From contig JAHEFB010000018.1 of assembly GCA_024640405.1 (NCBI GenBank), forward strand, positions 1 through 64,000: a stretch of 64,000 bases of DNA, read 5' to 3'. The notes under the pieces were generated by a model. That model did not search any database and was not told the origin of the DNA. It worked only from the letters and a program-made list of their open reading frames with translations. This document shows, in pieces, positions 1 to 64,000 of the stretch; position 1 is the stretch's first letter, and every line of letters begins with the position of its first letter. This DNA comes from Alphaproteobacteria bacterium. GTDB taxonomy: Bacteria; Pseudomonadota; Alphaproteobacteria; Rhizobiales; Aestuariivirgaceae. The position numbers were made by a program, and so were the translations under genes.

Positions 1-353
1 ATGGCCAGCGGCCATGCAAAGTGCCGCACCAACAGGCCGAACACATGGCAGCTCCGACCAGCAGTGCGTCAGTGATCAAAACTCCCTTGACAACATGGGG
101 CCGTCCACACATGGCACATTTCGGACTCTCTCGGGTATCACGCAGAGAGTCCGCTTTCGGGGGATAAACTGACTCTTTCCGGAACTGAATTGACCAATCT
201 GCTGGGTGGATGACTAATTGGTCGGCATAATCAGAAAATGCCCTCGCAAGGCGGCCCATCCAACATTCCACAATTTGACACACAGGTCATAACTGGTACT
301 GTTCGGTCAATACTGTGGCAGGGCAAAAGTCATTCTGGCTGGAGGGACAGCAC
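1..353. other. Left-edge stretch without a gene
   Basis: I see no reading frame here with a convincing ribosome binding site. Bases 151-163 (ccgctttcggggg) resemble the core of the dispersed repeat near 48220, so this may carry a degenerate copy. The promoter of the secreted-protein gene that starts at 354 should lie in the last 100 bases, but no clear -35/-10 pair is visible. Confidence 0.4.
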
Positions 354-962
354 GTGAGACGGATTATCGCCACTGTGCTGGTTGCAGGGTGGATGCTTGT
401 CGGGTCGGTTTCGATGACAGAAGCAGCAACCCTGACGACAAATCCGGGTACATGGGATACCGTTATCACATTTGGTGCAGACGATTTTGCAAATCAAACC
501 GCAATTACAAATCAATACTCTGCCGAAGGTGTAATATTCGACACATCCAGTAAGCTGCAATATTTCACTCTGTCCTCTAGTACCAATTGGGCTGGCATCA
601 CCAGAGGCCATATATTCAATCCCTATTCCAGTATTGAGGATACCTTTGAGGACTTGATCATGTCCTTCACTAATCCGGTTTCTACTGCTGGTTTCAATTT
701 GCGCGCAGGAGACGCGACGCGCATGCCAACAATGCGGTTCACAGCCTATATGGGAGCGTTCTTTGTAGAGACTTTCGATGCAGTAGTGACGACATCAAAT
801 ACGGCAGAGCAATTCCACGGGTTCAGCGGCATCATATTCGACCGCATCGTGGTCTCGATGCTCAATCCTGTCTCAGGGCCACCCTGCTGCGGCGCTAATT
901 TTGACAACCTCAGCTCAACGTTGCTCCTGTTCCACTCCCAGCGGCCCTCCCACTCCTGTTAA
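354..962 (+). CDS. Secreted VPLPA-CTERM-type protein, frameshifted before the sorting tail
   Basis: The GTG at 354 is preferred over the in-frame GTG at 315 because GGAGGGA (341-347) lies 6 bases upstream and the product then begins with a Sec signal (VRRIIATVLVAGWMLVGSV, cleavage near MTEAA). The mature part is Ser/Thr-rich with alternating hydrophobic residues, as in many exosortase substrates, and ends with the usual FDNLS run. This frame then reads into SSTLLLFHSQRPSHSC and stops at 962. In the overlapping frame, from about 920 to 1018, the DNA encodes a textbook VPLPA-CTERM tail. One missing base near 918-921 would explain this. As read, the protein would be secreted and not sorted. Whether the frameshift is a mutation or a sequencing error cannot be told here. 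Confidence 0.75.
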   Translation: MRRIIATVLVAGWMLVGSVSMTEAATLTTNPGTWDTVITFGADDFANQTAITNQYSAEGVIFDTSSKLQYFTLSSSTNWAGITRGHIFNPYSSIEDTFEDLIMSFTNPVSTAGFNLRAGDATRMPTMRFTAYMGAFFVETFDAVVTTSNTAEQFHGFSGIIFDRIVVSMLNPVSGPPCCGANFDNLSSTLLLFHSQRPSHSC

Positions 963-1018
963 GCGCACTCGGCTTCTTTGGTTTCTTCGGCTGGTGGACG
1001 AAGCGGGCGGAGGCCTGA
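920..1018 (+). other. Out-of-frame VPLPA-CTERM sorting tail of the preceding gene
   Basis: Read from 920 the sequence encodes VAPVPLPAALPLLLSALGFF, then GFFGWWTKRAEA and a stop at 1016-1018. That is a VPLPA signature, a hydrophobic segment and a basic end, the three-part signal recognised by exosortase D-type systems. It has no start codon of its own and lies in the -1 frame relative to the gene at 354-962, directly after its FDNLS motif. It is therefore the detached C-terminus of that gene. Confidence 0.8.
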
Positions 1019-1165
1019 CGGCACAAGCACACTGATTGCAGTTTCTCGTGGGAGTTCTTCGGAACGCTCGTTTTGTTTGTCTCGGGGGATTCAATTGATT
1101 GATAAGTGTGGTAATATGATACCATATTTTCGATTTCTCAAGTCTATGCGAAGGCAGGATGAGCC

Positions 1166-1774
1166 ATGGGTAGAACGGTTGCAAAACTTTATCAACCGAC
1201 GGAGCGTGAAGCCTCGGCCATCGAAGCGCAGCTTGCGAGACGGAAGGCGAGACGGCCGCGTCCCCACCTGAAGGTAGAGAATGGCCAGGATGGAAACATA
1301 ACCATAGGCCCGGACCATGTTGATCTGGCTACTGCATCAAAACTGATGCTGGAGTCTGTCGGGACCTGTTCCTATGACTTCTATGCCAGGTTGTTGGAGC
1401 AATTGAGTACACTGAGCCGCTCAAACGGCAAGGTCAGTGAAGCTGACCTAAACTTCATGCTTGCCGCCATTTCTGGAATTGAACCACGCGACGAGGCCGA
1501 GGCCATGCTGGCTGCCCAGATGACGGCTGTGCACATTGCAACCGTCAACGCAGCGCAGTATCTGGCCCGTGCTGAAATGCTTCCCCAGTACGACAGCGCG
1601 ACAAATGCACTGAACAAGCTTACCCGCACTTATGCCACGCAGATGGAAGCCCTGAAGAAATACCGGCGCGGTGGCGAGCAGACCGTCAATGTCAAGCACG
1701 TCCATATTAACGAAGGTGGTCAGGCCATCGTTGGAAACGTCTCCGCCAGCGAGGGGGGAGGCAGAAAAAGTTGA
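1166..1774 (+). CDS. Conserved hypothetical protein, 202 aa, partner of the HGGxSTG gene
   Basis: A soluble 202-residue protein without signal peptide or membrane segment. It starts at ATG 1166 after a purine-rich GGCAGGATGAG stretch. The N-terminus is basic, the centre is helical (about 50-150), and the end has a characteristic EQTVNVKHVHINEGGQAIVG run. I recall this His/Gly-rich tail from alphaproteobacterial hypothetical proteins encoded next to HGGxSTG proteins, but no function is known to me. Its stop overlaps the TTG start of the next gene, so the two are probably translated together. The pair sits beside the 3' end of tRNA-Phe, which suggests a mobile or prophage-derived origin (inference). 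Confidence 0.7.
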   Translation: MGRTVAKLYQPTEREASAIEAQLARRKARRPRPHLKVENGQDGNITIGPDHVDLATASKLMLESVGTCSYDFYARLLEQLSTLSRSNGKVSEADLNFMLAAISGIEPRDEAEAMLAAQMTAVHIATVNAAQYLARAEMLPQYDSATNALNKLTRTYATQMEALKKYRRGGEQTVNVKHVHINEGGQAIVGNVSASEGGGRKS

Positions 1775-2016
1775 GGAACGACCCCTTGCACAATCTCCTG
1801 CCGATGCATGCAAGCCCTAGGTGTGGTGCTCATTCGAGACGGAGCGGTAAGCCCTGCCGCAATGGCGCAATGAGGAATGGACGCTGCCGCATGCACGGAG
1901 GCAAGTCCACAGGCGCACCCAAGGGCAATCGCAATGCCTGGAAGCATGGCATGTACTCGGCCACTCATCGAGAATGGCTGGCCGCGCTGAGCGAGCTGCT
2001 AGCGACAACCAATTAG
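1771..2016 (+). CDS. HGGxSTG-domain small protein, 81 aa
   Basis: A small basic Cys/His-rich protein. Visible motifs in order: CGAHSRRSGKPCRNGAMRN, a second Cys/His pair (GRCRMHGGKSTGAPKGNRNA), then WKHGMYSA. The two CxxH/CxxC-like clusters could bind a metal. This is the HGGxSTG family, common in alphaproteobacteria and prophages and without an established function. The TTG at 1771 overlaps the stop of the upstream gene (TTGA), which implies translational coupling. An internal ATG at 1804 is a possible later start that keeps all the motifs. Confidence 0.7.
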   Translation: MRNDPLHNLLPMHASPRCGAHSRRSGKPCRNGAMRNGRCRMHGGKSTGAPKGNRNAWKHGMYSATHREWLAALSELLATTN

Positions 2017-2089
2017 GTCAACTGTTACCTTACCTGTTACCTAAAAGTACCAGCCCACAAATTATTCTCAGCTAAGTTATTGAAAAAAA

Positions 2090-2165
2090 TGGTGCCCAGG
2101 GGCGGAATCGAACCACCGACACGCGGATTTTCAATCCGCTGCTCTACCAACTGAGCTACCTGGGC
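2090..2165 (-). tRNA. tRNA-Phe (GAA)
   Basis: Read on the minus strand, this is a 76-base cloverleaf with the acceptor arm GCCCAGG/CCTGGGC, an anticodon loop TTGAAAA (GAA), a standard T loop (GGTTCGATTCC) and an encoded CCA. Its 3' end faces left towards the accessory genes at 1166-2016, the side on which tRNA-targeting integrases insert DNA. Confidence 0.98.
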
Positions 2166-2301
2166 ATATCGGGCGCTGACTAAGAATCCTCACCGCGACC
2201 GCAGCGGGTTATAGGTGATCGCCCGGCACCTGTCCAGCGTCAACCCGCATACATCGTGACGGTTTTCTCAAGCGGCCCGCGATTGTGATCTGGCCCCGCC
2301 C

Positions 2302-2556
2302 TTAAGTGCCATCATTGCCCTCGTCGCGCCGGTCGGACAGGGTCTCTCCGGTCTCGTCGAAATCCGGCGGGTCGGCTGCCGGAATGGCGTAGTGGCCGCC
2401 CATCCAGCGGTGCAGGTCGATGTCGGCGCACCTGGCTGAACAAAACGGGTGATACTTCTGTTTTGACGGCTGCCGGCACAACGGGCAGGGGCGCCGGGTC
2501 CGCAACCGGACAGGCGGTTCGGGTTTCTTGCGGCCGGCACCGTCTGCATCGCTCAT
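2302..2556 (-). CDS. yacG: DNA gyrase inhibitor YacG
   Basis: A small zinc-binding protein of 84 residues. Four cysteines are spaced as in YacG: C24-P-L-C27, then C39-S-A-R-C43, followed by [13 protein letters not shown], which matches the conserved core of the family. YacG binds the GyrB C-terminal domain and inhibits gyrase. I chose ATG 2556 because it gives a normal YacG length and follows the maf stop by one base. The acidic tail after residue 60 is typical. It is the last gene of the minus-strand housekeeping run. Confidence 0.93.
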
Positions 2557-2557
2557 C

Positions 2558-3184
2558 TCAGGTCTCCGATTCCCATTTTCCGTAAATCGGATACCCGCCG
2601 GCCTGCAGCATCTGCACCGTTTCATGCAACGGCAGGCCAACCACACAGCTGTACGACCCGCTCATCCAGCGCACAAAGGCCGATGCCTTGCCCTGAATGG
2701 CATAGCCGCCCGCCTTGCCGCGCCACTCATCGCTGATCAGGTAAGCGTCCATGTCCTGGCGCATCAGGCGTTTGAAGCGCACCTTGGTGTCAACCACCCG
2801 CGATCGCTCTCGCCCGTCCGGCGAAACCACGGCAATGGTGGTGAACACCCTGTGCGAGCGCCCGGACAACAGCCGCAGCGCATCGCGTGCCTCGTCGGTT
2901 GATTGCGGCTGGCCGATGACGCGGCGGCCAACGCTGACCACGGTGTCGGCAGCCAGCACGAAGACATTTTCGCCGAGATTGCGCACCAGCGGTGCAGCAC
3001 GTGCTGCCTGCACCTTTTCCCGCGCCAGCCGCAGCGACAGTGCACGGGGCGATTCGCGTTTGTGTTGTGTTTCGTCAATGTCCACCGGGTTAAGCAGGTC
3101 CGGATAGATGCCGACCTGTTCAATCAGTGACAGCCTGCGAGGTGAGGAACTGGCCAGTACCAGCTTTGCATCGGAAATCGACAT
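2558..3184 (-). CDS. maf: Maf family nucleotide pyrophosphatase
   Basis: 208 residues, the usual Maf length. The N-terminal SSSPRR (12-17), DIDET (35-39) and AADTVV (78-83, with the catalytic Asp at 80) are the family signatures, and [17 protein letters not shown] and the KAGGYAIQG block follow. Maf/YhdE proteins hydrolyse non-canonical or canonical NTPs to NMPs and pyrophosphate. It lies directly upstream of yacG (1-base gap). In related genomes infA usually precedes maf. Here only 105 bases separate maf from the phosphatase gene, and they do not encode infA. Confidence 0.93.
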
Positions 3185-3289
3185 GTCGCGAACCTTTTGA
3201 ACCCTGCTGAAAACGTCAATGTGAGATGTTGCGGTATGTGCTACAGATTCTGGGTAATTGTCCAGCGCTGCAGAATCCGGCGAACCAAC

Positions 3290-3739
3290 TCATCGCAGTT
3301 TCGGCAGACCGGTTTCACCGAACCGGTCCCGCATTCGCTTGATCAGGTGATCCCGGCAGGCGCGATAGGCATCCAGCACCTGTTCGCGGCTGCCCACCTC
3401 CAGTGACGGGTCGATAGTCGGCCAGTACACCACATCTATGGCCATGGTCCGGGTCAGCTCCATGGCCTTGTGATGGGCTTCCGGCGACAGCGACACCACC
3501 AGATCAAAACTGGAATCGACAAGATCGTCGAATGACTTGGCCTTGTGTTTGGAAATATCAACCCCGATTTCGTCCAGCACCTCGACAATGAATTCATTGC
3601 GCTCGGTGGGACGGACACCGCAGCTGTCCACAAACACCCGGTGGCCGTAGTAATATTTCATGATACCTTCCGCCATCGGCGAGCGGATGGCATTGTGCGA
3701 GCAGCAAAACAGCACTGCACCTGGCAGGTCCACGCTCAT
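3290..3739 (-). CDS. Low-molecular-weight phosphatase family protein
   Basis: 149 residues. The N-terminal LFCCSHNAIRSPMAEG contains the CX5R phosphate loop (C13 to R19) of LMW protein tyrosine phosphatases and arsenate reductases, and the late DP pair in YWPTIDPS supplies the general acid. The expected activity is phosphotyrosine phosphatase or a related thiol-based reaction; the true substrate is unknown. I start at ATG 3739, just after the UPF0262 stop at 3747. The longer frame from 3802 would add 21 atypical Cys/Trp-rich residues and overlap the upstream gene. It sits in the conserved UPF0262-phosphatase-maf-yacG order. Confidence 0.85.
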   Translation of the reverse strand: MSVDLPGAVLFCCSHNAIRSPMAEGIMKYYYGHRVFVDSCGVRPTERNEFIVEVLDEIGVDISKHKAKSFDDLVDSSFDLVVSLSPEAHHKAMELTRTMAIDVVYWPTIDPSLEVGSREQVLDAYRACRDHLIKRMRDRFGETGLPKLR

Positions 3740-3746
3740 CTCCGGC

Positions 3747-4223
3747 CTAGCCGCGCCAATGCAGCACACACACCAGCGTAAACAGCCGCCGGGCCGTGTC
3801 AAAATCCACCGCGATCTTGCCGTCCAGCCGGTCCATCAGCACCTGGCTGCCGTCGTTGTGCAGACCCCGCCGGGCCATGTCGATGGTCTCGATCTGGCTC
3901 GGCGTCGCAGTACGGATGGCCTGGTAATAGCTCTCGCAGATGCCGTAATAGTCTTTCACTATGCGCCGCAGCGGAGACAGGGCCAGCGCAATGATACTCA
4001 GGGTTTCACCGGCCTCGTTGCACACATTGAACACCAGCTTGGTGCCGTCGATCGACAGATTGAGAGAGTACGGTCCGTCCGGCTTGCCTACGACCTGAAA
4101 GCTGTTGCTCTCGATCAGGTCGTAAATCGCCACCTTGCGTTCATGGTCCACATCTGCCGAGAATGTCTTGGACAGCGTATTGTCCAGGTTGACGGCGACC
4201 AGTCTGTTGTTGTCGTTGTCCAT
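3747..4223 (-). CDS. UPF0262 family protein
   Basis: 158 residues beginning [14 protein letters not shown], the usual start and length of this alphaproteobacterial family. The upstream in-frame codons back to 4289 are not conserved-looking and were excluded. Conserved features are the [12 protein letters not shown] segment, [19 protein letters not shown] and the end block with [13 protein letters not shown]. The function is unknown. The family is nearly always found between hisD and a small phosphatase, as here, which suggests co-transcription with histidine and cell-wall genes, not a shared pathway. Confidence 0.9.
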
Positions 4224-4348
4224 ATCCGGCGTTCCAAGACGTTCATGACGGCTGTACCGCGATTTAAAGGCGTTCTGTGTTTTGCACAAGTGTCAGGGTA
4301 ATATGGTTGCGTGCGAATGCGGCCGGCTGACTGTCCCGGTGCCAAATG

Positions 4349-5644
4349 TCAGGGCAGATTCAATCGCATGGCCACGGAACGCGCATGGGCCTCCAGCCCT
4401 TCCGCCCGTCCAAGCGCAACGGCGTCCGGGCCGATGGCGCGCAGCGCATCAGCACTGCACTTCAGGATGGATGTGCGCTTCATGAACTCCAGCACATTCA
4501 ACCCGGAGGAATATCTGGCACTGCGCGCCGTCGGCAGCACGTGATTGGGCCCGCCGACATAGTCCCCGACGGCTTCCGGCGTAAATGCGCCCAGGAAAAT
4601 GGCGCCCGCATTGTGAACCGCATGCGCGATCTCGTCTTCGTTTTCGCACACTATTTCAAGATGCTCGGGTGCCAGCCTGTCTACCAGCGACACCGCATCC
4701 ATCAGGTTTTCAACCACAATCACGCATCCGAAGTCACGCCAGCTGGCGCCGGCAATATCTGCCTTCGGCAGGGTAGCCAGTTGCGCGTCAACCGCCTCGC
4801 ACACCTGCTGTGCCAGTTGCCCGCTGCTGCTTATCAGGATCGACTGCGCCGACGGGTCGTGTTCGGCCTGGGCCAGCAGGTCGGCTGCTATCCAGCCTGC
4901 ATTGGCGCTGTCATCAGCCATCACCAGAACCTCCGACGGTCCTGCAATCATGTCGATCCCCACCGTGCCGAACACCTGGCGTTTTGCAGCCGCCACATAA
5001 GCATTGCCCGGACCGACAATCTTGGCGACCGGGTCGATTGTATCGGTGCCATAGGCCAGTGCGGCTATGGCCTGTGCACCGCCAATGGTGTGGATCTCGG
5101 TGACGCCTGCAATGCGCGCAGCCGCAATAACCTGCGGGTTGATGACACCCTTCGGCGTCGGCACCACCATGACCAGACGCTGAACACCGGCAACATGGGC
5201 CGGGATTGCATTCATCAGCACCGAGGACGGATAGGCTGCCAGCCCGCCGGGCACATAAAGCCCGGCTGCCTGAACCGGCGTCCAGCGGTGTCCAAGTTCG
5301 ACACCTGCATCGTCTTTGTAACGCTCGTTGCCGGGAACCTGCCGTTCATGATAGGCGCGAATCCGGCCGGCAGCGGCCTGCAGCGCGGCAAGAATATCGG
5401 CCGGGCATTTGTCGGCTTCCTGATCGATCTGACCGGCCGGCATACGCGCGCCAGTCTCGGGCAGGTCGAACCCGTCGAACTGTGAAGTGTACTGTCGCAC
5501 GGCCGCATCGCCGCGCTGTCTGACGTCGTCGAGAATGCCTGCCACGGCATCATTGACGTCGGCTGCCTGCTCGCGCTTGTCGCCCAGCAAACCGGCAAAG
5601 TCAGCCTCAAAGCCGGCGTCCCTGGTGTTCAGCCAGCGTGTCAT
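4349..5644 (-). CDS. hisD: Histidinol dehydrogenase HisD
   Basis: 431 residues, full length for HisD. It catalyses the last two steps of histidine synthesis, L-histidinol to L-histidine, with two NAD+ and a zinc ion. Recognisable blocks are GLYVPGGLAAYPSSVLMNAI, AGVTEIHTIGGAQAIAALAY, VGPGNAYVAAAKRQVFG, DMIAGPSEVLVMAD, the LLAQAEHDPSAQ metal-binding region and the C-terminal VGGPNHVLPTARSARYSSGL. The start overlaps the stop of the DUF2948 gene by four bases (ATGA), so translation is coupled. Confidence 0.97.
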   Translation of the reverse strand: MTRWLNTRDAGFEADFAGLLGDKREQAADVNDAVAGILDDVRQRGDAAVRQYTSQFDGFDLPETGARMPAGQIDQEADKCPADILAALQAAAGRIRAYHERQVPGNERYKDDAGVELGHRWTPVQAAGLYVPGGLAAYPSSVLMNAIPAHVAGVQRLVMVVPTPKGVINPQVIAAARIAGVTEIHTIGGAQAIAALAYGTDTIDPVAKIVGPGNAYVAAAKRQVFGTVGIDMIAGPSEVLVMADDSANAGWIAADLLAQAEHDPSAQSILISSSGQLAQQVCEAVDAQLATLPKADIAGASWRDFGCVIVVENLMDAVSLVDRLAPEHLEIVCENEDEIAHAVHNAGAIFLGAFTPEAVGDYVGGPNHVLPTARSARYSSGLNVLEFMKRTSILKCSADALRAIGPDAVALGRAEGLEAHARSVAMRLNLP

Positions 5645-6114
5645 GCGTCGGCATCCTTCGAATTTGCGTCGTCCGCGTCCAGTTCATGATCGGGCCGCGC
5701 GCGTGCACGCCAGGGCTGGCTCAGGTCCGCCATCGCAACCTCTATGCACTCAACCTCCACCCGCACCGCGCCGCCGCCTGCAAATAACATTTCAATCACG
5801 CCTTCCGGTGCTTCCTTGCCTGGCTGAAACGTCATGGCAAGCAGCGAAACAATGGCGGTTTTGTCATTCATCGTGATGTTGCGCGCAGCGACATGACGCA
5901 CCCGCGAAATCTGAATGCCGCACTGGCGCCGTTCGCCGCTGCCGGCCTTGTCACCGAAATGATCAAACCGGTTTGCCACCAGCGCCAGCTTGCCGGCCGA
6001 TTTCATCCAGCGAAGGTCGCCAACCCGCAATACCGCATCCTGCAAATGGGCAGAAATCACGGCCAGGTCGCCTTGATCGAGCGCGGCGATTTTCAGAAGA
6101 GGAGTGTCGGCCAT
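5641..6114 (-). CDS. DUF2948 family protein
   Basis: 157 residues, cytoplasmic, no signal. The opening LKIAALDQGDLAVISAHLQD and the DLRWMKSAGKLALVANRFD block are the hallmark of DUF2948, which in many alphaproteobacteria sits immediately before hisD. No biochemical role is known to me. The C-terminal 20 residues are Asp/Ala-rich and probably disordered. It overlaps hisD by four bases and follows murA by 110 bases in the same direction. Confidence 0.9.
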   Translation of the reverse strand: MADTPLLKIAALDQGDLAVISAHLQDAVLRVGDLRWMKSAGKLALVANRFDHFGDKAGSGERRQCGIQISRVRHVAARNITMNDKTAIVSLLAMTFQPGKEAPEGVIEMLFAGGGAVRVEVECIEVAMADLSQPWRARARPDHELDADDANSKDADA

Positions 6115-6224
6115 CTGTTTGGTCGTTTCCGGAGTCAGCCCTAGGGTGGCAAAAAACGTCTATAGCATATCCGGCAAGATTGTATGCGGTTTTGCAAACA
6201 AATCTTGCAAATACTCAGCAGGAG

Positions 6225-7514
6225 CTAGTCGGAAATGCGTGAGATATCGGCACCGCAGGCACTGAGTTTGTCTTCCAGCGTTTCAAAACCGCGGTCCAGA
6301 TGATAAACCCGGTGCAGCATGGTTTCGCCTTCCGCTGCCAGCGCGGCTATGACCAGCGAGACCGAAGCGCGAAGGTCGGTTGCCATCACTTCCGCCCCGT
6401 GCAGCTGATTGACACCTTTTACCGTCGCCGTGTCACCGCTGAGCGAAATGTCGGCACCAAGACGCGCCAGCTCCTGCACATGCATGAAGCGGTTTTCGAA
6501 AATTGTCTCGCGAATGACCGATGTGCCGCCGGCCCGTGTCATCAGAGCCATGAACTGCGCCTGAAGGTCGGTGGGGAAACCGGGGTAGGGCTGGGTTTCC
6601 ACATCGACCGGTTGCAGCCCGTTGCCATTGCGCTTGACCCGCATGCCGCCGTTTTCAACGTCAATTGTGGCGCCTGCCTGCTCCAGCACCGAAATCATGG
6701 AGGCCAGGTTGTCAGGCCGCCCACCGCTCAACTTCAGATCGCCGCCGGTCATCGCAACGGCCATGGCATAGGTGCCGGTCTCGATACGGTCGGCGAGCAC
6801 TCCGTGGGTTGCCCCGTGCAGTTCGTCCACACCCTGAATTGTCAGTGTCGACGTGCCGATACCATCGATTTTCGCGCCCATCTTGACCAGGCATTCAGCA
6901 ACATCGATGACTTCCGGCTCACGCGCGGCATTTTCGATCACCGTCTCGCCCCTGGCCAGGGTTGCGGCCATCAGGGTTGTGTGGGTGGCTCCGACCGACA
7001 CCATCGGAAACGTGATCCTGGTGCCCTTCAGACCGCCGGGTGCCCTGGCCACCACATAGCCGTTTTCGATATCAAGGTCGGCGCCCAGCTTGCGCAGCGC
7101 CATAAGGTATAGGTCAACCGGCCGGGTGCCGATGGCACAGCCCCCCGGCAGCGACACGCGTGTGTCATGGCAACGTGCAAGCAACGGTCCGAGCACCCAG
7201 AAACTGGCGCGCATTTTCGAAACCAGGTTGTAGGGCGCGGTGGTGTCGACGATCTCGGCAGCACTGAAGTGCACTGTTTCGCCGGCCTGGTTGCACTGCC
7301 CGGCCCGCTTGCCGTCGGTGCGCTGGTCAACGCCGTGATTGTGCAAAATCCGCTTCAGCAACTGCACATCGGCCAGCCGCGGCAGGTTTTTCAGCGTCAG
7401 CGTGTCCGCTGTCAGCAGGCTGGCGATCATCAGGGGCAGGGCGGCGTTCTTGGCTCCCGAAATCGGGATTTCGCCATTCAATTGGTTGCCGCCGCCGATT
7501 CTGATCCGGTCCAT
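6225..7514 (-). CDS. murA: UDP-N-acetylglucosamine 1-carboxyvinyltransferase MurA
   Basis: 429 residues, full length. MurA transfers enolpyruvate from PEP to UDP-GlcNAc, the committed step of peptidoglycan synthesis. The conserved K22-N23 pair ([11 protein letters not shown]), the [13 protein letters not shown] loop and the active-site cysteine C126 in [16 protein letters not shown] are all present; a Cys at this site is the fosfomycin-sensitive form. The C-terminal [16 protein letters not shown] and [13 protein letters not shown] segments are typical. It appears to lead the minus-strand run with DUF2948 and hisD. Confidence 0.97.
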
Positions 7515-7643
7515 GCTGTGTTCGTGCCTTTTTGGTACAGTCTTGAAGGTGTGCTGCGATAGCCCTGCTTTGTGGCGCTTTCATGCACTTAAAGTGCCAT
7601 GCCGGGCAAGAGGGCATTTGACGCAACGAAATATCGCCGGTTT

Positions 7644-7787
7644 TCAGTCCTTTCCCGTGTTGGTTTTGTCTTTCTGAGCCCGTTTTTCCGGCAGTTTGCT
7701 GCGGGCCTGCTGCTTACGCCGGGCAAGATTGCGCCTGAGAGCCTCGGCAAGGCGTTTTTCACGTTCTGCAGCCGTTTCACTGGCCAT
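7644..7787 (-). CDS. Small basic conserved protein, 47 aa
   Basis: A 47-residue, highly charged, probably helical protein (MASETAAEREKRLAEALRRN and then an Arg/Lys-rich end). ATG 7787 is chosen because GGAGA lies 6-10 bases upstream; the longer frame from 7865 lacks such a site. Proteins of this kind (xREKRLAEALRxNLxRRKxQAR) are found beside murA in many alphaproteobacteria and have no known function. Confidence 0.7.
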   Translation of the reverse strand: MASETAAEREKRLAEALRRNLARRKQQARSKLPEKRAQKDKTNTGKD

Positions 7788-7932
7788 GCTCGTGTCTCCC
7801 CAGATTAGCAATTTCTGAACCTTCATAATGTAGGTGTCATGCGCGTAATTGTCATGCAGGTTCAATCATGCTTGCACAGTTACAGTTGCTGTGGCATTAC
7901 GCCTGCCACACAGCCGGTCCCGGCTTGAAAAT

Positions 7933-8007
<75 letters not shown>

Positions 8008-8059
8008 TAAGTTGTTAGTTTGCCTGTAATTCCCGGTGTGCTCAGGTTACAACGTTTTC

Positions 8060-9565
8060 ATGGCAGACACGCTCAAACAGTCACGATCTTCCGAACAACG
8101 ATTTGCGAACCAGGGAATTCAGCAATCCCGCATATTCTTCGTGATCGGCATGATGCTGCTGGTACTGACCCTGTTCATGTTTCCCCCTGCGGTTTCAGAC
8201 CTTGTTGCGCAAAATGACGACTGGCATGTGTTTGCGGCATCCGCCTTTGTCAGCGGTTTTCTGGGGCTGATGTTTGTGCTGGTCAGCCGTGGCGGCTGGT
8301 CGGATCATGTCACGCTCAAGGAAGGCTTTGTGCTGACCGTGCTGAGCTGGATTGCCCTGTGTGTCATGGCGTCGATCCCGTTCATGTTCCTGGGCCGTGA
8401 CGCCAGCGTGGCAAATGCCCTGTTTGAGGCAGTTTCCGGTCTGACGGCAACCGGCGCGACGGTACTGACCGGTCTCGATCACCTGCCGCCGGGCATGTTG
8501 TTGTGGCGCTCCATCCTGCAGTGGATCGGCGGCGTCGGTATCGTGGTCATGGCGCTGGTCATGCTGCCGTTCCTGCGCGTCGGCGGCATGCAGCTGTTTC
8601 GCAATGAAAGTTCCGATCGCAGCGACAAATTCATGCCGCGTGTCGGTGAGGTCATCAGCCTGATTGCCGTCACCTATCTGTTGCTGACGTTTGCCTGCGG
8701 CTTTGCCTATTACTGGGCCGGCATGAGTGCGTTTGATGCGCTCAATCATGCCATGACCACCGTATCGACGGCAGGGTTTTCAACCCACGACCGCTCGTTT
8801 GCGCACTTCGAGGACAACAAGGCCATCCACTGGATTGCCATCACATTCATGCTCGGTTCCTGCATGCCGCTGGTGCTGTACGTGAAAATGGTGCGCTCAA
8901 AATCACTCGCGGTGTGGAATGACGCCCAGGTCCGCACCTTCGTCCAGATTGCCGGACTTGCCGTTTTCACCGTGACACTGTGGTATTATGTGCGGCATGA
9001 CGAGCCGTTCTGGGACGTGCTGCGGGTTGTGACCTTCAATGTCGTGTCGATCATCTCCACCACCGGATATGCGCTTGGCGACTATACCAACTGGGGCAGC
9101 GGCATCATGGGACTGTTCTTCGCCTTGATGTTCCTGGGCGGGTGTACCGGATCGACAACCGGGGGCCTTAAAACCTTCCGCCTGCAGGTCATGATGATGA
9201 CGGCATCAAGTTACATCCGGCAGTTGATGAGCCCAAACCGGGTGGTGGTCCTGAACTTCAACAAGACCCGTATCACCAATGAAATTGCTACATCGGTGCT
9301 GGCATATGTCACAGTGATGTTCCTGTCGGTGATGGTGTTCACCATCGCTTTGTCATTTTTTAATCTGGATCTGATTACGGCACTGTCGAGCGCTACGGCT
9401 ACGATAACCAATGTGGGTCCGGGCCTGGGGGATATTGTCGGTCCCGCCGGCAACTATGCCAATCTTGATCCCGGTGCAAAACTGCTCCTGACCGTCGCCA
9501 TGCTGCTTGGGCGCCTGGAGTTCTTCACTGTACTGGTGATTCTGTCGAGGTCGTTCTGGCGTTGA
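8060..9565 (+). CDS. trkH: Trk-type potassium uptake membrane subunit TrkH
   Basis: An integral membrane protein of 501 residues with about ten hydrophobic segments. The four pore-loop signatures of the SKT superfamily are visible in order: SGLTATGATVLTGLD, TTVSTAGFSTHD, IISTTGYALGDY and TITNVGPGLGDI. The central GGVGIVVMALVMLPFLRVGG is also typical. It moves K+ inward and normally binds a cytoplasmic TrkA ring, which is not encoded in this window. The start is ATG 8060; an in-frame GTG at 8036 would add eight residues. The ribosome binding site is weak for both. Confidence 0.94.
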   Translation: MADTLKQSRSSEQRFANQGIQQSRIFFVIGMMLLVLTLFMFPPAVSDLVAQNDDWHVFAASAFVSGFLGLMFVLVSRGGWSDHVTLKEGFVLTVLSWIALCVMASIPFMFLGRDASVANALFEAVSGLTATGATVLTGLDHLPPGMLLWRSILQWIGGVGIVVMALVMLPFLRVGGMQLFRNESSDRSDKFMPRVGEVISLIAVTYLLLTFACGFAYYWAGMSAFDALNHAMTTVSTAGFSTHDRSFAHFEDNKAIHWIAITFMLGSCMPLVLYVKMVRSKSLAVWNDAQVRTFVQIAGLAVFTVTLWYYVRHDEPFWDVLRVVTFNVVSIISTTGYALGDYTNWGSGIMGLFFALMFLGGCTGSTTGGLKTFRLQVMMMTASSYIRQLMSPNRVVVLNFNKTRITNEIATSVLAYVTVMFLSVMVFTIALSFFNLDLITALSSATATITNVGPGLGDIVGPAGNYANLDPGAKLLLTVAMLLGRLEFFTVLVILSRSFWR

Positions 9566-9575
9566 CCATCTTGTC

Positions 9576-10127
9576 TCAATCCGGTTCCGGCCGGCTGCCT
9601 GTGCTGTCGGACCGGTTGAGCCTGCGCCAGTTTTCAGGCTGGTCGAAGTCACCTTGCCAGATACCCTTGCGGGCATTTTTTGCGCTGCGTTCGGCAGGTA
9701 CATATATCGGCAACCGGTAGGCAAGCGCCCACCCGTCAGCCACCATCTGGCGGTTAAGGTCGGTGTCACCGGCATGGCATACCGATATGGACCGCTGGTA
9801 TCGGTCGACGTCCATAACCCGGCATTTGACCTCGCGGCCTGCGATAATGGCCTTCAGGTGCCGCCTCGCCTGCCGCCCGCATTGATAATCGCGACCCCTG
9901 GCATCGCGACAGCGTTGCCCCAGTTCAGGCGCGTCGATGCCCTGCAGGCGAATGTCGTGGCCATTGTCGGCCGGGCGCAGGCTGTCGCCGTCGATGACCC
10001 GCACGCCGCCGGTGGTGCTGGTTCCCGGCAGCATTTCCATCGCAGCCAATGCCAGCACGGTCAGGCCAACAACAATAGTTGCGTCGAGCGCCGTACGCCA
10101 CAGGGGCCGTCCCCGCCGGCGGCTCAT
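9576..10127 (-). CDS. Membrane-anchored thermonuclease-family protein
   Basis: 183 residues. A basic N-terminus (MSRRRGRPLWR) is followed by one hydrophobic segment (about 14-33), so the catalytic part should be periplasmic or membrane-tethered. The SNase fold is shown by VIDGDSLR, IRLQGIDAPELGQRC, a CGRQARRHL helix, KCRVMDVDRYQRSISVC and LNRQMVADGWALAY; the Asp and Arg residues of the metal/phosphate site are present. It probably hydrolyses nucleic acid phosphodiester bonds in a Ca2+-dependent way. The start overlaps the moaE stop by four bases. Confidence 0.88.
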   Translation of the reverse strand: MSRRRGRPLWRTALDATIVVGLTVLALAAMEMLPGTSTTGGVRVIDGDSLRPADNGHDIRLQGIDAPELGQRCRDARGRDYQCGRQARRHLKAIIAGREVKCRVMDVDRYQRSISVCHAGDTDLNRQMVADGWALAYRLPIYVPAERSAKNARKGIWQGDFDQPENWRRLNRSDSTGSRPEPD

Positions 10128-10588
10128 TTACCCGGCTTGCTCCAGCGGCCGGCGGCGGCATTGTCGCTTTCACGCGCATCAACCCACGTGCCTTCAGCAA
10201 CCTTGTCACCTTCTTCGAGCTTCCAGAAAGGTGCCTTGGTCTTCAGCCAGTCCATCAGAAACTGGCAGGCCTCGAAGGCCGCCTCGCGATGCGAAGAACA
10301 GGTAATCACCAAAACGATGTCCTCGCCGGGCAGCATCCGGCCATAGCGATGCACAATCAGGCTTGCCTCCAGCGGCCAGCGCTCATTGGCTTCGGTCTCG
10401 ATTTCTGCCAGCGCCTTTTCGGTCATGCCGGGATAATGCTCCAGCGTCATGGCAGAGACCTGCTCACCCAGATTGAGATCACGCACCGAACCGGCAAACA
10501 GCGCAGTGCCGCCAATTTTGTGATTGCCGTCCCGCAACGCTGCAAGCTCTGCCTGGATGTCGAACGGCTGTTCCTGTACCCGGATCAT
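10124..10588 (-). CDS. moaE: Molybdopterin synthase catalytic subunit MoaE
   Basis: 154 residues. MoaE, with MoaD thiocarboxylate, converts precursor Z to molybdopterin. GGTALFAGSVRD, LTLEHYPGM-type text (MTLEHYPGMTEKAL), HRYGRMLPGEDIV, SSHREAAFEACQFLMD and the lysine-bearing LKTKAPFWKLEEG are the family signatures. The usual MoaD partner is not next to it; an AsmA gene precedes it (4-base overlap) and a nuclease gene follows (4-base overlap), so the three are probably one transcript. Confidence 0.95.
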   Translation of the reverse strand: MIRVQEQPFDIQAELAALRDGNHKIGGTALFAGSVRDLNLGEQVSAMTLEHYPGMTEKALAEIETEANERWPLEASLIVHRYGRMLPGEDIVLVITCSSHREAAFEACQFLMDWLKTKAPFWKLEEGDKVAEGTWVDARESDNAAAGRWSKPGK

Positions 10589-12639
10589 TGCGAAGCCGGT
10601 TCCTGTTCCTGCGGTTTGCCGAAAAGATTGTTGAACAGCGAGCCGCCCAGTTTTTCGGCCTGTTCTGCACCCTGTTCTCCAAGTGCCTTGGCCGCTTCAT
10701 CGCCGACAATGTCACGTGCCTGGTTTTCGATAACCTTTGATACTTCGCCCCTGGCCTGGGTTTTCAGCTGGTTTCCGACCGCTTCGACATTGATGTCACC
10801 GGTCGACACACCCAATTTGTTCAATGCATCAAGTGCAGCTTGCGGATTTTCGAGAATGCCTTTTACATCCGGATAGATTTGCGGGTTCGCCCAGGGACCC
10901 TTGACGATAACCGGCACCACCAGTCCGGTGAACTCACCGCCGGGCGCTGAAGCAGCACTTGGCGTCACCCTGTAATTCAGCCGCTTGCGCAATAGGTCCA
11001 CTGTGCCTTTTCCCGCGACCTGCACCAATGGGCCTGTCAGGCTCAGGTCATCATTGTTGCCAATTCCGTCGGCAAACCTGTAACTCGCTGAAAGGTTTGA
11101 AAACCTGGTGCCTGCATTGTCGGTTTTGCTCCATCCGGCCAGGATGGCACTTTGCACACCTGTGACCATCTTCGCCATGTCGATGCCGCGCACGGTACCG
11201 TCTGTCAGCCTGAATTGGGCAGCGCCGGCAAGCGTTGAAACCAGTTCGCGTTGCGAGCTGCCGGAGGCGGAAAGATTAAGCGACGTGGCAAGTTTGCCTT
11301 CAAAACGTGACGTGCCCGCAAAATCTTTCAGCAGCGCCAGCGCATCCAGTCCGCTGGTGGCAAACTTTCCGGTCAGTGTTGGTCTGCGGGCCGCGCCATC
11401 AAGGCTCAGGCTGCCGTTGGCCGAACTGCCGTAAAGGGCAATCTTTTTAAGATTGGCAGTCAGCTTTCCTGACTTGATGTCGATATCGAGCAGGGTTTCA
11501 CCGAACTTGACATCGCCGTAGATGATACCGCCGGTACGCAGTCGCAGCCCCGCATCGAGCGAATTCAGGCTGCTGAAATCAATGGGGTCATCGCTCCAGT
11601 CGGATCGCTTGTTGCCTTCCGCAGATGGCTGCTTGCCGGTATAGATGTTGGTGTCAATCCGGTCCACTCCGAGACTGGCGGTAAGCCGCGGCCGTTTGCC
11701 TGCCAGTGCAAGTGTCACATTGCCCTGTGCGTTCATGCCGTCCATGGCGACCTTGGCCTTGTTCAGCTTCAGGGTTTGTCCGGCAAGGTCGATGCCCGCT
11801 TTGGCGGAGAACTGTTTCAGACCGGCATTACCGTCAATCTGCACACCGGCCCATTGAGCGAGTTTTCGCAGGTCAGGCGCTGTCACATCAAGATTGCCGG
11901 CCAGGTTCAGGCCATCGCCCAACCGGGCAAGACCGGAAACTGCCGCATTGATGTTGGTTGACTGGATGGCCAGATCAATGGGCGAGCCCTGGGTAGCCAG
12001 CCGTGTTGGAGACTTGGCAAACACCTGGAGGTCTATGCGCTCGCCGTTCCAGTTCAGTGATCCCTTGACGTCAATTGGCGCCTGGGCATTTGCCATGCTG
12101 ACCACAACGTTCACACCGGTGGCCTTGAACTGGGAGCCGGAGCGCTCGTCGGCATAGATAATTTCCCCGTCCTCTATCTTGATTGGCGCAAGCCGGACCC
12201 TCTCGATGGCCACCGGGGCGCTGCCATCGTTTGAACCGGCATCGCCGCTGCCCTTGTTGAAGTCCCAGTTGGCCTTGCCCTGCTTGTCTACGACAAGGTT
12301 GAGACGGGGGCGCACCAGCGTCAGTTCCTGGAAACTGATCTGCCGCGATAGCAATTCCGACAGCGAAAGTTGCAGCCGCAGTGTCTCCGCAGAGATCGTT
12401 GTTCCGTCAAACATGCCGGGCGGGTTGGACAGCGTGGCCCCGTCAATTTCCAGCTTCAAATCTGGCCACAGTTTCAGCTTGGGCGGTTTCAGCAAGGTCA
12501 GCTTGCGGCCGGTTGCTTGTTCAACGGCGTTGCTGACCTGCGCAGTCGCGAACTCACCGCTGACAAACAACGGAATGCTGACAATGCCGATGCACAAGAC
12601 CAGCACGGCGACGAGAATTGCAATAATGATTCGTTTCAT
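10585..12639 (-). CDS. AsmA family protein
   Basis: 684 residues starting at ATG 12639, where a signal-anchor helix (IIIAILVAVLVLCIGIVSIP) begins; the frame upstream to 12876 is not coding-like. It continues with VEQATGRKLTLLKPPKLKLWPDLKLEIDG-type text, the AsmA N-terminal repeat, long beta-rich repeats, and a C-terminal AsmA_2-like part (LSASGSSQRELVSTLAGAAQ, GTVRGIDMAKM). AsmA-like proteins are inner-membrane-anchored periplasmic proteins linked to lipid transport to the outer membrane. The role of this copy is inferred from family only. Confidence 0.88.
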   Translation of the reverse strand: MKRIIIAILVAVLVLCIGIVSIPLFVSGEFATAQVSNAVEQATGRKLTLLKPPKLKLWPDLKLEIDGATLSNPPGMFDGTTISAETLRLQLSLSELLSRQISFQELTLVRPRLNLVVDKQGKANWDFNKGSGDAGSNDGSAPVAIERVRLAPIKIEDGEIIYADERSGSQFKATGVNVVVSMANAQAPIDVKGSLNWNGERIDLQVFAKSPTRLATQGSPIDLAIQSTNINAAVSGLARLGDGLNLAGNLDVTAPDLRKLAQWAGVQIDGNAGLKQFSAKAGIDLAGQTLKLNKAKVAMDGMNAQGNVTLALAGKRPRLTASLGVDRIDTNIYTGKQPSAEGNKRSDWSDDPIDFSSLNSLDAGLRLRTGGIIYGDVKFGETLLDIDIKSGKLTANLKKIALYGSSANGSLSLDGAARRPTLTGKFATSGLDALALLKDFAGTSRFEGKLATSLNLSASGSSQRELVSTLAGAAQFRLTDGTVRGIDMAKMVTGVQSAILAGWSKTDNAGTRFSNLSASYRFADGIGNNDDLSLTGPLVQVAGKGTVDLLRKRLNYRVTPSAASAPGGEFTGLVVPVIVKGPWANPQIYPDVKGILENPQAALDALNKLGVSTGDINVEAVGNQLKTQARGEVSKVIENQARDIVGDEAAKALGEQGAEQAEKLGGSLFNNLFGKPQEQEPASQ

Positions 12640-12804
12640 GGCGTTGATTCTAGCAGATCGGAGAGCTTTGTCAGAGCGTCCCTTGTGTCGCGTCAAATGA
12701 CAACAACTCTCAAAATGTGACAGAAAATGGTTTTGACTGCACCTCAGTAGGTCTATTGTCACCGCAATAAAGTCCCCTACCACCCGATTTATCGAGAGAG
12801 TTTC

Positions 12805-14763
<1,959 letters not shown>

Positions 14764-14921
14764 GCGCGAGAACTGTTGTACCAAAGGAACTGACTATTGA
14801 CCCATTTGATGGAGTCAAATCCGGCCACTCTGGCAGGCGCGGTGCGCAGCGCGATGTTGGTCGCATCGGGCAAGTGCCGCAACGCACCAGATGGGCGAAT
14901 TGGTTTTTCCAACAATAATTT

Positions 14922-15524
14922 CTAGGCATCATCCCACTTAACAACCTCAGGGTCAGGCCAGGCTTTAAGCCATTTGTTGACCTTGGTGTCGTAGATATCT
15001 TCGGTAATTTGAGCTTTGTTGGCTCTGACTATTCCTCCCACCAAGTCCTCCAGCCCGAATGGAGCATAGACCTCCAGTTCGTCAGATTTCGGTCTTACGC
15101 CGACCGCCGTCGCTGTTGTCGGGAAGGTTGAGATCGCAGCTTCAACAGACTGATATTGAGCGATGGGATAACCGAATTTGTCTTCATACCAGAGATGAAC
15201 ACGCGCTTCGTTTTTTACATCAAACCAAACAGGTAAGTCCCTAAAGCAATGCCGTATGCGTTCAGCATGGTCCCTCTCTGCTTCAACCGACAAGTCCTTG
15301 GGATCAAAGTAGACGAGGTACACATCAGAGATGCCAAAGTCATGTGGCAAACCAAAGCGACGATTCCACACCGTCTGCGCTAAGCTGCCGGCAACGAGCC
15401 AGCAGTCTTGAAGCCGAATACGTTCCCAGTTTTGAAGGACTGGAGCCAGCAGAGGGCTCTTTTGAAGTGCGGTTGCCAATTGCATGATTGGGTTATGCTT
15501 TCCTGGATCATTTCTGACAATCAT
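14922..15524 (-). CDS. Nucleotidyltransferase family protein (DUF925-type)
   Basis: Up to 200 residues. The features are CWLVAGSLAQTVWNRRFGLP, a GISDVYLVYFDPKDLS segment with the paired acidic residues of a nucleotidyltransferase fold, VWFDVKNEARVHLWY, and YAPFGLEDLVGGIVRANK near the end. These fit the DUF925 family, whose substrate is unknown. ATG 15524 and ATG 15485 are both possible starts and neither has a strong ribosome binding site; the shorter gives 187 residues, closer to the family. Codon use is less GC-rich than in the flanking genes. Confidence 0.8.
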   Translation of the reverse strand: MIVRNDPGKHNPIMQLATALQKSPLLAPVLQNWERIRLQDCWLVAGSLAQTVWNRRFGLPHDFGISDVYLVYFDPKDLSVEAERDHAERIRHCFRDLPVWFDVKNEARVHLWYEDKFGYPIAQYQSVEAAISTFPTTATAVGVRPKSDELEVYAPFGLEDLVGGIVRANKAQITEDIYDTKVNKWLKAWPDPEVVKWDDA

Positions 15525-15605
15525 GACGCTGACACTAAGGGCTCTGAGCGGTCGTTTCGCTCAGGCGCAGCAAACAGATTTGACCTCTTCAAGCCACTCC
15601 TCAGT

Positions 15606-18257
15606 TCAACTCGCCAGCACCCGCGTTGTGGGGAAGGTGATGTCTATGCGGGTGCCTTTGCGGGCCTCGCTGGAAATCACGAACTTCGCCCGGTTGGCTT
15701 CGACCAGCGCCTTGGTCAGGGGAAGCCCGAGGCCGGTTCCCTGAACGTCCGGGCGGCCCGCAACTTCAACCCGGCGGAACGGTTCAAGTGCGGTGGACAG
15801 CTGCTCCTCATTCATGCCGACCCCGGTATCCGACACCGACAGGACAAGTTCTCCTGTTTCTATAGCCCTGGCGGAAATGATCACCTGACCGCCCGGGTCG
15901 GTAAACTTGATGGCGTTGGAGGTAAGGTTCAACAGCACCTGCTTGATCGAGCGCATGTCGGCGACAACCTGGGGCAGGTTTGGCGCAATGGATTTGCGCA
16001 GCACGACACGTGCCCCGGTGGCTTCGTCCTGCATCAGTTTCATGCAGCCGTCGATGGCCTGGGCCAGGTCCACAGATATGAAATTCAACTCAAGCTTGCC
16101 GGCTTCAACCTTGGACAGATCGAGCAGATCGTTGACCAGTGACAACAGATATTCACCGGACGTGTGAATATCGTTGGCATAACCTTCATAGCGTTCCGAT
16201 CCGAGCTTACCGAACTGGGCATTCCGCATGATGTCGGAAAACCCCAGTATGGCGTTGAGCGGGGTGCGCAGTTCATGGCTGATCCGGGCCAGGAATTCCG
16301 ACTTCTGCCTGCTGGTGTGTTCGGCCTTGTCGCGGGCATGGCGCAACTCCGCCTCGGTCTTTTTCCATTGCGTGATGTCACGCATGACCGCGCAATATGC
16401 AGACGCGGGGATTCCCGGCATTTGCATGCTGATCTTGCGCATGGTGATGAAAATCGGCACATCACCGCCTTCATTGACATTGGCAATGATTTCCCTGCCG
16501 CCGTTAAACAGCATCGATAGCCCGCTGTCGCCGAGTGCCGACAGATAATCGCGGACAATCTTGGCGCTGGATTGGTCCATAAGTCCGGCCAGCGGTTTGT
16601 CGATGACGCTCGCCGCGTGGACGCCAAAAAGCGCTTCAGCGCCCGCGCTCATGTGAGTAATGCTGCCGTCTTCTGACAGAAACACGATCCCGTCCGTCGC
16701 GGTGTCCAGAATTGACATGATTTCCGCGGCGCTGACCGCGGGTTGTGGTCCGGTCCGCGTTGCCGGCTGCGCTGACCGCGAAGCAGCTTTGCCGGTTGCG
16801 GCCGCTTCGGTGTTCTCATCAGCCGATGCCGGGCGGGTGATAGGAGTGACGGAATTTTCGGCAGGTTCATCAACCCGTGCGGATATCTCGTCAGCCTTCG
16901 GAATGTCGTGCTGCGGTTCGTGCGCCTGCTGCCGTGTGACCGGCATCTTGTTTTCTGATTCAACAAGAACAGCCATCGGCATGGCGCCGTCGTTCCACGG
17001 GAATGTCGACTTGTCTGCAGAAAAGCTCGCTTTTCTACCATCACGCCGGTCGAGAACGAGCGATCCTTTCTTGCCGGCAATGGAACCGAGAGCAGCAGCA
17101 ATGTCATGGCGCGCCACCAGATCATTTTCGCTGGCATAACCCAATGCCTGAGCGGTTGCCCGATTGGCATAGACAACCTTGCCGGCCCGGTAGAGCACGA
17201 TTGCCTTGGGGATGGCAGACAGTGCCTTGCGGACAATTTCGGCAACACCGAAACCGTTGGGATTTGCATCTGACCGGCCTGTTGGTCCGTTGTCCCTTTC
17301 TTCCGGTATTGCGGATGCCGGCGGCACGGAAGCCTGGCCAATACCTGCCTCAGTCAGCCTGCTCCGTGCGGGAGGTTTGGCCGTCGTTCCGCTGGATGTT
17401 GTTTCGATTGCCTGGCGCAGGTCCGACAGCATTGTTGCCGGCGGCGTCGGATCACCGGCGGCAGGTTTGACGCCGGCAGGAGCAGCTCCAGCCGGCAACG
17501 TCCGTTCAAGCGCCCTGCGTTCTGTAACATCTTCCAGGATCAGCGAAAATTTCTCTGCCGTCCCGTCCGTCGGGATTATCGGTTTTGCCGTCACCTTGAT
17601 TTCGCGTTGGCCAAATCCGGTAGTCATTGTCACGGTGGTACTGGCAATACCCGCACGAAGCGCACGATCGAAAACCCTGGCCGGAATTTCTTCGGCACCC
17701 AGGTCAACGAGTGAGGTCAACGCGGTTTCGCCGAAGAGGGTTCGCGCCATTGCGTTTGCATAAGCGACAGTGCCTCTTTCATCGCAAATCACGGTTGCGA
17801 CAGGCAGTGATTCCAGTACCGATGTCGCTTGCGCAAAGTTTCCGTTTTCGAGGCCGGAAGCAGCCGGCGGTGGGTCGGCAACCATCAAAAGTCCGTTGCG
17901 TCCGTCGGCCAGCGCGTTAACATGCAGGCTCACACTGAACGGCGTATCGTCCACCGCCGATGCAAAGCTCACGATTTCCTGCCAGCTTTCGCCGGCCTGC
18001 GCAGTTCGCGCCAGTTCTGCCACCCTGCCGGCACCCGGGTCGGTTTCGTCAAATGGCATGTCGATGAGGTCGAACAGGCTTTCACAGCCGAAAAATCCAA
18101 CCGCTGCAGCATTCGCCCAGACAACGCGTAATCGGGCTCCGTCCCACAGCCATGCAGCTCTGGTCGCAGTGCTAAGCTCATCCAGTGATGGCGCGGTCTC
18201 CACAGTCAATTCAATTCCCCAGGCCTGCCGGCATTGCCCAAAAAGCAAGCCAGGCAC
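15606..18257 (-). CDS. Multi-PAS sensor histidine kinase
   Basis: 883 residues, no transmembrane segment, so probably cytoplasmic. PAS-like modules are visible near 40-125, 145-245, 335-430 and 535-640, separated by Ala/Pro/Thr-rich linkers. The kinase core starts at about residue 660 with the H-box SHELRTPLNAILGFSDIM, continues with LLDLSKVEAGKLEL, and ends with N, G1 and G2 boxes (LLNLTSNAIKFTDPGG, VSDTGVGM, GTGLGLPL). The kinase core resembles the DivJ/PleC/PdhS group of cell-cycle kinases, but many other alphaproteobacterial PAS kinases share it. No response regulator is adjacent. The GTG start at 18257 is uncertain; starts near 18215 are possible. Confidence 0.85.
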   Translation of the reverse strand: MPGLLFGQCRQAWGIELTVETAPSLDELSTATRAAWLWDGARLRVVWANAAAVGFFGCESLFDLIDMPFDETDPGAGRVAELARTAQAGESWQEIVSFASAVDDTPFSVSLHVNALADGRNGLLMVADPPPAASGLENGNFAQATSVLESLPVATVICDERGTVAYANAMARTLFGETALTSLVDLGAEEIPARVFDRALRAGIASTTVTMTTGFGQREIKVTAKPIIPTDGTAEKFSLILEDVTERRALERTLPAGAAPAGVKPAAGDPTPPATMLSDLRQAIETTSSGTTAKPPARSRLTEAGIGQASVPPASAIPEERDNGPTGRSDANPNGFGVAEIVRKALSAIPKAIVLYRAGKVVYANRATAQALGYASENDLVARHDIAAALGSIAGKKGSLVLDRRDGRKASFSADKSTFPWNDGAMPMAVLVESENKMPVTRQQAHEPQHDIPKADEISARVDEPAENSVTPITRPASADENTEAAATGKAASRSAQPATRTGPQPAVSAAEIMSILDTATDGIVFLSEDGSITHMSAGAEALFGVHAASVIDKPLAGLMDQSSAKIVRDYLSALGDSGLSMLFNGGREIIANVNEGGDVPIFITMRKISMQMPGIPASAYCAVMRDITQWKKTEAELRHARDKAEHTSRQKSEFLARISHELRTPLNAILGFSDIMRNAQFGKLGSERYEGYANDIHTSGEYLLSLVNDLLDLSKVEAGKLELNFISVDLAQAIDGCMKLMQDEATGARVVLRKSIAPNLPQVVADMRSIKQVLLNLTSNAIKFTDPGGQVIISARAIETGELVLSVSDTGVGMNEEQLSTALEPFRRVEVAGRPDVQGTGLGLPLTKALVEANRAKFVISSEARKGTRIDITFPTTRVLAS

Positions 18258-18479
18258 AAGCGCCCCGTTTTACTGCCGTTGTAGTTGTCCATCACGACAA
18301 TGCAAAACGTTCTGCATCGTCACCCTACCGCATCCGGTTGTGAGTTTAATCCGCTTTTGCCGGTGTCGTCCATGGTTTGTTTGCACAATCTCATGTCCAG
18401 CCGCGCAAACCTCCGCCAGCGCTGGCGAACGGTCATCAAGCCAACCGTTTCAACGGTTTGCAGTCTGCTTCATTGTGAC

Positions 18480-18508
18480 TTGCAAAACACTGTCCTTCGG
18501 CATAGTTT
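18480..18508 (+). promoter_or_regulatory. Candidate promoter of tRNA-His
   Basis: TTGCAA (18480-18485) and TAGTTT (18503-18508) are 17 bases apart and lie 24 bases before the tRNA. The match to the sigma-70 consensus is moderate. Confidence 0.4.
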
Positions 18509-18532
18509 GCGCTCCGCTGAACGAGATTTTGT

Positions 18533-18609
18533 GCAGGCGTAGCTCAGTTGGTTAGAGCGCCGGATTGTGGATCCGGAGGCCGTTGGTTCAAATCCATCCG
18601 CCTGTACCA
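18533..18609 (+). tRNA. tRNA-His (GTG)
   Basis: A 77-base cloverleaf with anticodon stem CCGGA/TCCGG, loop TTGTGGA (anticodon GTG) and encoded CCA. The base before position 1 is T, so no G-1 is encoded, and the discriminator is A73. This is the unusual alphaproteobacterial tRNA-His type that a matching HisRS recognises without G-1. The T stem has one mismatch. Confidence 0.95.
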
Positions 18610-18668
18610 TCTCGTTTCCGAATTTCCCACCATCTAGTTTATTGTTTTGCAGCGCAGATTCTTCACAT

Positions 18669-18736
18669 GTGGACTCGAACGCAGAACCGACATAGTCTCC
18701 CCGCTCACTAGTTTGTGAAAAGGGAGTCTTAATATA
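18669..18736 (+). promoter_or_regulatory. Leader of first TAXI binding-protein gene, duplicated at 23038
   Basis: The 68 bases before the first TAXI gene align with the 66 bases before the second: over the first 50 bases I count 42 identities. The conserved block ends in the Shine-Dalgarno sequence GGGAG (18722-18726). Conservation beyond the ribosome binding site suggests a shared leader or simply a young duplication. Both copies contain the same frame GTG-GAC-TCG-xxC-GCA-GAA-CCG-ACA-TAG, which may be coincidental. Confidence 0.5.
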
Positions 18737-19702
18737 ATGAAATCTATTCTGAAATACACACTGGCCGCTGCTGCAATGGTAGGGCTTGCCGTATCGGCAA
18801 ATGCTGCTGATCAGCAATTCGTCTCAATCGGTACAGGCGGTGTTACCGGCGTGTATTACCCAACCGGCGGCGCCATTTGCCGACTGGTAAACAAGGACCG
18901 CAAGGAACACGGCATCCGCTGCTCGGCGGAATCAACCGGTGGCTCCATCTACAACATCAATACGATCCGGGCCGGTGAGCTGGAATTCGGTGTCGCGCAG
19001 TCGGATTGGCAGTATCACGCCTATAACGGCACATCCAAGTTCAAGGACAATGGCAAGTTTGAAAAGCTTCGCGCCGTGTTCTCCGTGCACCCGGAACCGG
19101 TAACGGTTATCGCGCGGGACGATTCCGGCATCAACAATATCAGCGACGCCAAGGGAAAGCGCCTCAATATCGGCAACCCGGGGTCCGGCACGCTCGGTAC
19201 CTGGGAAGTGATGGAAGCGGCCCTGGGATGGAAACGCACCGATCTGGCACTGGCCGCCGGCATGAAATCTGCCGAAACCGGTGCGGCAATGTGTGATGGC
19301 AAGATAGATGCCTATTTCTGGCTGGTTGGCCATCCTTCGGCTCTGACCCAGGAATCCCTGGCTTCCTGTGCGTCTCACCTGGTCGACGTGACCGGTCCGG
19401 AGATCGACAAATTGATCGCCGACAGACCGTACTACCGCAATGCCACTATTCCGGCCGGCATGTACAACAACGACAAGGACATCAAGACCTTCGGTGTTGG
19501 CGCGACTTTCGTGACCAGCTCTGACGTTCCGGAAGAGGTTGTGTATCAGGTCGTGAAGGCTGTTTTCGAAAACCTCGACCAGTTCAAGAAGCTTCATCCT
19601 GCGTTCGCCAACCTGAAGGCTGAGGAAATGATCAAGGACGGCCTGTCCGCTCCGCTGCACGACGGTGCGATGAAGTACTACAAGGAAAAGGGCATGATGT
19701 AA
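18737..19702 (+). CDS. TAXI family TRAP transporter solute-binding protein (first copy)
   Basis: 321 residues with a Sec signal ([20 protein letters not shown], cleavage after ANA). The mature protein has the TAXI signatures [35 protein letters not shown] and [10 protein letters not shown]. It should capture a ligand in the periplasm and deliver it to the fused permease at 19863. Known TAXI ligands include glutamate and small organic acids; this one's is not known. A strong terminator follows, which would keep the binding protein more abundant than the permease. A close paralogue lies at 23104. Confidence 0.95.
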
Positions 19703-19715
19703 TCAGCCCCTCAAG

Positions 19716-19750
19716 CGGGAAGGCGGTCACGCCTTCCCGTTCGATTTTTT
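19716..19750 (+). terminator. Intrinsic terminator after the first TAXI gene
   Basis: A 10-bp perfect stem, CGGGAAGGCG/CGCCTTCCCG, with a GTCA loop, followed by TTCGATTTTTT. It lies between the binding-protein and permease genes, so read-through is probably needed for permease expression. Confidence 0.88.
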
Positions 19751-19862
19751 ATCACTTTTCACTTGGTTTTAAGAATATAGAAGCTCGACCGCATCGAGCT
19801 CGGATAGGCGATGTGTTGCTGGGGTGCCGGGAGATACGGCGCAAGAGGGAGATGAGAAAAAA

Positions 19863-22517
19863 ATGGCTGCGGAAAAAGAACTGTCTAAGGCTGACGCACT
19901 TGTCGCCGAAGTCGAAACCGGAGGCAGAAATCTAATCGGATCGACGAAGAATCTTATTCCGATCATTTGTTTCGTATGGGCGGTCTACCAGCTCTACATA
20001 TCCTCACCTCTTCCGGCTGAGCTGACCGTTTCGACCGGAATTTCGTTCTTTCAGTTTATTGGCAATCTCTCCATTTCCCGCAAGATTCATTTGCTGTTCG
20101 CGCTGGTGCTCGCCAGCCTCGCATTCCCTCTTTACAAGGGCGCACCAACCAGAAGTATACCGATTTACGATTGGGCGCTGATCGCCCTTGGCAGCTTGTC
20201 CATCCTCTACATGGTGGTGATGGATTCCAACATTGCCAACCGTGCCGGCGATTTTGCCCACGACAATATCCGTATCGACATGACTGTTGCCGTCATCGGC
20301 ATGGTGGCACTGGCGCTTTCCGTATACCGTTCGCTCGGCCTGCCGCTGGTGATCGTTGCGGCCATTCTGATGGGCTACGCCTTTATTGGTGGCGGCAACT
20401 GGGGTGGTGCGTCCTTCGTCAAGGGCACCTGGCATTTCTGGATGCAGGAAGAAGGGGTGTTCGGGACACCGCTGGCGGTATCAACCCAGATGATCTTCCT
20501 GTTCGTTCTATTTGGATCAATCCTTGAGAAAGCCGGGGCGGGTGGCTATTTCATCAAGATCGCATTTGCCCTGCTCGGCTCCTTCAGGGGAGGACCTGCC
20601 AAGGCTGCCGTTATCGCGTCTGCGCTCAGCGGGCTTTATTCAGGCTCTTCGATCGCCAACACGGTGACGACCGGCACCTTTACCATTCCTCTCATGAAGC
20701 GGACCGGGCTGTCGGCTGAAAAGGCGGGTGCCGTCGAGGTGGCGTCATCAACCAACGGACAACTCACACCTCCGGTAATGGGCGCTGCCGCCTTCCTGAT
20801 CGCCGAATTCACCGGCGTGGAATACACAACCTTGCTCAAGCACGCGCTGATCCCGGCGATCGTGTCCTACATTGCGCTGATCTACATCGTGCACCTCGAA
20901 GCCTGCAAGCTGAACCTCAAGGGAATTCCAAAACCCGCAGATACCATCGCGAGAACACTGGCACAGAAGCTGCTTGGTTTCCTGACCGGTTTCCTGATCC
21001 TGGCGTTTCTCTTCATCGCGGTCTACTACACGCTCGGTTTCGTCAAGGAGGCCTACCCTGGCATCTCCATGCTGTCTGTCATCGTGATCTCCGGCATCGC
21101 CTACCTGGTGCTGGCCTGGTTTGCCTCAAAACGCCCCGACCTTGAGGTGGACGATCCGGATGCCCCGATGACCGTGCTGCCGAAGGCTGCCGACACGGCG
21201 TGGACCGGCCTCTACTTCGTTTTGCCGATCATTATCCTGCTGTGGTGCATCCTGCCGACGCCGGACCGGCTCTCACCGTCAACGGCTGCTTTCTTCGCCT
21301 GCCTTGCAATGAGTTTCATCGCTCTGACGCAACACATCATCAAGGGTGCGTTCCGCGGTAAAGTCGACTTGGCATCGAATTTCCGCAAAGGTTTGTCGGA
21401 ATGGGTGGACGGCATGGTTGCCGGTGCCCGCAACATGATCTCCATCGGCATCGCCACGGCTGCGGCAGGTGTGATCGTCGGGGCGATATCGCTCACTGGC
21501 GCGCATACCATGGTTGGCCAATTGGTGGAGTTCCTTTCCGGCGGCATTCTCATTGTCATGCTGCTGCTGGTCGCTGTAATGAGCCTCATCCTCGGCATGG
21601 GTTTGCCGACGACCGCCAACTATCTGGTAGTGTCCTCGCTGATGGCTCCGGTTATCGTCGCGCTTGGGGCCAAATCCGGTTTGATCGTGCCGCTGGTTGC
21701 CGTGCATCTGTTCGTGTTCTATTTTGGCATTCTTGCCGACGACACGCCGCCGGTCGGGCTCGCCGCCTATGCTGCAGCGGCAATTTCCGGGGGCGATCCG
21801 ATCAAGACCGGTGTCCAGGGCTTCATGTATGACATCCGGACAGCCCTGTTGCCGTTCCTGTTCCTTTTCAACACCGATCTTCTGCTGATCGATGTCGGCC
21901 CGTTGAAGGCGGTGTTCGTCTTCATCGTCGCGACCATAGCGATGATGTTATTCGCGTCGGCCACCCAGGGGTGGTTCTTCACCCGCAACCGGATTTGGGA
22001 AACGGTTGCGCTGCTTGCGATTGCACTCACATTGTTCCGGCCAGGACTGTTGCTCGACCAGGTGTCGCCGCCGTTCGATGAAAGGCCGGGTACTGAAGCA
22101 ATGAAACTGGCGGAGGCTGTACCCGAGAACGGGACTTTGCGCGTCAGGCTGGTTGGGCCGGACTTCGACAATCCTGACAAAAACAATTCCACCTTCCTTG
22201 AGCTGGAACTCGGTGCGGCAGGCGATGGAGAAACCCGCTTCACCCAATCCGGCCTCAATGTCCTCGAGGACGATGGCAAGGTGACTGTCGATGCCCTGAC
22301 CTGGGATTCCAAGCTGAAACGTCTGAACAAGCTGTTCACCATGGGAGACCTGGATAACCCGCTGATTATCGAAAAGGTATTGGTTGAACGAGACCGCATG
22401 CCCAAGGAAATCTTCTATATTCCGGCGCTTCTGCTTCTCGGTTTGATCATTTTCCTCCAGCGGCGCCGTCACCGGGAGGATGACCCGGAAGCTGAAGCCA
22501 GCGCCGCAGCGGCCTAA
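19863..22517 (+). CDS. TRAP transporter fused permease (TAXI type, with DUF3394)
   Basis: 884 residues from ATG 19863; an in-frame GTG at 19824 would add 13. It fuses the small and large TRAP membrane subunits: many hydrophobic segments from about residue 30 to 690, with DctM-like blocks GLYSGSSIANTVTTGTFTIP, EVASSTNGQLTPPVMGAAAF, LGMGLPTTANYLVVSSLMAP and ADDTPPVGLAAYAAAAISGG. A soluble C-terminal part (about 710-850) ending in one more helix and a Glu-rich tail matches the DUF3394 extension. It should import the TAXI ligand using an ion gradient. Confidence 0.95.
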   Translation: MAAEKELSKADALVAEVETGGRNLIGSTKNLIPIICFVWAVYQLYISSPLPAELTVSTGISFFQFIGNLSISRKIHLLFALVLASLAFPLYKGAPTRSIPIYDWALIALGSLSILYMVVMDSNIANRAGDFAHDNIRIDMTVAVIGMVALALSVYRSLGLPLVIVAAILMGYAFIGGGNWGGASFVKGTWHFWMQEEGVFGTPLAVSTQMIFLFVLFGSILEKAGAGGYFIKIAFALLGSFRGGPAKAAVIASALSGLYSGSSIANTVTTGTFTIPLMKRTGLSAEKAGAVEVASSTNGQLTPPVMGAAAFLIAEFTGVEYTTLLKHALIPAIVSYIALIYIVHLEACKLNLKGIPKPADTIARTLAQKLLGFLTGFLILAFLFIAVYYTLGFVKEAYPGISMLSVIVISGIAYLVLAWFASKRPDLEVDDPDAPMTVLPKAADTAWTGLYFVLPIIILLWCILPTPDRLSPSTAAFFACLAMSFIALTQHIIKGAFRGKVDLASNFRKGLSEWVDGMVAGARNMISIGIATAAAGVIVGAISLTGAHTMVGQLVEFLSGGILIVMLLLVAVMSLILGMGLPTTANYLVVSSLMAPVIVALGAKSGLIVPLVAVHLFVFYFGILADDTPPVGLAAYAAAAISGGDPIKTGVQGFMYDIRTALLPFLFLFNTDLLLIDVGPLKAVFVFIVATIAMMLFASATQGWFFTRNRIWETVALLAIALTLFRPGLLLDQVSPPFDERPGTEAMKLAEAVPENGTLRVRLVGPDFDNPDKNNSTFLELELGAAGDGETRFTQSGLNVLEDDGKVTVDALTWDSKLKRLNKLFTMGDLDNPLIIEKVLVERDRMPKEIFYIPALLLLGLIIFLQRRRHREDDPEAEASAAAA

Positions 22518-22534
22518 AAGGGGAGGAAGACAGG

Positions 22535-22963
22535 ATGTACAAATCCATTCTCTTGCCGGTTGACCTTAACCACAAAAGTTCGTGGGAAAAGGCAGCGCCT
22601 GAAGCAGTCGCGATTGCAAGGCAGCATGGGGCGAAGATACATCTGCTTACCGTCATCCCGGATTTCGGCATGTCCGTTGTCGGGAGCTTCTTCCCGGCGG
22701 ACTATGCCGAGCAGGCTCTGCAGTCCGGCAGTGAAAAGCTTGCCGAGCTGGCTTCTGAAATCATTCCGGACGATCTGCTGGCCAAAGTGCATACGGCCCA
22801 TGGGACTGCCTATCAGGAGATCATCAGCACGGCGAAAGAGCAGGGCTGCGACCTGATCGTACTGGCATCCCACCGTCCTGAAATGTCCGACTATCTGCTG
22901 GGTCCCAATGCGGCACGGGTTGCAAGGCATGCAGAACAGTCGGTCATGATCGTACGGAACTGA
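22535..22963 (+). CDS. Universal stress protein, TRAP-associated
   Basis: 142 residues, one UspA domain. It begins MYKSILLPVDLNHKSSWEKA and ends with DLIVLASHRPEMSDYLLGP followed by a short ATP-loop-like run and SVMIV. It starts 17 bases after the permease stop with GGGAGGA upstream, so it is in the same transcript. UspA proteins next to TRAP operons (TeaD of Halomonas is the studied case) bind ATP and modulate transporter activity; the same role is inferred here. Confidence 0.92.
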   Translation: MYKSILLPVDLNHKSSWEKAAPEAVAIARQHGAKIHLLTVIPDFGMSVVGSFFPADYAEQALQSGSEKLAELASEIIPDDLLAKVHTAHGTAYQEIISTAKEQGCDLIVLASHRPEMSDYLLGPNAARVARHAEQSVMIVRN

Positions 22964-22970
22964 ATGCCGT

Positions 22971-22994
22971 GCCTGCTTGCCGGCAGGCGTTTTT
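22971..22994 (+). terminator. Intrinsic terminator after the Usp gene
   Basis: GCCTGC and GCAGGC form a 6-bp stem around TTGCCG, followed by GTTTTT. It separates the permease-Usp unit from the second TAXI gene. Confidence 0.7.
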
Positions 22995-23037
22995 CCAATC
23001 ATGCAGGCCGTTGCAGTATTGCGCGGTTCCAACATAC

Positions 23038-23103
23038 GTGGACTCGCGCGCAGAACCGACATAGGCTCCAGCCTCACCAGCTTGTGAAAGGGAGTCCTCC
23101 ATA
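23038..23103 (+). promoter_or_regulatory. Leader of second TAXI gene, paralogue of 18669-18736
   Basis: It aligns with the first TAXI leader through to the Shine-Dalgarno GGGAG at 23090-23094. In the first leader the SD is 10 bases before an ATG; here it is 9 bases before an ATT at 23104. Confidence 0.5.
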
Positions 23104-24069
23104 ATTATATCAGTTTTGAGATACGCGCTGGCCGCCGCAGCAATAGTGGGGTTTTCCGCGTCGGCACATGCTGTCGAGCAACGTTTTGTGTCTATCGGAA
23201 CCGGCGATGCGACGGGTGTTTATTACCCGGCAGGCGGCGCCATTTGCCGCTTGATGAACAAGACCCGCGAGCAACACGGTATTGGTTGTTCGGTGCGCTC
23301 GACCGAGGGTTCGGTTTACAACATCAACACTGTCCGCGCAGGCGAACTTGAATTCGGCGTTGCCCAGTCAGACTGGCAGTTCCATGCCTACAACGGTACC
23401 TCGAAGTTCGATGTCGCCGGCAGGTTTGAGAAACTGCGCGCGGTTTTTTCGGTTCATCCCGAACCGTTTACGATGATCGGCAGGGCCGGCAGCGGTATCA
23501 GGTCATTTGCCGACATCAGGGGCAGGCGCGTCAATGTGGGCAATCCCGGCTCCGGCCAGCGTGCCACCATGGAAGTGGTCATGAAAGCTGCAAACATTGC
23601 CATGAGTGATCTGGCACTGGCAGCCGAGTTGAATGGCTCGGAAATGGCGCAGGCGCTTTGCGGCGGAGTGATCGACGTGATGATGTACACTGTTGGCCAC
23701 CCGGCTGCTGCCGTCACCGAGGCAGCCACGACCTGCGACATTGAAATGATCCCGGTTGAAGGACCTGCCATCGATAAGCTGGTTGCTGATCACCCTTTTT
23801 ACCGCAAGACCGTTGTTCCCGGCGGATTGTACAGGGGCAACCCCGGCGACACGCCAACTTTCGGGGTGGGCGCGACGTTCATAACATCTGCCGATGTGCC
23901 GGAGGACATTGTTTACACGCTGGTCAAGACCGTGTTCGACAACTTCGATGACTTCAAGAGTGTCCACCCTGCCTTTGCCCATTTGAAGGAGGAAGACATG
24001 GCCAGGGACGATCTGTCTGCTCCGCTGCATCGCGGTGCTGCGAAATATTACCGGGAACGCGGCTGGTGA
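23104..24069 (+). CDS. TAXI family TRAP transporter solute-binding protein (second copy, probable ATT start)
   Basis: Clear paralogue of the 18737 protein, with the same blocks ([59 protein letters not shown]). No ATG or GTG precedes the signal peptide. The codon aligned with the first copy's ATG is ATT (23104), 9 bases after GGGAG; from there the gene is 321 codons, exactly as long as the first copy. The only conventional start, TTG at 23116, is 21 bases from the SD and would leave RYALAAAAIVGFSASAHA as signal. Either start gives an exported protein. It probably offers the same permease a second specificity, perhaps at low expression. Confidence 0.9.
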   Translation: MISVLRYALAAAAIVGFSASAHAVEQRFVSIGTGDATGVYYPAGGAICRLMNKTREQHGIGCSVRSTEGSVYNINTVRAGELEFGVAQSDWQFHAYNGTSKFDVAGRFEKLRAVFSVHPEPFTMIGRAGSGIRSFADIRGRRVNVGNPGSGQRATMEVVMKAANIAMSDLALAAELNGSEMAQALCGGVIDVMMYTVGHPAAAVTEAATTCDIEMIPVEGPAIDKLVADHPFYRKTVVPGGLYRGNPGDTPTFGVGATFITSADVPEDIVYTLVKTVFDNFDDFKSVHPAFAHLKEEDMARDDLSAPLHRGAAKYYRERGW

Positions 24070-24116
24070 TGGTCGCAATCAGTGCTGCACATCATGGGGC
24101 AGAAGGGGATCTCACC

Positions 24117-24236
24117 ATGACTACCCGGAAAGACTTTGTTGCTGAACCGGCAACCGACATTGCAGCGTTGGGCGTTGAACCGGTGCTGCGGATACCACGG
24201 TGCCGTCGTGCGGTGCCGGCAGGAAAGGTAGCCTGA
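24117..24236 (+). CDS. Possible small coupled ORF, 39 aa
   Basis: ATG 24117 has a good Shine-Dalgarno (AAGGGGAT, 8 bases upstream), and its stop overlaps the glycerate kinase ATG (TGATG). The product begins MTTRKDFVAEPATDIAALG and ends in a basic stretch. I recognise no family. It could be a real small protein, or a leader peptide that couples translation to the kinase. Confidence 0.35.
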   Translation: MTTRKDFVAEPATDIAALGVEPVLRIPRCRRAVPAGKVA

Positions 24237-25474
24237 TGCCGGACAGGGATCTGTTGAGGACCATGTGTGACGCTGCCATCGCGGCTGCACAACCATCGCT
24301 GTGTCTTCCTGCACATTTGCCTCCGGCACCGAAGGGCAGAACCATTGTAGTTGGCGCAGGCAAGGCGTCTGCCGCCATGGCCGCAGCGGTTGAAGCAAAC
24401 TGGCAGGGGCATCTCGAGGGCCTTGTGCTGACGCGCTATGGTCATGGCTGCGACTGTCAACACATCGAAATCGTGGAGGCAGCGCATCCGGTTCCGGACA
24501 GGGCCGGCTTTGAAGCTGCAGCCCGCATTCACGAGATGGTGCAAAACCTCTCAGCCGATGATCTGGTATTGTGCCTGATGTCCGGCGGCGGATCGGCCCT
24601 GCTGACGGCGCCGGCCGGCGGCATCAGTCTTGAAGAAAAACAGGCCGTCAACAAGGCGCTGTTGGCCTGTGGTGCGCCGATCTCAGAAATGAACTGTCTG
24701 CGCAAGCACCTGTCTGCGATCAAGGGCGGCAGGCTGGCGGCCACCGCCCATCCTGCCAGGGTGATATCCCTGCTGATATCGGATGTGCCGGGTGATGATC
24801 CCTCGACAGTGGCGTCCGGTCCCACCGTGGCCGATCCGACCACGCGGGCAGACGCCCTGGCGATACTTGCCAGATACAAGCTGGATGTCGCGCCATCGGT
24901 ACGGGCTTTCCTTGAGACGGACGCCGCGGAAACCCCCAAGCCGGGAGATGTCCGGCTGGCAAATGCCGAAAACCGGATGATTGCAACCCCGCGCATGTCC
25001 ATTGATGCGGCAGCCAGGATTGCCCGCGAGCACGGCTATAGGGTAATTGATCTTGGCGATGATCTGGAGGGCGAAGCGCGTGATGTGGGCTCGGCTCATG
25101 CCAGGGTGGCGCTGGAAACAAGCGGTCCTGCAATTATCCTGTCGGGAGGTGAAACCACCGTTACCCTGAAAGGCAATGGTCGCGGCGGACGCAACGCCGA
25201 ATATGCACTTGCACTGGCGATCGGACTGGATGGTGCCGGCAATGTATCCGGTATCGCAATAGATACCGACGGCATTGACGGGTCTGAGGACAATGCCGGT
25301 GCACGGGTATTGCCGGATGTCCTGGCAAGAGCCGGTGCCAGGGGCATTGATGCTCAGGCCATGCTGGCCAACAATGATGGCTACGGGTTTTTTGAAGCCA
25401 CCGGTGATCTGGTAATGACCGGCCCGACACTCACCAACGTAAATGATTTCCGCGCCATTATTGTTGGCGGTTAG
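24236..25474 (+). CDS. gckA: Glycerate 2-kinase (DUF4147/MOFRL type)
   Basis: 412 residues from ATG 24236, which has AGGAAAGG upstream; the frame from 24200 was rejected. The N-terminal domain shows TIVVGAGKASAAMAAAVE and the CLMSGGGSALLTAPAGG loop, and the MOFRL domain shows ILSGGETTVTLKGNGRGGRN and DTDGIDGSEDNAGA. It phosphorylates D-glycerate with ATP, giving 2-phosphoglycerate in this class, for entry into lower glycolysis. It follows the TRAP-TAXI genes, so glycerate or a precursor may be the transported compound (inference). It meets otnK tail to tail with a four-base overlap. Confidence 0.92.
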   Translation: MPDRDLLRTMCDAAIAAAQPSLCLPAHLPPAPKGRTIVVGAGKASAAMAAAVEANWQGHLEGLVLTRYGHGCDCQHIEIVEAAHPVPDRAGFEAAARIHEMVQNLSADDLVLCLMSGGGSALLTAPAGGISLEEKQAVNKALLACGAPISEMNCLRKHLSAIKGGRLAATAHPARVISLLISDVPGDDPSTVASGPTVADPTTRADALAILARYKLDVAPSVRAFLETDAAETPKPGDVRLANAENRMIATPRMSIDAAARIAREHGYRVIDLGDDLEGEARDVGSAHARVALETSGPAIILSGGETTVTLKGNGRGGRNAEYALALAIGLDGAGNVSGIAIDTDGIDGSEDNAGARVLPDVLARAGARGIDAQAMLANNDGYGFFEATGDLVMTGPTLTNVNDFRAIIVGG

Positions 25475-26742
25475 TGGAGCATGTCCAGGGCGCGGGTGAA
25501 GAAGTCTTCAGTGCCGAAGTTGCCGGATTTCAGCGTGATGGCGAAGGTTTCGCCATTGCGGTCGGCATAACACCACGGAACACCCGGCGCTATCTCGCGG
25601 CCGACGCTCAGGCGGTCGGCGGCCAGCGCCTGCGTTACGGCTCCTGACGTCTCGCCGCCGGCCACCACAAAGCGCCTTATGCCGTGGTCAAAGGCGTCAC
25701 TTGCCAGCACCGCCAGTGCGTCCTCGACAACCTGGCCGGCTCTGTCGCGCCCCAGTTTTTCCTGAGCCGCAGCGACATCGGCCGGTTCGGCGGTGGCATA
25801 GATTATTTTTGCTGCATCCCGGTCCTGTGAGGCCAGCCATTGCCGTGCTGCGGCCAGTGCATCACCACCGCTGGCCAGTGCCAATGGATCGAGCCTGTGG
25901 GACGCAGCCGCAGCACTGTAATTGGCCACCTGTGCCCGTGTCATTGCAGAACATGACCCCGAGAGCACAATATTTCCCTTGCCGGTCGACGGCGCGGTTA
26001 TGTCTTCACCGGTGGATTTGATACTGCCCTTTGCCGCCAGCAGGCGAGGCAGGTCCAGTGCCAGGGCGCTGCCACCGGTGATCAGCGGGAAATCGCGTAC
26101 AGCTTCGGAGATTGCTGTCAGATCGGCCTGTGAAATTGCATCGGGCACCACATGTGCGATGCCAATATCGGCCAGTTCACGCAACCGGGCTGCAGTGTGA
26201 TCTGCTCCCTTTGCAACAGCCGGCCATGCGATATGCCCGACTTTGCCCGCAACCTGAGGCTCCAGCAGACGCATCAGGTTGGCGTCCCGCATCGGCGTCA
26301 GCGGGTGATCCCGCATCGGGCTTTCATCGAGCGGCACATCGCCTACAAACAGGTTGCCCATGTAAATCGAGCGGCCATTTTCCGGAAACGCCGGACAATA
26401 AATGGTCTGTTTCGCGCCCAATCGGGTCATCAGCGCTTCTGACACCGGTCCGATATTGCCGGCAGGCGTTGAATCGAATGTCGAGCAGTATTTCCAGTAG
26501 AGCTGTCGCGCACCATGCGCCAGCAGCCAGTCTGCCGCCTTGCCGGTCGCCTCCAGAGCCTCGTTCACCGGTTCGGTCCGGCATTTAAGTGCTATGACTT
26601 CAAACGGCGCAGGCGGGCTGTCGTCCTCGTCAGACGGTACACCGATCCGCAAACCGACCTTGTGTCCCGACCTTGCCAGAATGGCCGCAAGGTCGCTGGC
26701 GCCGGTAAAATCATCGGCAATACAGCCCAGTGCGATACTCAT
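25471..26742 (-). CDS. otnK: 3-oxo-tetronate kinase OtnK (four-carbon acid sugar kinase)
   Basis: 423 residues, the normal length. The N-terminal domain (MSIALGCIADDFTGASDLAA, KYCSTFDSTPAGNIGPVSEA, YCPAFPENGRSIYMGNLFVG) and the C-terminal nucleotide domain (IVLSGSCSAMTRAQV, FVVAGGETSGAVTQAL, PWCYADRNGETFAITLKSGN) are those of the DUF1537 family, OtnK branch. OtnK phosphorylates 3-oxo-tetronates made from C4 sugar acids. Its usual pathway partners, a tetronate dehydrogenase, isomerase OtnI and aldolase OtnC, are not in this window. Confidence 0.9.
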   Translation of the reverse strand: MSIALGCIADDFTGASDLAAILARSGHKVGLRIGVPSDEDDSPPAPFEVIALKCRTEPVNEALEATGKAADWLLAHGARQLYWKYCSTFDSTPAGNIGPVSEALMTRLGAKQTIYCPAFPENGRSIYMGNLFVGDVPLDESPMRDHPLTPMRDANLMRLLEPQVAGKVGHIAWPAVAKGADHTAARLRELADIGIAHVVPDAISQADLTAISEAVRDFPLITGGSALALDLPRLLAAKGSIKSTGEDITAPSTGKGNIVLSGSCSAMTRAQVANYSAAAASHRLDPLALASGGDALAAARQWLASQDRDAAKIIYATAEPADVAAAQEKLGRDRAGQVVEDALAVLASDAFDHGIRRFVVAGGETSGAVTQALAADRLSVGREIAPGVPWCYADRNGETFAITLKSGNFGTEDFFTRALDMLH

Positions 26743-26835
26743 GTCTTGCCACCCTCTTGCCTGCCCGGCCTCATGCCGCCATGTTGCGCACGCGACACCT
26801 TTTTCAATTTGGCCTACTGTTTAAAAGCAAACTAC

Positions 26836-27936
26836 ATGACACTCAAGGCACTCACCCTCGGTTCTGCCGTAATAGATATTATTGTCACCATCGCACCTGA
26901 ACGCATTGAGCACATGCGCATGCGCAATGCCGATGCTTCCTTCCTGCTGGTGGAAGAAGGCCGCAAGGTCGATGCGGAGTCGGTGACACGCCATATTGGC
27001 GGCGGGGGTGTCAACACGGCGGTGTCACTGGCGCGGCTGGGTTTTGACACGGCGGCCCTGGTTAAGACTGGCTCCGACCGCAATGCCGAAGACGTCATTG
27101 AACGGTTGCAGCGGGAGAACGTCTCCCGGGATTTCCTGATCAGCGATGCGATGCTGGCAACCGGTTCGTCCGTATTGCTGTCCTCGCATGAACGCAATGC
27201 CGGCATTTTTACCGCGCGCGGCGCCAACACGGCCCTTTTGCCGGCGGACCTGGCCGATGCGGCATTCGAACGCGACCTGGTGTTCATTTCCGGTTTGTCA
27301 AACGAGTCTGCCGATTGCTTTCCGGACGTCATCGCCAGGGCACATGCGGCAGGTGCCCGCGTCGCCACCAACCCCGGCATCAGGCAGTTGTCATCGCGTG
27401 CCGACGAGTTTTTCGCCTGCCTTGACCGGATTTCGATTCTGACCCTGAACCGCGTTGAGTCCGAACAACTGGTGCCGCGCCTCATTGCCGGCGGCACCGC
27501 CGATCAGCGCACCGTCATCAGGCCGGCCGGAAATCCCAACTCGCTGGTGGACCGGGGGCTGATGGCCGGCGGATTCAACCTGCCGTTTGACAGCTATGTC
27601 CGTGCCATAACGTCACTGGGGGTGGACATGCTGCTGGTCACCAACGGGTCGGACGGCGCCTATGTCGGCACCGCCGACGCCATCTGGCACTGCACCGTGC
27701 CGACGGTGGAAGTGGCCGGCACGGCAGGCGCAGGCGACGCCTTTGCTTCAACATTTGCCGGCATGATTACCGCAGGTACAGATGTCGAAGATGCCCTTAA
27801 GTCGGCCACCTGCAACGCAGGATCGGTCGTGAGCCATCTCGACACCCAAACCGGCTTGCTGAGCCGTGACGGACTGGCTCGGCGCGTCAAGGAATTTGAA
27901 CCGGGGCTGGTTGTCACCCGGTGGGATATGGCGTGA
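26836..27936 (+). CDS. PfkB family carbohydrate kinase
   Basis: 366 residues from ATG 26836; the open frame back to 26515 is antisense to otnK and was dropped. It has the ribokinase-fold marks: an N-terminal ALTLGSAVIDIIV, the GGGGVNTAVSLARLGFDTAA motif and the C-terminal GTAGAGDAFASTFAG with the catalytic Asp. An unusual 20-residue stretch after LIAGGTADQRT may be an insertion in the lid region. The substrate cannot be read from sequence. Placed divergent from otnK and near glycerate kinase, a role in sugar or sugar-acid breakdown is likely. Confidence 0.9.
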   Translation: MTLKALTLGSAVIDIIVTIAPERIEHMRMRNADASFLLVEEGRKVDAESVTRHIGGGGVNTAVSLARLGFDTAALVKTGSDRNAEDVIERLQRENVSRDFLISDAMLATGSSVLLSSHERNAGIFTARGANTALLPADLADAAFERDLVFISGLSNESADCFPDVIARAHAAGARVATNPGIRQLSSRADEFFACLDRISILTLNRVESEQLVPRLIAGGTADQRTVIRPAGNPNSLVDRGLMAGGFNLPFDSYVRAITSLGVDMLLVTNGSDGAYVGTADAIWHCTVPTVEVAGTAGAGDAFASTFAGMITAGTDVEDALKSATCNAGSVVSHLDTQTGLLSRDGLARRVKEFEPGLVVTRWDMA

Positions 27937-27991
27937 TCATTTTTGCTGGTCGAACAGCTTTGTTCAGCACTGCGTGCTGAGGATTGGTTTA

Positions 27992-28188
27992 TTCCGCTCA
28001 CGCAAGCAGCCTGTCATCTTGTAGTGGTCGAACGGCTTGTCCGCCTGCGGCGGGCCGTTCTCCGACCCCGAAAAACAGCAGTGATGAACTCCAATCCGAA
28101 GCACGTAGTGCTGAGGCAAGGCCGACTGGCCGTCGCACGAAGTGCGCCCCAGCGGAGCGCAGCCATCAGGCTGCTTGCGTGAGCGGAA
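27992..28188. repeat. MITE-like element with perfect 22-bp terminal inverted repeats
   Basis: Left end ttccgctcacgcaagcagcc (27992-28011, plus tg) and right end 28167-28188 are exact reverse complements over 22 bases. The interior from about 28024 matches, in reverse complement, the 55725-55890 repeat, for example gcgcactTCGTgcg and gccttgcctcagcac. No protein is encoded. Confidence 0.75.
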
Positions 28189-28220
28189 CAAAATGGATCA
28201 CATGCAAACCAGCAAAGCCA

Positions 28221-28320
28221 GACTTGTCATCCTCGGGCCTGTCCCGAGGATCCACCCATTTCAACTTGCAACAACTGTTCATGGATCCCCGGCACAAGGG
28301 CAGGGATGACAAAGGAGTGC
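28221..28320. repeat. Pair of palindromic intergenic repeats (GTCATCCTCGGG family)
   Basis: Unit one, about 28227-28256, has tcctcgggcctgtcccgagga, itself an inverted repeat. Unit two, about 28279-28315, is gttcatggatccccggcaca followed by a gggatgacaaa end, in the opposite orientation. The same pair recurs at 58815-58965. Such elements are common at gene ends in alphaproteobacteria and may act as bidirectional terminators. Confidence 0.7.
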
Positions 28321-28329
28321 GACCAACTC

Positions 28330-29328
28330 CTATCCCGAACAGCTGGCGCCGCCGAGGACGCAGAATTTGGAGCAGTGCGGGTGGTTCAGTTTTACCGCGC
28401 CACCCGAGAAATTGCCGTCATTTGCCGTTAAAGAGGAGGCAAGGTCCGGGCCCATTTCAAAGTCACCGTCATAGGGCAACAGCGTGCACGGCAGTATGGC
28501 CGGCCTGTCCGCACCCTTGCGCTTGACCGCCATGCGGCTTGTCGCGCACATCTGGTCATCCGGGCGCTTTTTAAGAATATCCCAGCACGCGGTGGTGATC
28601 TCGGGCACATCGGCCTTTGCGTTCATTTCCGGAAACAGCACCAGCTGGCCACGGTTTTCCGGATCTATCCGCCAACCGCGAACGGCAATCAGATCGCGAT
28701 ATCCGGTGCGGGAAATATCATCGGTTTCACCCCAGCAGGTGCGCCCGGCAATGGCAATCTGGAACCCATGCGCGTTCAGCCAGTCCATGCCGGCAACCGC
28801 CTTTTGCCATGTCTTCGGTCCGCGCTCGGCCTCATGCAGGTCTTGCGTATAATGATCCAGGCTGACCCGCAGTGTAATGCGGCCGCGAAAACGATCATTC
28901 AGTTCCACAAGTCCGGCCTTTACTTTAGGCCGTTGCATGGGCTGCATGGCATTGGTCAGCACCAGTACGTCGTGACCACGCGAAAGCGCGGCTTCCGTCA
29001 TCGCGAGCATGTCCGGGTTCATGAACGGCTCGCCGCCGGTAAAGGCGATTTCACGCGTGCCCAGATTTAACGTTGTGATTTCGTCAAACAGCGATACCGC
29101 GTCCGCCAGCTTGAAATATTCCAGCCGGTCATTGCTTGGCGAAGATTCGATATAGCAGTTGGCGCAGGTGATGTTGCACAGCGTGCCGGTGTTGATCCAC
29201 AGCGTGTCCAGCGCGTTCAGGCTGACACTGGCACGCATTTCACCCAGCACCGTCAGGTCGGGGTTCTTGAACTTGCGCGGGTCGATGGGCTCAAACTCGG
29301 CAACAAGCGGATTGGAAATCTCGTTCAT
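28330..29328 (-). CDS. Radical SAM protein
   Basis: 332 residues. The [4Fe-4S]-binding CX3CX2C motif is C51-NIT-C55-AN-C58, followed by YIESSPSNDRLEYF; the SAM-binding GGEPFMNPDML follows at about residue 98. The C-terminus is rich in Cys (AILPCTLLPY and HCSKFCVLGGASCSG), consistent with an auxiliary cluster as in SPASM-like enzymes. I recognise the family but know no reaction for it. It stands alone, bounded by repeats and tRNA-Gly, so context does not help. Confidence 0.88.
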   Translation of the reverse strand: MNEISNPLVAEFEPIDPRKFKNPDLTVLGEMRASVSLNALDTLWINTGTLCNITCANCYIESSPSNDRLEYFKLADAVSLFDEITTLNLGTREIAFTGGEPFMNPDMLAMTEAALSRGHDVLVLTNAMQPMQRPKVKAGLVELNDRFRGRITLRVSLDHYTQDLHEAERGPKTWQKAVAGMDWLNAHGFQIAIAGRTCWGETDDISRTGYRDLIAVRGWRIDPENRGQLVLFPEMNAKADVPEITTACWDILKKRPDDQMCATSRMAVKRKGADRPAILPCTLLPYDGDFEMGPDLASSLTANDGNFSGGAVKLNHPHCSKFCVLGGASCSG

Positions 29329-29411
29329 GAGCGCGAAAATAGCCGTATCATTGCGGCGAGACCACTACCAAATTCGCCTATGACATAATTGTCAGAACGC
29401 CGTGATAACGG

Positions 29412-29441
29412 TTGACACGACCGCTCACTGATGGCGTTAAA
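29412..29441 (+). promoter_or_regulatory. Candidate promoter of tRNA-Gly
   Basis: A consensus TTGACA (29412-29417) is followed after 18 bases by GTTAAA (29436-29441), 15 bases before the tRNA. Confidence 0.55.
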
Positions 29442-29455
29442 TCTTTTTTGCGCGT

Positions 29456-29529
29456 GCGGGTGTAGCTCAATGGCAGAGCAGAAGCTTCCCAAGCTTAAGA
29501 CGAGGGTTCGATTCCCTTCACCCGCTCCA
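29456..29529 (+). tRNA. tRNA-Gly (CCC)
   Basis: A 74-base cloverleaf with acceptor GCGGGTG/CACCCGC, anticodon loop TTCCCAA (CCC), T arm GAGGGTTCGATTCCCTT and encoded CCA. Confidence 0.97.
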
Positions 29530-29750
29530 GTCGTCAAGGCGGCGATGACAATTAAATTGGCTGCTAATTATCCTGAAAGCGGGAGTGATACGAACTTTTT
29601 CCGCTTTGTTCCAAAGATTGCCGTGTGAGGTCTTTCTATGCCGGTGCAAATTCGGTACTGCTAGGGCAGGTCAGGCAGATATTCACGGGGACCGCGGCGG
29701 CGGCTCCTGTCTGCCTGACACGAATAGATGTGGTTTGAACCGAGGCTCGA

Positions 29751-30626
29751 ATGAGACGTGTTGTCAGGAGTTCCCGTAAAGCAGGGTGGCTCTCCTCCCT
29801 CAAGGCTGTGATCATTGCCGGTCTGGCTGGCATTGTGGCCAGCGTTATGCCTGCAGTGGCGGCCAATGAACTGCCGCAATTCCGGCAGATCGCCGATATC
29901 GATGTCACCACCAGCCTGCGAAAGGTCAGGCGTGTCCGGTTTGCTGTGGATACCAGGTTTCCACCGTTTGCGTTTCGCGACAATTCCGGTGCCCTGACCG
30001 GGTTTATCCCGCTGTTTGTCGATACCATGTGTTCGGATCTGAAAATCAAGTGTGAATTCGTGATCCAGGACACCGTCAACATCGAAGGAGCCCTGACAGG
30101 CAAGCAGGTGGATGTCGGCGTGTACATGACGGGACGCGACGAACTGGACTTCGAGAAGCTGGAATTTACCCGGCCGTTCCTGCGTCCGTTCGGCCGGTTT
30201 GCGACACGTACATCCAGCCCGATCAGAAAGACCGATGTCCGGACACTGGCCGGCAAGCGCATCGGGGTTCGCGAGGGCACCACCCATGCAAGCTTCGTCC
30301 GGCAGCATTTCAACCGTTCATTGCTGGTATCGTTTCCCAGTCACGAAGAGCTTTACGAAGCAGCCCGCACCGGCAAGATCGACATTGTGTTCGACGACGC
30401 ATTTCGGCTGATGTTCTGGCTGCAGGGCTCTCTTTCCAGGCAGTGCTGCCATTTTGTCGGTAGCGGATACATCGACCGGTCCGGGTTTTCCCAGCCTTTG
30501 TCGATGGTTGTCCGCCGCGAGGACAATGATTTGCGCAAAGTGCTGGACTACGGGCTTGATCGCCTGCAGTCGACGGGAAATTTTGCCAAGGTCTACAACC
30601 GGTTTTTCCCGCAATCACCGTACTAG
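29751..30626 (+). CDS. Periplasmic substrate-binding protein, family 3
   Basis: 291 residues. A basic N-terminus and hydrophobic core (about 17-36, ending PAVAANE) form a signal peptide. The mature part has RFAVDTRFPPFAFRDNSGAL and GFIPLFVDTM, a typical family 3 opening, LAGKRIGVREGTTHASFVRQ at the domain hinge, and a late LDRLQSTGNFAKVYNRFF. These proteins usually bind amino acids for an ABC importer, but no permease or ATPase is nearby, so it may be an orphan or serve a sensor. Two adjacent cysteines (RQCCHF) are unusual. Confidence 0.85.
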   Translation: MRRVVRSSRKAGWLSSLKAVIIAGLAGIVASVMPAVAANELPQFRQIADIDVTTSLRKVRRVRFAVDTRFPPFAFRDNSGALTGFIPLFVDTMCSDLKIKCEFVIQDTVNIEGALTGKQVDVGVYMTGRDELDFEKLEFTRPFLRPFGRFATRTSSPIRKTDVRTLAGKRIGVREGTTHASFVRQHFNRSLLVSFPSHEELYEAARTGKIDIVFDDAFRLMFWLQGSLSRQCCHFVGSGYIDRSGFSQPLSMVVRREDNDLRKVLDYGLDRLQSTGNFAKVYNRFFPQSPY

Positions 30627-30648
30627 AGCGAAAAGCTGGTGATTCCTG

Positions 30649-31287
30649 ATGGCAAACTCGAAACCGGTTCTTCTGCGTGACGGTCCTGCCGACGGACCGG
30701 TTCTGGTGTTGGCGCATGGTGCCGGCGCGCCGATGGATTCGGGTTTCATGAACGAGATGACGGGTTTGCTGGCGCAACGTGGCGTTCGCGTTGTGCGGTT
30801 TGAATTTGCCTATATGGCGGCCCGCCGTGTCGACGGCAAAAGACGGCCGCCACCGCGGCTACCCGGCCTGATTGAAGAGTTTCGTGAAGTCGTGTCGCAG
30901 TTCAGGGCCGGCCCGCTGTTTATCGGTGGAAAATCCATGGGTGGCCGCGTTGCCAGTATGATTGCGGCGGACCCTCAGCCCGGTGAAAGCGTAGCCGGGC
31001 TGGTCTGCTTGGGCTATCCGTTTCACCCGCCCGGCAAGCCGGAGAAACTGCGCACGCAGCATTTGCCGTCAATCCGCTGTCGAAGCCTGATTGTGCAGGG
31101 TGAACGCGACCCGTTTGGCAATGTGGCAGATGTCTCGGGCTATGAATTGCCCGGGCAGATGCAGGTTTTCTGGTCCCGTTTCGGCAATCATGACCTTGTA
31201 CCGCCCAAAAAATCAGGCCTCACCGGGCCGGAAAACTGGGCCCTGGCAGCCCAGGCGGTCTCCGATTTCATTAACAGCAACTGTTGA
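30649..31287 (+). CDS. Alpha/beta hydrolase, KANL3/Tex30 type
   Basis: 212 residues, no signal. VLVLAHGAGAPMDSGFMNEM opens the fold; the nucleophile is S96 in FIGGKSMGGRVASM, with an acid in QGERDPFG and the histidine in FGNHDLVPP. This is the small KANL3/Tex30-like hydrolase family with unknown substrate. It begins 22 bases after the binding-protein gene and is probably in the same transcript. Confidence 0.88.
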   Translation: MANSKPVLLRDGPADGPVLVLAHGAGAPMDSGFMNEMTGLLAQRGVRVVRFEFAYMAARRVDGKRRPPPRLPGLIEEFREVVSQFRAGPLFIGGKSMGGRVASMIAADPQPGESVAGLVCLGYPFHPPGKPEKLRTQHLPSIRCRSLIVQGERDPFGNVADVSGYELPGQMQVFWSRFGNHDLVPPKKSGLTGPENWALAAQAVSDFINSNC

Positions 31288-31347
31288 AAGGGTTCAGGGA
31301 TGCAGAGCCCGGGGGTGGAACCCTGCATCCCGAATTGGTTGCATCAG

Positions 31348-31602
31348 TTAAATTGCTGCGATGCAGCTCTTGTACTTCTGCCACCAATAACTTGATCCAG
31401 CCGTCCTGGCGCTCCGCAAGTACCTGTAACAGCTGTTGATTTCGACGTTTTCGCCCTGTTCATCGAGGACGGGGGAAACCACGTCCACTGGCTTGTTGTT
31501 CTTGTACTGCAGGGAAGAGTTGGTAACCCAGATCATCGCAATCACGGATAGGACGGTAACCAGCGAAATGGGCACGATCTGGTGATGAGCAAACAGCGTC
31601 AT
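31348..31602 (-). CDS. Small single-pass membrane protein, 84 aa
   Basis: ATG 31602 is preceded by a very strong ribosome binding site (GGAGGAGG), which argues for a real gene. Residues about 10-27 (VPISLVTVLSVIAMIWVT) form one membrane segment. The rest is a small polar domain with two cysteines about 23 residues apart and a WWQKYKSC end. I do not recognise a family. It is divergent from the Crp/Fnr gene with only 66 bases between them, so it could be regulated by it. Confidence 0.65.
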   Translation of the reverse strand: MTLFAHHQIVPISLVTVLSVIAMIWVTNSSLQYKNNKPVDVVSPVLDEQGENVEINSCYRYLRSARTAGSSYWWQKYKSCIAAI

Positions 31603-31668
31603 GTCAAACCTCCTCCATTTTTGGTTGTGTCTTCTGGTTGCCGGTGAACCTAACCTCGTCCGCGTCAG

Positions 31669-32433
31669 GTGTATGTGCGAATCTGCACAAATTGCGTAAG
31701 TGCGGTATTTCGGTTGAAAAAACTTTCATTGCAGCACATCATCTCCAGCGTGGATGAGATCAGGCAAATACCGCTATTTGAATCACTTGGGGAAGGAGAC
31801 GCCCGCCGGTTGACCGTGCATTGCGTATGGCGATCCGTTGCAGAGAATGAACTGATTATCGACTATGAGGACGACACGGCTGAAGTGCTGTTCGTAGTCG
31901 ATGGCCGGGTGCGGGTTCTGTTGCGGACCGCGTCTGGCCGGGAGGTTATTCTCGATGACATGCAGGGTGGCCGCTATTTCGGCGAGATGGCCGCCATCGA
32001 CGGCCTGCCGCGCTCTGCCAATGTGACGGCGCTGGAGAAAACCCGAATCTGCGTCATGCCGGATGCCGTGTTCCGGGATGCCTGTACCACGATACCGTCG
32101 GTTTGCTTGTCGGTCATGAAAATGCTGGCTGACCGGGTGCGCACCCTGAATCAGCGCCTGGGCGAATATGCCTTCCTGACGGCAAAGCAACGGCTGTGTG
32201 CCGAACTGTTGCGATTGTCCCGCCCGCGCATGGGCAATGAGCGGCAACGTATCGTGTCGCCACCACCGCTGCAGCGCGAGCTGGCCGACAGAATTTCGAC
32301 CCAGCGCGAGGTGGTGACCCGTGAACTGGCCGGTCTCGCCCGCAAGAACATCATTGAAAAGACCCGTGGTGGTCTGGTGCTGGTCGAGCCGGACAGGCTC
32401 AACGCCATTATCGACGAGGCCCAGTCGAAATAG
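31669..32433 (+). CDS. Crp/Fnr family transcriptional regulator
   Basis: Up to 254 residues. A cyclic-nucleotide-binding-like domain (about 35-150: IPLFESLGEGDARRL, LFVVDGRVRVLL, GRYFGEMAAIDGLPRSANV) is followed by a winged helix (QRELADRISTQREVVTRELA, NIIEKTRGGLVLVEP). The FGEMAAIDGLPRSA segment resembles the cAMP-binding loop, and the FNR cluster cysteines are absent from the sensor domain. The start is uncertain: GTG 31669 includes an odd CTNC segment, while TTG 31729 or GTG 31750 would remove it. Confidence 0.88.
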   Translation: MYVRICTNCVSAVFRLKKLSLQHIISSVDEIRQIPLFESLGEGDARRLTVHCVWRSVAENELIIDYEDDTAEVLFVVDGRVRVLLRTASGREVILDDMQGGRYFGEMAAIDGLPRSANVTALEKTRICVMPDAVFRDACTTIPSVCLSVMKMLADRVRTLNQRLGEYAFLTAKQRLCAELLRLSRPRMGNERQRIVSPPPLQRELADRISTQREVVTRELAGLARKNIIEKTRGGLVLVEPDRLNAIIDEAQSK

Positions 32434-32462
32434 TGTTGGTTGGCATGGCCGGGCCGACCGGT

Positions 32463-34487
32463 TCAATTAAGATCGCGCTCAATGGTTTCGGCAAAATCCC
32501 GCTCAAACACCAGTTCGTCGTCATGCCAGGCTTCGATGCGGGCCGTAAGGTGAAACTGGCCGGCGGAAGCCCGCATGGTCGACCAGGTTTCGGTGCGCAG
32601 TGAAATATCGTCGCGCTGCAGTTCCTGGGTCCAGTGGGTTGTCATGCGTGCCGACAGCGGGTCTGCCGGATCAATGCTGTGGCTCTCCCGGCCGATTTCG
32701 CCGGTGATCAGGCCATGATCGCCATTCCGGTACAGGCCAAAATCATCATTGATCGTAATGGTGACCCGGCCGGTTCTGTCGTCTTCCGTCTGTTCCCGCG
32801 AGCTCGCCGGCGGACGCAGCTCAACGTACTTTGCAGGAGGCGCCGACACCGGTTCCGGAAACACCGGCGCAATCTCACCGGGTACCGGCGATCTCACCGG
32901 CACGGTCAGCCATGATCTGGCCGTGCAGATTTCCAGCTCCACCGGTTCAGGCGCGGGCCACATCAGCGGCCAGTAACAGGTGGACAGTGACAGCCGGAGC
33001 TTATGGCCTTTGGGCAGTGTACGCGCCGTATCGTCCAGCCTGATCCGGCAAAAGTACCGCTCACCGGGCTCCAGCGCTTCGGGATGTTCGTCGCTGACCA
33101 TGTGGGTGAGGTTCTGAAGCGCATAGGTGAGGCGCGAAACGCTGCCGTCGGGACGAACATCGTTCAGGCGGACGGCCAGAAGAGCAATGGCCTTGTTGCT
33201 GGTAAATTCCAGCTCGAGCACCGCCTGGCCGACAAGGTCCATGTCGGCGCCGAGAACCGGAGTGTCGAAAACCAGCGAACCCGCATCATCACGGGCCTGA
33301 TCCGCGGCAAACTCCGGTCCCGGCCATATCACACAGTACTCGCCACCGTCGCGTCCGGTCGTCTGCGGGGAACTCAGCCTGATGGTTTGTGGTGTGCCGG
33401 GTGCCTCTCGCAGGCCCTCGATGGTGAGGTAAAGCCGGTTCGGCTGGTTTGATGCACCGGGCCAGACGGTCTCTGAAATCCACCTCCCGGGGAATTCCGC
33501 CGGCAGGGTTGTCGGCGGCGCCGATCCCATCACATAGGCCCGCACCGGCGGATCGCGCAGCACACCGGTTGCCTCGCCCTTCAGCCAGAAGTTCCACCAC
33601 CTCAGTGCTTCCTGCAGGAATCCGATGCGCGGACCCGGCACCGCGAAATGCGGATACTTGTGTGCCCAGGGCCCGACAATCGCCTTTACCGGAGCTTTCA
33701 GGTTGGCCAGCATCCGGAACACCGCATTTGAGTAGGCGTCGTTGAAGCCGCCGACCGCAAGCACGGCGGCTTCGATGCTGGAATAGTCCTCACACACCGA
33801 GCCGTGCTTCCAGTAGTCATCGCGACGCTGGTGTTGCAGCCATCTTGCGGCCAGGAATGGTTCATTCTGCAATCGCTGCATCCAGATATCGAACCAGCCG
33901 TCGCCAACCAGCGCCGGATCAGGCGGGCGCGATGAATAGGACAGCATGGTTGCACCCCAGCCGAGGTTTTCATTGATCAGACAGCCGCCCTTGAAATGGA
34001 TGTCGTCTGCATAGCGGTCGTCGGTGGAACACAGTGTGACAATGGCCTTGAGCGGTTCAGGCCGCATGGCCGCAATCTGCAAACTGTTGAAGCCGCCCCA
34101 CGAAATGCCCATCATGCCGACCTTGCCGGTACACCAGCTCTGCCCGGCCAGCCAGGTGATTATTTCCGCACCGTCATCCAGTTCCTGCTGAGAATACTCA
34201 TCCGCAAGAATGCCGTCGGATTCGCCGCAACCGTGCATGTCGACCCGAACGCACGCATAACCGTGGCCCGCAAAATAGGGGTGTGTGAGTTGATCGCGCT
34301 CGGCGGTGCCGTCGCGCTTGCGATACGGCAGATACTCCAGAATAGCCGGAACCGGATCGTTCACGGCATCCGCAGGCAACCAGATACGCGCCGCCAGCCT
34401 GGTGCCGTCGCACAGTGTGATCCACTGGTTCTCAATTTCGCGAATCTGTCTGGGAAACTGATTGATGACTGTGGGAGCAGGGCCCAT
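32463..34487 (-). CDS. CocE/NonD family hydrolase
   Basis: 674 residues, cytoplasmic. The N-terminal hydrolase domain (peptidase S15 type) has EYLPYRKRDG, RVDMHGCGESDG and the nucleophile S129 in VGMMGISWGGFN. The C-terminal jelly-roll of X-Pro dipeptidyl-peptidase/CocE proteins follows (from about 345). Relatives cleave acyl esters, amides or X-Pro peptides. The gene lies 53 bases downstream of an esterase gene in the same direction, so the pair may process one acylated substrate. Confidence 0.9.
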   Translation of the reverse strand: MGPAPTVINQFPRQIREIENQWITLCDGTRLAARIWLPADAVNDPVPAILEYLPYRKRDGTAERDQLTHPYFAGHGYACVRVDMHGCGESDGILADEYSQQELDDGAEIITWLAGQSWCTGKVGMMGISWGGFNSLQIAAMRPEPLKAIVTLCSTDDRYADDIHFKGGCLINENLGWGATMLSYSSRPPDPALVGDGWFDIWMQRLQNEPFLAARWLQHQRRDDYWKHGSVCEDYSSIEAAVLAVGGFNDAYSNAVFRMLANLKAPVKAIVGPWAHKYPHFAVPGPRIGFLQEALRWWNFWLKGEATGVLRDPPVRAYVMGSAPPTTLPAEFPGRWISETVWPGASNQPNRLYLTIEGLREAPGTPQTIRLSSPQTTGRDGGEYCVIWPGPEFAADQARDDAGSLVFDTPVLGADMDLVGQAVLELEFTSNKAIALLAVRLNDVRPDGSVSRLTYALQNLTHMVSDEHPEALEPGERYFCRIRLDDTARTLPKGHKLRLSLSTCYWPLMWPAPEPVELEICTARSWLTVPVRSPVPGEIAPVFPEPVSAPPAKYVELRPPASSREQTEDDRTGRVTITINDDFGLYRNGDHGLITGEIGRESHSIDPADPLSARMTTHWTQELQRDDISLRTETWSTMRASAGQFHLTARIEAWHDDELVFERDFAETIERDLN

Positions 34488-34540
34488 TGGAGTTTTCCTT
34501 CATACAGAAATGCAAAGAGACAGAAGAGTTTCGACCCTGG

Positions 34541-35509
34541 TCATCTGGACATTCTGGAAATTGCAGAAACGATTGCCTGAAACATGGCCTCTGCAGCCGG
34601 CGACATGTACCGGGCTCTCAGGCAGGCATGTACCAACTCTGGCTCGTGTCGCACTTCGGCCTCAACACCGGCGGCTCGCAGGCGGTCGGCATACTCAAAA
34701 CTGTCATCGCGCAGCGGATCCCATTCGCAGGCTACCAGAAACGCCGGCGGAAGCCCGTCATACCTTGTCTCCTCAAGTGGCGCGTAGAATTTCGACGTAC
34801 GGTTCCTGCCGGCACCTGATCCCAGATACAACAGTTCGTATTGTTCCATGTCGGAGGTCGTGAGACCCGGTGCGTCGCGCCGCGAAACATAGGACCCTGC
34901 GCTCTTGTCGCCGCCGAAGGCGGGGTAAATCAGCACTTGCCCGGCGGGCATTTCCTGACCCTCGTCGCGCCTGGACAGACAGGTGGCTGCCGCCAGATTT
35001 CCGCCGGCAGAATCACCTGCGAGCAGAATTCGGTTGTGGTCAATCTCCAGCTCGGCTGAATTGTCAAAGACCCATCCGGTTGCGGTCACGCAGTCATCGA
35101 AGGCAGCTGGAAATTCGTGCTCCGGTGCCAGCCGGTAATCAACGGCGATGACCGTGACACCGGCATCCTGTGCAATGCCGCAACAAATATCGTCATGGCT
35201 GTCGAGGCTGCCCAGAATGAAGCCTCCGCCGTGCATATAGACGACACAGCCGGCATTCCTGCGCTCTTCCGGCACATACTGCCGCAAAGCTAGGTCATCG
35301 GCCGGACCGGAGCATGTCAGGTCGCGCACCGTCATGCCATCCGGGCGCCCGGCATGAAAATGCGCGCACAGATTGTCGTAACACCGGCGCTGCCGGTCCA
35401 CACTCAATTGATTGCCGTCTGCCGGGTAAAACTGCGCGCCGGCTGCCATGAAGGCCAGAATACCGGATTCGTCCGGCCCGCTTCGAGGGTCATCTTGCAA
35501 GTTTGTCAT
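34541..35509 (-). CDS. Alpha/beta hydrolase, hormone-sensitive lipase family
   Basis: 322 residues. The oxyanion motif HGGG is at 93-96 (VVYMHGGGFILGSLDSHDD), the DYRLAPEHEFPAAFDD block follows, and the nucleophile is S167 in LLAGDSAGGNLAAA. The acid/base pair is likely in ACEWDPLRDDS and PELVHACL. It should hydrolyse short acyl esters. It is divergent from phoR with only about 19 bases between the start codons. Confidence 0.9.
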   Translation of the reverse strand: MTNLQDDPRSGPDESGILAFMAAGAQFYPADGNQLSVDRQRRCYDNLCAHFHAGRPDGMTVRDLTCSGPADDLALRQYVPEERRNAGCVVYMHGGGFILGSLDSHDDICCGIAQDAGVTVIAVDYRLAPEHEFPAAFDDCVTATGWVFDNSAELEIDHNRILLAGDSAGGNLAAATCLSRRDEGQEMPAGQVLIYPAFGGDKSAGSYVSRRDAPGLTTSDMEQYELLYLGSGAGRNRTSKFYAPLEETRYDGLPPAFLVACEWDPLRDDSFEYADRLRAAGVEAEVRHEPELVHACLRARYMSPAAEAMFQAIVSAISRMSR

Positions 35510-35528
35510 ATTGCCATGGCATCATTTT

Positions 35529-36683
35529 ATGATCATGTTCCCATTTATGATCTGGAACCGACAGACATCTGGCTACGATGCGCCGTCCCAGCCCGTCGAT
35601 GATGAGGCTGGACGCATTCAACTGCAACCCGATACTTCAGCGGTCGTTGAGGCTATTGTGCATGCGGTGCCGGATCCGTTTGTTGTGCTGGACGACACTG
35701 CCACCATCATTTCCCATAACGAACCGGCCAGGGCGCTGACCGGCCAGAACATGATCGGCCAACACCTGTCGCAGCATATTCGTGCACCCGCGGTACTTGA
35801 GGCAGTTGAGCGGGCTGCTGAATGCGGAGTTTCGGATCAGGTACACTATGAACGGCGCACGGGCGGCGGCAGGCTGTATGAGGTGTTCGTTACCCCGGTA
35901 GCCGCAAGCAGCATCAAAGGATTGCCCGTCGTAACGGTTCTGCTGCGTGACCTGAGCACGCAACAGCAGCTGGAAAAAATGCGTGCCGACTTTGTTGCCA
36001 ATGCCAGTCATGAACTGCGCACGCCGCTGGCCTCCATGACCGGTTTCATCGAAACCCTGCAGGGCCCGGCCAAAAACGATGTAAAGGCCCGGGACAGGTT
36101 TCTCGGCCGGATGCTGGAGCAGGCCCACCGCATGCGACGGCTGATCGATGACCTGTTGTCATTGTCGCGAATCGAGATGAATTTGCACCGCACGCCGTCA
36201 GATCATGTGGATATGTCTGAGGTCGCGCGCTACAGCGTCGAGCTGTTGGCTGCGCGCGCTGTGGAAGCAGGCTGTCCGGTGAGGCTGGATGCGCGGCCCG
36301 GCATGATCGTTCACGGGCAGCGGGACGAGCTTATTCAGGTCACCCAGAACCTCATCGAGAATGCCTTGAAATACGGTGCATCTGATCGCGGAATCGACGT
36401 GTCTGTCTCCTTTGACAGGCAGCGGCAGAGAGTTGAGCTTTCCGTCGCCGATTACGGGGCTGGCATTGATGCCCAGCATCTACCCCGGCTGACTGAAAGA
36501 TTCTACCGCGTAAGTGTGCAGGAGAGCCGTTCTGGCGGCGGCACCGGCCTCGGTCTGGCAATCGTCAAGCATATTGCGCTTCGCCATCGTGGCCAGCTGG
36601 ATGTCGCGTCCCGCGTGGGCGAGGGAAGCATCTTCAAATTCACCCTGCCGGTCTCCAGCGACTTGCCGAAAGCGGCAGAATAA
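35529..36683 (+). CDS. phoR: Phosphate regulon sensor kinase PhoR, without membrane segments
   Basis: 384 residues from ATG 35529 (35535 and 35547 are also possible). A PAS domain (about 35-150, IVHAVPDPFVVLDDTATIIS), an H-box ANASHELRTPLASMTGFIET, and a full ATPase domain (LIENALKYGASDRG, VADYGAGI, GGGTGLGLAIVKHIALRHRG) are present. PhoR proteins normally begin with membrane helices; I see none, even in the longest frame from 35448. The neighbouring hydrolase starts 20 bases away, so the N-terminus may have been lost by rearrangement. Context with pst and phoB makes the PhoR call secure. Confidence 0.9.
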   Translation: MIMFPFMIWNRQTSGYDAPSQPVDDEAGRIQLQPDTSAVVEAIVHAVPDPFVVLDDTATIISHNEPARALTGQNMIGQHLSQHIRAPAVLEAVERAAECGVSDQVHYERRTGGGRLYEVFVTPVAASSIKGLPVVTVLLRDLSTQQQLEKMRADFVANASHELRTPLASMTGFIETLQGPAKNDVKARDRFLGRMLEQAHRMRRLIDDLLSLSRIEMNLHRTPSDHVDMSEVARYSVELLAARAVEAGCPVRLDARPGMIVHGQRDELIQVTQNLIENALKYGASDRGIDVSVSFDRQRQRVELSVADYGAGIDAQHLPRLTERFYRVSVQESRSGGGTGLGLAIVKHIALRHRGQLDVASRVGEGSIFKFTLPVSSDLPKAAE

Positions 36684-36707
36684 ATTAAATATAATCAATA
36701 ACTTAAG

Positions 36708-36740
36708 CTGTCATTCAATTGTCATGTAAATGTCACACTG
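36708..36740 (+). promoter_or_regulatory. Pho box upstream of pstS (three 11-bp units)
   Basis: CTGTCAT (36708), TTGTCAT (36719) and ATGTCAC (36730) repeat every 11 bases, close to the PhoB consensus of tandem CTGTCAT-N4 units. Three units imply more than one PhoB dimer. The site is 100 bases before the pstS start and shortly after the phoR stop. Confidence 0.9.
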
Positions 36741-36840
36741 TTGTTTGGTGGCAACCATATGAGTCGGCCCGTTAGCTTTGAAGGGGTGCCCACGATGGGC
36801 CTCCTGTTCAACATCAGATAGTCATATCAGGGAACATATC

Positions 36841-37875
36841 ATGCTCAAACGCACGCTTCTTACAGCCACCGTCGCGTTGGCCGCAATTGCAGCAGCAAGT
36901 GCTGCACAGGCTCGCGATCAGATCCGCATTGTCGGATCATCGACCGTTTATCCGTTTACGACCGCGGTTGCTGAACAGTTCGGCAAATCGGCAGCCAAGA
37001 CGCCAGTCGTTGAATCCACCGGTACCGGCGGCGGCATGAAGCTGTTTTGCGCCGGTGTCGGCGCTGAACACCCTGACCTCAGCAATGCATCGCGCGCCAT
37101 CAAGAAGTCAGAATTTGAAATGTGCCAGAAGAATGGTGTGACAGACATCATTGAAATCAAGGTTGGTTTCGACGGCATTACATTCTCGCACTCCAAGCGT
37201 GCATCAGACGTGGCCCTCACCAAAAAGCAGATATTCCTGGCTCTGGCCAAGGAAGTGCCTGGTGCCGACGGCAAGCTGGTCGCCAACCCGTACAAGATGT
37301 GGTCAGACATCGACGCATCGCTGCCTGCCAGGAAAATCGAGGTTCTCGGTCCTCCGCCAACGTCTGGCACCCGCGACGCCTTCGTTGAACTGGTCATGGA
37401 GCCTGGTGCTGAAGAATTCGAATCTCTCAAGATGCTTGCCAGGGACGACAAGAATGCGTTCAAGAAGGTCTTTGGAACCATGCGTGAGGACGGCGCGTTC
37501 GTCGAAGCCGGAGAGAACGACAATCTGATCGTCCAGAAACTCGAAGCAAACCCGGACGCGTTCGGCATTTTCGGATACTCGTTCCTTGAAGAAAACCAGG
37601 ACAAGATCAAGGGTGCGTCCGTCGATGGCGTTGCGCCAAGCTTTGAAGCCATTGCATCTGGTGAATACAAGGTGTCCCGCCCATTGTTCATCTATGCCAA
37701 GAAGCAGCACATTGGTGTTATCCCCGGCCTGCAGGAATTCATGGATGAGTATGTTTCCGACAACGCCATGGGCGAAGACGGATACCTGCCGGCCAAAGGT
37801 CTGATACCATTGCCTGAAGACGAGTTGTCCAAGGTTCGTGCTGCGGTCAAGAACGGCACCGGACTCAGCATGTAA
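36841..37875 (+). CDS. pstS: Phosphate ABC transporter binding protein PstS
   Basis: 344 residues from ATG 36841; the open frame from 36778 lacks a start context. A Sec signal (MLKRTLLTATVALAAIAAAS, cleavage after AQA) precedes RIVGSSTVYPFTTAVAEQFG, VVESTGTGGGMKLFCAGVG, LSNASRAIKKSE and the PPTSGTRDAFVELVME loop, all phosphate-contact segments of PstS. It binds Pi in the periplasm for PstCAB. It has its own Pho box. Confidence 0.96.
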   Translation: MLKRTLLTATVALAAIAAASAAQARDQIRIVGSSTVYPFTTAVAEQFGKSAAKTPVVESTGTGGGMKLFCAGVGAEHPDLSNASRAIKKSEFEMCQKNGVTDIIEIKVGFDGITFSHSKRASDVALTKKQIFLALAKEVPGADGKLVANPYKMWSDIDASLPARKIEVLGPPPTSGTRDAFVELVMEPGAEEFESLKMLARDDKNAFKKVFGTMREDGAFVEAGENDNLIVQKLEANPDAFGIFGYSFLEENQDKIKGASVDGVAPSFEAIASGEYKVSRPLFIYAKKQHIGVIPGLQEFMDEYVSDNAMGEDGYLPAKGLIPLPEDELSKVRAAVKNGTGLSM

Positions 37876-37889
37876 TTGCCTCGATCTGG

Positions 37890-37915
37890 ACCGGCAACCT
37901 GATCAGGTTGCCGGT
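37890..37915 (+). terminator. Perfect 26-base palindrome between pstS and pstC
   Basis: accggcaacctga is followed directly by its exact reverse complement, then TTTGACTGCTTT. The T-tract is weak, so this is more likely a partial terminator or a 3' stability hairpin that keeps pstS mRNA above the permease genes. Confidence 0.6.
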
Positions 37916-37989
37916 TTGACTGCTTTCAGGCTTGCCGGCCTGATTGATGTTTCGCCAAATTGCCGGCTGAAGAATGTTATGGGGTTGTG

Positions 37990-39387
37990 ATGTTCATTAT
38001 TGTTGCCGTATTGGTTGTGTTGGCATTCTTTTATGGAAAGTCCCGCGGATCAGCATTCGGCAACACCGAAGGGCGACTGCATTCCCTGCCTTATTACCAC
38101 GGCTATTTCGTCGCGATTATGGTCGCCATTCCATTGCTGATCATCGCGGTTCTGTGGCCTGCGCTGAGTGGTGCATACATTGAAAACCAGGCGCTTTCAG
38201 CGCTTCCTGATGACCTGATGCCGGCAAACGAACTGGCGCGAGATGCCGTCATGCGTGACATTCGTCTTCTGGCCACCGGTGTGATTACCGACCCCGTCCG
38301 GCTGAGTGCCTATCCTGAAGGTGTAAGGTCAGCCGGGTCGGTTCTTGCAAATCTCCAATCGATTTCGGGTTGGCTGCAACTTGTCATTGCCGTGCCGGTC
38401 GGCATTGCTTCCGGCTTTCTTGCCACCCGCAAACTGTCGGTCAAATTCCGGGCCCGCAATTCAGTGGAACGCATTTTTCTTGCCCTGTTGATCGCCTGTT
38501 CGGCTGTTGCAATTCTGACAACCGTTGGAATTGTGTTCTCGGTTATCTTCGAGACATTGCGGTTTTTCACCAAGGTGCCGGTGACCGAGTTCGTGTTCGG
38601 GACCCAATGGAGTCCGCAAACCGCGCTGCGCGCTGATCAGGTCGGCTCGTCAGGTGCTTTTGGCGCGGTGCCGCTGTTCATCGGTACGACACTGGTCATG
38701 TTGATTGCCATGTGCGTGGCCGGGCCGATCGGATTGTTCGCCGCCATCTATATGGCCGAATATGCCAGCCCGCGGGCCCGTTCAATTGCAAAGCCCGTTC
38801 TGGAAGTCCTGGCAGGTATTCCAACCGTGGTGTTCGGGTTTTTTGCAGCGCTTTCCGTGGCGCCGCTGATCCGCAGATGGGGAGAGGCGATCGGCCTGGA
38901 AGTGGCATCGGAAAGCGCCCTGGCTGCCGGTATCGTCATGGGCGTGATGATCATTCCGTTCATGTCCTCGCTGTCCGACGACGTCATCAATGCGGTGCCG
39001 CAGTCGTTGCGAGACGGGTCTTACGCGCTGGGTGCGACCAGGTCCGAGACAGTGAAGAAAGTGGTGTTGCCGGCTGCATTGCCCGGCATTGTGTCGGCCT
39101 TCATGTTGTCCGTATCGCGTGCGGTTGGCGAGACCATGATTGTTGTCATGGCGGCGGGACTGGCGGCCCATGCGGTGAGCTGGGACCTGATTGAAACCTT
39201 CAATCCTCTGCAGGCGGTGACAACAGTCACCGTGCAGATCGCCACCCTTCTGGTGGGTGATCAGGAATTTGACAGCGCAAAGACGCTCTCGGCATTCGCG
39301 CTGGGCTTTGTCCTGTTCTTCTTCACGCTGATTTTGAACATGATCGCGCTCCATGTGGTGTCGCGCTTTAAGGAACAGTATGACTGA
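37990..39387 (+). CDS. pstC: Phosphate ABC transporter permease PstC
   Basis: 465 residues from ATG 37990, with GGGG upstream. It has an N-terminal helix and a long extra N-terminal region (to about 150), typical of alphaproteobacterial PstC, then the binding-protein-dependent permease domain with GPIGLFAAIYMAEYASPRAR, the EVLAGIPTVVFGFFAAL segment and the EAA loop DGSYALGATRSETVKKVVLP. With PstA it forms the inner-membrane channel for phosphate. Its stop overlaps the pstA start by eight bases. Confidence 0.95.
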   Translation: MFIIVAVLVVLAFFYGKSRGSAFGNTEGRLHSLPYYHGYFVAIMVAIPLLIIAVLWPALSGAYIENQALSALPDDLMPANELARDAVMRDIRLLATGVITDPVRLSAYPEGVRSAGSVLANLQSISGWLQLVIAVPVGIASGFLATRKLSVKFRARNSVERIFLALLIACSAVAILTTVGIVFSVIFETLRFFTKVPVTEFVFGTQWSPQTALRADQVGSSGAFGAVPLFIGTTLVMLIAMCVAGPIGLFAAIYMAEYASPRARSIAKPVLEVLAGIPTVVFGFFAALSVAPLIRRWGEAIGLEVASESALAAGIVMGVMIIPFMSSLSDDVINAVPQSLRDGSYALGATRSETVKKVVLPAALPGIVSAFMLSVSRAVGETMIVVMAAGLAAHAVSWDLIETFNPLQAVTTVTVQIATLLVGDQEFDSAKTLSAFALGFVLFFFTLILNMIALHVVSRFKEQYD

Positions 39388-41206
39388 CATGGGCAACTCA
39401 GCCTCAGCACAAACAGGTCCGGTCCGGTCGAATGCTCTGGATGCCGCGCGCATCCGCAAGCGGTATCGGGCCGAGACAAGATTTCGCTGGTACGGGCTGG
39501 CGGCAATCGGGTTTGCCTGTGCCTTCCTGGTACTTCTGTTGGGCGATATCCTGCTCAAGGGCCTGCCTGCCTTTCAAGCAAACACCGTTGCGCTCGATGT
39601 CACAATCGATGAAGGCAAGGTCGATGCCGATGCGATCAACAAGGGCAGTTTCAACTCGATCGTCAACGGAGCCATTCGCGCCCAATTCCCGGGCGTGCAA
39701 TCCCGCAGTGATCGCCGCGCCCTGCCGAAACTGCTTTCTGTTGATGCGGCTGACAAAGTCCGCAGATCAGTTCTTGCAAACCCTTCGCTTATCGGCACCA
39801 CGCAGAAACTTGACCTGAAACTTTCCGATGAGGCCGATCTGTTCCTGCAGGGCATCAGTACCGATGAGGTGGCAATTCCGGTCAGCGGCAAACTGATCGT
39901 TGAGGAAAACGATGGCGGCTTCCGCCTCATTTCCAGCGCCAATGACTTTGCTGTCGTGCTGGCCAGGATAAAACAGCGTCTCGAGACCCGCCGGGCCAGA
40001 CTGGCTCTGGAAGCCGGCAAGCTTGAACGCGTCCGTGACCGTCTGGCAGCAGAAGTTCCGGTTGTGGAAGCAGCCGTCAAGGAGGCGGGCGCCGATATCG
40101 CCGATACCCACCCGGCCAGGCGCCGTCAGGTCAAACTTCAGTCGGACACCGAAAGTGTCAGGCTGGCTCTTGAGCGGCTCAAGGCGCAGACCGACAAGCT
40201 TGCCGAGAGCGTCAACAATCCGGCTGGTGTGGAAACTCTCACTTCGGCACTGCCGTCGTATTTTGTCCGATTGCCGGAAGCCGGTGTGGTGAAGATTACC
40301 GAGGTCGGCGGCGACTATATTACAGGTCAGGCCTACATGCCTGTGAAATCCACCGGCACGGTGGCTCCCGGCAGCTGGTCGCTGGTCGAATTTTCCCAGC
40401 CTGAGGCAGACCGCCGTATCAATGACAAGGAAGTCATCTGGCTCAGCAGCCTTCGCGATGCCGGTCTGGTTACCAGCGCATTCAACTTTCCGTTCTTCCA
40501 GCGTGGCGACAGCCGCGAGGCTGAAATAGCCGGTGTACTGGGCGGCATGATCGGGTCCGCACTCACTTTGCTGGTTACCCTGATGCTGTCGTTGCCGATT
40601 GGCGTGGCCGCGGCGATCTATCTGGAAGAGTTTGCGCCCCGCAACCGGATCACTCAGCTGATCGAGGTGAACATCAACAATCTGGCGGCAGTGCCATCGA
40701 TCGTCTTCGGACTGCTCGGGCTTGCCGTATTCCTCAATTTCTTCGGCTTGCCCAGGTCATCCGCGATGGTCGGCGGAATGGTTCTGGCGCTCATGACGCT
40801 GCCGACCATCATCATTGCGTCCCGCGCCGCCTTGCGCGCGGTCCCGCCTTCGATACGCGAAGGTGCGCTTGGTGTTGGTGCGTCTCATCAGCAGGCCGTG
40901 TTCCATCATGTTCTGCCACTGGCCATGCCCGGCATTTTCACCGGCACCATCATAGGAATGGCGCAGGCGCTCGGTGAAACCGCACCGCTTCTGATGATTG
41001 GCATGGTAGCCTTTATCGTGGATGTGCCGACCGGTTTCAGTGATGCAGCGACGGTGCTTCCAGTGCAGATTTTCCTGTGGTCTGATTTGCCGGAAGCGGC
41101 GTTCCAGGCCAAGACCGCCGGCGCGATCATGGTTCTGCTCGGCTTTCTTTTCCTGATGAATGCGCTGGCGGTCATATTGCGCAGGCAGTTTGAACGCCGT
41201 TGGTAA
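39380..41206 (+). CDS. pstA: Phosphate ABC transporter permease PstA with long N-terminal extension
   Basis: 608 residues from ATG 39380. A first helix (about 33-55) is followed by a DUF3333-like periplasmic region, then a strongly charged segment (about 196-285; RIKQRLETRRARLALEAGKL, LALERLKAQTDKLAE) that looks like a coiled coil. The permease domain occupies about 385-608 (LSLPIGVAAAIYLEEFAPRN, AVPSIVFGLLGLAVFL, EGALGVGASHQQAVFHHVLP). PstA is usually nearer 300-430 residues, so the extension is large. The gene overlaps pstC. Confidence 0.94.
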   Translation: MTDMGNSASAQTGPVRSNALDAARIRKRYRAETRFRWYGLAAIGFACAFLVLLLGDILLKGLPAFQANTVALDVTIDEGKVDADAINKGSFNSIVNGAIRAQFPGVQSRSDRRALPKLLSVDAADKVRRSVLANPSLIGTTQKLDLKLSDEADLFLQGISTDEVAIPVSGKLIVEENDGGFRLISSANDFAVVLARIKQRLETRRARLALEAGKLERVRDRLAAEVPVVEAAVKEAGADIADTHPARRRQVKLQSDTESVRLALERLKAQTDKLAESVNNPAGVETLTSALPSYFVRLPEAGVVKITEVGGDYITGQAYMPVKSTGTVAPGSWSLVEFSQPEADRRINDKEVIWLSSLRDAGLVTSAFNFPFFQRGDSREAEIAGVLGGMIGSALTLLVTLMLSLPIGVAAAIYLEEFAPRNRITQLIEVNINNLAAVPSIVFGLLGLAVFLNFFGLPRSSAMVGGMVLALMTLPTIIIASRAALRAVPPSIREGALGVGASHQQAVFHHVLPLAMPGIFTGTIIGMAQALGETAPLLMIGMVAFIVDVPTGFSDAATVLPVQIFLWSDLPEAAFQAKTAGAIMVLLGFLFLMNALAVILRRQFERRW

Positions 41207-41246
41207 TATCTGAAGTTTTCGAGTTTGATGCAATTGGAGCAATGAC

Positions 41247-42083
41247 ATGGACGCCGCGGTAATGGACGCTGATACACGCCATAAGACGATCATGACGCCG
41301 GAAAATCCGTTTATCATGCAGCAGGGCACGCCGAAGATCGTGACCAGGGATGTGACCGTCCATTATGGTGACAAGCAGGCTATTTTCCCGTTGGACATCT
41401 CCATTCCTGACCGGGCTGTGTCCGCGTTCATCGGGCCTTCAGGCTGCGGCAAGTCGACCTTCCTGCGTTGCATCAACCGCATGAACGACACCATTCCGAT
41501 CTGCCGGGTAGGAGGCAGGATCACCATCGATGGCAATGATATCTACGATCCGGACCTGGACGTCGTCCAGTTGCGGGCTCGTGTCGGCATGGTGTTCCAA
41601 AAGCCCAACCCGTTCCCCAAATCCATTCTGGAGAACGTGGCCTACGGACCCCGGATTCACGGTCTGGCCCACTCCAGGACCGATATTGAAGAGATTGTCG
41701 TCAAATCGCTCAAACGCGCCGGCCTGTTCGAGGAGGTGAAGGATCGCCTTGACGCACCCGGTACCAGCTTGTCCGGCGGCCAGCAGCAGCGCCTGTGCAT
41801 TGCCCGCGCCATCGCGGTCAACCCCGAGGTCATCCTGATGGACGAACCGTGCTCGGCCCTGGATCCGATCGCTACCGCGCGCATTGAGGAACTGATTGAC
41901 GAGCTGCGCGAGAATTACTGCATCGTGATCGTTACCCACTCCATGCAGCAGGCGGCTCGCGTATCACAGCTTACCGCCTTCTTTCACCTGGGAACCCTGG
42001 TCGAAGTGGGCGATACCGAGGCGATTTTCACCAACCCGCAAGAACGCCGCACTCAGGACTACATCATGGGCCGGTTCGGCTGA
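41247..42083 (+). CDS. pstB: Phosphate ABC transporter ATPase PstB
   Basis: 278 residues. Walker [21 protein letters not shown]-loop [20 protein letters not shown], signature [16 protein letters not shown], Walker [21 protein letters not shown] and the H-loop [12 protein letters not shown] are intact and PstB-specific. It powers phosphate import by PstSCA. The start is ATG 41247; a 25-residue polar N-terminus precedes the domain. Confidence 0.98.
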
Positions 42084-42126
42084 TCGCCAGCCGGCACATG
42101 AAACACATTTGAAAGGTTGACCCCGA

Positions 42127-42843
42127 ATGACCACGCATATTGTTTCTGCATTCGATGAGGATTTGTCCAAACTGCGTAATCTGATTGCCCAGATGGGCGG
42201 TCTGGCGGAGGACCAGTTTGGCAAGGCAATCGAGGCGCTGTCCACGTCCGACCGTACCAAGGCGGAGCATATCATCGCAGCCGACGAGAAGATCGACGTG
42301 CTTGAAAAGGAAGTTGAGAACAATGCCATCAAGCTGATTGCCATGCGCCAGCCGATGGCGGCGGACTTGCGCGCCATCATGGTCGCAATCCGAATATCGT
42401 CCGATCTGGAGCGCATCGGTGATCTGGCCAAGAACATAGCAAAGCGCACGCTTGCCGTGAACGAGCCGCTTCCGCGCTCGGTGAATGCCGGTATGAGCCG
42501 GATGGCGGACCTTGCCCTGGAGCAGTTGGCCGATGTGCTGGATGCCTATGCCAGCCTGGATACCCAGAAGGCCATTGACGTGTGGCACAATGACAGCCGC
42601 ATCGACACGCTCTACAATTCGGTGTTTCGCGAATTGCTGACATACATGATGGAAGATGCCCGCACCATTGGCATGTGCACCCATCTGCTGTTCGGCGCCA
42701 AGAACATCGAGCGCATTGGTGATCACACAACCAATATTGCAGAAAATATCCATTATCTCGTGACCGGTGATACGCTGGATGGACCTCGTCCAAAGGAGGA
42801 CAGCACGTCCTTGACCCCCGTCGAAGCGCGGGCCGAAAAGTGA
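42127..42843 (+). CDS. phoU: Phosphate signalling protein PhoU
   Basis: 238 residues, two helical PhoU repeats. The paired metal-site motifs are RQPMAADLRAIMVAIRISSD with LERIGDLAKNIAKR, and LLFGAKNIERIGDHTTNIAE. PhoU links PstB transport state to PhoR and keeps the regulon off when phosphate is plentiful. It sits between pstB and phoB in the usual order. Confidence 0.97.
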   Translation: MTTHIVSAFDEDLSKLRNLIAQMGGLAEDQFGKAIEALSTSDRTKAEHIIAADEKIDVLEKEVENNAIKLIAMRQPMAADLRAIMVAIRISSDLERIGDLAKNIAKRTLAVNEPLPRSVNAGMSRMADLALEQLADVLDAYASLDTQKAIDVWHNDSRIDTLYNSVFRELLTYMMEDARTIGMCTHLLFGAKNIERIGDHTTNIAENIHYLVTGDTLDGPRPKEDSTSLTPVEARAEK

Positions 42844-42887
42844 TTTTCTGGCACGGTTACTTCCTTTGGCGTGAATGGAGCTTTTGA

Positions 42888-43589
42888 ATGCCTGCAAGTG
42901 TACTGATTGTTGAAGACGAAGAGCCGATCCAGGAACTGCTCGCCTACAATTTCGAAGCCGAAGGCTACACGGTACGCGCACTGGACGGATCGGAAGACGT
43001 CGTGCGCGATGTCCTCAACGACACGCCTGAGCTCATTGTTCTGGACTGGATGCTGCCCAATATGTCGGGTATCGAGATTTGCCGGTCCCTGAGGGCGCGG
43101 CCGGAAACCCGCGATATCCCGATCATCATGCTGACCGCGCGTGGCGAAGAGGCCGAACGGGTGCGCGGCCTGGCGACCGGTGCCGATGATTATGTGGTGA
43201 AGCCGTTTTCCGTACCGGAGCTGCTGGCCAGGGTGAAGTCTCTGTTGCGCAGGACAAGTCCCGATGCGGTAGCCGACCTGCTGCAGGCAGGCGATATTTC
43301 CCTTGACCGCCGCACCCGGCGGGTCCAGCGCGCCGGCCGCGACATCGAGCTTTCACCGACCGAATTCAAACTGCTTGAACACATGATGCAGACCCCCGGC
43401 CGGGTCTACACCCGCTCGCAGCTGCTTGATTCAGTATGGGGCAGGGATGTCTATGTTGATGAGCGTACCGTCGATGTTCATGTCGGCCGTCTGCGCAAGT
43501 CCATCAGCCGGGCGCGGGAAACCAATCCCATCCGCACGGTTCGCGGCATGGGCTATTCGTTTGATGAGCGTTTTGGGGCGGTGCAATAG
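42888..43589 (+). CDS. phoB: Phosphate regulon response regulator PhoB
   Basis: 233 residues. The receiver domain has the acidic pair (EDEEP), the phosphoacceptor D53 in VLDWMLPNMSG and the lysine in YVVKPFSVPEL. The OmpR-type winged helix follows (LSPTEFKLLEHMMQTPGRVY, YVDERTVDVHVGRLRKSI). It binds tandem CTGTCAT sites such as the one at 36708. phoR lies at the other end of this cluster. Confidence 0.97.
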   Translation: MPASVLIVEDEEPIQELLAYNFEAEGYTVRALDGSEDVVRDVLNDTPELIVLDWMLPNMSGIEICRSLRARPETRDIPIIMLTARGEEAERVRGLATGADDYVVKPFSVPELLARVKSLLRRTSPDAVADLLQAGDISLDRRTRRVQRAGRDIELSPTEFKLLEHMMQTPGRVYTRSQLLDSVWGRDVYVDERTVDVHVGRLRKSISRARETNPIRTVRGMGYSFDERFGAVQ

Positions 43590-43635
43590 TTGCATTTGGT
43601 TCATACCGGTTTGCGTTTGATCCAATTCATAACCG

Positions 43636-43664
43636 GGTCATCGCCCCAGCGGAGGCTGGGGTCC
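43636..43664. repeat. Intergenic palindrome (CCCCAGC-GGAG-GCTGGGG)
   Basis: A perfect 7-bp stem (43644-43650/43655-43661) with a GGAG loop inside cgggtcatcg...ggtcc. Repeats of this form are scattered in alphaproteobacterial intergenic DNA. It lies just past phoB and might act as its terminator, though there is no T-tract. Confidence 0.5.
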
Positions 43665-43812
43665 AATCCGGCATTTCAACGATTTGCGACATGACGGGAT
43701 AGTGAAGTATCAATTATCAGTTTGAATTGGAAGCTCGCCGGAGCTGCAGTAACTGGAATTCCTGCAGTTCAAGTCAAACGCAAATCACCCTGGACCTGAC
43801 AATGCTGCGGCC

Positions 43813-43847
43813 AAAAAAAACCGGCGAAGCCTGTGCTGCGCCGGATT
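43813..43847 (-). terminator. Intrinsic terminator of gcrA
   Basis: On the minus strand CCGGCG pairs with CGCCGG around a 12-base loop and is followed by eight T. It begins about 30 bases after the gcrA stop. Confidence 0.8.
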
Positions 43848-43873
43848 TGATAGTGATTTTCTGAAAGTGCCGG

Positions 43874-44425
43874 TCAGCCGGTGCGGCGGCTTCTGTCACG
43901 CTGCGGCTGGTAGGCCAGTGCGGCATGGCCTGCACAATACGGTGTGCCTTCCTTGGGGGATTTTCCGCAGAAGCAGAACTCCTCACTGCCGGGATCGCCA
44001 ATCGGCCAGCGGCAGGTCTTGTCTGACAGCATCAGTATGGTAACCCGTTCGCCGACCGGAATATCGGCTATGTGGATCGGCACCGGTTCCAGGATGGGTT
44101 CCGGCCTGACCGAAGCCAGCGGCTTCAGGGCATTGTTGCCCATGGTACGCGGCGCAGCGCTGGCAGCGGCAGGCCTGCCGGGATGGCTGGGTTCACGGGT
44201 TTTGCGGGTGCGTGGTGTGGAAACCCTGGCCCGTGTGACGCGGCCTGACAGGCCCATGCGGTGAACCTTGCCGATAACCGCGTTTCGCGTTACGCCGCCG
44301 GCAAGCTTGGCTGCGATCTGGCTGGCGCTCAGGCCCTCGGCCCACAACTTCTTCAATAACTCGACCCGGTCGTCTGTCCAGGGGAGTTTCTGCGGGGTTT
44401 CACCCTGTGTTTGCTCTTCGCTCAC
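43874..44425 (-). CDS. gcrA: Cell cycle regulator GcrA
   Basis: 183 residues. The N-terminal DNA-binding part, LPWTDDRVELLKKLWAEGLS followed by SQIAAKLAGGVTRNAVIGKV, is the GcrA hallmark, and the Cys/His-rich C-terminus (TCRWPIGDPGSEEFCFCG, GTPYCAGHAALAYQ) is the sigma-70-contacting domain. GcrA drives S-phase genes from promoters with CcrM-methylated GANTC sites. The GTG start at 44425 has GGAAGG upstream and adds a short polar N-terminus. It is divergent from argD, with a CtrA-type box and GANTC sites upstream. Confidence 0.96.
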   Translation of the reverse strand: MSEEQTQGETPQKLPWTDDRVELLKKLWAEGLSASQIAAKLAGGVTRNAVIGKVHRMGLSGRVTRARVSTPRTRKTREPSHPGRPAAASAAPRTMGNNALKPLASVRPEPILEPVPIHIADIPVGERVTILMLSDKTCRWPIGDPGSEEFCFCGKSPKEGTPYCAGHAALAYQPQRDRSRRTG

Positions 44426-44604
44426 GCGTGGAATCCTTCCTCAACCGCCGGCCATTATTGGTTCGGCGTGAAACGCATATGTACGGACAGAAATAGCTAC
44501 ATTTCGTAGGCTGTGATCGGGACCCTACTAAATAGGCTGAATCTGGCGCAAGAGTCAGGCGGCAGTTTTCGCCGGTTTTCCCCAGCTTCGGCCAAAAAAC
44601 ATGG

Positions 44605-44619
44605 TTAACGGGAGGTTAA
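44605..44619. promoter_or_regulatory. CtrA-type box (TTAA-N7-TTAA) upstream of gcrA
   Basis: ttaacgggaggttaa matches the CtrA full-site consensus exactly, 180 bases upstream of the gcrA start. In Caulobacter CtrA represses gcrA, so the same loop is likely here. GANTC sites (CcrM) lie between the box and the gene. Confidence 0.65.
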
Positions 44620-44750
44620 TCCCCAGTTTTGTGGCAGGTCGATGCGACGTTCTGACTCAGGCGTGTCGTTTATTGGGAGCGTGGCGTCAAAAAGCAGTGT
44701 TTTTTGCTGAACCGGCTGCGCGTTGCAAAGGCATCAAAAACACAATATAC

Positions 44751-44788
44751 TATAGCAACATGGGTTCATACGAACCCATGTTGCTATA
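44751..44788. repeat. Perfect 17-bp inverted repeat with 4-base loop
   Basis: tatagcaacatgggttc (44751-44767) and gaacccatgttgctata (44772-44788) are exact complements around ATAC. There is no T-tract, so it is not a standard terminator; it may be a protein-binding site, an RNA structure in the argD leader or a mobile-element remnant. Confidence 0.85.
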
Positions 44789-44801
44789 ACACTTAGGAAG
44801 C

Positions 44802-44849
44802 GATCAGGTTTATGAATTTTGGTTTATTCAACCAAAAATCATCCTGATC
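44802..44849. repeat. Second long hairpin, 20-bp arms
   Basis: gatcagg-ttt-atgaattttggtt pairs with aaccaaaaatcat-cctgatc; there is one mismatch and a three-base bulge, with a TATTC loop. It follows the first hairpin by 13 bases and ends 84 bases before the argD start. Confidence 0.75.
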
Positions 44850-44933
44850 TAGGACCAATTGATTTTTGCGCCGCCGCTCGCCGGTGGCGTTTGCTGTTTC
44901 AAGGATCGTTTTGCCGGAAAGGTTTGTCTGGGT

Positions 44934-46121
44934 ATGACACAGGCTGTTCTGCCGACATATAATCGCACAGCGTTTTCCATCGAAAGCGGCAAGGGTGCAT
45001 GGGTAACCGCATCGGACGGCCGCACCCTGCTTGATTTTGGCGCCGGTATTGCGGTCAATTCACTGGGCCACTGCCATCCGCATCTGGTGGAAACCCTGAA
45101 GAGTCAGGCTGAAAAGCTCTGGCACACCTCAAACCTGTACCGCATTCCCGACGGCGAGCGGTTTGCCGAGCGCCTGTGCGCGGCAACCTTCGCAGACACG
45201 GTGTTTTTCACCAATTCCGGTGCCGAGGCGCTGGAATGTTCCATCAAGATGGCGCGCAAGTACCATGCTGCATCGGGACATCCGGAAAAGTTTCGCCTGA
45301 TTACCTTTGAAGGCGCGTTTCACGGCCGCACCCTGGCAACCATCGCGGCAGGCGGGCAGCAAAAGTATATTGACGGCTTTGGCCCGGCGGTTGAAGGCTT
45401 CGACCAGGTGCCGTTTGCAGATCATGAGGCCATCGAGAAGGCAATCGGACCTGAAACCGCCGGTATCCTGATCGAACCGGTCCAGGGCGAAGGCGGCATA
45501 AGACCGGTGCCGGCCAAGTGTCTAAAGGGCTTGCGTGAGCTGTGTGACAGGCACGGCATCCTGCTGGTGTTTGATGAAGTACAGTGCGGCATGGGACGCA
45601 CCGGCAAGCTGTTTGCCCATCAGCATTCAGCCATAACGCCGGACATAATGGCATCGGCAAAAGGTATCGGCGGCGGCTATCCGCTGGGCGCCTGCCTGGC
45701 CACGGCAGAAGCCGCCAGGGGCATGGTTGCAGGTTCGCACGGCTCCACCTATGGCGGCAATCCGATGGCCATGGCCATCGGCAATGCCGTGCTGGACGTC
45801 ATTCTGGAAGACGGTTTTCTGGATCACGTAAGCCAGATGTCGCTGTTGCTGACCCAGAAGCTTGCCGGTCTGGCCGATGAGTTTCCCGACATTGTCGGCG
45901 GTGCGCGCGGCAAGGGCCTGATGATCGGCGTGCAGTGCAAGGTTGTGAACACCGATATGCAGGCGGCGTGTGTGGCCAGCGATCTTCTGGTGGTGGCTGC
46001 CGGAGACAATGTCATCCGTTTGCTGCCGCCGTTGAACATCACTGCCGAAGAAGTGTCCGAGGCTGTCTCGCGCATTGAAGCCGCGTGCCGCAAGCTCCGA
46101 TCATCTTCTGCCAGCAACTAG
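44934..46121 (+). CDS. argD: Acetylornithine aminotransferase ArgD
   Basis: 395 residues from ATG 44934, with GGAAAGG upstream. Class III PLP aminotransferase: [55 protein letters not shown] and the PLP lysine in [18 protein letters not shown]. It makes N-acetylornithine in arginine synthesis and often also acts as succinyldiaminopimelate aminotransferase. argF follows by 64 bases. Confidence 0.96.
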
Positions 46122-46185
46122 AAACCACCGCTAAATTCGGGGCCTTGGCCCCTTACGATAAATTCGAAGGGCTCCGGCATACACC

Positions 46186-47121
46186 ATGTCTGACACAACG
46201 AAATCATTTCTGGATATCTCGACCGTTTCAACCGATGACCTGAACGCCATGCTGTCGGGCGCGCTGTCTGCAAAGCACGCCCGCGTTGGCCAGCCCAGGG
46301 GCGTCCCGGACGGGCAGCGCCCGCTGGAAGGCCATTTGCTGGCCATGATCTTTGAAAAACCCTCGACCCGGACGCGGGTGTCGTTTGATGTCGCGATCCG
46401 CCAGCTGGGTGGTGAATCGATAGTTCTGTCGGCGGCTGATCTTCAGCTTGGCCGCGGAGAAAGTGTGGCAGACACCGCCCGGGTGCTGTCGCGCATGGTG
46501 GATGCCATCATGCTGCGTACCCACGGCGAGGAGAAGCTGCACGAACTGGCCTCTGAAGCCACCGTGCCGGTGATCAATGGCCTGACCGATACGTCCCATC
46601 CATGCCAGATCATGGCCGACCTGCTGACGCTTCAGGAGCACAAAGGGGCCATCGCCGGTAAATCCGTTGCCTGGGTGGGCGACGGCAACAATGTCCTGAC
46701 CTCATGGATACATGCAGCCGGCAAACTGGACTTCGAGCTCAGGGTTGCAACACCGCCGGAGCTGTCGCCGGACCCGGCTGCCCTGCAATGGGCCGGGCTC
46801 AATGGTGTGGAGTTGCATTTGACCACTGATCCGCAAGCCGCTGTAGCCAATGCAGACTGCGTGATTACCGATACCTGGGTATCGATGAATGATGCCGATG
46901 CGGCAAACCGGCATAATCTGTTGATGCCCTACCAGGTAAACGATGCCCTGATGGCGCAGGCCGGCAAGGATGCGGTGTTCATGCATTGCCTGCCGGCCCA
47001 TCGCGAGGAAGAGGTGACCGGTTCGGTGATCGATGGCCCGCAGTCGGTGGTGTTTGATGAAGCGGAAAACCGCATTCATTCGCAAAAGGCCATTTTGCGC
47101 TGGTGCCTCGGAAAATTATAG
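46186..47121 (+). CDS. argF: Ornithine carbamoyltransferase ArgF
   Basis: 311 residues. The carbamoyl phosphate motif STRTR is at 60-64 ([15 protein letters not shown]), then [29 protein letters not shown] and the C-terminal [15 protein letters not shown]. It forms citrulline from ornithine and carbamoyl phosphate. It lies in the argD-argF-hslO order common in alphaproteobacteria. Confidence 0.97.
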
Positions 47122-47132
47122 AGCGAGAAGGA

Positions 47133-48128
47133 ATGGACGCCGACGTGAGCGAACCCGCAATGCTGGACATAACAACCGCGATTTCCGTCGAGGACGCAGT
47201 GATGCCGTTTGACATCAAGCCTCTGGGCGTGCGCGGCCGTGTTGTGCGGCTTGGCGGTGTTCTCGACGACATTTTAAACCGCCATGATTACCCGATGGCG
47301 GCATCGGCCGTTCTGGCGGAAGCGGTGGCGCTGGTGGCCATGTTCGGCGCCATGCTGAAATTCGACGGCAAGTTTATATTGCAGACCTCGACCGACGGAC
47401 CGATGTCGATGCTGGTGGCCGATTTCGTGTCGCCTGATCAGATCAGAGGCTATGCAAAGGTGGACGTGGCCGCACTCGAGCGACTGCAAGCAGGCGGCAC
47501 CATTACCGCGCAGTCGGTCATCGGCAATGGCCATCTCGCCATGACGGTTGACCAAGGCGAGGACATGGAACGCTACCAGGGCATTGTCGGGCTTCAGGAT
47601 GCAACATTGAGCGATGCGGCGCTTGACTATTTCCGGCAGTCGGAGCAAATTCCGACCCTGTTGCGCATGGCCGCCGGTCCGCTTGTTGGCCGCGCCGGTG
47701 AACAGGACAAATGGCGCGCCGGCGCCATCATGATCCAGCATCTGCCGGAAGACGGCGGTATCAGCCCGATGCAGGTCTATTCGGGCGATGACCCGTCCGG
47801 CAATGGCGAACCGGAGGTCGACGAAGACGACAACTGGCGCAAGGCGAAGCTGTTGCTGGAAACCGTCGAGGACCACGAACTGATCGATCCGCTTCTGTCA
47901 TCGGAACGCGTGCTGTACCGGCTGTTTCACGAAGACGGCGTCACCGTCTATCCGGAACTGAAACTCAAACGCTACTGCTCCTGCTCGGCAGACCGCCTGA
48001 AAGGCATTCTCGCCACCATGCCCGAAGACGACAAGTCCCACATGGCTGAAGACGGCATTATCGAGGTAAAATGCGAGTTCTGTTCGGCAAGTTACAACTT
48101 CGACGCGGATGAAATTCTGAATTCCTAG
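47133..48128 (+). CDS. hslO: Redox-regulated chaperone Hsp33 (HslO)
   Basis: 331 residues from ATG 47133, with AGAAGGA upstream; a GTG at 47103 would overlap argF. The Hsp33 fold is shown by VRGRVVRLGGVLDDILNRHD, AEAVALVAMFGAML and LQTSTDGPMSMLVADF. The C-terminal zinc switch cysteines are YCSCSADRL (about 280) and VKCEFCSASYNF (about 315). Under oxidation the zinc is lost and the protein becomes a holdase. Confidence 0.95.
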   Translation: MDADVSEPAMLDITTAISVEDAVMPFDIKPLGVRGRVVRLGGVLDDILNRHDYPMAASAVLAEAVALVAMFGAMLKFDGKFILQTSTDGPMSMLVADFVSPDQIRGYAKVDVAALERLQAGGTITAQSVIGNGHLAMTVDQGEDMERYQGIVGLQDATLSDAALDYFRQSEQIPTLLRMAAGPLVGRAGEQDKWRAGAIMIQHLPEDGGISPMQVYSGDDPSGNGEPEVDEDDNWRKAKLLLETVEDHELIDPLLSSERVLYRLFHEDGVTVYPELKLKRYCSCSADRLKGILATMPEDDKSHMAEDGIIEVKCEFCSASYNFDADEILNS

Positions 48129-48219
48129 CGGAGTTCATTATCCATCTCGGAGATTCGCCCTTGTACACTCAATGGCGTCGAAGGGCGGGAAACGGTTGTT
48201 CGCTGCGACGGCGAAACAA

Positions 48220-48296
48220 TGACCGCTTTCGGGAGTGAAGCAGACATTGCATGCGGCCATCAAAACCGGCCGCTGTTGACCCCAAGCGGACGTTAA
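48220..48296. repeat. Dispersed repeat (TGACCGCTTTCGGG...AAGCGGACGTTA)
   Basis: The left half, tgaccgctttcgggagtgaa followed by gcagacatt, recurs in diverged form at 52723-52751. The right half, tcaaaaccggccgctgttga followed by ccccaagcggac, recurs at 51082-51113. The element is roughly palindromic. All three copies lie inside or at the edges of the 48129-52846 island. Confidence 0.6.
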
Positions 48297-48333
48297 TTTG
48301 ACCTGGGTCGAAGCACTTTTTGCAAAAGAACAT

Positions 48334-48363
48334 GGCAGCGCCTCGGGGAGTTGAGGCACTGCC
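48334..48363 (-). terminator. Possible terminator of the 63-aa gene
   Basis: ggcagcgcctc and gaggcactgcc form an 11-bp stem with one mismatch; on the minus strand it is followed by a short T-rich run (atgttctttt). It lies about 45 bases past the stop at 48409. Confidence 0.4.
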
Positions 48364-48408
48364 AGCCGTGCATCTGCAGACTTGTAATCTGGTGGTCTTG
48401 TGGGGGCG

Positions 48409-48600
48409 TTAGCTGGAGGTTCGCGGCGTAGCGAAGATGTCTACAACGCGGGCGATCCAGGATTTAAACGTGATTGGCTGTCTGTTGACCTGCCGCTTTG
48501 GTTTCATACTCGTCCCCTCGTGCTTGAAGTGCTGCTGCATTTCACGTTCAATTTGCTTCTGATGCATCATTGGGCCCATCGGGTTTGGATCAAAGCTCAT
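48409..48600 (-). CDS. Small hypothetical protein, 63 aa
   Basis: ATG 48600 has an excellent ribosome binding site (AAGGAGATAAACA-ATG), the main argument that this frame is real and that the overlapping plus-strand frame (48400-48630) is not. The product is Met/His/Gln-rich at the start (MSFDPNPMGPMMHQKQIERE) and basic towards the end, with no signal or membrane segment. I do not recognise a family. Confidence 0.6.
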   Translation of the reverse strand: MSFDPNPMGPMMHQKQIEREMQQHFKHEGTSMKPKRQVNRQPITFKSWIARVVDIFATPRTSS

Positions 48601-48967
48601 TGTTTATCTCCTTCGCTGCTGGTTGAATGATGAACAAGCTATAGGGAGGGTGTGATCACGCCGTTCGGAGATGCGTGAAAGATGCGTAAAAACGACATTC
48701 ACGGGTATTGCCGACTATGGAACCTGCATTCAGACCACAAATGCTGAGTTTGATCAGGCCAAGTTTTGATGGACAGGATGCGAAACGGCCATCTCACAAT
48801 ATTCACAGCCTGCTTATCTGGCACGGTGGGTAAGGAAACCATCACCTCGATGGACCAAAGGCCCAACATGCACTAACAATCAAAGTGAACTACCCAGACG
48901 GGGGCTAGTCACGCTAACCTTACGCCGTGATCCCTCAGTTCATATGTTCGCAACAGGACCGTAGAAA
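48601..48967. other. Gene-free stretch before the BTAD regulator
   Basis: 367 AT-richer bases between two divergent genes. They must contain both promoters, but I see no consensus pair worth naming, no hairpin with a T-tract and no coding frame. Confidence 0.5.
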
Positions 48968-50971
48968 GTGAAGTTACGCCCGAATAGCACTGGTTCCAGA
49001 ACATTGAAGTTTCGGTTCATGGGGCCAGCACAAGTGCTTGCAGGAAACGGTGAAGCACTCCCCCTAAAGCGCAAGGATATCGCGTTGCTGGCTTATCTTT
49101 GCCTTCGACCCGATACGATCGCGTCGAGAGAAACTGTCAGCTCATTATTGTGGCCAGATAGCGCAGAAGAACAGGCACGTGCCAGCCTTCGTCAATCACT
49201 TGCCAGCATCAGAAAGGCATTCGGTCCTGCCGAGACCATAATGTCAGCCGACGCAAGCGCCCTGCGAATGGACCTAAGTAGGGTAGATGTCGATGTAAAA
49301 CAGTTCCTTGAGGGAACAGACACCAGCGAAATCCCAGCACTCGAGGAGAATATCAATTGGCACAAAGGAGAATTGCTGGAGGGGTTGGGGCCAATTTCTC
49401 CAGAGTATGATCGATGGCTCGACGCAGAGCGTGGTGCAATACAGTCCCATTACATTGCTGCTTTGCTAAAGCTCGTAGACGCTTGTGAAGCTGACAAGCG
49501 TCTAGAAGATGTCATCGCGAACGCTCAGAAGATGCTCAGCCTTGACCCTTTGCAGGAACATGTTCACCGCAGACTAATGCGCGCGTATTTTCTACAGAAA
49601 CGTTACGACGCAGCATTAAAGCAATTCGACAACTTAAAGGGCATTCTTTCTAGCCAACTCGGCGTAACACCAGAACAACCGACAATTGAACTCATGCACG
49701 CCATCCGCAAGGAACGCAATCAAGGGGCCGGGAATTCTTCAGCCCTGAGCCCAGGGGAGACTGCTGGCGAAGTGGCCGCTTCCTTGGTGGTGGAAACACC
49801 CTCACTACCGGACCGTCCCTCGATAGGTGTCTTACGTTTTCGAGGCCTCCCCAAAGACAGCAGCGCATATTTGCTCGGTGAAGGAATATCAGAGGATCTA
49901 ACCATCGAATTATCTCGAGAAGTGGACCTCATGGTGATTTCGCGACAATCTTCCTTTCACCTTGACGAAGAACAGATGCCAGCGCAGGAAATTGGCGCGA
50001 AATTGGGCGTCCACTTTTACGTTAGCGGTTCCGTGCGGGTGTCTGGAAACAAACTAAGAGTGACCGCACATTTGGTGAGCTGTGAGAACGGTTACGAGGT
50101 TTGGGCGGAGCGTTACGACCGGGACCTGGTGGATTTCTTTTCCATCCAAATCGAAATCGCTCGAACTGTTTCTGCAACGGTCGCCGACAGAATTGCTGCT
50201 GACACAAATGCGAAGTACAACTCAGTTCCTCCCGATGACTTGGAAAGCTATCAACTGGTGGTGCGTGGAATTGGTCAGGTGCACAAATTTGCTGCCGAAA
50301 GCTACTTGAACGCAATCAAGTTATTTGAGGAAGCTATTGCCAGAGCGCCCAAATATGGTCGGGCGTTTGGCTGGCTTGCGCTTTCCAAACTGTATTTGCG
50401 TTGGAACATCGATGCGAGCATCGATTTGTCGGATATTGTACCGATTGCAGAGCGGGCAATAGCACTCGGTCCGAACGATTCCAAAGGGCATTGCGCTCTG
50501 GCCATGTGCAACTTTATCAAGCGTGAATTTGACAGGGCGGAATTTCATTTTCAGTCTGCGCTTCGCGCAAATCCAAATGATGAGTTACTACTAACTGAGT
50601 ATGGCCGATATCTGATGTATATCGACCGACCCGAGGATGGGCTTCAGCGGATTAGGGAGGCAATGCGGGTCAATCCGTATTTCCCAGTATGGTTTTGGTC
50701 AATTCAGGGGCGCGTGTTGCATACGCTTGAGCGCTATGATGAGGCCGTAAAGGTATTTGAACGGGTTTCCAATCCTCCTTTCTATATCCATGTGTATCTT
50801 GCAGCTTGCTATGCGAAGTTAGATGACGTGGACAAAATGGAACAGGCTAAGGCGGCTCTATATGAGATGCGTCCGGAGTTTGATTTGGAGAGTTTTAAGG
50901 CCATATTCCCCTATAAGAACCCGAAATCGGCCAGTAGACTTTTTGATAGCTTCGAACTAGCGGGTTTATGA
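48968..50971 (+). CDS. BTAD-type regulator with TolB-like domain and TPR repeats
   Basis: 667 residues. An OmpR-like DNA-binding region (about 12-95: LKFRFMGPAQVLAGNGEALP, SLLWPDSAEEQARASLRQSL) leads into a bacterial transcriptional activation (BTAD) domain (about 105-240). A TolB-N/adenylate-cyclase-associated type domain follows (about 280-400: RPSIGVLRFRGLPKDSSAYL, LGEGISEDLTIELSR), then TPR-like helices to the end. No cyclase catalytic domain is present. This architecture is known from alphaproteobacterial one-component regulators, mostly of unknown targets. Base use is less GC-rich than in neighbouring operons, suggesting transfer. Confidence 0.85.
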   Translation: MKLRPNSTGSRTLKFRFMGPAQVLAGNGEALPLKRKDIALLAYLCLRPDTIASRETVSSLLWPDSAEEQARASLRQSLASIRKAFGPAETIMSADASALRMDLSRVDVDVKQFLEGTDTSEIPALEENINWHKGELLEGLGPISPEYDRWLDAERGAIQSHYIAALLKLVDACEADKRLEDVIANAQKMLSLDPLQEHVHRRLMRAYFLQKRYDAALKQFDNLKGILSSQLGVTPEQPTIELMHAIRKERNQGAGNSSALSPGETAGEVAASLVVETPSLPDRPSIGVLRFRGLPKDSSAYLLGEGISEDLTIELSREVDLMVISRQSSFHLDEEQMPAQEIGAKLGVHFYVSGSVRVSGNKLRVTAHLVSCENGYEVWAERYDRDLVDFFSIQIEIARTVSATVADRIAADTNAKYNSVPPDDLESYQLVVRGIGQVHKFAAESYLNAIKLFEEAIARAPKYGRAFGWLALSKLYLRWNIDASIDLSDIVPIAERAIALGPNDSKGHCALAMCNFIKREFDRAEFHFQSALRANPNDELLLTEYGRYLMYIDRPEDGLQRIREAMRVNPYFPVWFWSIQGRVLHTLERYDEAVKVFERVSNPPFYIHVYLAACYAKLDDVDKMEQAKAALYEMRPEFDLESFKAIFPYKNPKSASRLFDSFELAGL

Positions 50972-51458
50972 AAATGGCTTGATGCCAACTGGCAACAGCC
51001 GTTTCTGGCACGACGCGGACTAACTGCCCGACTTGCAATTTGGTCTGCTTACGAGGTTGAAGCAGACACACTCGACGAAAGTCAAAACCGGCTGCTTATG
51101 ACCCGGTGCGGACATCTGGGCGAGCAATAACTGCCACTACCAGCAGAATGACTCTGTAACCCGTGCTTCAAGTTGCTTCATCGCGATACCCCGGTTTTGC
51201 AATAGCCATCACCTCGTCATCAGTGAACACTCGCTCCTGTTTAAATCACCGCACTATCGCCGCCCTCGGTAATCAAGCCGATTGCCAGATAATCAGTTAA
51301 GTTCCCAAAAATGGTTCAGGGAATGTAAAGCCGCAACGAAAAAACCTGCGTGCGGCAGGGGTGCTACACACAGGCTTGAGCCAAGTTCACTAACCGAGGT
51401 CAGCAGAGTTTGGCTTTGTTCTGTAAGTGAGACGAACGACACTCCGATTTTGTCAAAC
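50972..51458. other. Gene-free stretch with repeat half-element
   Basis: 487 bases between the convergent regulator and outer-membrane genes. Bases 51082-51115 match the right half of the 48220 repeat. A 62-codon frame at 51282 has no ribosome binding site and no coding look. No clear terminator was found. Confidence 0.5.
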
Positions 51459-52436
51459 TCAGTTGGGTGATCTTAGGAAATCACCACCACACGCCCAGGC
51501 GCGTGTATCGATTGCATTGGAACGGTCGATGGCAACCAGACTGTCGCTATGTCCGCCAAGCCTGATTTTAACCCCACCCATGAACTGCGCGCCGTCCTCA
51601 GTGAAGGTTGAGGAAAACCCCACCTCTTCACCCGTACGTGAGCTTTCACTTTCGCACTCACGATAACTTCCGGATGCATAAATCTCCACACCGGGCATCG
51701 ACGTCAGGTAGCGAACCTGGCCTCCTACATTGAGTGACCGATCTGTATTGTCGATAGTGATCTGGCCGCTCCCGCCTCCGCTGTTCAATTCGGTGAACCG
51801 GGCAAACCCGGCAAATGCCAGATTGTCGCTGGCATAATAGGTCAGGTGGCCACCTGCGTAGAAACCGGTGTCAATTGACTTGGATGGTCCCAATGATTTT
51901 CCTGACCCGCCAAACGGGTTCTCATCCATCGGGATCAGTGCACCACCAAATCCGCCAATGGTGATCATGTCGGAAAAGAAGTATTCTGCGACGCCGCCAA
52001 TCTTGACGCTGTTCTGAAAACCGCCGCCTTCGTTGCCAAACGGGCTGAAAAAACCAGCTTCGATGCCGAACACGCCCATGGCCGGGTCACGCCAGAAGCC
52101 GATAACACCGCCTTGGAACTGGGTTGTGGAATTAGAGCCACCAAAATCGAAGTGCTCATGATCGGTATGAAATGCGCCACCAAGTTGAACATTCCAGTAC
52201 CCATGCAGCGGCAGCACGATGTCACCACCGCCCACGATGTGGGCTATTTCACTGTCACAGGAGTCCCGGCATTTCACTTTGATATTTCCACTGGTGCTAA
52301 GGTCAAGCCACGACGCGCCACCGCCGACAAACCCGGTCGCGGCATACGCGTAATCAGGTTCAGCCTGCGCAGGCCCCACCATGGAAACGCCGATCAAGGC
52401 CGTGCTGCCAAGAACGAATGTAAGAAGCTTTTTCAC
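51459..52436 (-). CDS. Outer-membrane beta-barrel-like protein
   Basis: 325 residues from GTG 52436, which has AGGGG upstream and yields a clean Sec signal (VKKLLTFVLGSTALIGVSMV, cleavage after AQA); the 25 extra codons to 52511 were rejected. The mature part is rich in Gly and alternating aromatic residues (YWNVQLGGAFHTDHEHFDFG, VEIYASGSYREC), as in transmembrane beta-strands. Two cysteines sit in KVKCRDSCDSE. The last strand is followed by about 30 polar residues, so the usual terminal aromatic is not at the end. Family not identified. Confidence 0.75.
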   Translation of the reverse strand: MKKLLTFVLGSTALIGVSMVGPAQAEPDYAYAATGFVGGGASWLDLSTSGNIKVKCRDSCDSEIAHIVGGGDIVLPLHGYWNVQLGGAFHTDHEHFDFGGSNSTTQFQGGVIGFWRDPAMGVFGIEAGFFSPFGNEGGGFQNSVKIGGVAEYFFSDMITIGGFGGALIPMDENPFGGSGKSLGPSKSIDTGFYAGGHLTYYASDNLAFAGFARFTELNSGGGSGQITIDNTDRSLNVGGQVRYLTSMPGVEIYASGSYRECESESSRTGEEVGFSSTFTEDGAQFMGGVKIRLGGHSDSLVAIDRSNAIDTRAWACGGDFLRSPN

Positions 52437-52846
52437 GTAACTAACCCCTGTCAGAATAATGAAACCACAAATCGTTAACGCACAACCCTTGATTGTCCGA
52501 CTCAAAAACACACTTACTTCGCGGAATTTTCATATGTGTGACATTTTTGCCACAGTGCCTGTTCGCCAATGGAGCAGGTATTGTGGAATGGCCAAGTCAG
52601 CAAAACGGGCGCGTGATCGACCCGTCTCAGCAACTGTGTGGTCGCACAACTGCCGTACTCATGGTGCCGCGTGGATTGACTGCTGTTGGCACATTTTGGA
52701 CTCTATACCCTTCCGAGTAAAATGACCGTTGTTGGGGGTGAAACGGACATTCTACAAAGGCATGCCAAACGGCGGCAAAGGGCCGGAATCGACTTTATTG
52801 AACATCGCCTGCATCGGCATCACGGATCAGAAAATCCCCGTACCGC
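52437..52846. other. Gene-free stretch with a repeat copy at its right end
   Basis: 410 bases between the outer-membrane-like gene and argE. Bases 52723-52766 resemble the left half of the 48220 repeat. Short plus-strand frames at 52459 and 52493 lack ribosome binding sites. The region marks the right border of the island. Confidence 0.5.
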
Positions 52847-54010
52847 CTACGAAACACTGAGTTCCTCCCCCAGCCTCACCAGAAACCGATCACACTCCGC
52901 CAACTGGCTGGCGGCGACGAATTCGTCCGGCTTGTGGGCCTGGTCGATGGAGCCCGGCCCGCAGATAACCGTTGACATGCCTGCCGCCTGGAAATGACCT
53001 GCTTCGGTTCCATAGGACACAACACTGGTGCGGTTTGAACCGGTCAGCCGCATGGCCAGCGACTTGGCTTCGCCGTCCGGTTCCGGCTCCAGTCCGGGCA
53101 CATTGACATAGTTGTCGGTTTCAATGCCGGCATCGGGGTATTTTGCGCGGATGATCTCGTTGCGGGCATGAACAAACGCTGCAACCCGGTCGCGGATTTC
53201 GTTCTCATCCTGGTCCGGCAGCAACCGCGCCTCCCACGATATGACGGCCTGGTTGGGCACGATGTTGACTGTCGTGCCGGAATGAAGCGACCCCACATGC
53301 ACCGTGGTGAATGCCGGGTCGAACTGGCAGTCCCCGGTTTTCCGGTCGCGCATTTCCTGCGCAATCAGGTTGATCTCGCTGGTCAGCATCACGGCTTCAT
53401 TCAGCGCGCTCCAGCCCAGTTGCGGTTTGCTGGAATGGGCCTCGACGCCGGTGATGGTGGTCTCAAAAGCCTGGCAGGCCTTCTGGCCGGTCACCACGTC
53501 CATCATGGTTGGCTCGCCGACAATGCACACCGACGGGTTCGGCATGTCATGGCCAAACCGCCTGATGGCCGGGATCACGCCTTCGCAACTGACTTCCTCA
53601 TCGCAGGAAAACACCAGATGCACCGGGCGGGCGAGGCTGCGCGCCTTCAACTGCGGAACCGCTGCCAGGCAACACGCCAGAAACCCCTTCATGTCACAGG
53701 TGCCGCGCCCGAACAGGTCACCGTCCGCTTCCGTCATGGTGAACGGGTCGGTCGCCCATGTCTGGCCCGTAACCGGCACGGTGTCGGTGTGTCCGGACAG
53801 GACCACGCCGCCATCCACCGCCGGCCCGATGCTGGCGACAAGGTTGGTCTTGCCCGGCGCATAATCGGCCCGGAAAGAAGTGACGCCCTGATCGCGCAGA
53901 TACGCTTCGACAAACTCGATCAGCGGGAAATTGGAATTGCACGAGGTCGTATCGAAACCGATCAGTTTCCCCAGCACTTCTGCTGACGACAGGGTGGTCT
54001 GGTCATTCAA
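52847..54010 (-). CDS. argE: Acetylornithine deacetylase ArgE
   Basis: 387 residues, M20 metallopeptidase family. VLSGHTDTVPVTGQTW carries the first metal histidine, FGRGTCDMKGFLAC the bridging Asp, FSCDEEVSCEG the catalytic Glu pair, and GTEAGHFQAAGMSTVICGPG the late Glu/His region. It releases acetate from N-acetylornithine (the linear arginine route). It lies 4.7 kb from argF; the island sits between. Confidence 0.92.
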   Translation of the reverse strand: MNDQTTLSSAEVLGKLIGFDTTSCNSNFPLIEFVEAYLRDQGVTSFRADYAPGKTNLVASIGPAVDGGVVLSGHTDTVPVTGQTWATDPFTMTEADGDLFGRGTCDMKGFLACCLAAVPQLKARSLARPVHLVFSCDEEVSCEGVIPAIRRFGHDMPNPSVCIVGEPTMMDVVTGQKACQAFETTITGVEAHSSKPQLGWSALNEAVMLTSEINLIAQEMRDRKTGDCQFDPAFTTVHVGSLHSGTTVNIVPNQAVISWEARLLPDQDENEIRDRVAAFVHARNEIIRAKYPDAGIETDNYVNVPGLEPEPDGEAKSLAMRLTGSNRTSVVSYGTEAGHFQAAGMSTVICGPGSIDQAHKPDEFVAASQLAECDRFLVRLGEELSVS

Positions 54011-54039
54011 GGGGGCTGTCTCCGGATACTGACTGCGGT

Positions 54040-54438
54040 TCAGTTGATGGTAAGTTCTGCAGCGGGTGAGTCCAGTGAAAACGCCGGAACCTCCACCTGC
54101 AGCATCTCGCCATTGCTTTCCTCCATGGTGTAGAAACCGGCCATGAAGCCGCTCGACGTGGCCAGCGGGCAGCCGGAGGTATATTCAAACCGCTCGCCGG
54201 GCCCCAGTGTCGGCTGTTTGCCGACGACGCCTTCGCCGTCGACGTCCTGGCGCTGGCCGTTGGCGTCAATGATTTCCCAGTGCCGGGTGCGCAGGGTGAC
54301 GGTTTTGCTGCCCTTGTTTTCGATGCATATCGTATAGGCCCAGACATAGTAGCTTTCGGCAGGGTCGGAGCGGTCGTCCAGGTATTGTGGCAGGACCGAT
54401 ACTTCTATGCCGTGTGTGACTGCCTGGTAAATGTCCAT
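54040..54438 (-). CDS. apaG: ApaG protein
   Basis: 132 residues, a single fibronectin-III-like ApaG domain: YVWAYTICIENKGSKTVTLR, HWEIIDANGQRQDVDGEGVV, LGPGERFEYTSGCPLATSSG and FMAGFYTMEESNGEMLQVEV. ApaG is linked to divalent cation handling and, in E. coli, sits with ksgA-apaH. In alphaproteobacteria it is often close to hslO, which here is 5.9 kb away beyond the island. Confidence 0.95.
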   Translation of the reverse strand: MDIYQAVTHGIEVSVLPQYLDDRSDPAESYYVWAYTICIENKGSKTVTLRTRHWEIIDANGQRQDVDGEGVVGKQPTLGPGERFEYTSGCPLATSSGFMAGFYTMEESNGEMLQVEVPAFSLDSPAAELTIN

Positions 54439-54624
54439 GATTCGCCCTGCCGATGTTTGTTTGCGCGCCTCTGGTCATACGGTGAAAGCCTGGATCAAAT
54501 GTCTTGCTGGTCCATTTTATCCACGATAATCAACTCACAGGCGACTGTATGTGATCGTAATGGCCGACACCGATTTGTCGATATGGTAATTCTGCAATGT
54601 GAAACGCATCAGAAAGCAATCCAG

Positions 54625-55722
54625 ATGACTTCCCAAGCTGCCAACGGCATCGCACCTGCCCATATTATCCGCCAGATGGTTGAAACCGGCCACGTAATTG
54701 CCGACAGCCCGCTCGACGTCGACCAGGTGCAGCCTGCAAGCCTCGATTTGCGGCTGGGAGAAGTGGCCTGGCGGGTCAGGGCGTCGTTCATGCCCGGCCC
54801 GCGAAACACGGTTTCCGACCGGCTGGAGCAGCTTTCGCTGCACAAGATCGACCTGACTGACAGTGCGGTGCTGGAAGTCGGTTGTGTCTATATCGTGCCG
54901 CTGCTGGAATCGCTGGCGCTGGACGACACCATGTCTGCCGCCGCCAACCCGAAGAGCTCCACCGGCAGGCTGGATATTTTTACCCGCGTCATTGCCGACA
55001 GGGCGTCCGAATTCGACACCGTACCTGCCGGATACACCGGACCGCTTTATGCCGAAATATCGCCGCGCACATTCCCGATCCTCGTGCGCACCGGGTCGCG
55101 CCTGTCGCAGATCCGCTTTCGCGCCGGTACAGTGGCGCCCAGCGATGAGCTGATCCACGAACTGCACAAGCAAAAGCCGTTGGTCACTTCAGGCGATGTC
55201 TCCATCGACAACGGCATCGCCCTGAGCGTCGACCTGTCCAGTTTCGGAGACGGTCAGCCGGTGGGGTTTCGGGCCAAGCGGCATTCGGGCCTGGTGGACG
55301 TGGACAAGAAGGCCGGGCTGGAGGTTCTCGACTACTGGGATCCGATCTGGCAGCACGGCTACCTGATACTCGACCCGGACCAGTTTTATATCCTGGCGTC
55401 CAAGGAAGCGGTTCGCGTACCGCCGACGCACGCTGCTGAAATGGTGCCGTTCAATCCGCTGGTCGGTGAATTCCGGGTGCATTACGCAGGCTTCTTTGAC
55501 CCCGGATTCGGTGATGCATCAGGCGGCGGTGAAGGCGCGCGCGCGGTGCTGGAGGTCCGCAGCCACGAAGTGCCGTTCATTCTCGAAGACGGCCAGATCA
55601 TCGGCCGGCTGGTCTACGAACCCCTGAGCGAGCCGCCTGAAACCGTCTACGGCCAGGGCATCGGCTCGAACTACCAGAAACAGGGCCTGAAGCTGTCCAA
55701 GCATTTCAAGGCTTTTAAGTAA
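54625..55722 (+). CDS. dcd: 2'-Deoxycytidine 5'-triphosphate deaminase-like protein
   Basis: 365 residues from ATG 54625. The open frame extends back to 54280, but that part is antisense to apaG; an ATG at 54583 is the only other option. It has two Dcd/dUTPase-like halves: LDVDQVQPASLDLRLGEVAW with AAANPKSSTGRLDIFTRVIA, and a second half with FRAKRHSGLVDVDKKAGLEV, FNPLVGEFRVHYAGFFDPGF and HEVPFILEDGQIIGRLVYEP. This is the long alphaproteobacterial Dcd form. It should convert dCTP to dUTP for thymidylate synthesis. Confidence 0.88.
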   Translation: MTSQAANGIAPAHIIRQMVETGHVIADSPLDVDQVQPASLDLRLGEVAWRVRASFMPGPRNTVSDRLEQLSLHKIDLTDSAVLEVGCVYIVPLLESLALDDTMSAAANPKSSTGRLDIFTRVIADRASEFDTVPAGYTGPLYAEISPRTFPILVRTGSRLSQIRFRAGTVAPSDELIHELHKQKPLVTSGDVSIDNGIALSVDLSSFGDGQPVGFRAKRHSGLVDVDKKAGLEVLDYWDPIWQHGYLILDPDQFYILASKEAVRVPPTHAAEMVPFNPLVGEFRVHYAGFFDPGFGDASGGGEGARAVLEVRSHEVPFILEDGQIIGRLVYEPLSEPPETVYGQGIGSNYQKQGLKLSKHFKAFK

Positions 55723-55724
55723 TT

Positions 55725-55890
55725 AGCTCACGCCAGCAGCCTTGGGCTGCGCTCCGCTGGGGCGCACTTCGTGCGGTGGCCGGTCGGCCTTGCCTCAGCA
55801 CTGCGTGCTTCGGAGGGAGTACATCACTACGGTTGTGCAGGGTCGGAGAACGGCCTGAGCGAAGCGAGGACAAGCTGTTCGACCAGAATC
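55725..55890. repeat. Second copy of the 27992 repeat family, inverted
   Basis: Bases gctgcgctccgctggggcgc and the following acttcgtgcg, the ccttgcctcagcactgcgtg run and the tgttcgacca end match, in reverse complement, the element at 28024-28170. It fills the gap between dcd and lepA, where no gene fits. Its outer ends lack the perfect 22-bp repeats. Confidence 0.7.
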
Positions 55891-55900
55891 AAGCCTCTTC

Positions 55901-57703
55901 CTAGTTCTCATCCATCTTGAGCGCGGCGATGAAGGCTGTTTGCGGGATTTCGACGCGGCCGAACTGGCGCATCTTCTTTTTACCTTCCTTCTGCTTGTCT
56001 AAAAGCTTGCGCTTGCGTGATACGTCGCCGCCATAACACTTTGCGGTTACGTCCTTGCGCATGGCGGAAATGGTCTCCCGCGCAATCACCCGGCCACCGA
56101 TTGCGGCTTGAATGGGGATCTTGAACATGTGCCGCGGGATCAGGTCCTTCAGCTTTTCCACCATCGCCCGGCCGCGTTGTTCAGCGCGCGCCTGGTGCAC
56201 GATCATGGCCAGCGCATCCACCGGCTCCTCATTGACCAGTACCTGCATGCGCACCAGGTTGCCCGGCTCATATCCGGTCATCTGGTAATCGAAGCTGGCA
56301 TATCCGCGGGTTACCGATTTCAGCCGGTCATAGAAATCAAACACCACCTCATTGAGCGGCAGTTCATAGATCAGCATGGCGCGCGAGCCGGCATAGGTGA
56401 GTTCCTTTTGCCGGCCGCGCCGGTCCTCACACAGTTTCAGCACCGCGCCGAGATAGTCATCCGGCACCAGAATGGTTGCCTGTATCCACGGTTCGTCAAT
56501 GGTGTCGATGTAGTTGGGCTCGGGCATGTCGGCTGGATTGTGCAGTTCCAGCATGTCGCCCTTGATCTGGTGGATATGGTAGATCACCGACGGCGCGGTG
56601 GTGATCAGGTCGATATTGAATTCGCGCTCCAGCCGGTCGCGCACGATTTCCAGATGCAGCAACCCCAAAAATCCGCAGCGGAACCCGAAACCCAGCGCGG
56701 CGGATGTTTCCATCTCGAACGAGAAGCTGGCATCGTTGAGCCGCAGTTTGCCCATGGCCTCGCGCAGGTCTTCAAACTCGGCCGTATCGACGGGGAAGAA
56801 ACCGGCAAACACCACCGGCTGGGCCGGTTTGAAGCCGGGCAGGGCTTCGGCGCAGGGGCGTTTTTCTTCCGTGACCGTGTCACCGACACGGGTGTCGGCG
56901 ACTTCCTTGATTGCCGCGGTAAAGAAGCCGATTTCACCGGGCCCCAGATCAGCCACCATTTCCTGTTTGGGGCGGAACACGCCGACCCGGTCGACAAGGT
57001 AATTGGCGTCGGTGGACATAAGCTTGATGCGCATGCCCTTCTTCAGCCGTCCGTCGAGAATGCGCACCAGCACGATCACGCCGAGATAGGCGTCGTACCA
57101 GCTGTCCACCAGCAAGGCTTTCAGCGGCTTGTCCGCTTCGCCTTTCGGCGCCGGTAGCCGGTGAACGATCGCTTCCAGCACTTCCTTTATGCCGATGCCG
57201 GTCTTGGCGGAAATTTCCAGCGCGCCGGAGGCGTCCAGTCCGATCACGTCCTCGATCTGCTGACGCACCCGGTCGGGTTCCGCCGCCGGCAGGTCAACCT
57301 TGTTGAGCACCGATACAATCTCATGATCGTTGTCGATGGCCTGGTACACATTGGCCAGTGTCTGGGCTTCCACGCCCTGGGCCGCATCGACCACCAGCAG
57401 CGAGCCTTCCACGGCTGCCAGCGACCGGTTGACCTCGTAGGCAAAGTCAACATGGCCGGGTGTGTCGATCAGGTTCAGTTCGTAGGTCTCGCCATTGTCT
57501 GCCGTATAGTCGAGGCGCACGGTCTGGGCCTTTACGGTAATGCCGCGCTCGCGCTCGATATCCATCGAATCGAGCACCTGTTCCTTCATTTCACGCGCCG
57601 TCAGCCCGCCGCACGTCTGGATCAGCCGGTCGGCCAGCGTGGACTTGCCATGGTCGATATGCGCAACGATGGAAAAATTGCGGATGTGCGAAGTATCTGT
57701 CAT
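55901..57703 (-). CDS. lepA: Elongation factor 4 (LepA)
   Basis: 600 residues from ATG 57703, the standard length; the 12 codons upstream to 57739 were dropped. Translational GTPase with G1 [14 protein letters not shown] (14-27), [25 protein letters not shown], the [13 protein letters not shown] specificity motif, and the LepA-specific C-terminal domain ([20 protein letters not shown]). It acts on stalled or mistranslocated ribosomes. Confidence 0.98.
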
Positions 57704-57775
57704 GCGCAGGTGTTTGGCAGCAGCCACGTTTGCCGTCAAGCGGTCAATTCGCCCTGATTAGCTACTGGACTGTAA

Positions 57776-57792
57776 TCTGGAATTATTCTAAA
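57776..57792 (+). promoter_or_regulatory. Irr-type iron control element upstream of mbfA
   Basis: TCTGGAATTATTCTAAA is a palindrome around the central T with two mismatches and resembles the ICE motif TTTAGAA-N3-TTCTAAA bound by Irr in Rhizobiales. It lies 50 bases before the mbfA start. Confidence 0.65.
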
Positions 57793-57842
57793 AATGTTGT
57801 CTGATTACCACCTCCGATTCCAGACCAAGAAGACCGCTGATC

Positions 57843-58799
57843 GTGAAACCATTTGCCGACCTGTCCGAAAAAGAAATCCTCGCCCTCGCCATTTCCAGTG
57901 AGGACGACGACGCGCGCACCTATATGGCGTTTGCCAATTCGCTGCAGGAGCAGTATCCGTCATCCGCCCGGGTGTTCATCGACATGGCGGAAGAAGAGCA
58001 CGAACATCGCCGCCGGCTGACTGAATTGTTCCAGACCAAGTTCGGCGACTTCATTCCGTTGATCCGCCGCTCCGATGTAGCCGGTTTCGTAAAGCACAAG
58101 CCCGCATGGCTGATGCAGAAACTGTCGCTTGATGTGGTGCGCAAGCGGGCCGAGGTGATGGAACTGGAGAACTACCGGTTTTACAAGCAGGCCGCCGAGC
58201 GTACGTCCGACGATGACGTTAAAAAGCTGTTGCTTGATCTGGCCGAGGAAGAAAAGGGCCATGAAAACCTGGCTGCAAAGCTGACCGAAAAACACCTTGA
58301 TGTGGACACCAAGCTGGCGGAGGCAGATGCCGAAAAGCAGCTGTTCCTGCTGCAGATCGTGCAGCCTGGCCTTCTCGGCCTTATGGATGGCTCGGTTTCT
58401 ACTCTCGCGCCGTTGTTTGCCGCTGCGTTCGCAACCCACGACACCTGGCAGACGTTTCTGGTGGGCACGGCGGCGTCGATTGGCGCAGGGATCTCGATGG
58501 GCTTTGCCGAAGCACTGTCCGACGATGGCGAACTGACCGGGCGCGGTCACCCGTGGATACGCGGTTCTGCTGCCGGTATCATGACCGCCGTGGGCGGGCT
58601 CGGACACACCTTGCCCTACCTGTTCAACGACTTCTGGACGGCAACAGTGCTCGCCGTGATTATCGTGTTCATCGAGCTGTGGGTGATTTCGTGGATTCGT
58701 TACAAGTACATGGACACGCCATTCCTGCGGGCGGCGTTCCAGATCGCGGTGGGCGGTTTCATCGTCTTCCTGGCCGGCATACTCATAGGCAATGCCTGA
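57843..58799 (+). CDS. mbfA: Membrane-bound ferritin-like iron exporter MbfA
   Basis: 318 residues. The N-terminal half (about 1-160) is a rubrerythrin/ferritin-like helical bundle with di-iron ligands in SSEDDDARTYMAFANSLQEQ, MAEEEHEHRRRL, MELENYRFYKQAAERT and AEEEKGHENLA. The C-terminal half (about 170-318) is a VIT1/CCC1 transporter with GLLGLMDGSVSTLAPLFAAA, MGFAEALSDDGELTGRGHPW and three late helices. MbfA exports iron in Rhizobiales and is repressed by Irr when iron is low. Confidence 0.95.
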   Translation: MKPFADLSEKEILALAISSEDDDARTYMAFANSLQEQYPSSARVFIDMAEEEHEHRRRLTELFQTKFGDFIPLIRRSDVAGFVKHKPAWLMQKLSLDVVRKRAEVMELENYRFYKQAAERTSDDDVKKLLLDLAEEEKGHENLAAKLTEKHLDVDTKLAEADAEKQLFLLQIVQPGLLGLMDGSVSTLAPLFAAAFATHDTWQTFLVGTAASIGAGISMGFAEALSDDGELTGRGHPWIRGSAAGIMTAVGGLGHTLPYLFNDFWTATVLAVIIVFIELWVISWIRYKYMDTPFLRAAFQIAVGGFIVFLAGILIGNA

Positions 58800-58814
58800 C
58801 GAGTTAAACTCTTT

Positions 58815-58965
58815 GTTGCAACCGTTCATGGATCCTCGGCACAGGGCCGAGGATGACAAAAGAGAGTGATGAACGCAAACCCAGGCTGCTGACTTGGGCG
58901 ATGAAATTTACACTGGAACACCCCAAATAGTCATCCTCGGGCTTGTCCCGAGGATCCATCAATTT
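58815..58965. repeat. Pair of palindromic intergenic repeats, second locus
   Basis: gttcatggatcctcggcaca with ggccgaggatgacaaa (about 58825-58860) and gtcatcctcgggcttgtccc with gaggatcca (about 58930-58960) are in opposite orientations, as at 28221-28320. They lie between the convergent ends of mbfA and the DUF3750 gene and could terminate both. Confidence 0.7.
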
Positions 58966-58968
58966 CAC

Positions 58969-59715
58969 CTACCGTATGCCGATCTTGCCCAGTGCCGGCA
59001 GTTTGATAGCCAGATCGTCGAAATCCACACCGATAGTTGAACCGAAGAAATGCAGTTCAATGCCTTCGCGTGCGCTTATGCCGGCACCGATCAGACCGTT
59101 ATAGGATATCTGATACCCTGAGCCTGATGGCATGGGGGCGGTCTGGACGCCCGGGCCCAGCCAGTCCTTGCCGACGCCCGCCGGGTCAAGCTCTGCACCG
59201 AGTTCCGGCACCTGGCGAGCAATGCTGGCAACAAAGGTGTTCGAATTCGGTCCGGGCCATACGACATACTGGCCCGGTGTCGACCATTGATAATTTCGCG
59301 CTGCGGCAACGACTTTGGGGATCAGTGCCTGGGCCTCGGCACCGCGCACCTGATGCACGATAAACGGCTCGCTGGAATACCAACGGCCATCAGCCGCATA
59401 GGCGTTCCGGCGCACCGGCGTTCCCCAACCAACGACTTCAAACCGTTCGTATCTGGCAGCACCCGCCGGTTTGACCACCACCCAGTGATGTACGGCAAAA
59501 ATGCCTTTCCAGCGCCCGGACCGGCCCGCCATGATGTATATGGCGGCGGGATTGTCATCGGCGGCTTTGGGCAATAGACCGGAAGATGACCAGTCTGCGG
59601 TATTCCAGCTTCGTGGCCAGCCCTTGGCATAGGAATAGGCCGCGCCCGCCGCAACCGGCAGCGCAATCAGCAGAACCACAAACATCGAAGTAAATTTGAA
59701 CAGTCGCCGAATCAT
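58969..59715 (-). CDS. DUF3750 domain-containing protein
   Basis: 248 residues. An N-terminal hydrophobic segment (about 10-30) is a signal anchor. The conserved blocks are AIYIMAGRSGRWKGIFAVHH, WVVVKPAGAARYERFEVVGW, GQYVVWPGPNSNTFVASIAR and a late GYQISYNGLIGAGISAREGI. These define DUF3750, a periplasmic or membrane-tethered family with no known activity; the invariant His, Trp and Asn in these blocks hint at an enzyme. Confidence 0.88.
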   Translation of the reverse strand: MIRRLFKFTSMFVVLLIALPVAAGAAYSYAKGWPRSWNTADWSSSGLLPKAADDNPAAIYIMAGRSGRWKGIFAVHHWVVVKPAGAARYERFEVVGWGTPVRRNAYAADGRWYSSEPFIVHQVRGAEAQALIPKVVAAARNYQWSTPGQYVVWPGPNSNTFVASIARQVPELGAELDPAGVGKDWLGPGVQTAPMPSGSGYQISYNGLIGAGISAREGIELHFFGSTIGVDFDDLAIKLPALGKIGIR

Positions 59716-60012
59716 GAAGCCGACTGGACATCTTTATTGCGGCTTAACTTGGGCGGACCAATAGCGACCGGGGATCAGACCCGGCGACTGGAAAAACCCC
59801 AAACGGCTGCTGCGCGGACGGACCGGGCATGTGGGTTTACGGCCGTTCCGCTTGGAATCCAGATCGTTTCCACCGGCAGTTTCATTTGGAGAACAGCCTG
59901 AAATCCAGTCAAGATTGTCTTTCTAGAGAAGAGTTGGACAGGACCGGCGAAAATCGATACGAATTCGAGATGTTTTGGCCGGAGTATTCGTCTGGTTCTG
60001 GGAGTTTGCAGT

Positions 60013-61557
60013 ATGCCGGAGGCTTTAACAGACCAGCCCGTTGAAATGGCAATCCGGGACTGGATCGAGGAATGTGCTTCCACCCATCCCGATGCACCGG
60101 CACTGCTGGACATCTCTGGTTCGACAATAGTGAGTTTCGCAGAGCTGGCCAGGCAGACAGGTGCTCTTGCCGAAGAGTTTCGGGAGATCGGTATCGGCCG
60201 GAAAACAAGGGTCGCGGTTTGTCTGGTGGACGGACCGGAAGCCTTGATAATCCTTTTGTCGCTGATGAGCATCACCGCCGTGCTGCCTATCCACCCGACG
60301 GCAGCCGTGGAACCTGTCGAAGCGCTCGTCGAAAAACTGGGCATCTCGGTTGTCGTGGGTGGCCAGCGTCCGGCCTCGGCGGCATGGAAGGTCGCGGAAG
60401 CCCGCCGCCTGGTTTATGTCGAAGTTGAAAGCAATCCGTCGCGAACGGGAGGTATCCGGCTTACGCCGCATCGCGCGGTTTCAGCGCCGTCACGGGACAA
60501 GGCCGGGCTCGACGACGTCGCGTTGTACATAACGACGTCGGGGACAACGGGCAGCTCATCGATAGTTGCAATTACGCAACGCAGTCTCGACCGCAACGTC
60601 GCGACACACGGCGCACTTAACGGGTATGGACCAGGCACCCGTGCAGTTTGTGTGATGAGTTTCGTCTATGCCTTCGCCTATGTGCGTGCCTCGCTTCCGA
60701 TGCTTCGGTTTGGCGGCGCAGTGGCCGTGGCCCCGGGATACCGCTTCGCCGACATCCGGCAATGCTGTGAGAAATTCAGACCGACCTGCATGGCCGCCAC
60801 TCCGACGATTCTCCAGAAACTCATTGCGGACGCCGAGGCCAGGCGCTGGCAACCGGAACCGGTCGTACTTGGCAGGTTCCATGCCACGGGCGAAGTAATT
60901 CCCGATACTCTGCGCCCTCGACTGCGCGACATATTCGGTGCAGTTCTTGGCACCAACTACGGGATGACCGAGGTGTCGCCGCAAGTGGCCGTATGTCATC
61001 CGGATGACCAGTTTGCGTTTGGCGCGGTCGGCAAGGTTGTATCTCCATGGCTGGTCGACACTGTTGGCGACGATGGCGCGGTGTTGCCCGCAGGCAGCAT
61101 TGGGCGCATCGCACTGCGGGGTGGTTACGTGAACAAGATAGTCGGTATGGGAAAGGAAACTCGTTTTGACGAATCCGGGCGCTTCCTGACCGGGGATCGC
61201 GGCTACGTCGACGAAACAGGGGTACTGTACATCGCTGGCCGTGCCGACGAAGTCATCAATCGCGGCGGCGAAAAGATTGATCCCAAGGTGATCGAGCGGG
61301 CGCTGGAGCGTGACCCCGATGTAATTCGGGCGGCGGCATTTGGTTTGCCCGATACCAGACTTGGCCAAAAAATTATTGCCCTGGTCATTCTGCGGGAAGG
61401 TGCAACCCGGAACGCCAGGGAAATTCGCGAATCTGCCGGTGCATGGATCACCGGGTGGGGGATGCCTGAGCGAATAATCGTGGTTTCGGAAATCCCGTCA
61501 AACGCCAATGGCAAAGTGTCAAGGCACGAACTTGCGTTGCGGTTTGCAGATGAGTGA
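60013..61557 (+). CDS. Stand-alone adenylation enzyme (AMP-binding) of a two-gene NRPS-like system
   Basis: 514 residues; GGGAG lies 9 bases before ATG 60013. ANL-superfamily motifs are intact: LYITTSGTTGSSSIVAITQR (TSGTTG at 175-180), GTNYGMTEVSPQVAVCHP, LTGDRGYVDETGVLYIAGRA, DEVINRGGEKIDPKVIERAL and the catalytic lysine in SNANGKVSRHEL. It should activate a carboxylic or amino acid as the adenylate and load it onto a carrier. The partner carrier is in the next gene, which overlaps by eight bases. A free acyl-CoA synthetase role is possible, but the coupling favours carrier loading. Substrate unknown. Confidence 0.85.
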   Translation: MPEALTDQPVEMAIRDWIEECASTHPDAPALLDISGSTIVSFAELARQTGALAEEFREIGIGRKTRVAVCLVDGPEALIILLSLMSITAVLPIHPTAAVEPVEALVEKLGISVVVGGQRPASAAWKVAEARRLVYVEVESNPSRTGGIRLTPHRAVSAPSRDKAGLDDVALYITTSGTTGSSSIVAITQRSLDRNVATHGALNGYGPGTRAVCVMSFVYAFAYVRASLPMLRFGGAVAVAPGYRFADIRQCCEKFRPTCMAATPTILQKLIADAEARRWQPEPVVLGRFHATGEVIPDTLRPRLRDIFGAVLGTNYGMTEVSPQVAVCHPDDQFAFGAVGKVVSPWLVDTVGDDGAVLPAGSIGRIALRGGYVNKIVGMGKETRFDESGRFLTGDRGYVDETGVLYIAGRADEVINRGGEKIDPKVIERALERDPDVIRAAAFGLPDTRLGQKIIALVILREGATRNAREIRESAGAWITGWGMPERIIVVSEIPSNANGKVSRHELALRFADE

Positions 61558-63343
61558 GGTCAACGCTATTTCTTCAACCTCTGGAGATGCCGAAGCGGTC
61601 GAGGCAGAACTGCTTGCGACGTTTCGACGGTCACTTGGACGGCCGGATTTCGAAGCATGTGATGGATTCCTCGATTCAGGCGGCGATTCACTGACTGTAA
61701 TCGAAACCATTCTGCACATAGAAAAATCGTATGGTGTTACACTGTCTGCGGCTGAGTTCATGGCACTCGACACGGCGCAGAGTCTCGCACGACACATCGT
61801 GTCCCGGATGCATGAACATGAACCCGGGCCACACGCTGAGCATGAAGCTGTCACCAGGCAACACACAATGCTTTCAGTTGTGCAGGAAGGGGAACGTCCT
61901 CATCCTCTGGTCTGCGCGTACGGTTTACACGGCGCTGCGGCGTACGCTATTCCACTGGCAGGCATGCTGCCGAGCGACCAGCCTGTGGCCGCCCTGCAAA
62001 ACCGGACAATCCGGGTGCTGGGTGACGGAAAGCCGTCGTTCCGCGAAACGGAAAGGAATACTGCCAGGAGCATTCTCAATGAATATGCGGACCGCCCGTG
62101 TGCATTGTTGGGTTTTTCGCTCGGCGCTCATGTCGCGCTGGCGGTCGGCCACGAGCTAGCGGAATGCGGGTCCCCACCTGCTCTTATTGTTGTACTGGAC
62201 GATGAGGCCGACCTCGACCGACGGCAGTTTGGCGTGCTTCAACAGGATATTGATCCGGCAAACATCGCAGATGCCAATGGGTATATTGCGAAATGCTCAC
62301 CCGCGGAACCCATCGCTACGCGTCTGGTCTACTTTCGTTCAACTGATAACGACGCTTACTACCGTTCCGACCCTACCAGTGGATGGGGAGAGATCGCGAC
62401 CGGTGGCGTCAGATATTTTGACGTATCTGCCAGCCATCACGAAATTGTGCAAGAATGTGGATTGCACCAAATCGCCTCGAGACTTTCCGAGGAAATCGCT
62501 GCCCCCTGTCAAAACGCTCCACGGCCAGGCGAGGCGCAAATCCTGCGTTTCGAGGCGCGCCGGGCTTCGCGCGAGGGCAACCTTGCAAAGGAACTTGAGT
62601 GCCTGAACCGGGTGATAGAGAAAGACAAGGAACAACCCGCCTGGTTGTATGCCAACCTGGCGGAGGCATTGTTCCAGAAAGGCGAGACTTCCGCAGCTTT
62701 GTCTGCCCTCTCAAAGGCACGCTTTCAGGAAAAATGGCAACTGACGCTGGATCTTCGATTTCTCGGAGAAATCAAGCGGCGAGGCCTTAAAGCGGAACGC
62801 GAGGAATTATTGCGGCGACTTTCGGCAGTTGCATCCGACCACCCGTCTGTGCACGAGCAGAAAGCACTAGCTTATTTCGAGTTCGATCATTTGAAAGAGT
62901 GCCAGCTCGAGCTATCGGCGGGACTTGCCATGCAGCCATGGCACCCTGGTTTGTCTCGCCTTCTTGTCCGATACTTGCGTCGCATCAAGGATTGGCCGGA
63001 ACTGATACATGTGACTGAGCGACTGGTCGAACACTTCCCGAATGCTGCTGTATTCAGGACCGCCCTTATTGCTGCGTATACTGAAATCGGGTCTCCGTAC
63101 CATGCCGTGAGGTTTCACGATGCTATCGTCTCTAAAGTACGACCAGATTTTGATGAATTGATTGCACTTGGCAACGCCATGTTTCGCTGCGGCTGCATTG
63201 CTGCAGCCCTTGAGGTTGCCGAGCTTGCTGCACGGACACAACCTTCACGTCCAGGTGCTCAATTCCTGCGGGCCGAATGCCTGGATGGGCTCGGTCTTCT
63301 GGCAGAAGCTGCAGCCGCAAGAAAACACGCGAACGACATGTGA
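61550..63343 (+). CDS. Carrier protein-thioesterase-TPR fusion
   Basis: 597 residues from ATG 61550. The carrier domain (about 12-90) has the phosphopantetheine serine S47 in CDGFLDSGGDSLTVIETIL. A type I thioesterase domain follows (about 115-320): nucleophile S190 in ALLGFSLGAHVALAVG, acid D217/D218 in VVLDDEADLD, and H296/H297 in FDVSASHHEIVQECG. The rest (about 335-597) is helical TPR-like (EGNLAKELECLNRVIEKDKE, WLYANLAEALFQKGETSAAL). Carrier plus thioesterase fits the end of an NRPS line, but there is no condensation domain, and a TPR tail is unusual. The start overlaps the adenylation gene, so the two are made together. Confidence 0.85.
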   Translation: MSEVNAISSTSGDAEAVEAELLATFRRSLGRPDFEACDGFLDSGGDSLTVIETILHIEKSYGVTLSAAEFMALDTAQSLARHIVSRMHEHEPGPHAEHEAVTRQHTMLSVVQEGERPHPLVCAYGLHGAAAYAIPLAGMLPSDQPVAALQNRTIRVLGDGKPSFRETERNTARSILNEYADRPCALLGFSLGAHVALAVGHELAECGSPPALIVVLDDEADLDRRQFGVLQQDIDPANIADANGYIAKCSPAEPIATRLVYFRSTDNDAYYRSDPTSGWGEIATGGVRYFDVSASHHEIVQECGLHQIASRLSEEIAAPCQNAPRPGEAQILRFEARRASREGNLAKELECLNRVIEKDKEQPAWLYANLAEALFQKGETSAALSALSKARFQEKWQLTLDLRFLGEIKRRGLKAEREELLRRLSAVASDHPSVHEQKALAYFEFDHLKECQLELSAGLAMQPWHPGLSRLLVRYLRRIKDWPELIHVTERLVEHFPNAAVFRTALIAAYTEIGSPYHAVRFHDAIVSKVRPDFDELIALGNAMFRCGCIAAALEVAELAARTQPSRPGAQFLRAECLDGLGLLAEAAAARKHANDM

Positions 63344-63636
63344 GCCTGTTTGTTGCGGTTGATGTCTGAGTATATCTGCAAAGGCATGCCCTCGGGCATT
63401 GCTTCGGTGGGCCAAATCCACTCATCGGCGTTGTTGCGATGCTTGCCCGATACACTGCATCGCGCTTCACTTTGCGCCTAGCCGAATGAACTGATTTGAT
63501 CCACCGAAGGTCGGTTTTCTGGGCCCGCTGGACAGCGTTGCGGCGTCCTTGTGGTCAACCAGACCACGGCGGAAACCGCGCCTTGCCAGCGAAAACAGAA
63601 AACCGGTCAAACGATTCTATCTGGGCGAAAGTTGCT

Positions 63637-64000
63637 CTATACACCCAGGTAGCGGTGCTGGACATCTTCAGCCCTGGAGAGCTGCTCGGATGTACCGGAC
63701 CAGACAACCTGTCCCTTTTCGACAATGAAATGCCGGTCCGCCAGTTTCAAAAGGTCTTTGAGGTTCTTGTCGACGACCAGAATGGACAAACCACTCTGGC
63801 GGATATCGGCAAGAGCTGCCCAGATTTTCTCGCGGATCAGAGGGGCAAGTCCTTCGGTGGCTTCATCGAGAACGAGGAGACGCGGGTTGGTCATCAGCGC
63901 CCGGCCAATGGCCAGCATCTGCTGTTCACCACCTGAAAGAAGATTGCCCATCGACGTTGCCCGTTGCTCCAGCTCGGGAAACATTGCGTACACTTTTTCA
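63637..64000 (-). CDS. ABC transporter ATP-binding protein, LivF type (cut by window edge)
   Basis: Only the C-terminal 121 residues are here; the reading frame stays open through 64000, so the start and Walker A lie beyond the window. The visible parts are LLSGGEQQMLAIGRALMTNP (signature), LLVLDEATEGLAPLIREKIW (Walker B, with DEA in place of the more common DEP), and an altered H-loop region ILVVDKNLKDLLKLADRHFI, in which Lys stands where LivF proteins usually have His or Gln. It belongs to the branched-chain amino acid/urea-type ABC family. Confidence 0.88.
   Translation of the reverse strand, partial: EKVYAMFPELEQRATSMGNLLSGGEQQMLAIGRALMTNPRLLVLDEATEGLAPLIREKIWAALADIRQSGLSILVVDKNLKDLLKLADRHFIVEKGQVVWSGTSEQLSRAEDVQHRYLGV

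What the first reader, a model, noticed from the sequence alone, without database searches (positions are those of the whole stretch)
60013..63343. Two-gene NRPS-like system: free adenylation enzyme plus carrier-thioesterase-TPR fusion
Seen: intact ANL motifs in the first protein, then an overlapping gene with a phosphopantetheine serine (S47, GGDSL), a thioesterase triad (S190, D217/218, H296/297) and a long TPR-like C-terminus. No condensation, reductase, ketosynthase or transport gene accompanies them. Family knowledge: such parts activate, tether and release one acyl or aminoacyl group. Inference: the pair could make a single-residue product, transfer an aminoacyl group to a partner recruited by the TPR region, or hydrolyse mischarged carriers. 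I know no described pathway with exactly this layout.
Basis: partly seen in the sequence, partly recalled or inferred. Interest (0 to 1): 0.68.

Follow-up and report, generated by a model that had tools for sequence, protein, structure and literature searches.

The report
Mobile two-gene acyl-activating enzyme pair
Two overlapping bacterial genes, found also inside a phage-like DNA contig, appear to encode a small enzyme pair that activates one carboxylic acid, holds it on a carrier and releases it; the product is unknown, so it is an uncharacterised, rarely seen variant of a known enzyme type.

Summary
ORF1 (60013-61557) is a free ANL adenylation enzyme; ORF2 (61550-63343) is carrier-thioesterase-TPR, with S47 and S190/D217/H296 as stated. 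The layout is not unique: the same two genes, same order, same 8-nt overlap, occur in Aliiroseovarius sp. S1123 (68%/50% identical) and in an IMG/VR contig (79%/70%). A Paracoccaceae plasmid has all four modules fused, beside a TauD-type oxygenase gene. The IMG/VR contig looks like a temperate phage fragment (integrase, repressor, the pair, methyltransferase, terminase, portal). In the window's genome the pair sits in a ~3.9-kb insertion missing from 4 of 4 testable same-genus genomes. Both genes are under purifying selection.

ORF1 lacks the Asp that binds alpha-amino groups, so an alpha-amino acid is unlikely. The thioesterase Asp aligns with type I enzymes, against a proofreading role. Best reading: a horizontally moving, sometimes phage-carried cassette that activates a carboxylic acid, loads it on a carrier and releases or transfers it, the TPR recruiting a partner. 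Substrate, acceptor and benefit are unknown. New variant of known NRPS-like A-T-TE enzymes.

The parts
60013..61557 (+). ORF1, free-standing ANL adenylation (AMP-binding) enzyme, 514 aa; A10 lysine K501 at 61513-61515; residue equivalent to GrsA D235 is A220 at 60670-60672
61550..63343 (+). ORF2, carrier-thioesterase-TPR protein, 597 aa
61589..61816 (+). carrier domain of ORF2 (residues 14-89), phosphopantetheine serine S47 at 61688-61690
   Evidence: PF00550 43 bits; four helices, residues 44-53 under pLDDT 50; S47 identical in 4 sequences
61862..62509 (+). thioesterase domain of ORF2 (about residues 105-320), S190 62117-62119, D217 62198-62200, H296 62435-62437
62531..63340 (+). TPR superhelix of ORF2 (residues 328-597, about 8 repeats)
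61550..61557 (+). 8-nt overlap of ORF1 stop and ORF2 start, same geometry in 3 of 3 two-gene loci
59751..63640 (.). about 3.9-kb insertion between a DUF3750-like gene (name recalled) and the liv-type ABC operon; absent from 4 of 4 testable same-genus genomes (boundaries good to about 10 bases)
63402..63637 (.). genome-wide palindromic (MITE-like) repeat at the right end of the insertion

Best explanation
The pair is a self-contained, horizontally moving NRPS-like cassette that a temperate phage can carry as cargo. ORF1 adenylates a carboxylic acid that is probably not an alpha-amino acid (aliphatic, aryl or alpha-keto/hydroxy acid) and loads it on the phosphopantetheine of S47 in ORF2, after priming by a host phosphopantetheinyl transferase. 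The type I-like thioesterase (S190-D217-H296) takes the acyl group and releases it as an acid or lactone, or transfers it to an acceptor. The TPR superhelix recruits the acceptor, a tailoring enzyme or a further copy of the protein. Shown here: genes, domains, catalytic residues, conserved coupling, selection, insertion, phage-contig context. Inferred: substrate class, loading in trans, release or transfer, TPR role, and benefit to host or phage.
For: Domains and residues. S190 and D217 align with the Ser and Asp of two type I polyketide thioesterases printed residue by residue (9cgo, 9cel), and the DEBS matches end at query 217 / chain 169 (that S142 and D169 are catalytic in DEBS is recalled). 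The ORF2 model's TPR part matches an 8-repeat TPR superhelix at Z 14.7, rmsd 6.7, 267 residues. Same order and 8-nt overlap in 3 of 3 loci; a fused homolog with the same module order. dN/dS about 0.2-0.25. D235 equivalent is Ala/Leu; a review (PMC11253843, passages seen) describes alpha-hydroxy and alpha-keto acid domains and DhbE without that Asp. Two phosphopantetheinyl-transferase matches in the genome. Insertion: 4 of 4 empty sites. Phage contig: integrase, repressor, terminase, portal, terminase 62% identical to Rhodobacter phages.
Against: No substrate can be read from the sequence. McyG activates Phe with Val in place of the Asp, and the same review also writes of a D235 in the aryl-acid enzyme EntE (PMC11253843), so the Asp rule is not strict either way. 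The A3 loop lacks Pro-Lys in the split versions, and activity is untested. The ORF1 model failed (pLDDT 39) and the TE part of the ORF2 model is mostly under pLDDT 60. The Foldseek match to a carrier-TE-like entry, 3tej, has rmsd 12.3 and no range shown, so it is weak. ORF1 could be a CoA ligase that never loads S47: its best solved matches are CoA ligases. The phage link rests on one metagenomic contig; around the copies in the window and in Aliiroseovarius I saw no phage genes by eye.
Confidence: 0.6

Rival explanations
1. The pair modifies a surface polysaccharide or other acceptor: the thioesterase acts as an acyltransferase, changing the cell surface, which in a lysogen would block other phages or alter the host surface (lysogenic conversion).
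For: A [carrier-TE][adenylation] gene pair in another genome of the same order lies beside dTDP-rhamnose genes, and a distant NRPS homolog of Phaeobacter lies among glycosyltransferase and pyruvyl-transferase genes. Phage-contig cargo on the strand opposite to its neighbours. TPRs commonly bind partner proteins (recalled).
Against: No membrane, export or glycosyltransferase gene recognised by eye as part of the pair in its three loci. The two relatives beside polysaccharide genes are distant (24-29%); one has no TPR by Pfam, the other was not scanned. Cytosolic proteins would need a cytosolic acceptor.
Confidence: 0.15
2. A type II-like editing or housekeeping thioesterase plus an ordinary acyl-CoA ligase: the pair clears mischarged carriers or salvages an acid.
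For: ORF1's best solved matches are CoA ligases; no multi-module synthetase lies beside the pair, though the genome has other AMP-binding genes.
Against: Asp at the type I position, identical in 4 sequences, whereas D268 is missing in the fused homolog; ORF2 brings its own carrier; the fixed overlap and the fused homolog tie the two activities together. The genome already has 34 AMP-binding matches.
Confidence: 0.1
3. An A-T-TE synthetase of the furanone/quinone kind: the TE joins two alpha-keto acids on the carrier into a lactone or quinone.
For: Module order and a non-Asp pocket fit; PMC9047271 (start of abstract seen) describes TE-catalysed condensation of two aromatic alpha-keto acids by non-reducing NRPS-like enzymes. 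YGMTE has Met where amino-acid domains have Pro, as in StsA (PMC11253843 passages).
Against: YGMTE also occurs in 2 of 8 other own-genome AMP-binding proteins aligned and the fused homolog has YGQSE. No direct comparison with such synthetases was made. TPR and split genes are extra.
Confidence: 0.1
4. An anti-phage defence module carried by prophages.
For: Phage-contig cargo, sporadic distribution.
Against: No PADLOC match for either protein; no defence genes recognised by eye around the window or Aliiroseovarius copies (neighbours not scanned with PADLOC).
Confidence: 0.05

Closest known systems
LA6_006304 of Paracoccaceae bacterium La 6, plasmid pLA6_008 (annotated long-chain-fatty-acid--CoA ligase)
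   Same: Adenylation, carrier, thioesterase with DDEAD motif and TPR in the same order; 30% identical to ORF1, 28-29% to ORF2
   Different: One 1117-aa protein; BLAST alignment to ORF2 stops at residue 476; TauD-type oxygenase gene overlaps it by 4 nt among genes annotated as nicotinate degradation
Non-reducing NRPS-like A-T-TE synthetases (furanone, quinone)
   Same: Adenylation-carrier-thioesterase logic without condensation domain
   Different: Two genes instead of one, added TPR, chemistry unknown; membership not shown
Type I thioesterases of tylosin and erythromycin (DEBS) polyketide synthases
   Same: Ser and Asp of the triad align
   Different: Not at the end of a multi-module synthase; a TPR follows the TE
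Oxalyl-CoA and malonyl-CoA synthetases
   Same: Best solved relatives of ORF1 by sequence
   Different: Free CoA ligases without a dedicated carrier gene (recalled); the LRFIRSCSA stretch of the oxalate enzyme differs in ORF1
   Same: Free adenylation gene beside a carrier-TE gene
   Different: Reverse order, no TPR by Pfam, beside dTDP-rhamnose genes

Membership tests
ANL adenylate-forming superfamily (ORF1) | AMP-binding core and C-terminal domain with A3, A5, A7, A8 motifs and A10 lysine | tested here: met
   A3 lacks Pro-Lys
NRPS alpha-amino-acid adenylation domain | Asp at the GrsA 235 position | tested here: not met
   Ala in the window, Leu in 3 of 3 relatives; exceptions to the rule are known
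Carrier protein (PF00550) | PF00550 over cut-off with the phosphopantetheine serine | tested here: met
   43 bits against 20.8; S47 identical in 4 sequences
Type I thioesterase | Ser-Asp-His triad with Asp at the DEBS D169 position | tested here: met
   the window protein alone is just under the Pfam cut-off
Type II (editing) thioesterase | Free-standing, without a carrier of its own; catalytic Asp late in the fold (recalled for RifR) | tested here: not met
   Own carrier; Asp at the type I position
TPR protein | Tandem 34-residue helical repeats | tested here: met
Non-reducing NRPS-like A-T-TE synthetase | A, T and TE in one polypeptide | tested here: not met
   Split over two genes in 3 of 3 close loci; fused only in the distant homolog
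Non-reducing NRPS-like A-T-TE synthetase | TE condenses two alpha-keto acids | not testable with these tools
   needs enzyme assay
Phage cargo (moron) | Flanked on both sides by phage genes, on the strand opposite to its neighbours, missing from related phages | tested here: met
   One contig only; ORF2 in 0 of 50,697 phage records at E 1e-3, a set that holds terminase relatives of the contig. Own promoter and terminator not shown.
Known anti-phage defence system | Match to a PADLOC model | tested here: not met
   0 families for both proteins at E 0.01

The most novel reading that the evidence does not exclude
Temperate phages of alphaproteobacteria carry a two-gene carrier-tethered acylation system that chemically marks a host molecule picked by the TPR arm, for instance a surface or signalling molecule, to the benefit of the lysogen: a new kind of phage cargo built from NRPS parts.
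Probability: 0.18. Interest if true: 0.8.

Novelty: new variant of a known kind. Interest (0 to 1): 0.52.

Why it matters
If it works as proposed, it is one of the smallest self-contained carrier-tethered acylation systems known to me, compact enough to ride in a phage. It gives a tractable test of whether phages move single-module biosynthesis or acylation, and of what a TPR arm adds to a carrier-thioesterase. In 10 searches of a library of 5.39 million open papers I saw no paper on a carrier-thioesterase-TPR protein or on this pair in a phage. The listings were capped (for example 20 of 42 papers, 15 of 162), and I saw titles and starts of abstracts, plus passages of two papers; absence from print is therefore not shown.

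Tried and rejected
Close relatives by pattern scan of genome contigs: the first scan with the window protein alone found none, the second with a two-row alignment found one locus. These scans need exact short peptides, so they understate how common the pair is. Genome sets (overlapping each other): 60 relatives, own only; 385 of the class, own plus 10 genomes with partial matches only (carrier-TE or TPR alone) at E 1e-6 or better; 398 of the phylum with the TE-TPR alignment at E 1e-12, own only; 394 of the Aliiroseovarius family at E 1e-15, that genome and one more with a long fused frame, perhaps La 6; 327 of the order at E 1e-12, own and one distant carrier-TE. ORF1 alone at E 1e-70 or better: own only, of 383. 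Plasmids: 99 records with ORF2 matches, none covering 80% in one place. Viral contigs: 4 scans, the first empty, three finding the same one contig.

Rejected: a third gene in the insertion (other listed ORFs there overlap ORF1 or ORF2 or the repeat; not tested further); a prophage remnant in the window (no phage gene seen by eye, no tRNA at the junctions; DNA similarity to the phage contig runs from about 59956 to 63321 only). No transposase was seen by eye in the insertion. Promoter and terminator scans gave about as many sites as shuffles: 2 against 1.8 and 4 against 4.5. The ORF1 structure model was too poor to use. One search searched each end by itself; comparing the two ends shows an 11-base direct repeat, 59724-59734 and 63658-63668, about 16-18 bases outside the junctions, the second copy inside the livF-like gene; shared words of 8 or more came in about 5% of shuffles. 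I cannot say whether it is a target duplication. ORF1's 30% match to a 1122-aa own-genome protein is an adenylation-carrier protein whose C-terminal half looks condensation-like by eye, not a homolog of the layout. Neighbourhoods of other T-TE relatives were seen only in part: 20 of 73 predicted ORFs of L076-L080 went to Pfam, none of L080, and in L079 not the matching gene itself. The alignment asked for 18 loci beside the four pair members and the Phaeobacter protein; L020, L021 and L031 gave no usable frame.
Full report
Observation. ORF1 (60013-61557, 514 aa) and ORF2 (start at 61550, end 63343, 597 aa) are real genes that overlap by 8 nt. ORF1 scores 157 bits for AMP-binding and 43 for AMP-binding_C; ORF2 scores 43 bits for PP-binding and 37 for TPR_14, all over Pfam's cut-offs; the Thioesterase model scores 23.7 in the window protein, under its cut-off of 26.4, but 3 of 3 family members scanned match it, best E 6.9e-9, and the fused homolog scores 53 bits. 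The AlphaFold model of ORF2 (three-row alignment, mean pLDDT 62) shows a four-helix carrier with S47 at the start of a helix (that stretch is under pLDDT 50), an alpha/beta domain of weak confidence, and an all-helical C-terminus mostly over 70. Foldseek's list is led by TPR superhelices and holds 3tej, a natural-product biosynthesis domain fragment (recalled as EntF carrier-TE), at E 3.5e-5 with rmsd 12.3; VIA-align gives Z 14.7, rmsd 6.7 over 267 residues to an 8-repeat consensus TPR (Z near 14 is common for repeats).

Relatives. A first scan of the genome-contig collection (one genome for each of 84,980 species) with ORF2 found nothing. A BLAST search of plasmids found a Paracoccaceae plasmid whose 1117-aa protein matches ORF2 residues 8-476 and ORF1 residues 17-512 at 30%: adenylation, carrier, TE and TPR in one chain, its start overlapping a TauD-type oxygenase gene by 4 nt. 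With that protein and ORF2 aligned, the second genome scan found Aliiroseovarius sp. S1123 and a viral-contig scan found IMGVR_UViG_3300017613_004163. Both carry the two genes in the same order. Identities to the window: ORF1 79% (phage contig) and 68% (Aliiroseovarius), ORF2 70% and 50%. ORF2 begins 7 bases before the last base of ORF1 in 3 of 3 loci. dN and dS between window and phage contig are 0.121 and 0.616 (ORF1) and 0.192 and 0.772 (ORF2); the carrier, TE and TPR parts taken separately also have dN well under dS; against Aliiroseovarius dS of ORF2 is saturated and gives no ratio. S47, S190, D217, D218 and H296 are identical in all 4 sequences; D268 is not.

Mobility. The window's left and right flanks are adjacent in 4 of 4 same-genus genomes that could be tested (of 5; in the fifth the left gene is cut by a contig end), with 14-23 bases between them where the window has about 3.9 kb (the 14 is my arithmetic for the genome whose alignment stops early). 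ORF2 had no match in 5 of 5 same-genus genomes. The right end of the insertion is a palindromic repeat with 63 matches in the genome and 9 to 42 in 4 of 5 same-genus genomes (none in the fifth), so it is a generic repeat and not specific to the pair. An 11-base repeat lies just outside the two junctions, unexplained. The phage contig (15.3 kb) begins with a tRNA-Cys, followed by an integrase, a repressor, a replication-like gene (weak match), a gene of phage family phrog_9306, then the pair on the strand opposite to its neighbours, then a ParB-methyltransferase, a Phd/ParE-type toxin-antitoxin pair, terminase small and large subunits and a portal protein. Its terminase large subunit is 62% identical over 89% of its length to that of Rhodobacter capsulatus phages such as RcBaka, which has other opposite-strand genes between its ParB-like gene and terminase. 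That the contig's phage is temperate is inferred from integrase and repressor. None of 50,697 phage records has an ORF2 match at E 1e-3, and the whole contig has no near DNA match there. In Aliiroseovarius the pair follows genes that look like a nos cluster with apbE and a Crp/Fnr regulator, named by eye. The phage-contig and window copies are closer to each other than either is to Aliiroseovarius, which fits transfer by phage but does not prove it.

Chemistry. In a 21-protein alignment the residue aligned with the conserved Asp of NRPS domains is A220 in the window and Leu in the three relatives (the identification as position 235 relies on the aligned FD motifs of NRPS proteins). A review (PMC11253843, passages seen) says that this Asp was considered essential for alpha-amino acids, is replaced in the alpha-hydroxy and alpha-keto acid domains with known structure and in DhbE, names McyG as an amino-acid exception, and in one passage writes of a D235 in EntE, so the rule is a guide. 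ORF1's nearest solved relatives are oxalyl- and malonyl-CoA synthetases, and of the 25 NCBIfam models shown (of 98) none comes near its cut-off. So the substrate is probably a carboxylic acid without an alpha-amino group, not identified. R225 is identical in the four and could meet a second polar group of the substrate (inference). The A3 loop lacks Pro-Lys, a caution on activity. S190 and D217 align with the Ser and Asp of the two polyketide thioesterases printed, and the DEBS matches end at 217/169, the residue recalled as catalytic Asp. The genome has two phosphopantetheinyl-transferase matches in open frames of 146 and 256 aa, sizes that fit AcpS and Sfp types from recall.

Role of the TPR. 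If it only docked the free adenylation enzyme it should be dispensable in the fused homolog; it is kept there. A partner protein, a tailoring enzyme (an oxygenase gene overlaps the fused gene) or self-assembly are the options. A distant [carrier-TE][adenylation] pair in a genome of the same order lies next to dTDP-rhamnose genes, and the Phaeobacter NRPS homolog lies among polysaccharide genes, which is why surface acylation is kept as the main rival; the first has no TPR by Pfam, the second was not scanned.

Verdict. Real, conserved, mobile and so far, in what I could search, uncharacterised. It works like a single-module A-T-TE enzyme but is not filed as one: the single-chain feature is not met and the TE chemistry is untestable here. 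The new point is the spread by insertion and in a phage contig. The literature searches (capped listings) showed no description; the only paper on phage-carried biosynthesis met was a reference-list entry (Dragos et al. 2021, seen only as a citation in PMC11915812).

Noticed in passing
window 63402-63637: Two-unit palindromic repeat with 63 matches in the window's genome and 9 to 42 in 4 of 5 same-genus genomes, MITE-like; no transposase looked for elsewhere.
   Followed up: partly
window 59724-59734 and 63658-63668: 11-base direct repeat just outside both junctions of the insertion; origin unclear.
   Followed up: no
L076:7991-10497: Carrier-TE gene followed by a free adenylation gene next to dTDP-rhamnose genes in another genome of the same order: a second two-gene layout, in reverse order and without TPR by Pfam.
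   Followed up: partly
L022:11503-15779: TauD-type oxygenase gene overlapping the fused adenylation-carrier-TE-TPR gene by 4 nt, among genes annotated as nicotinate degradation on plasmid pLA6_008.
   Followed up: partly
L034:10895-11496: Phd/ParE-type toxin-antitoxin pair between methyltransferase and terminase of the phage contig.
   Followed up: no
L032:5218-8586: Own-genome 1122-aa protein, adenylation and carrier followed by a condensation-like half (by eye), beside an adenylate-cyclase-like gene (by eye).
   Followed up: no
L078:8859-9962: Carrier-TE gene right after genes that look like a TRAP transporter (by eye); no adenylation gene recognised beside it, though most neighbours were not scanned.
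   Followed up: no
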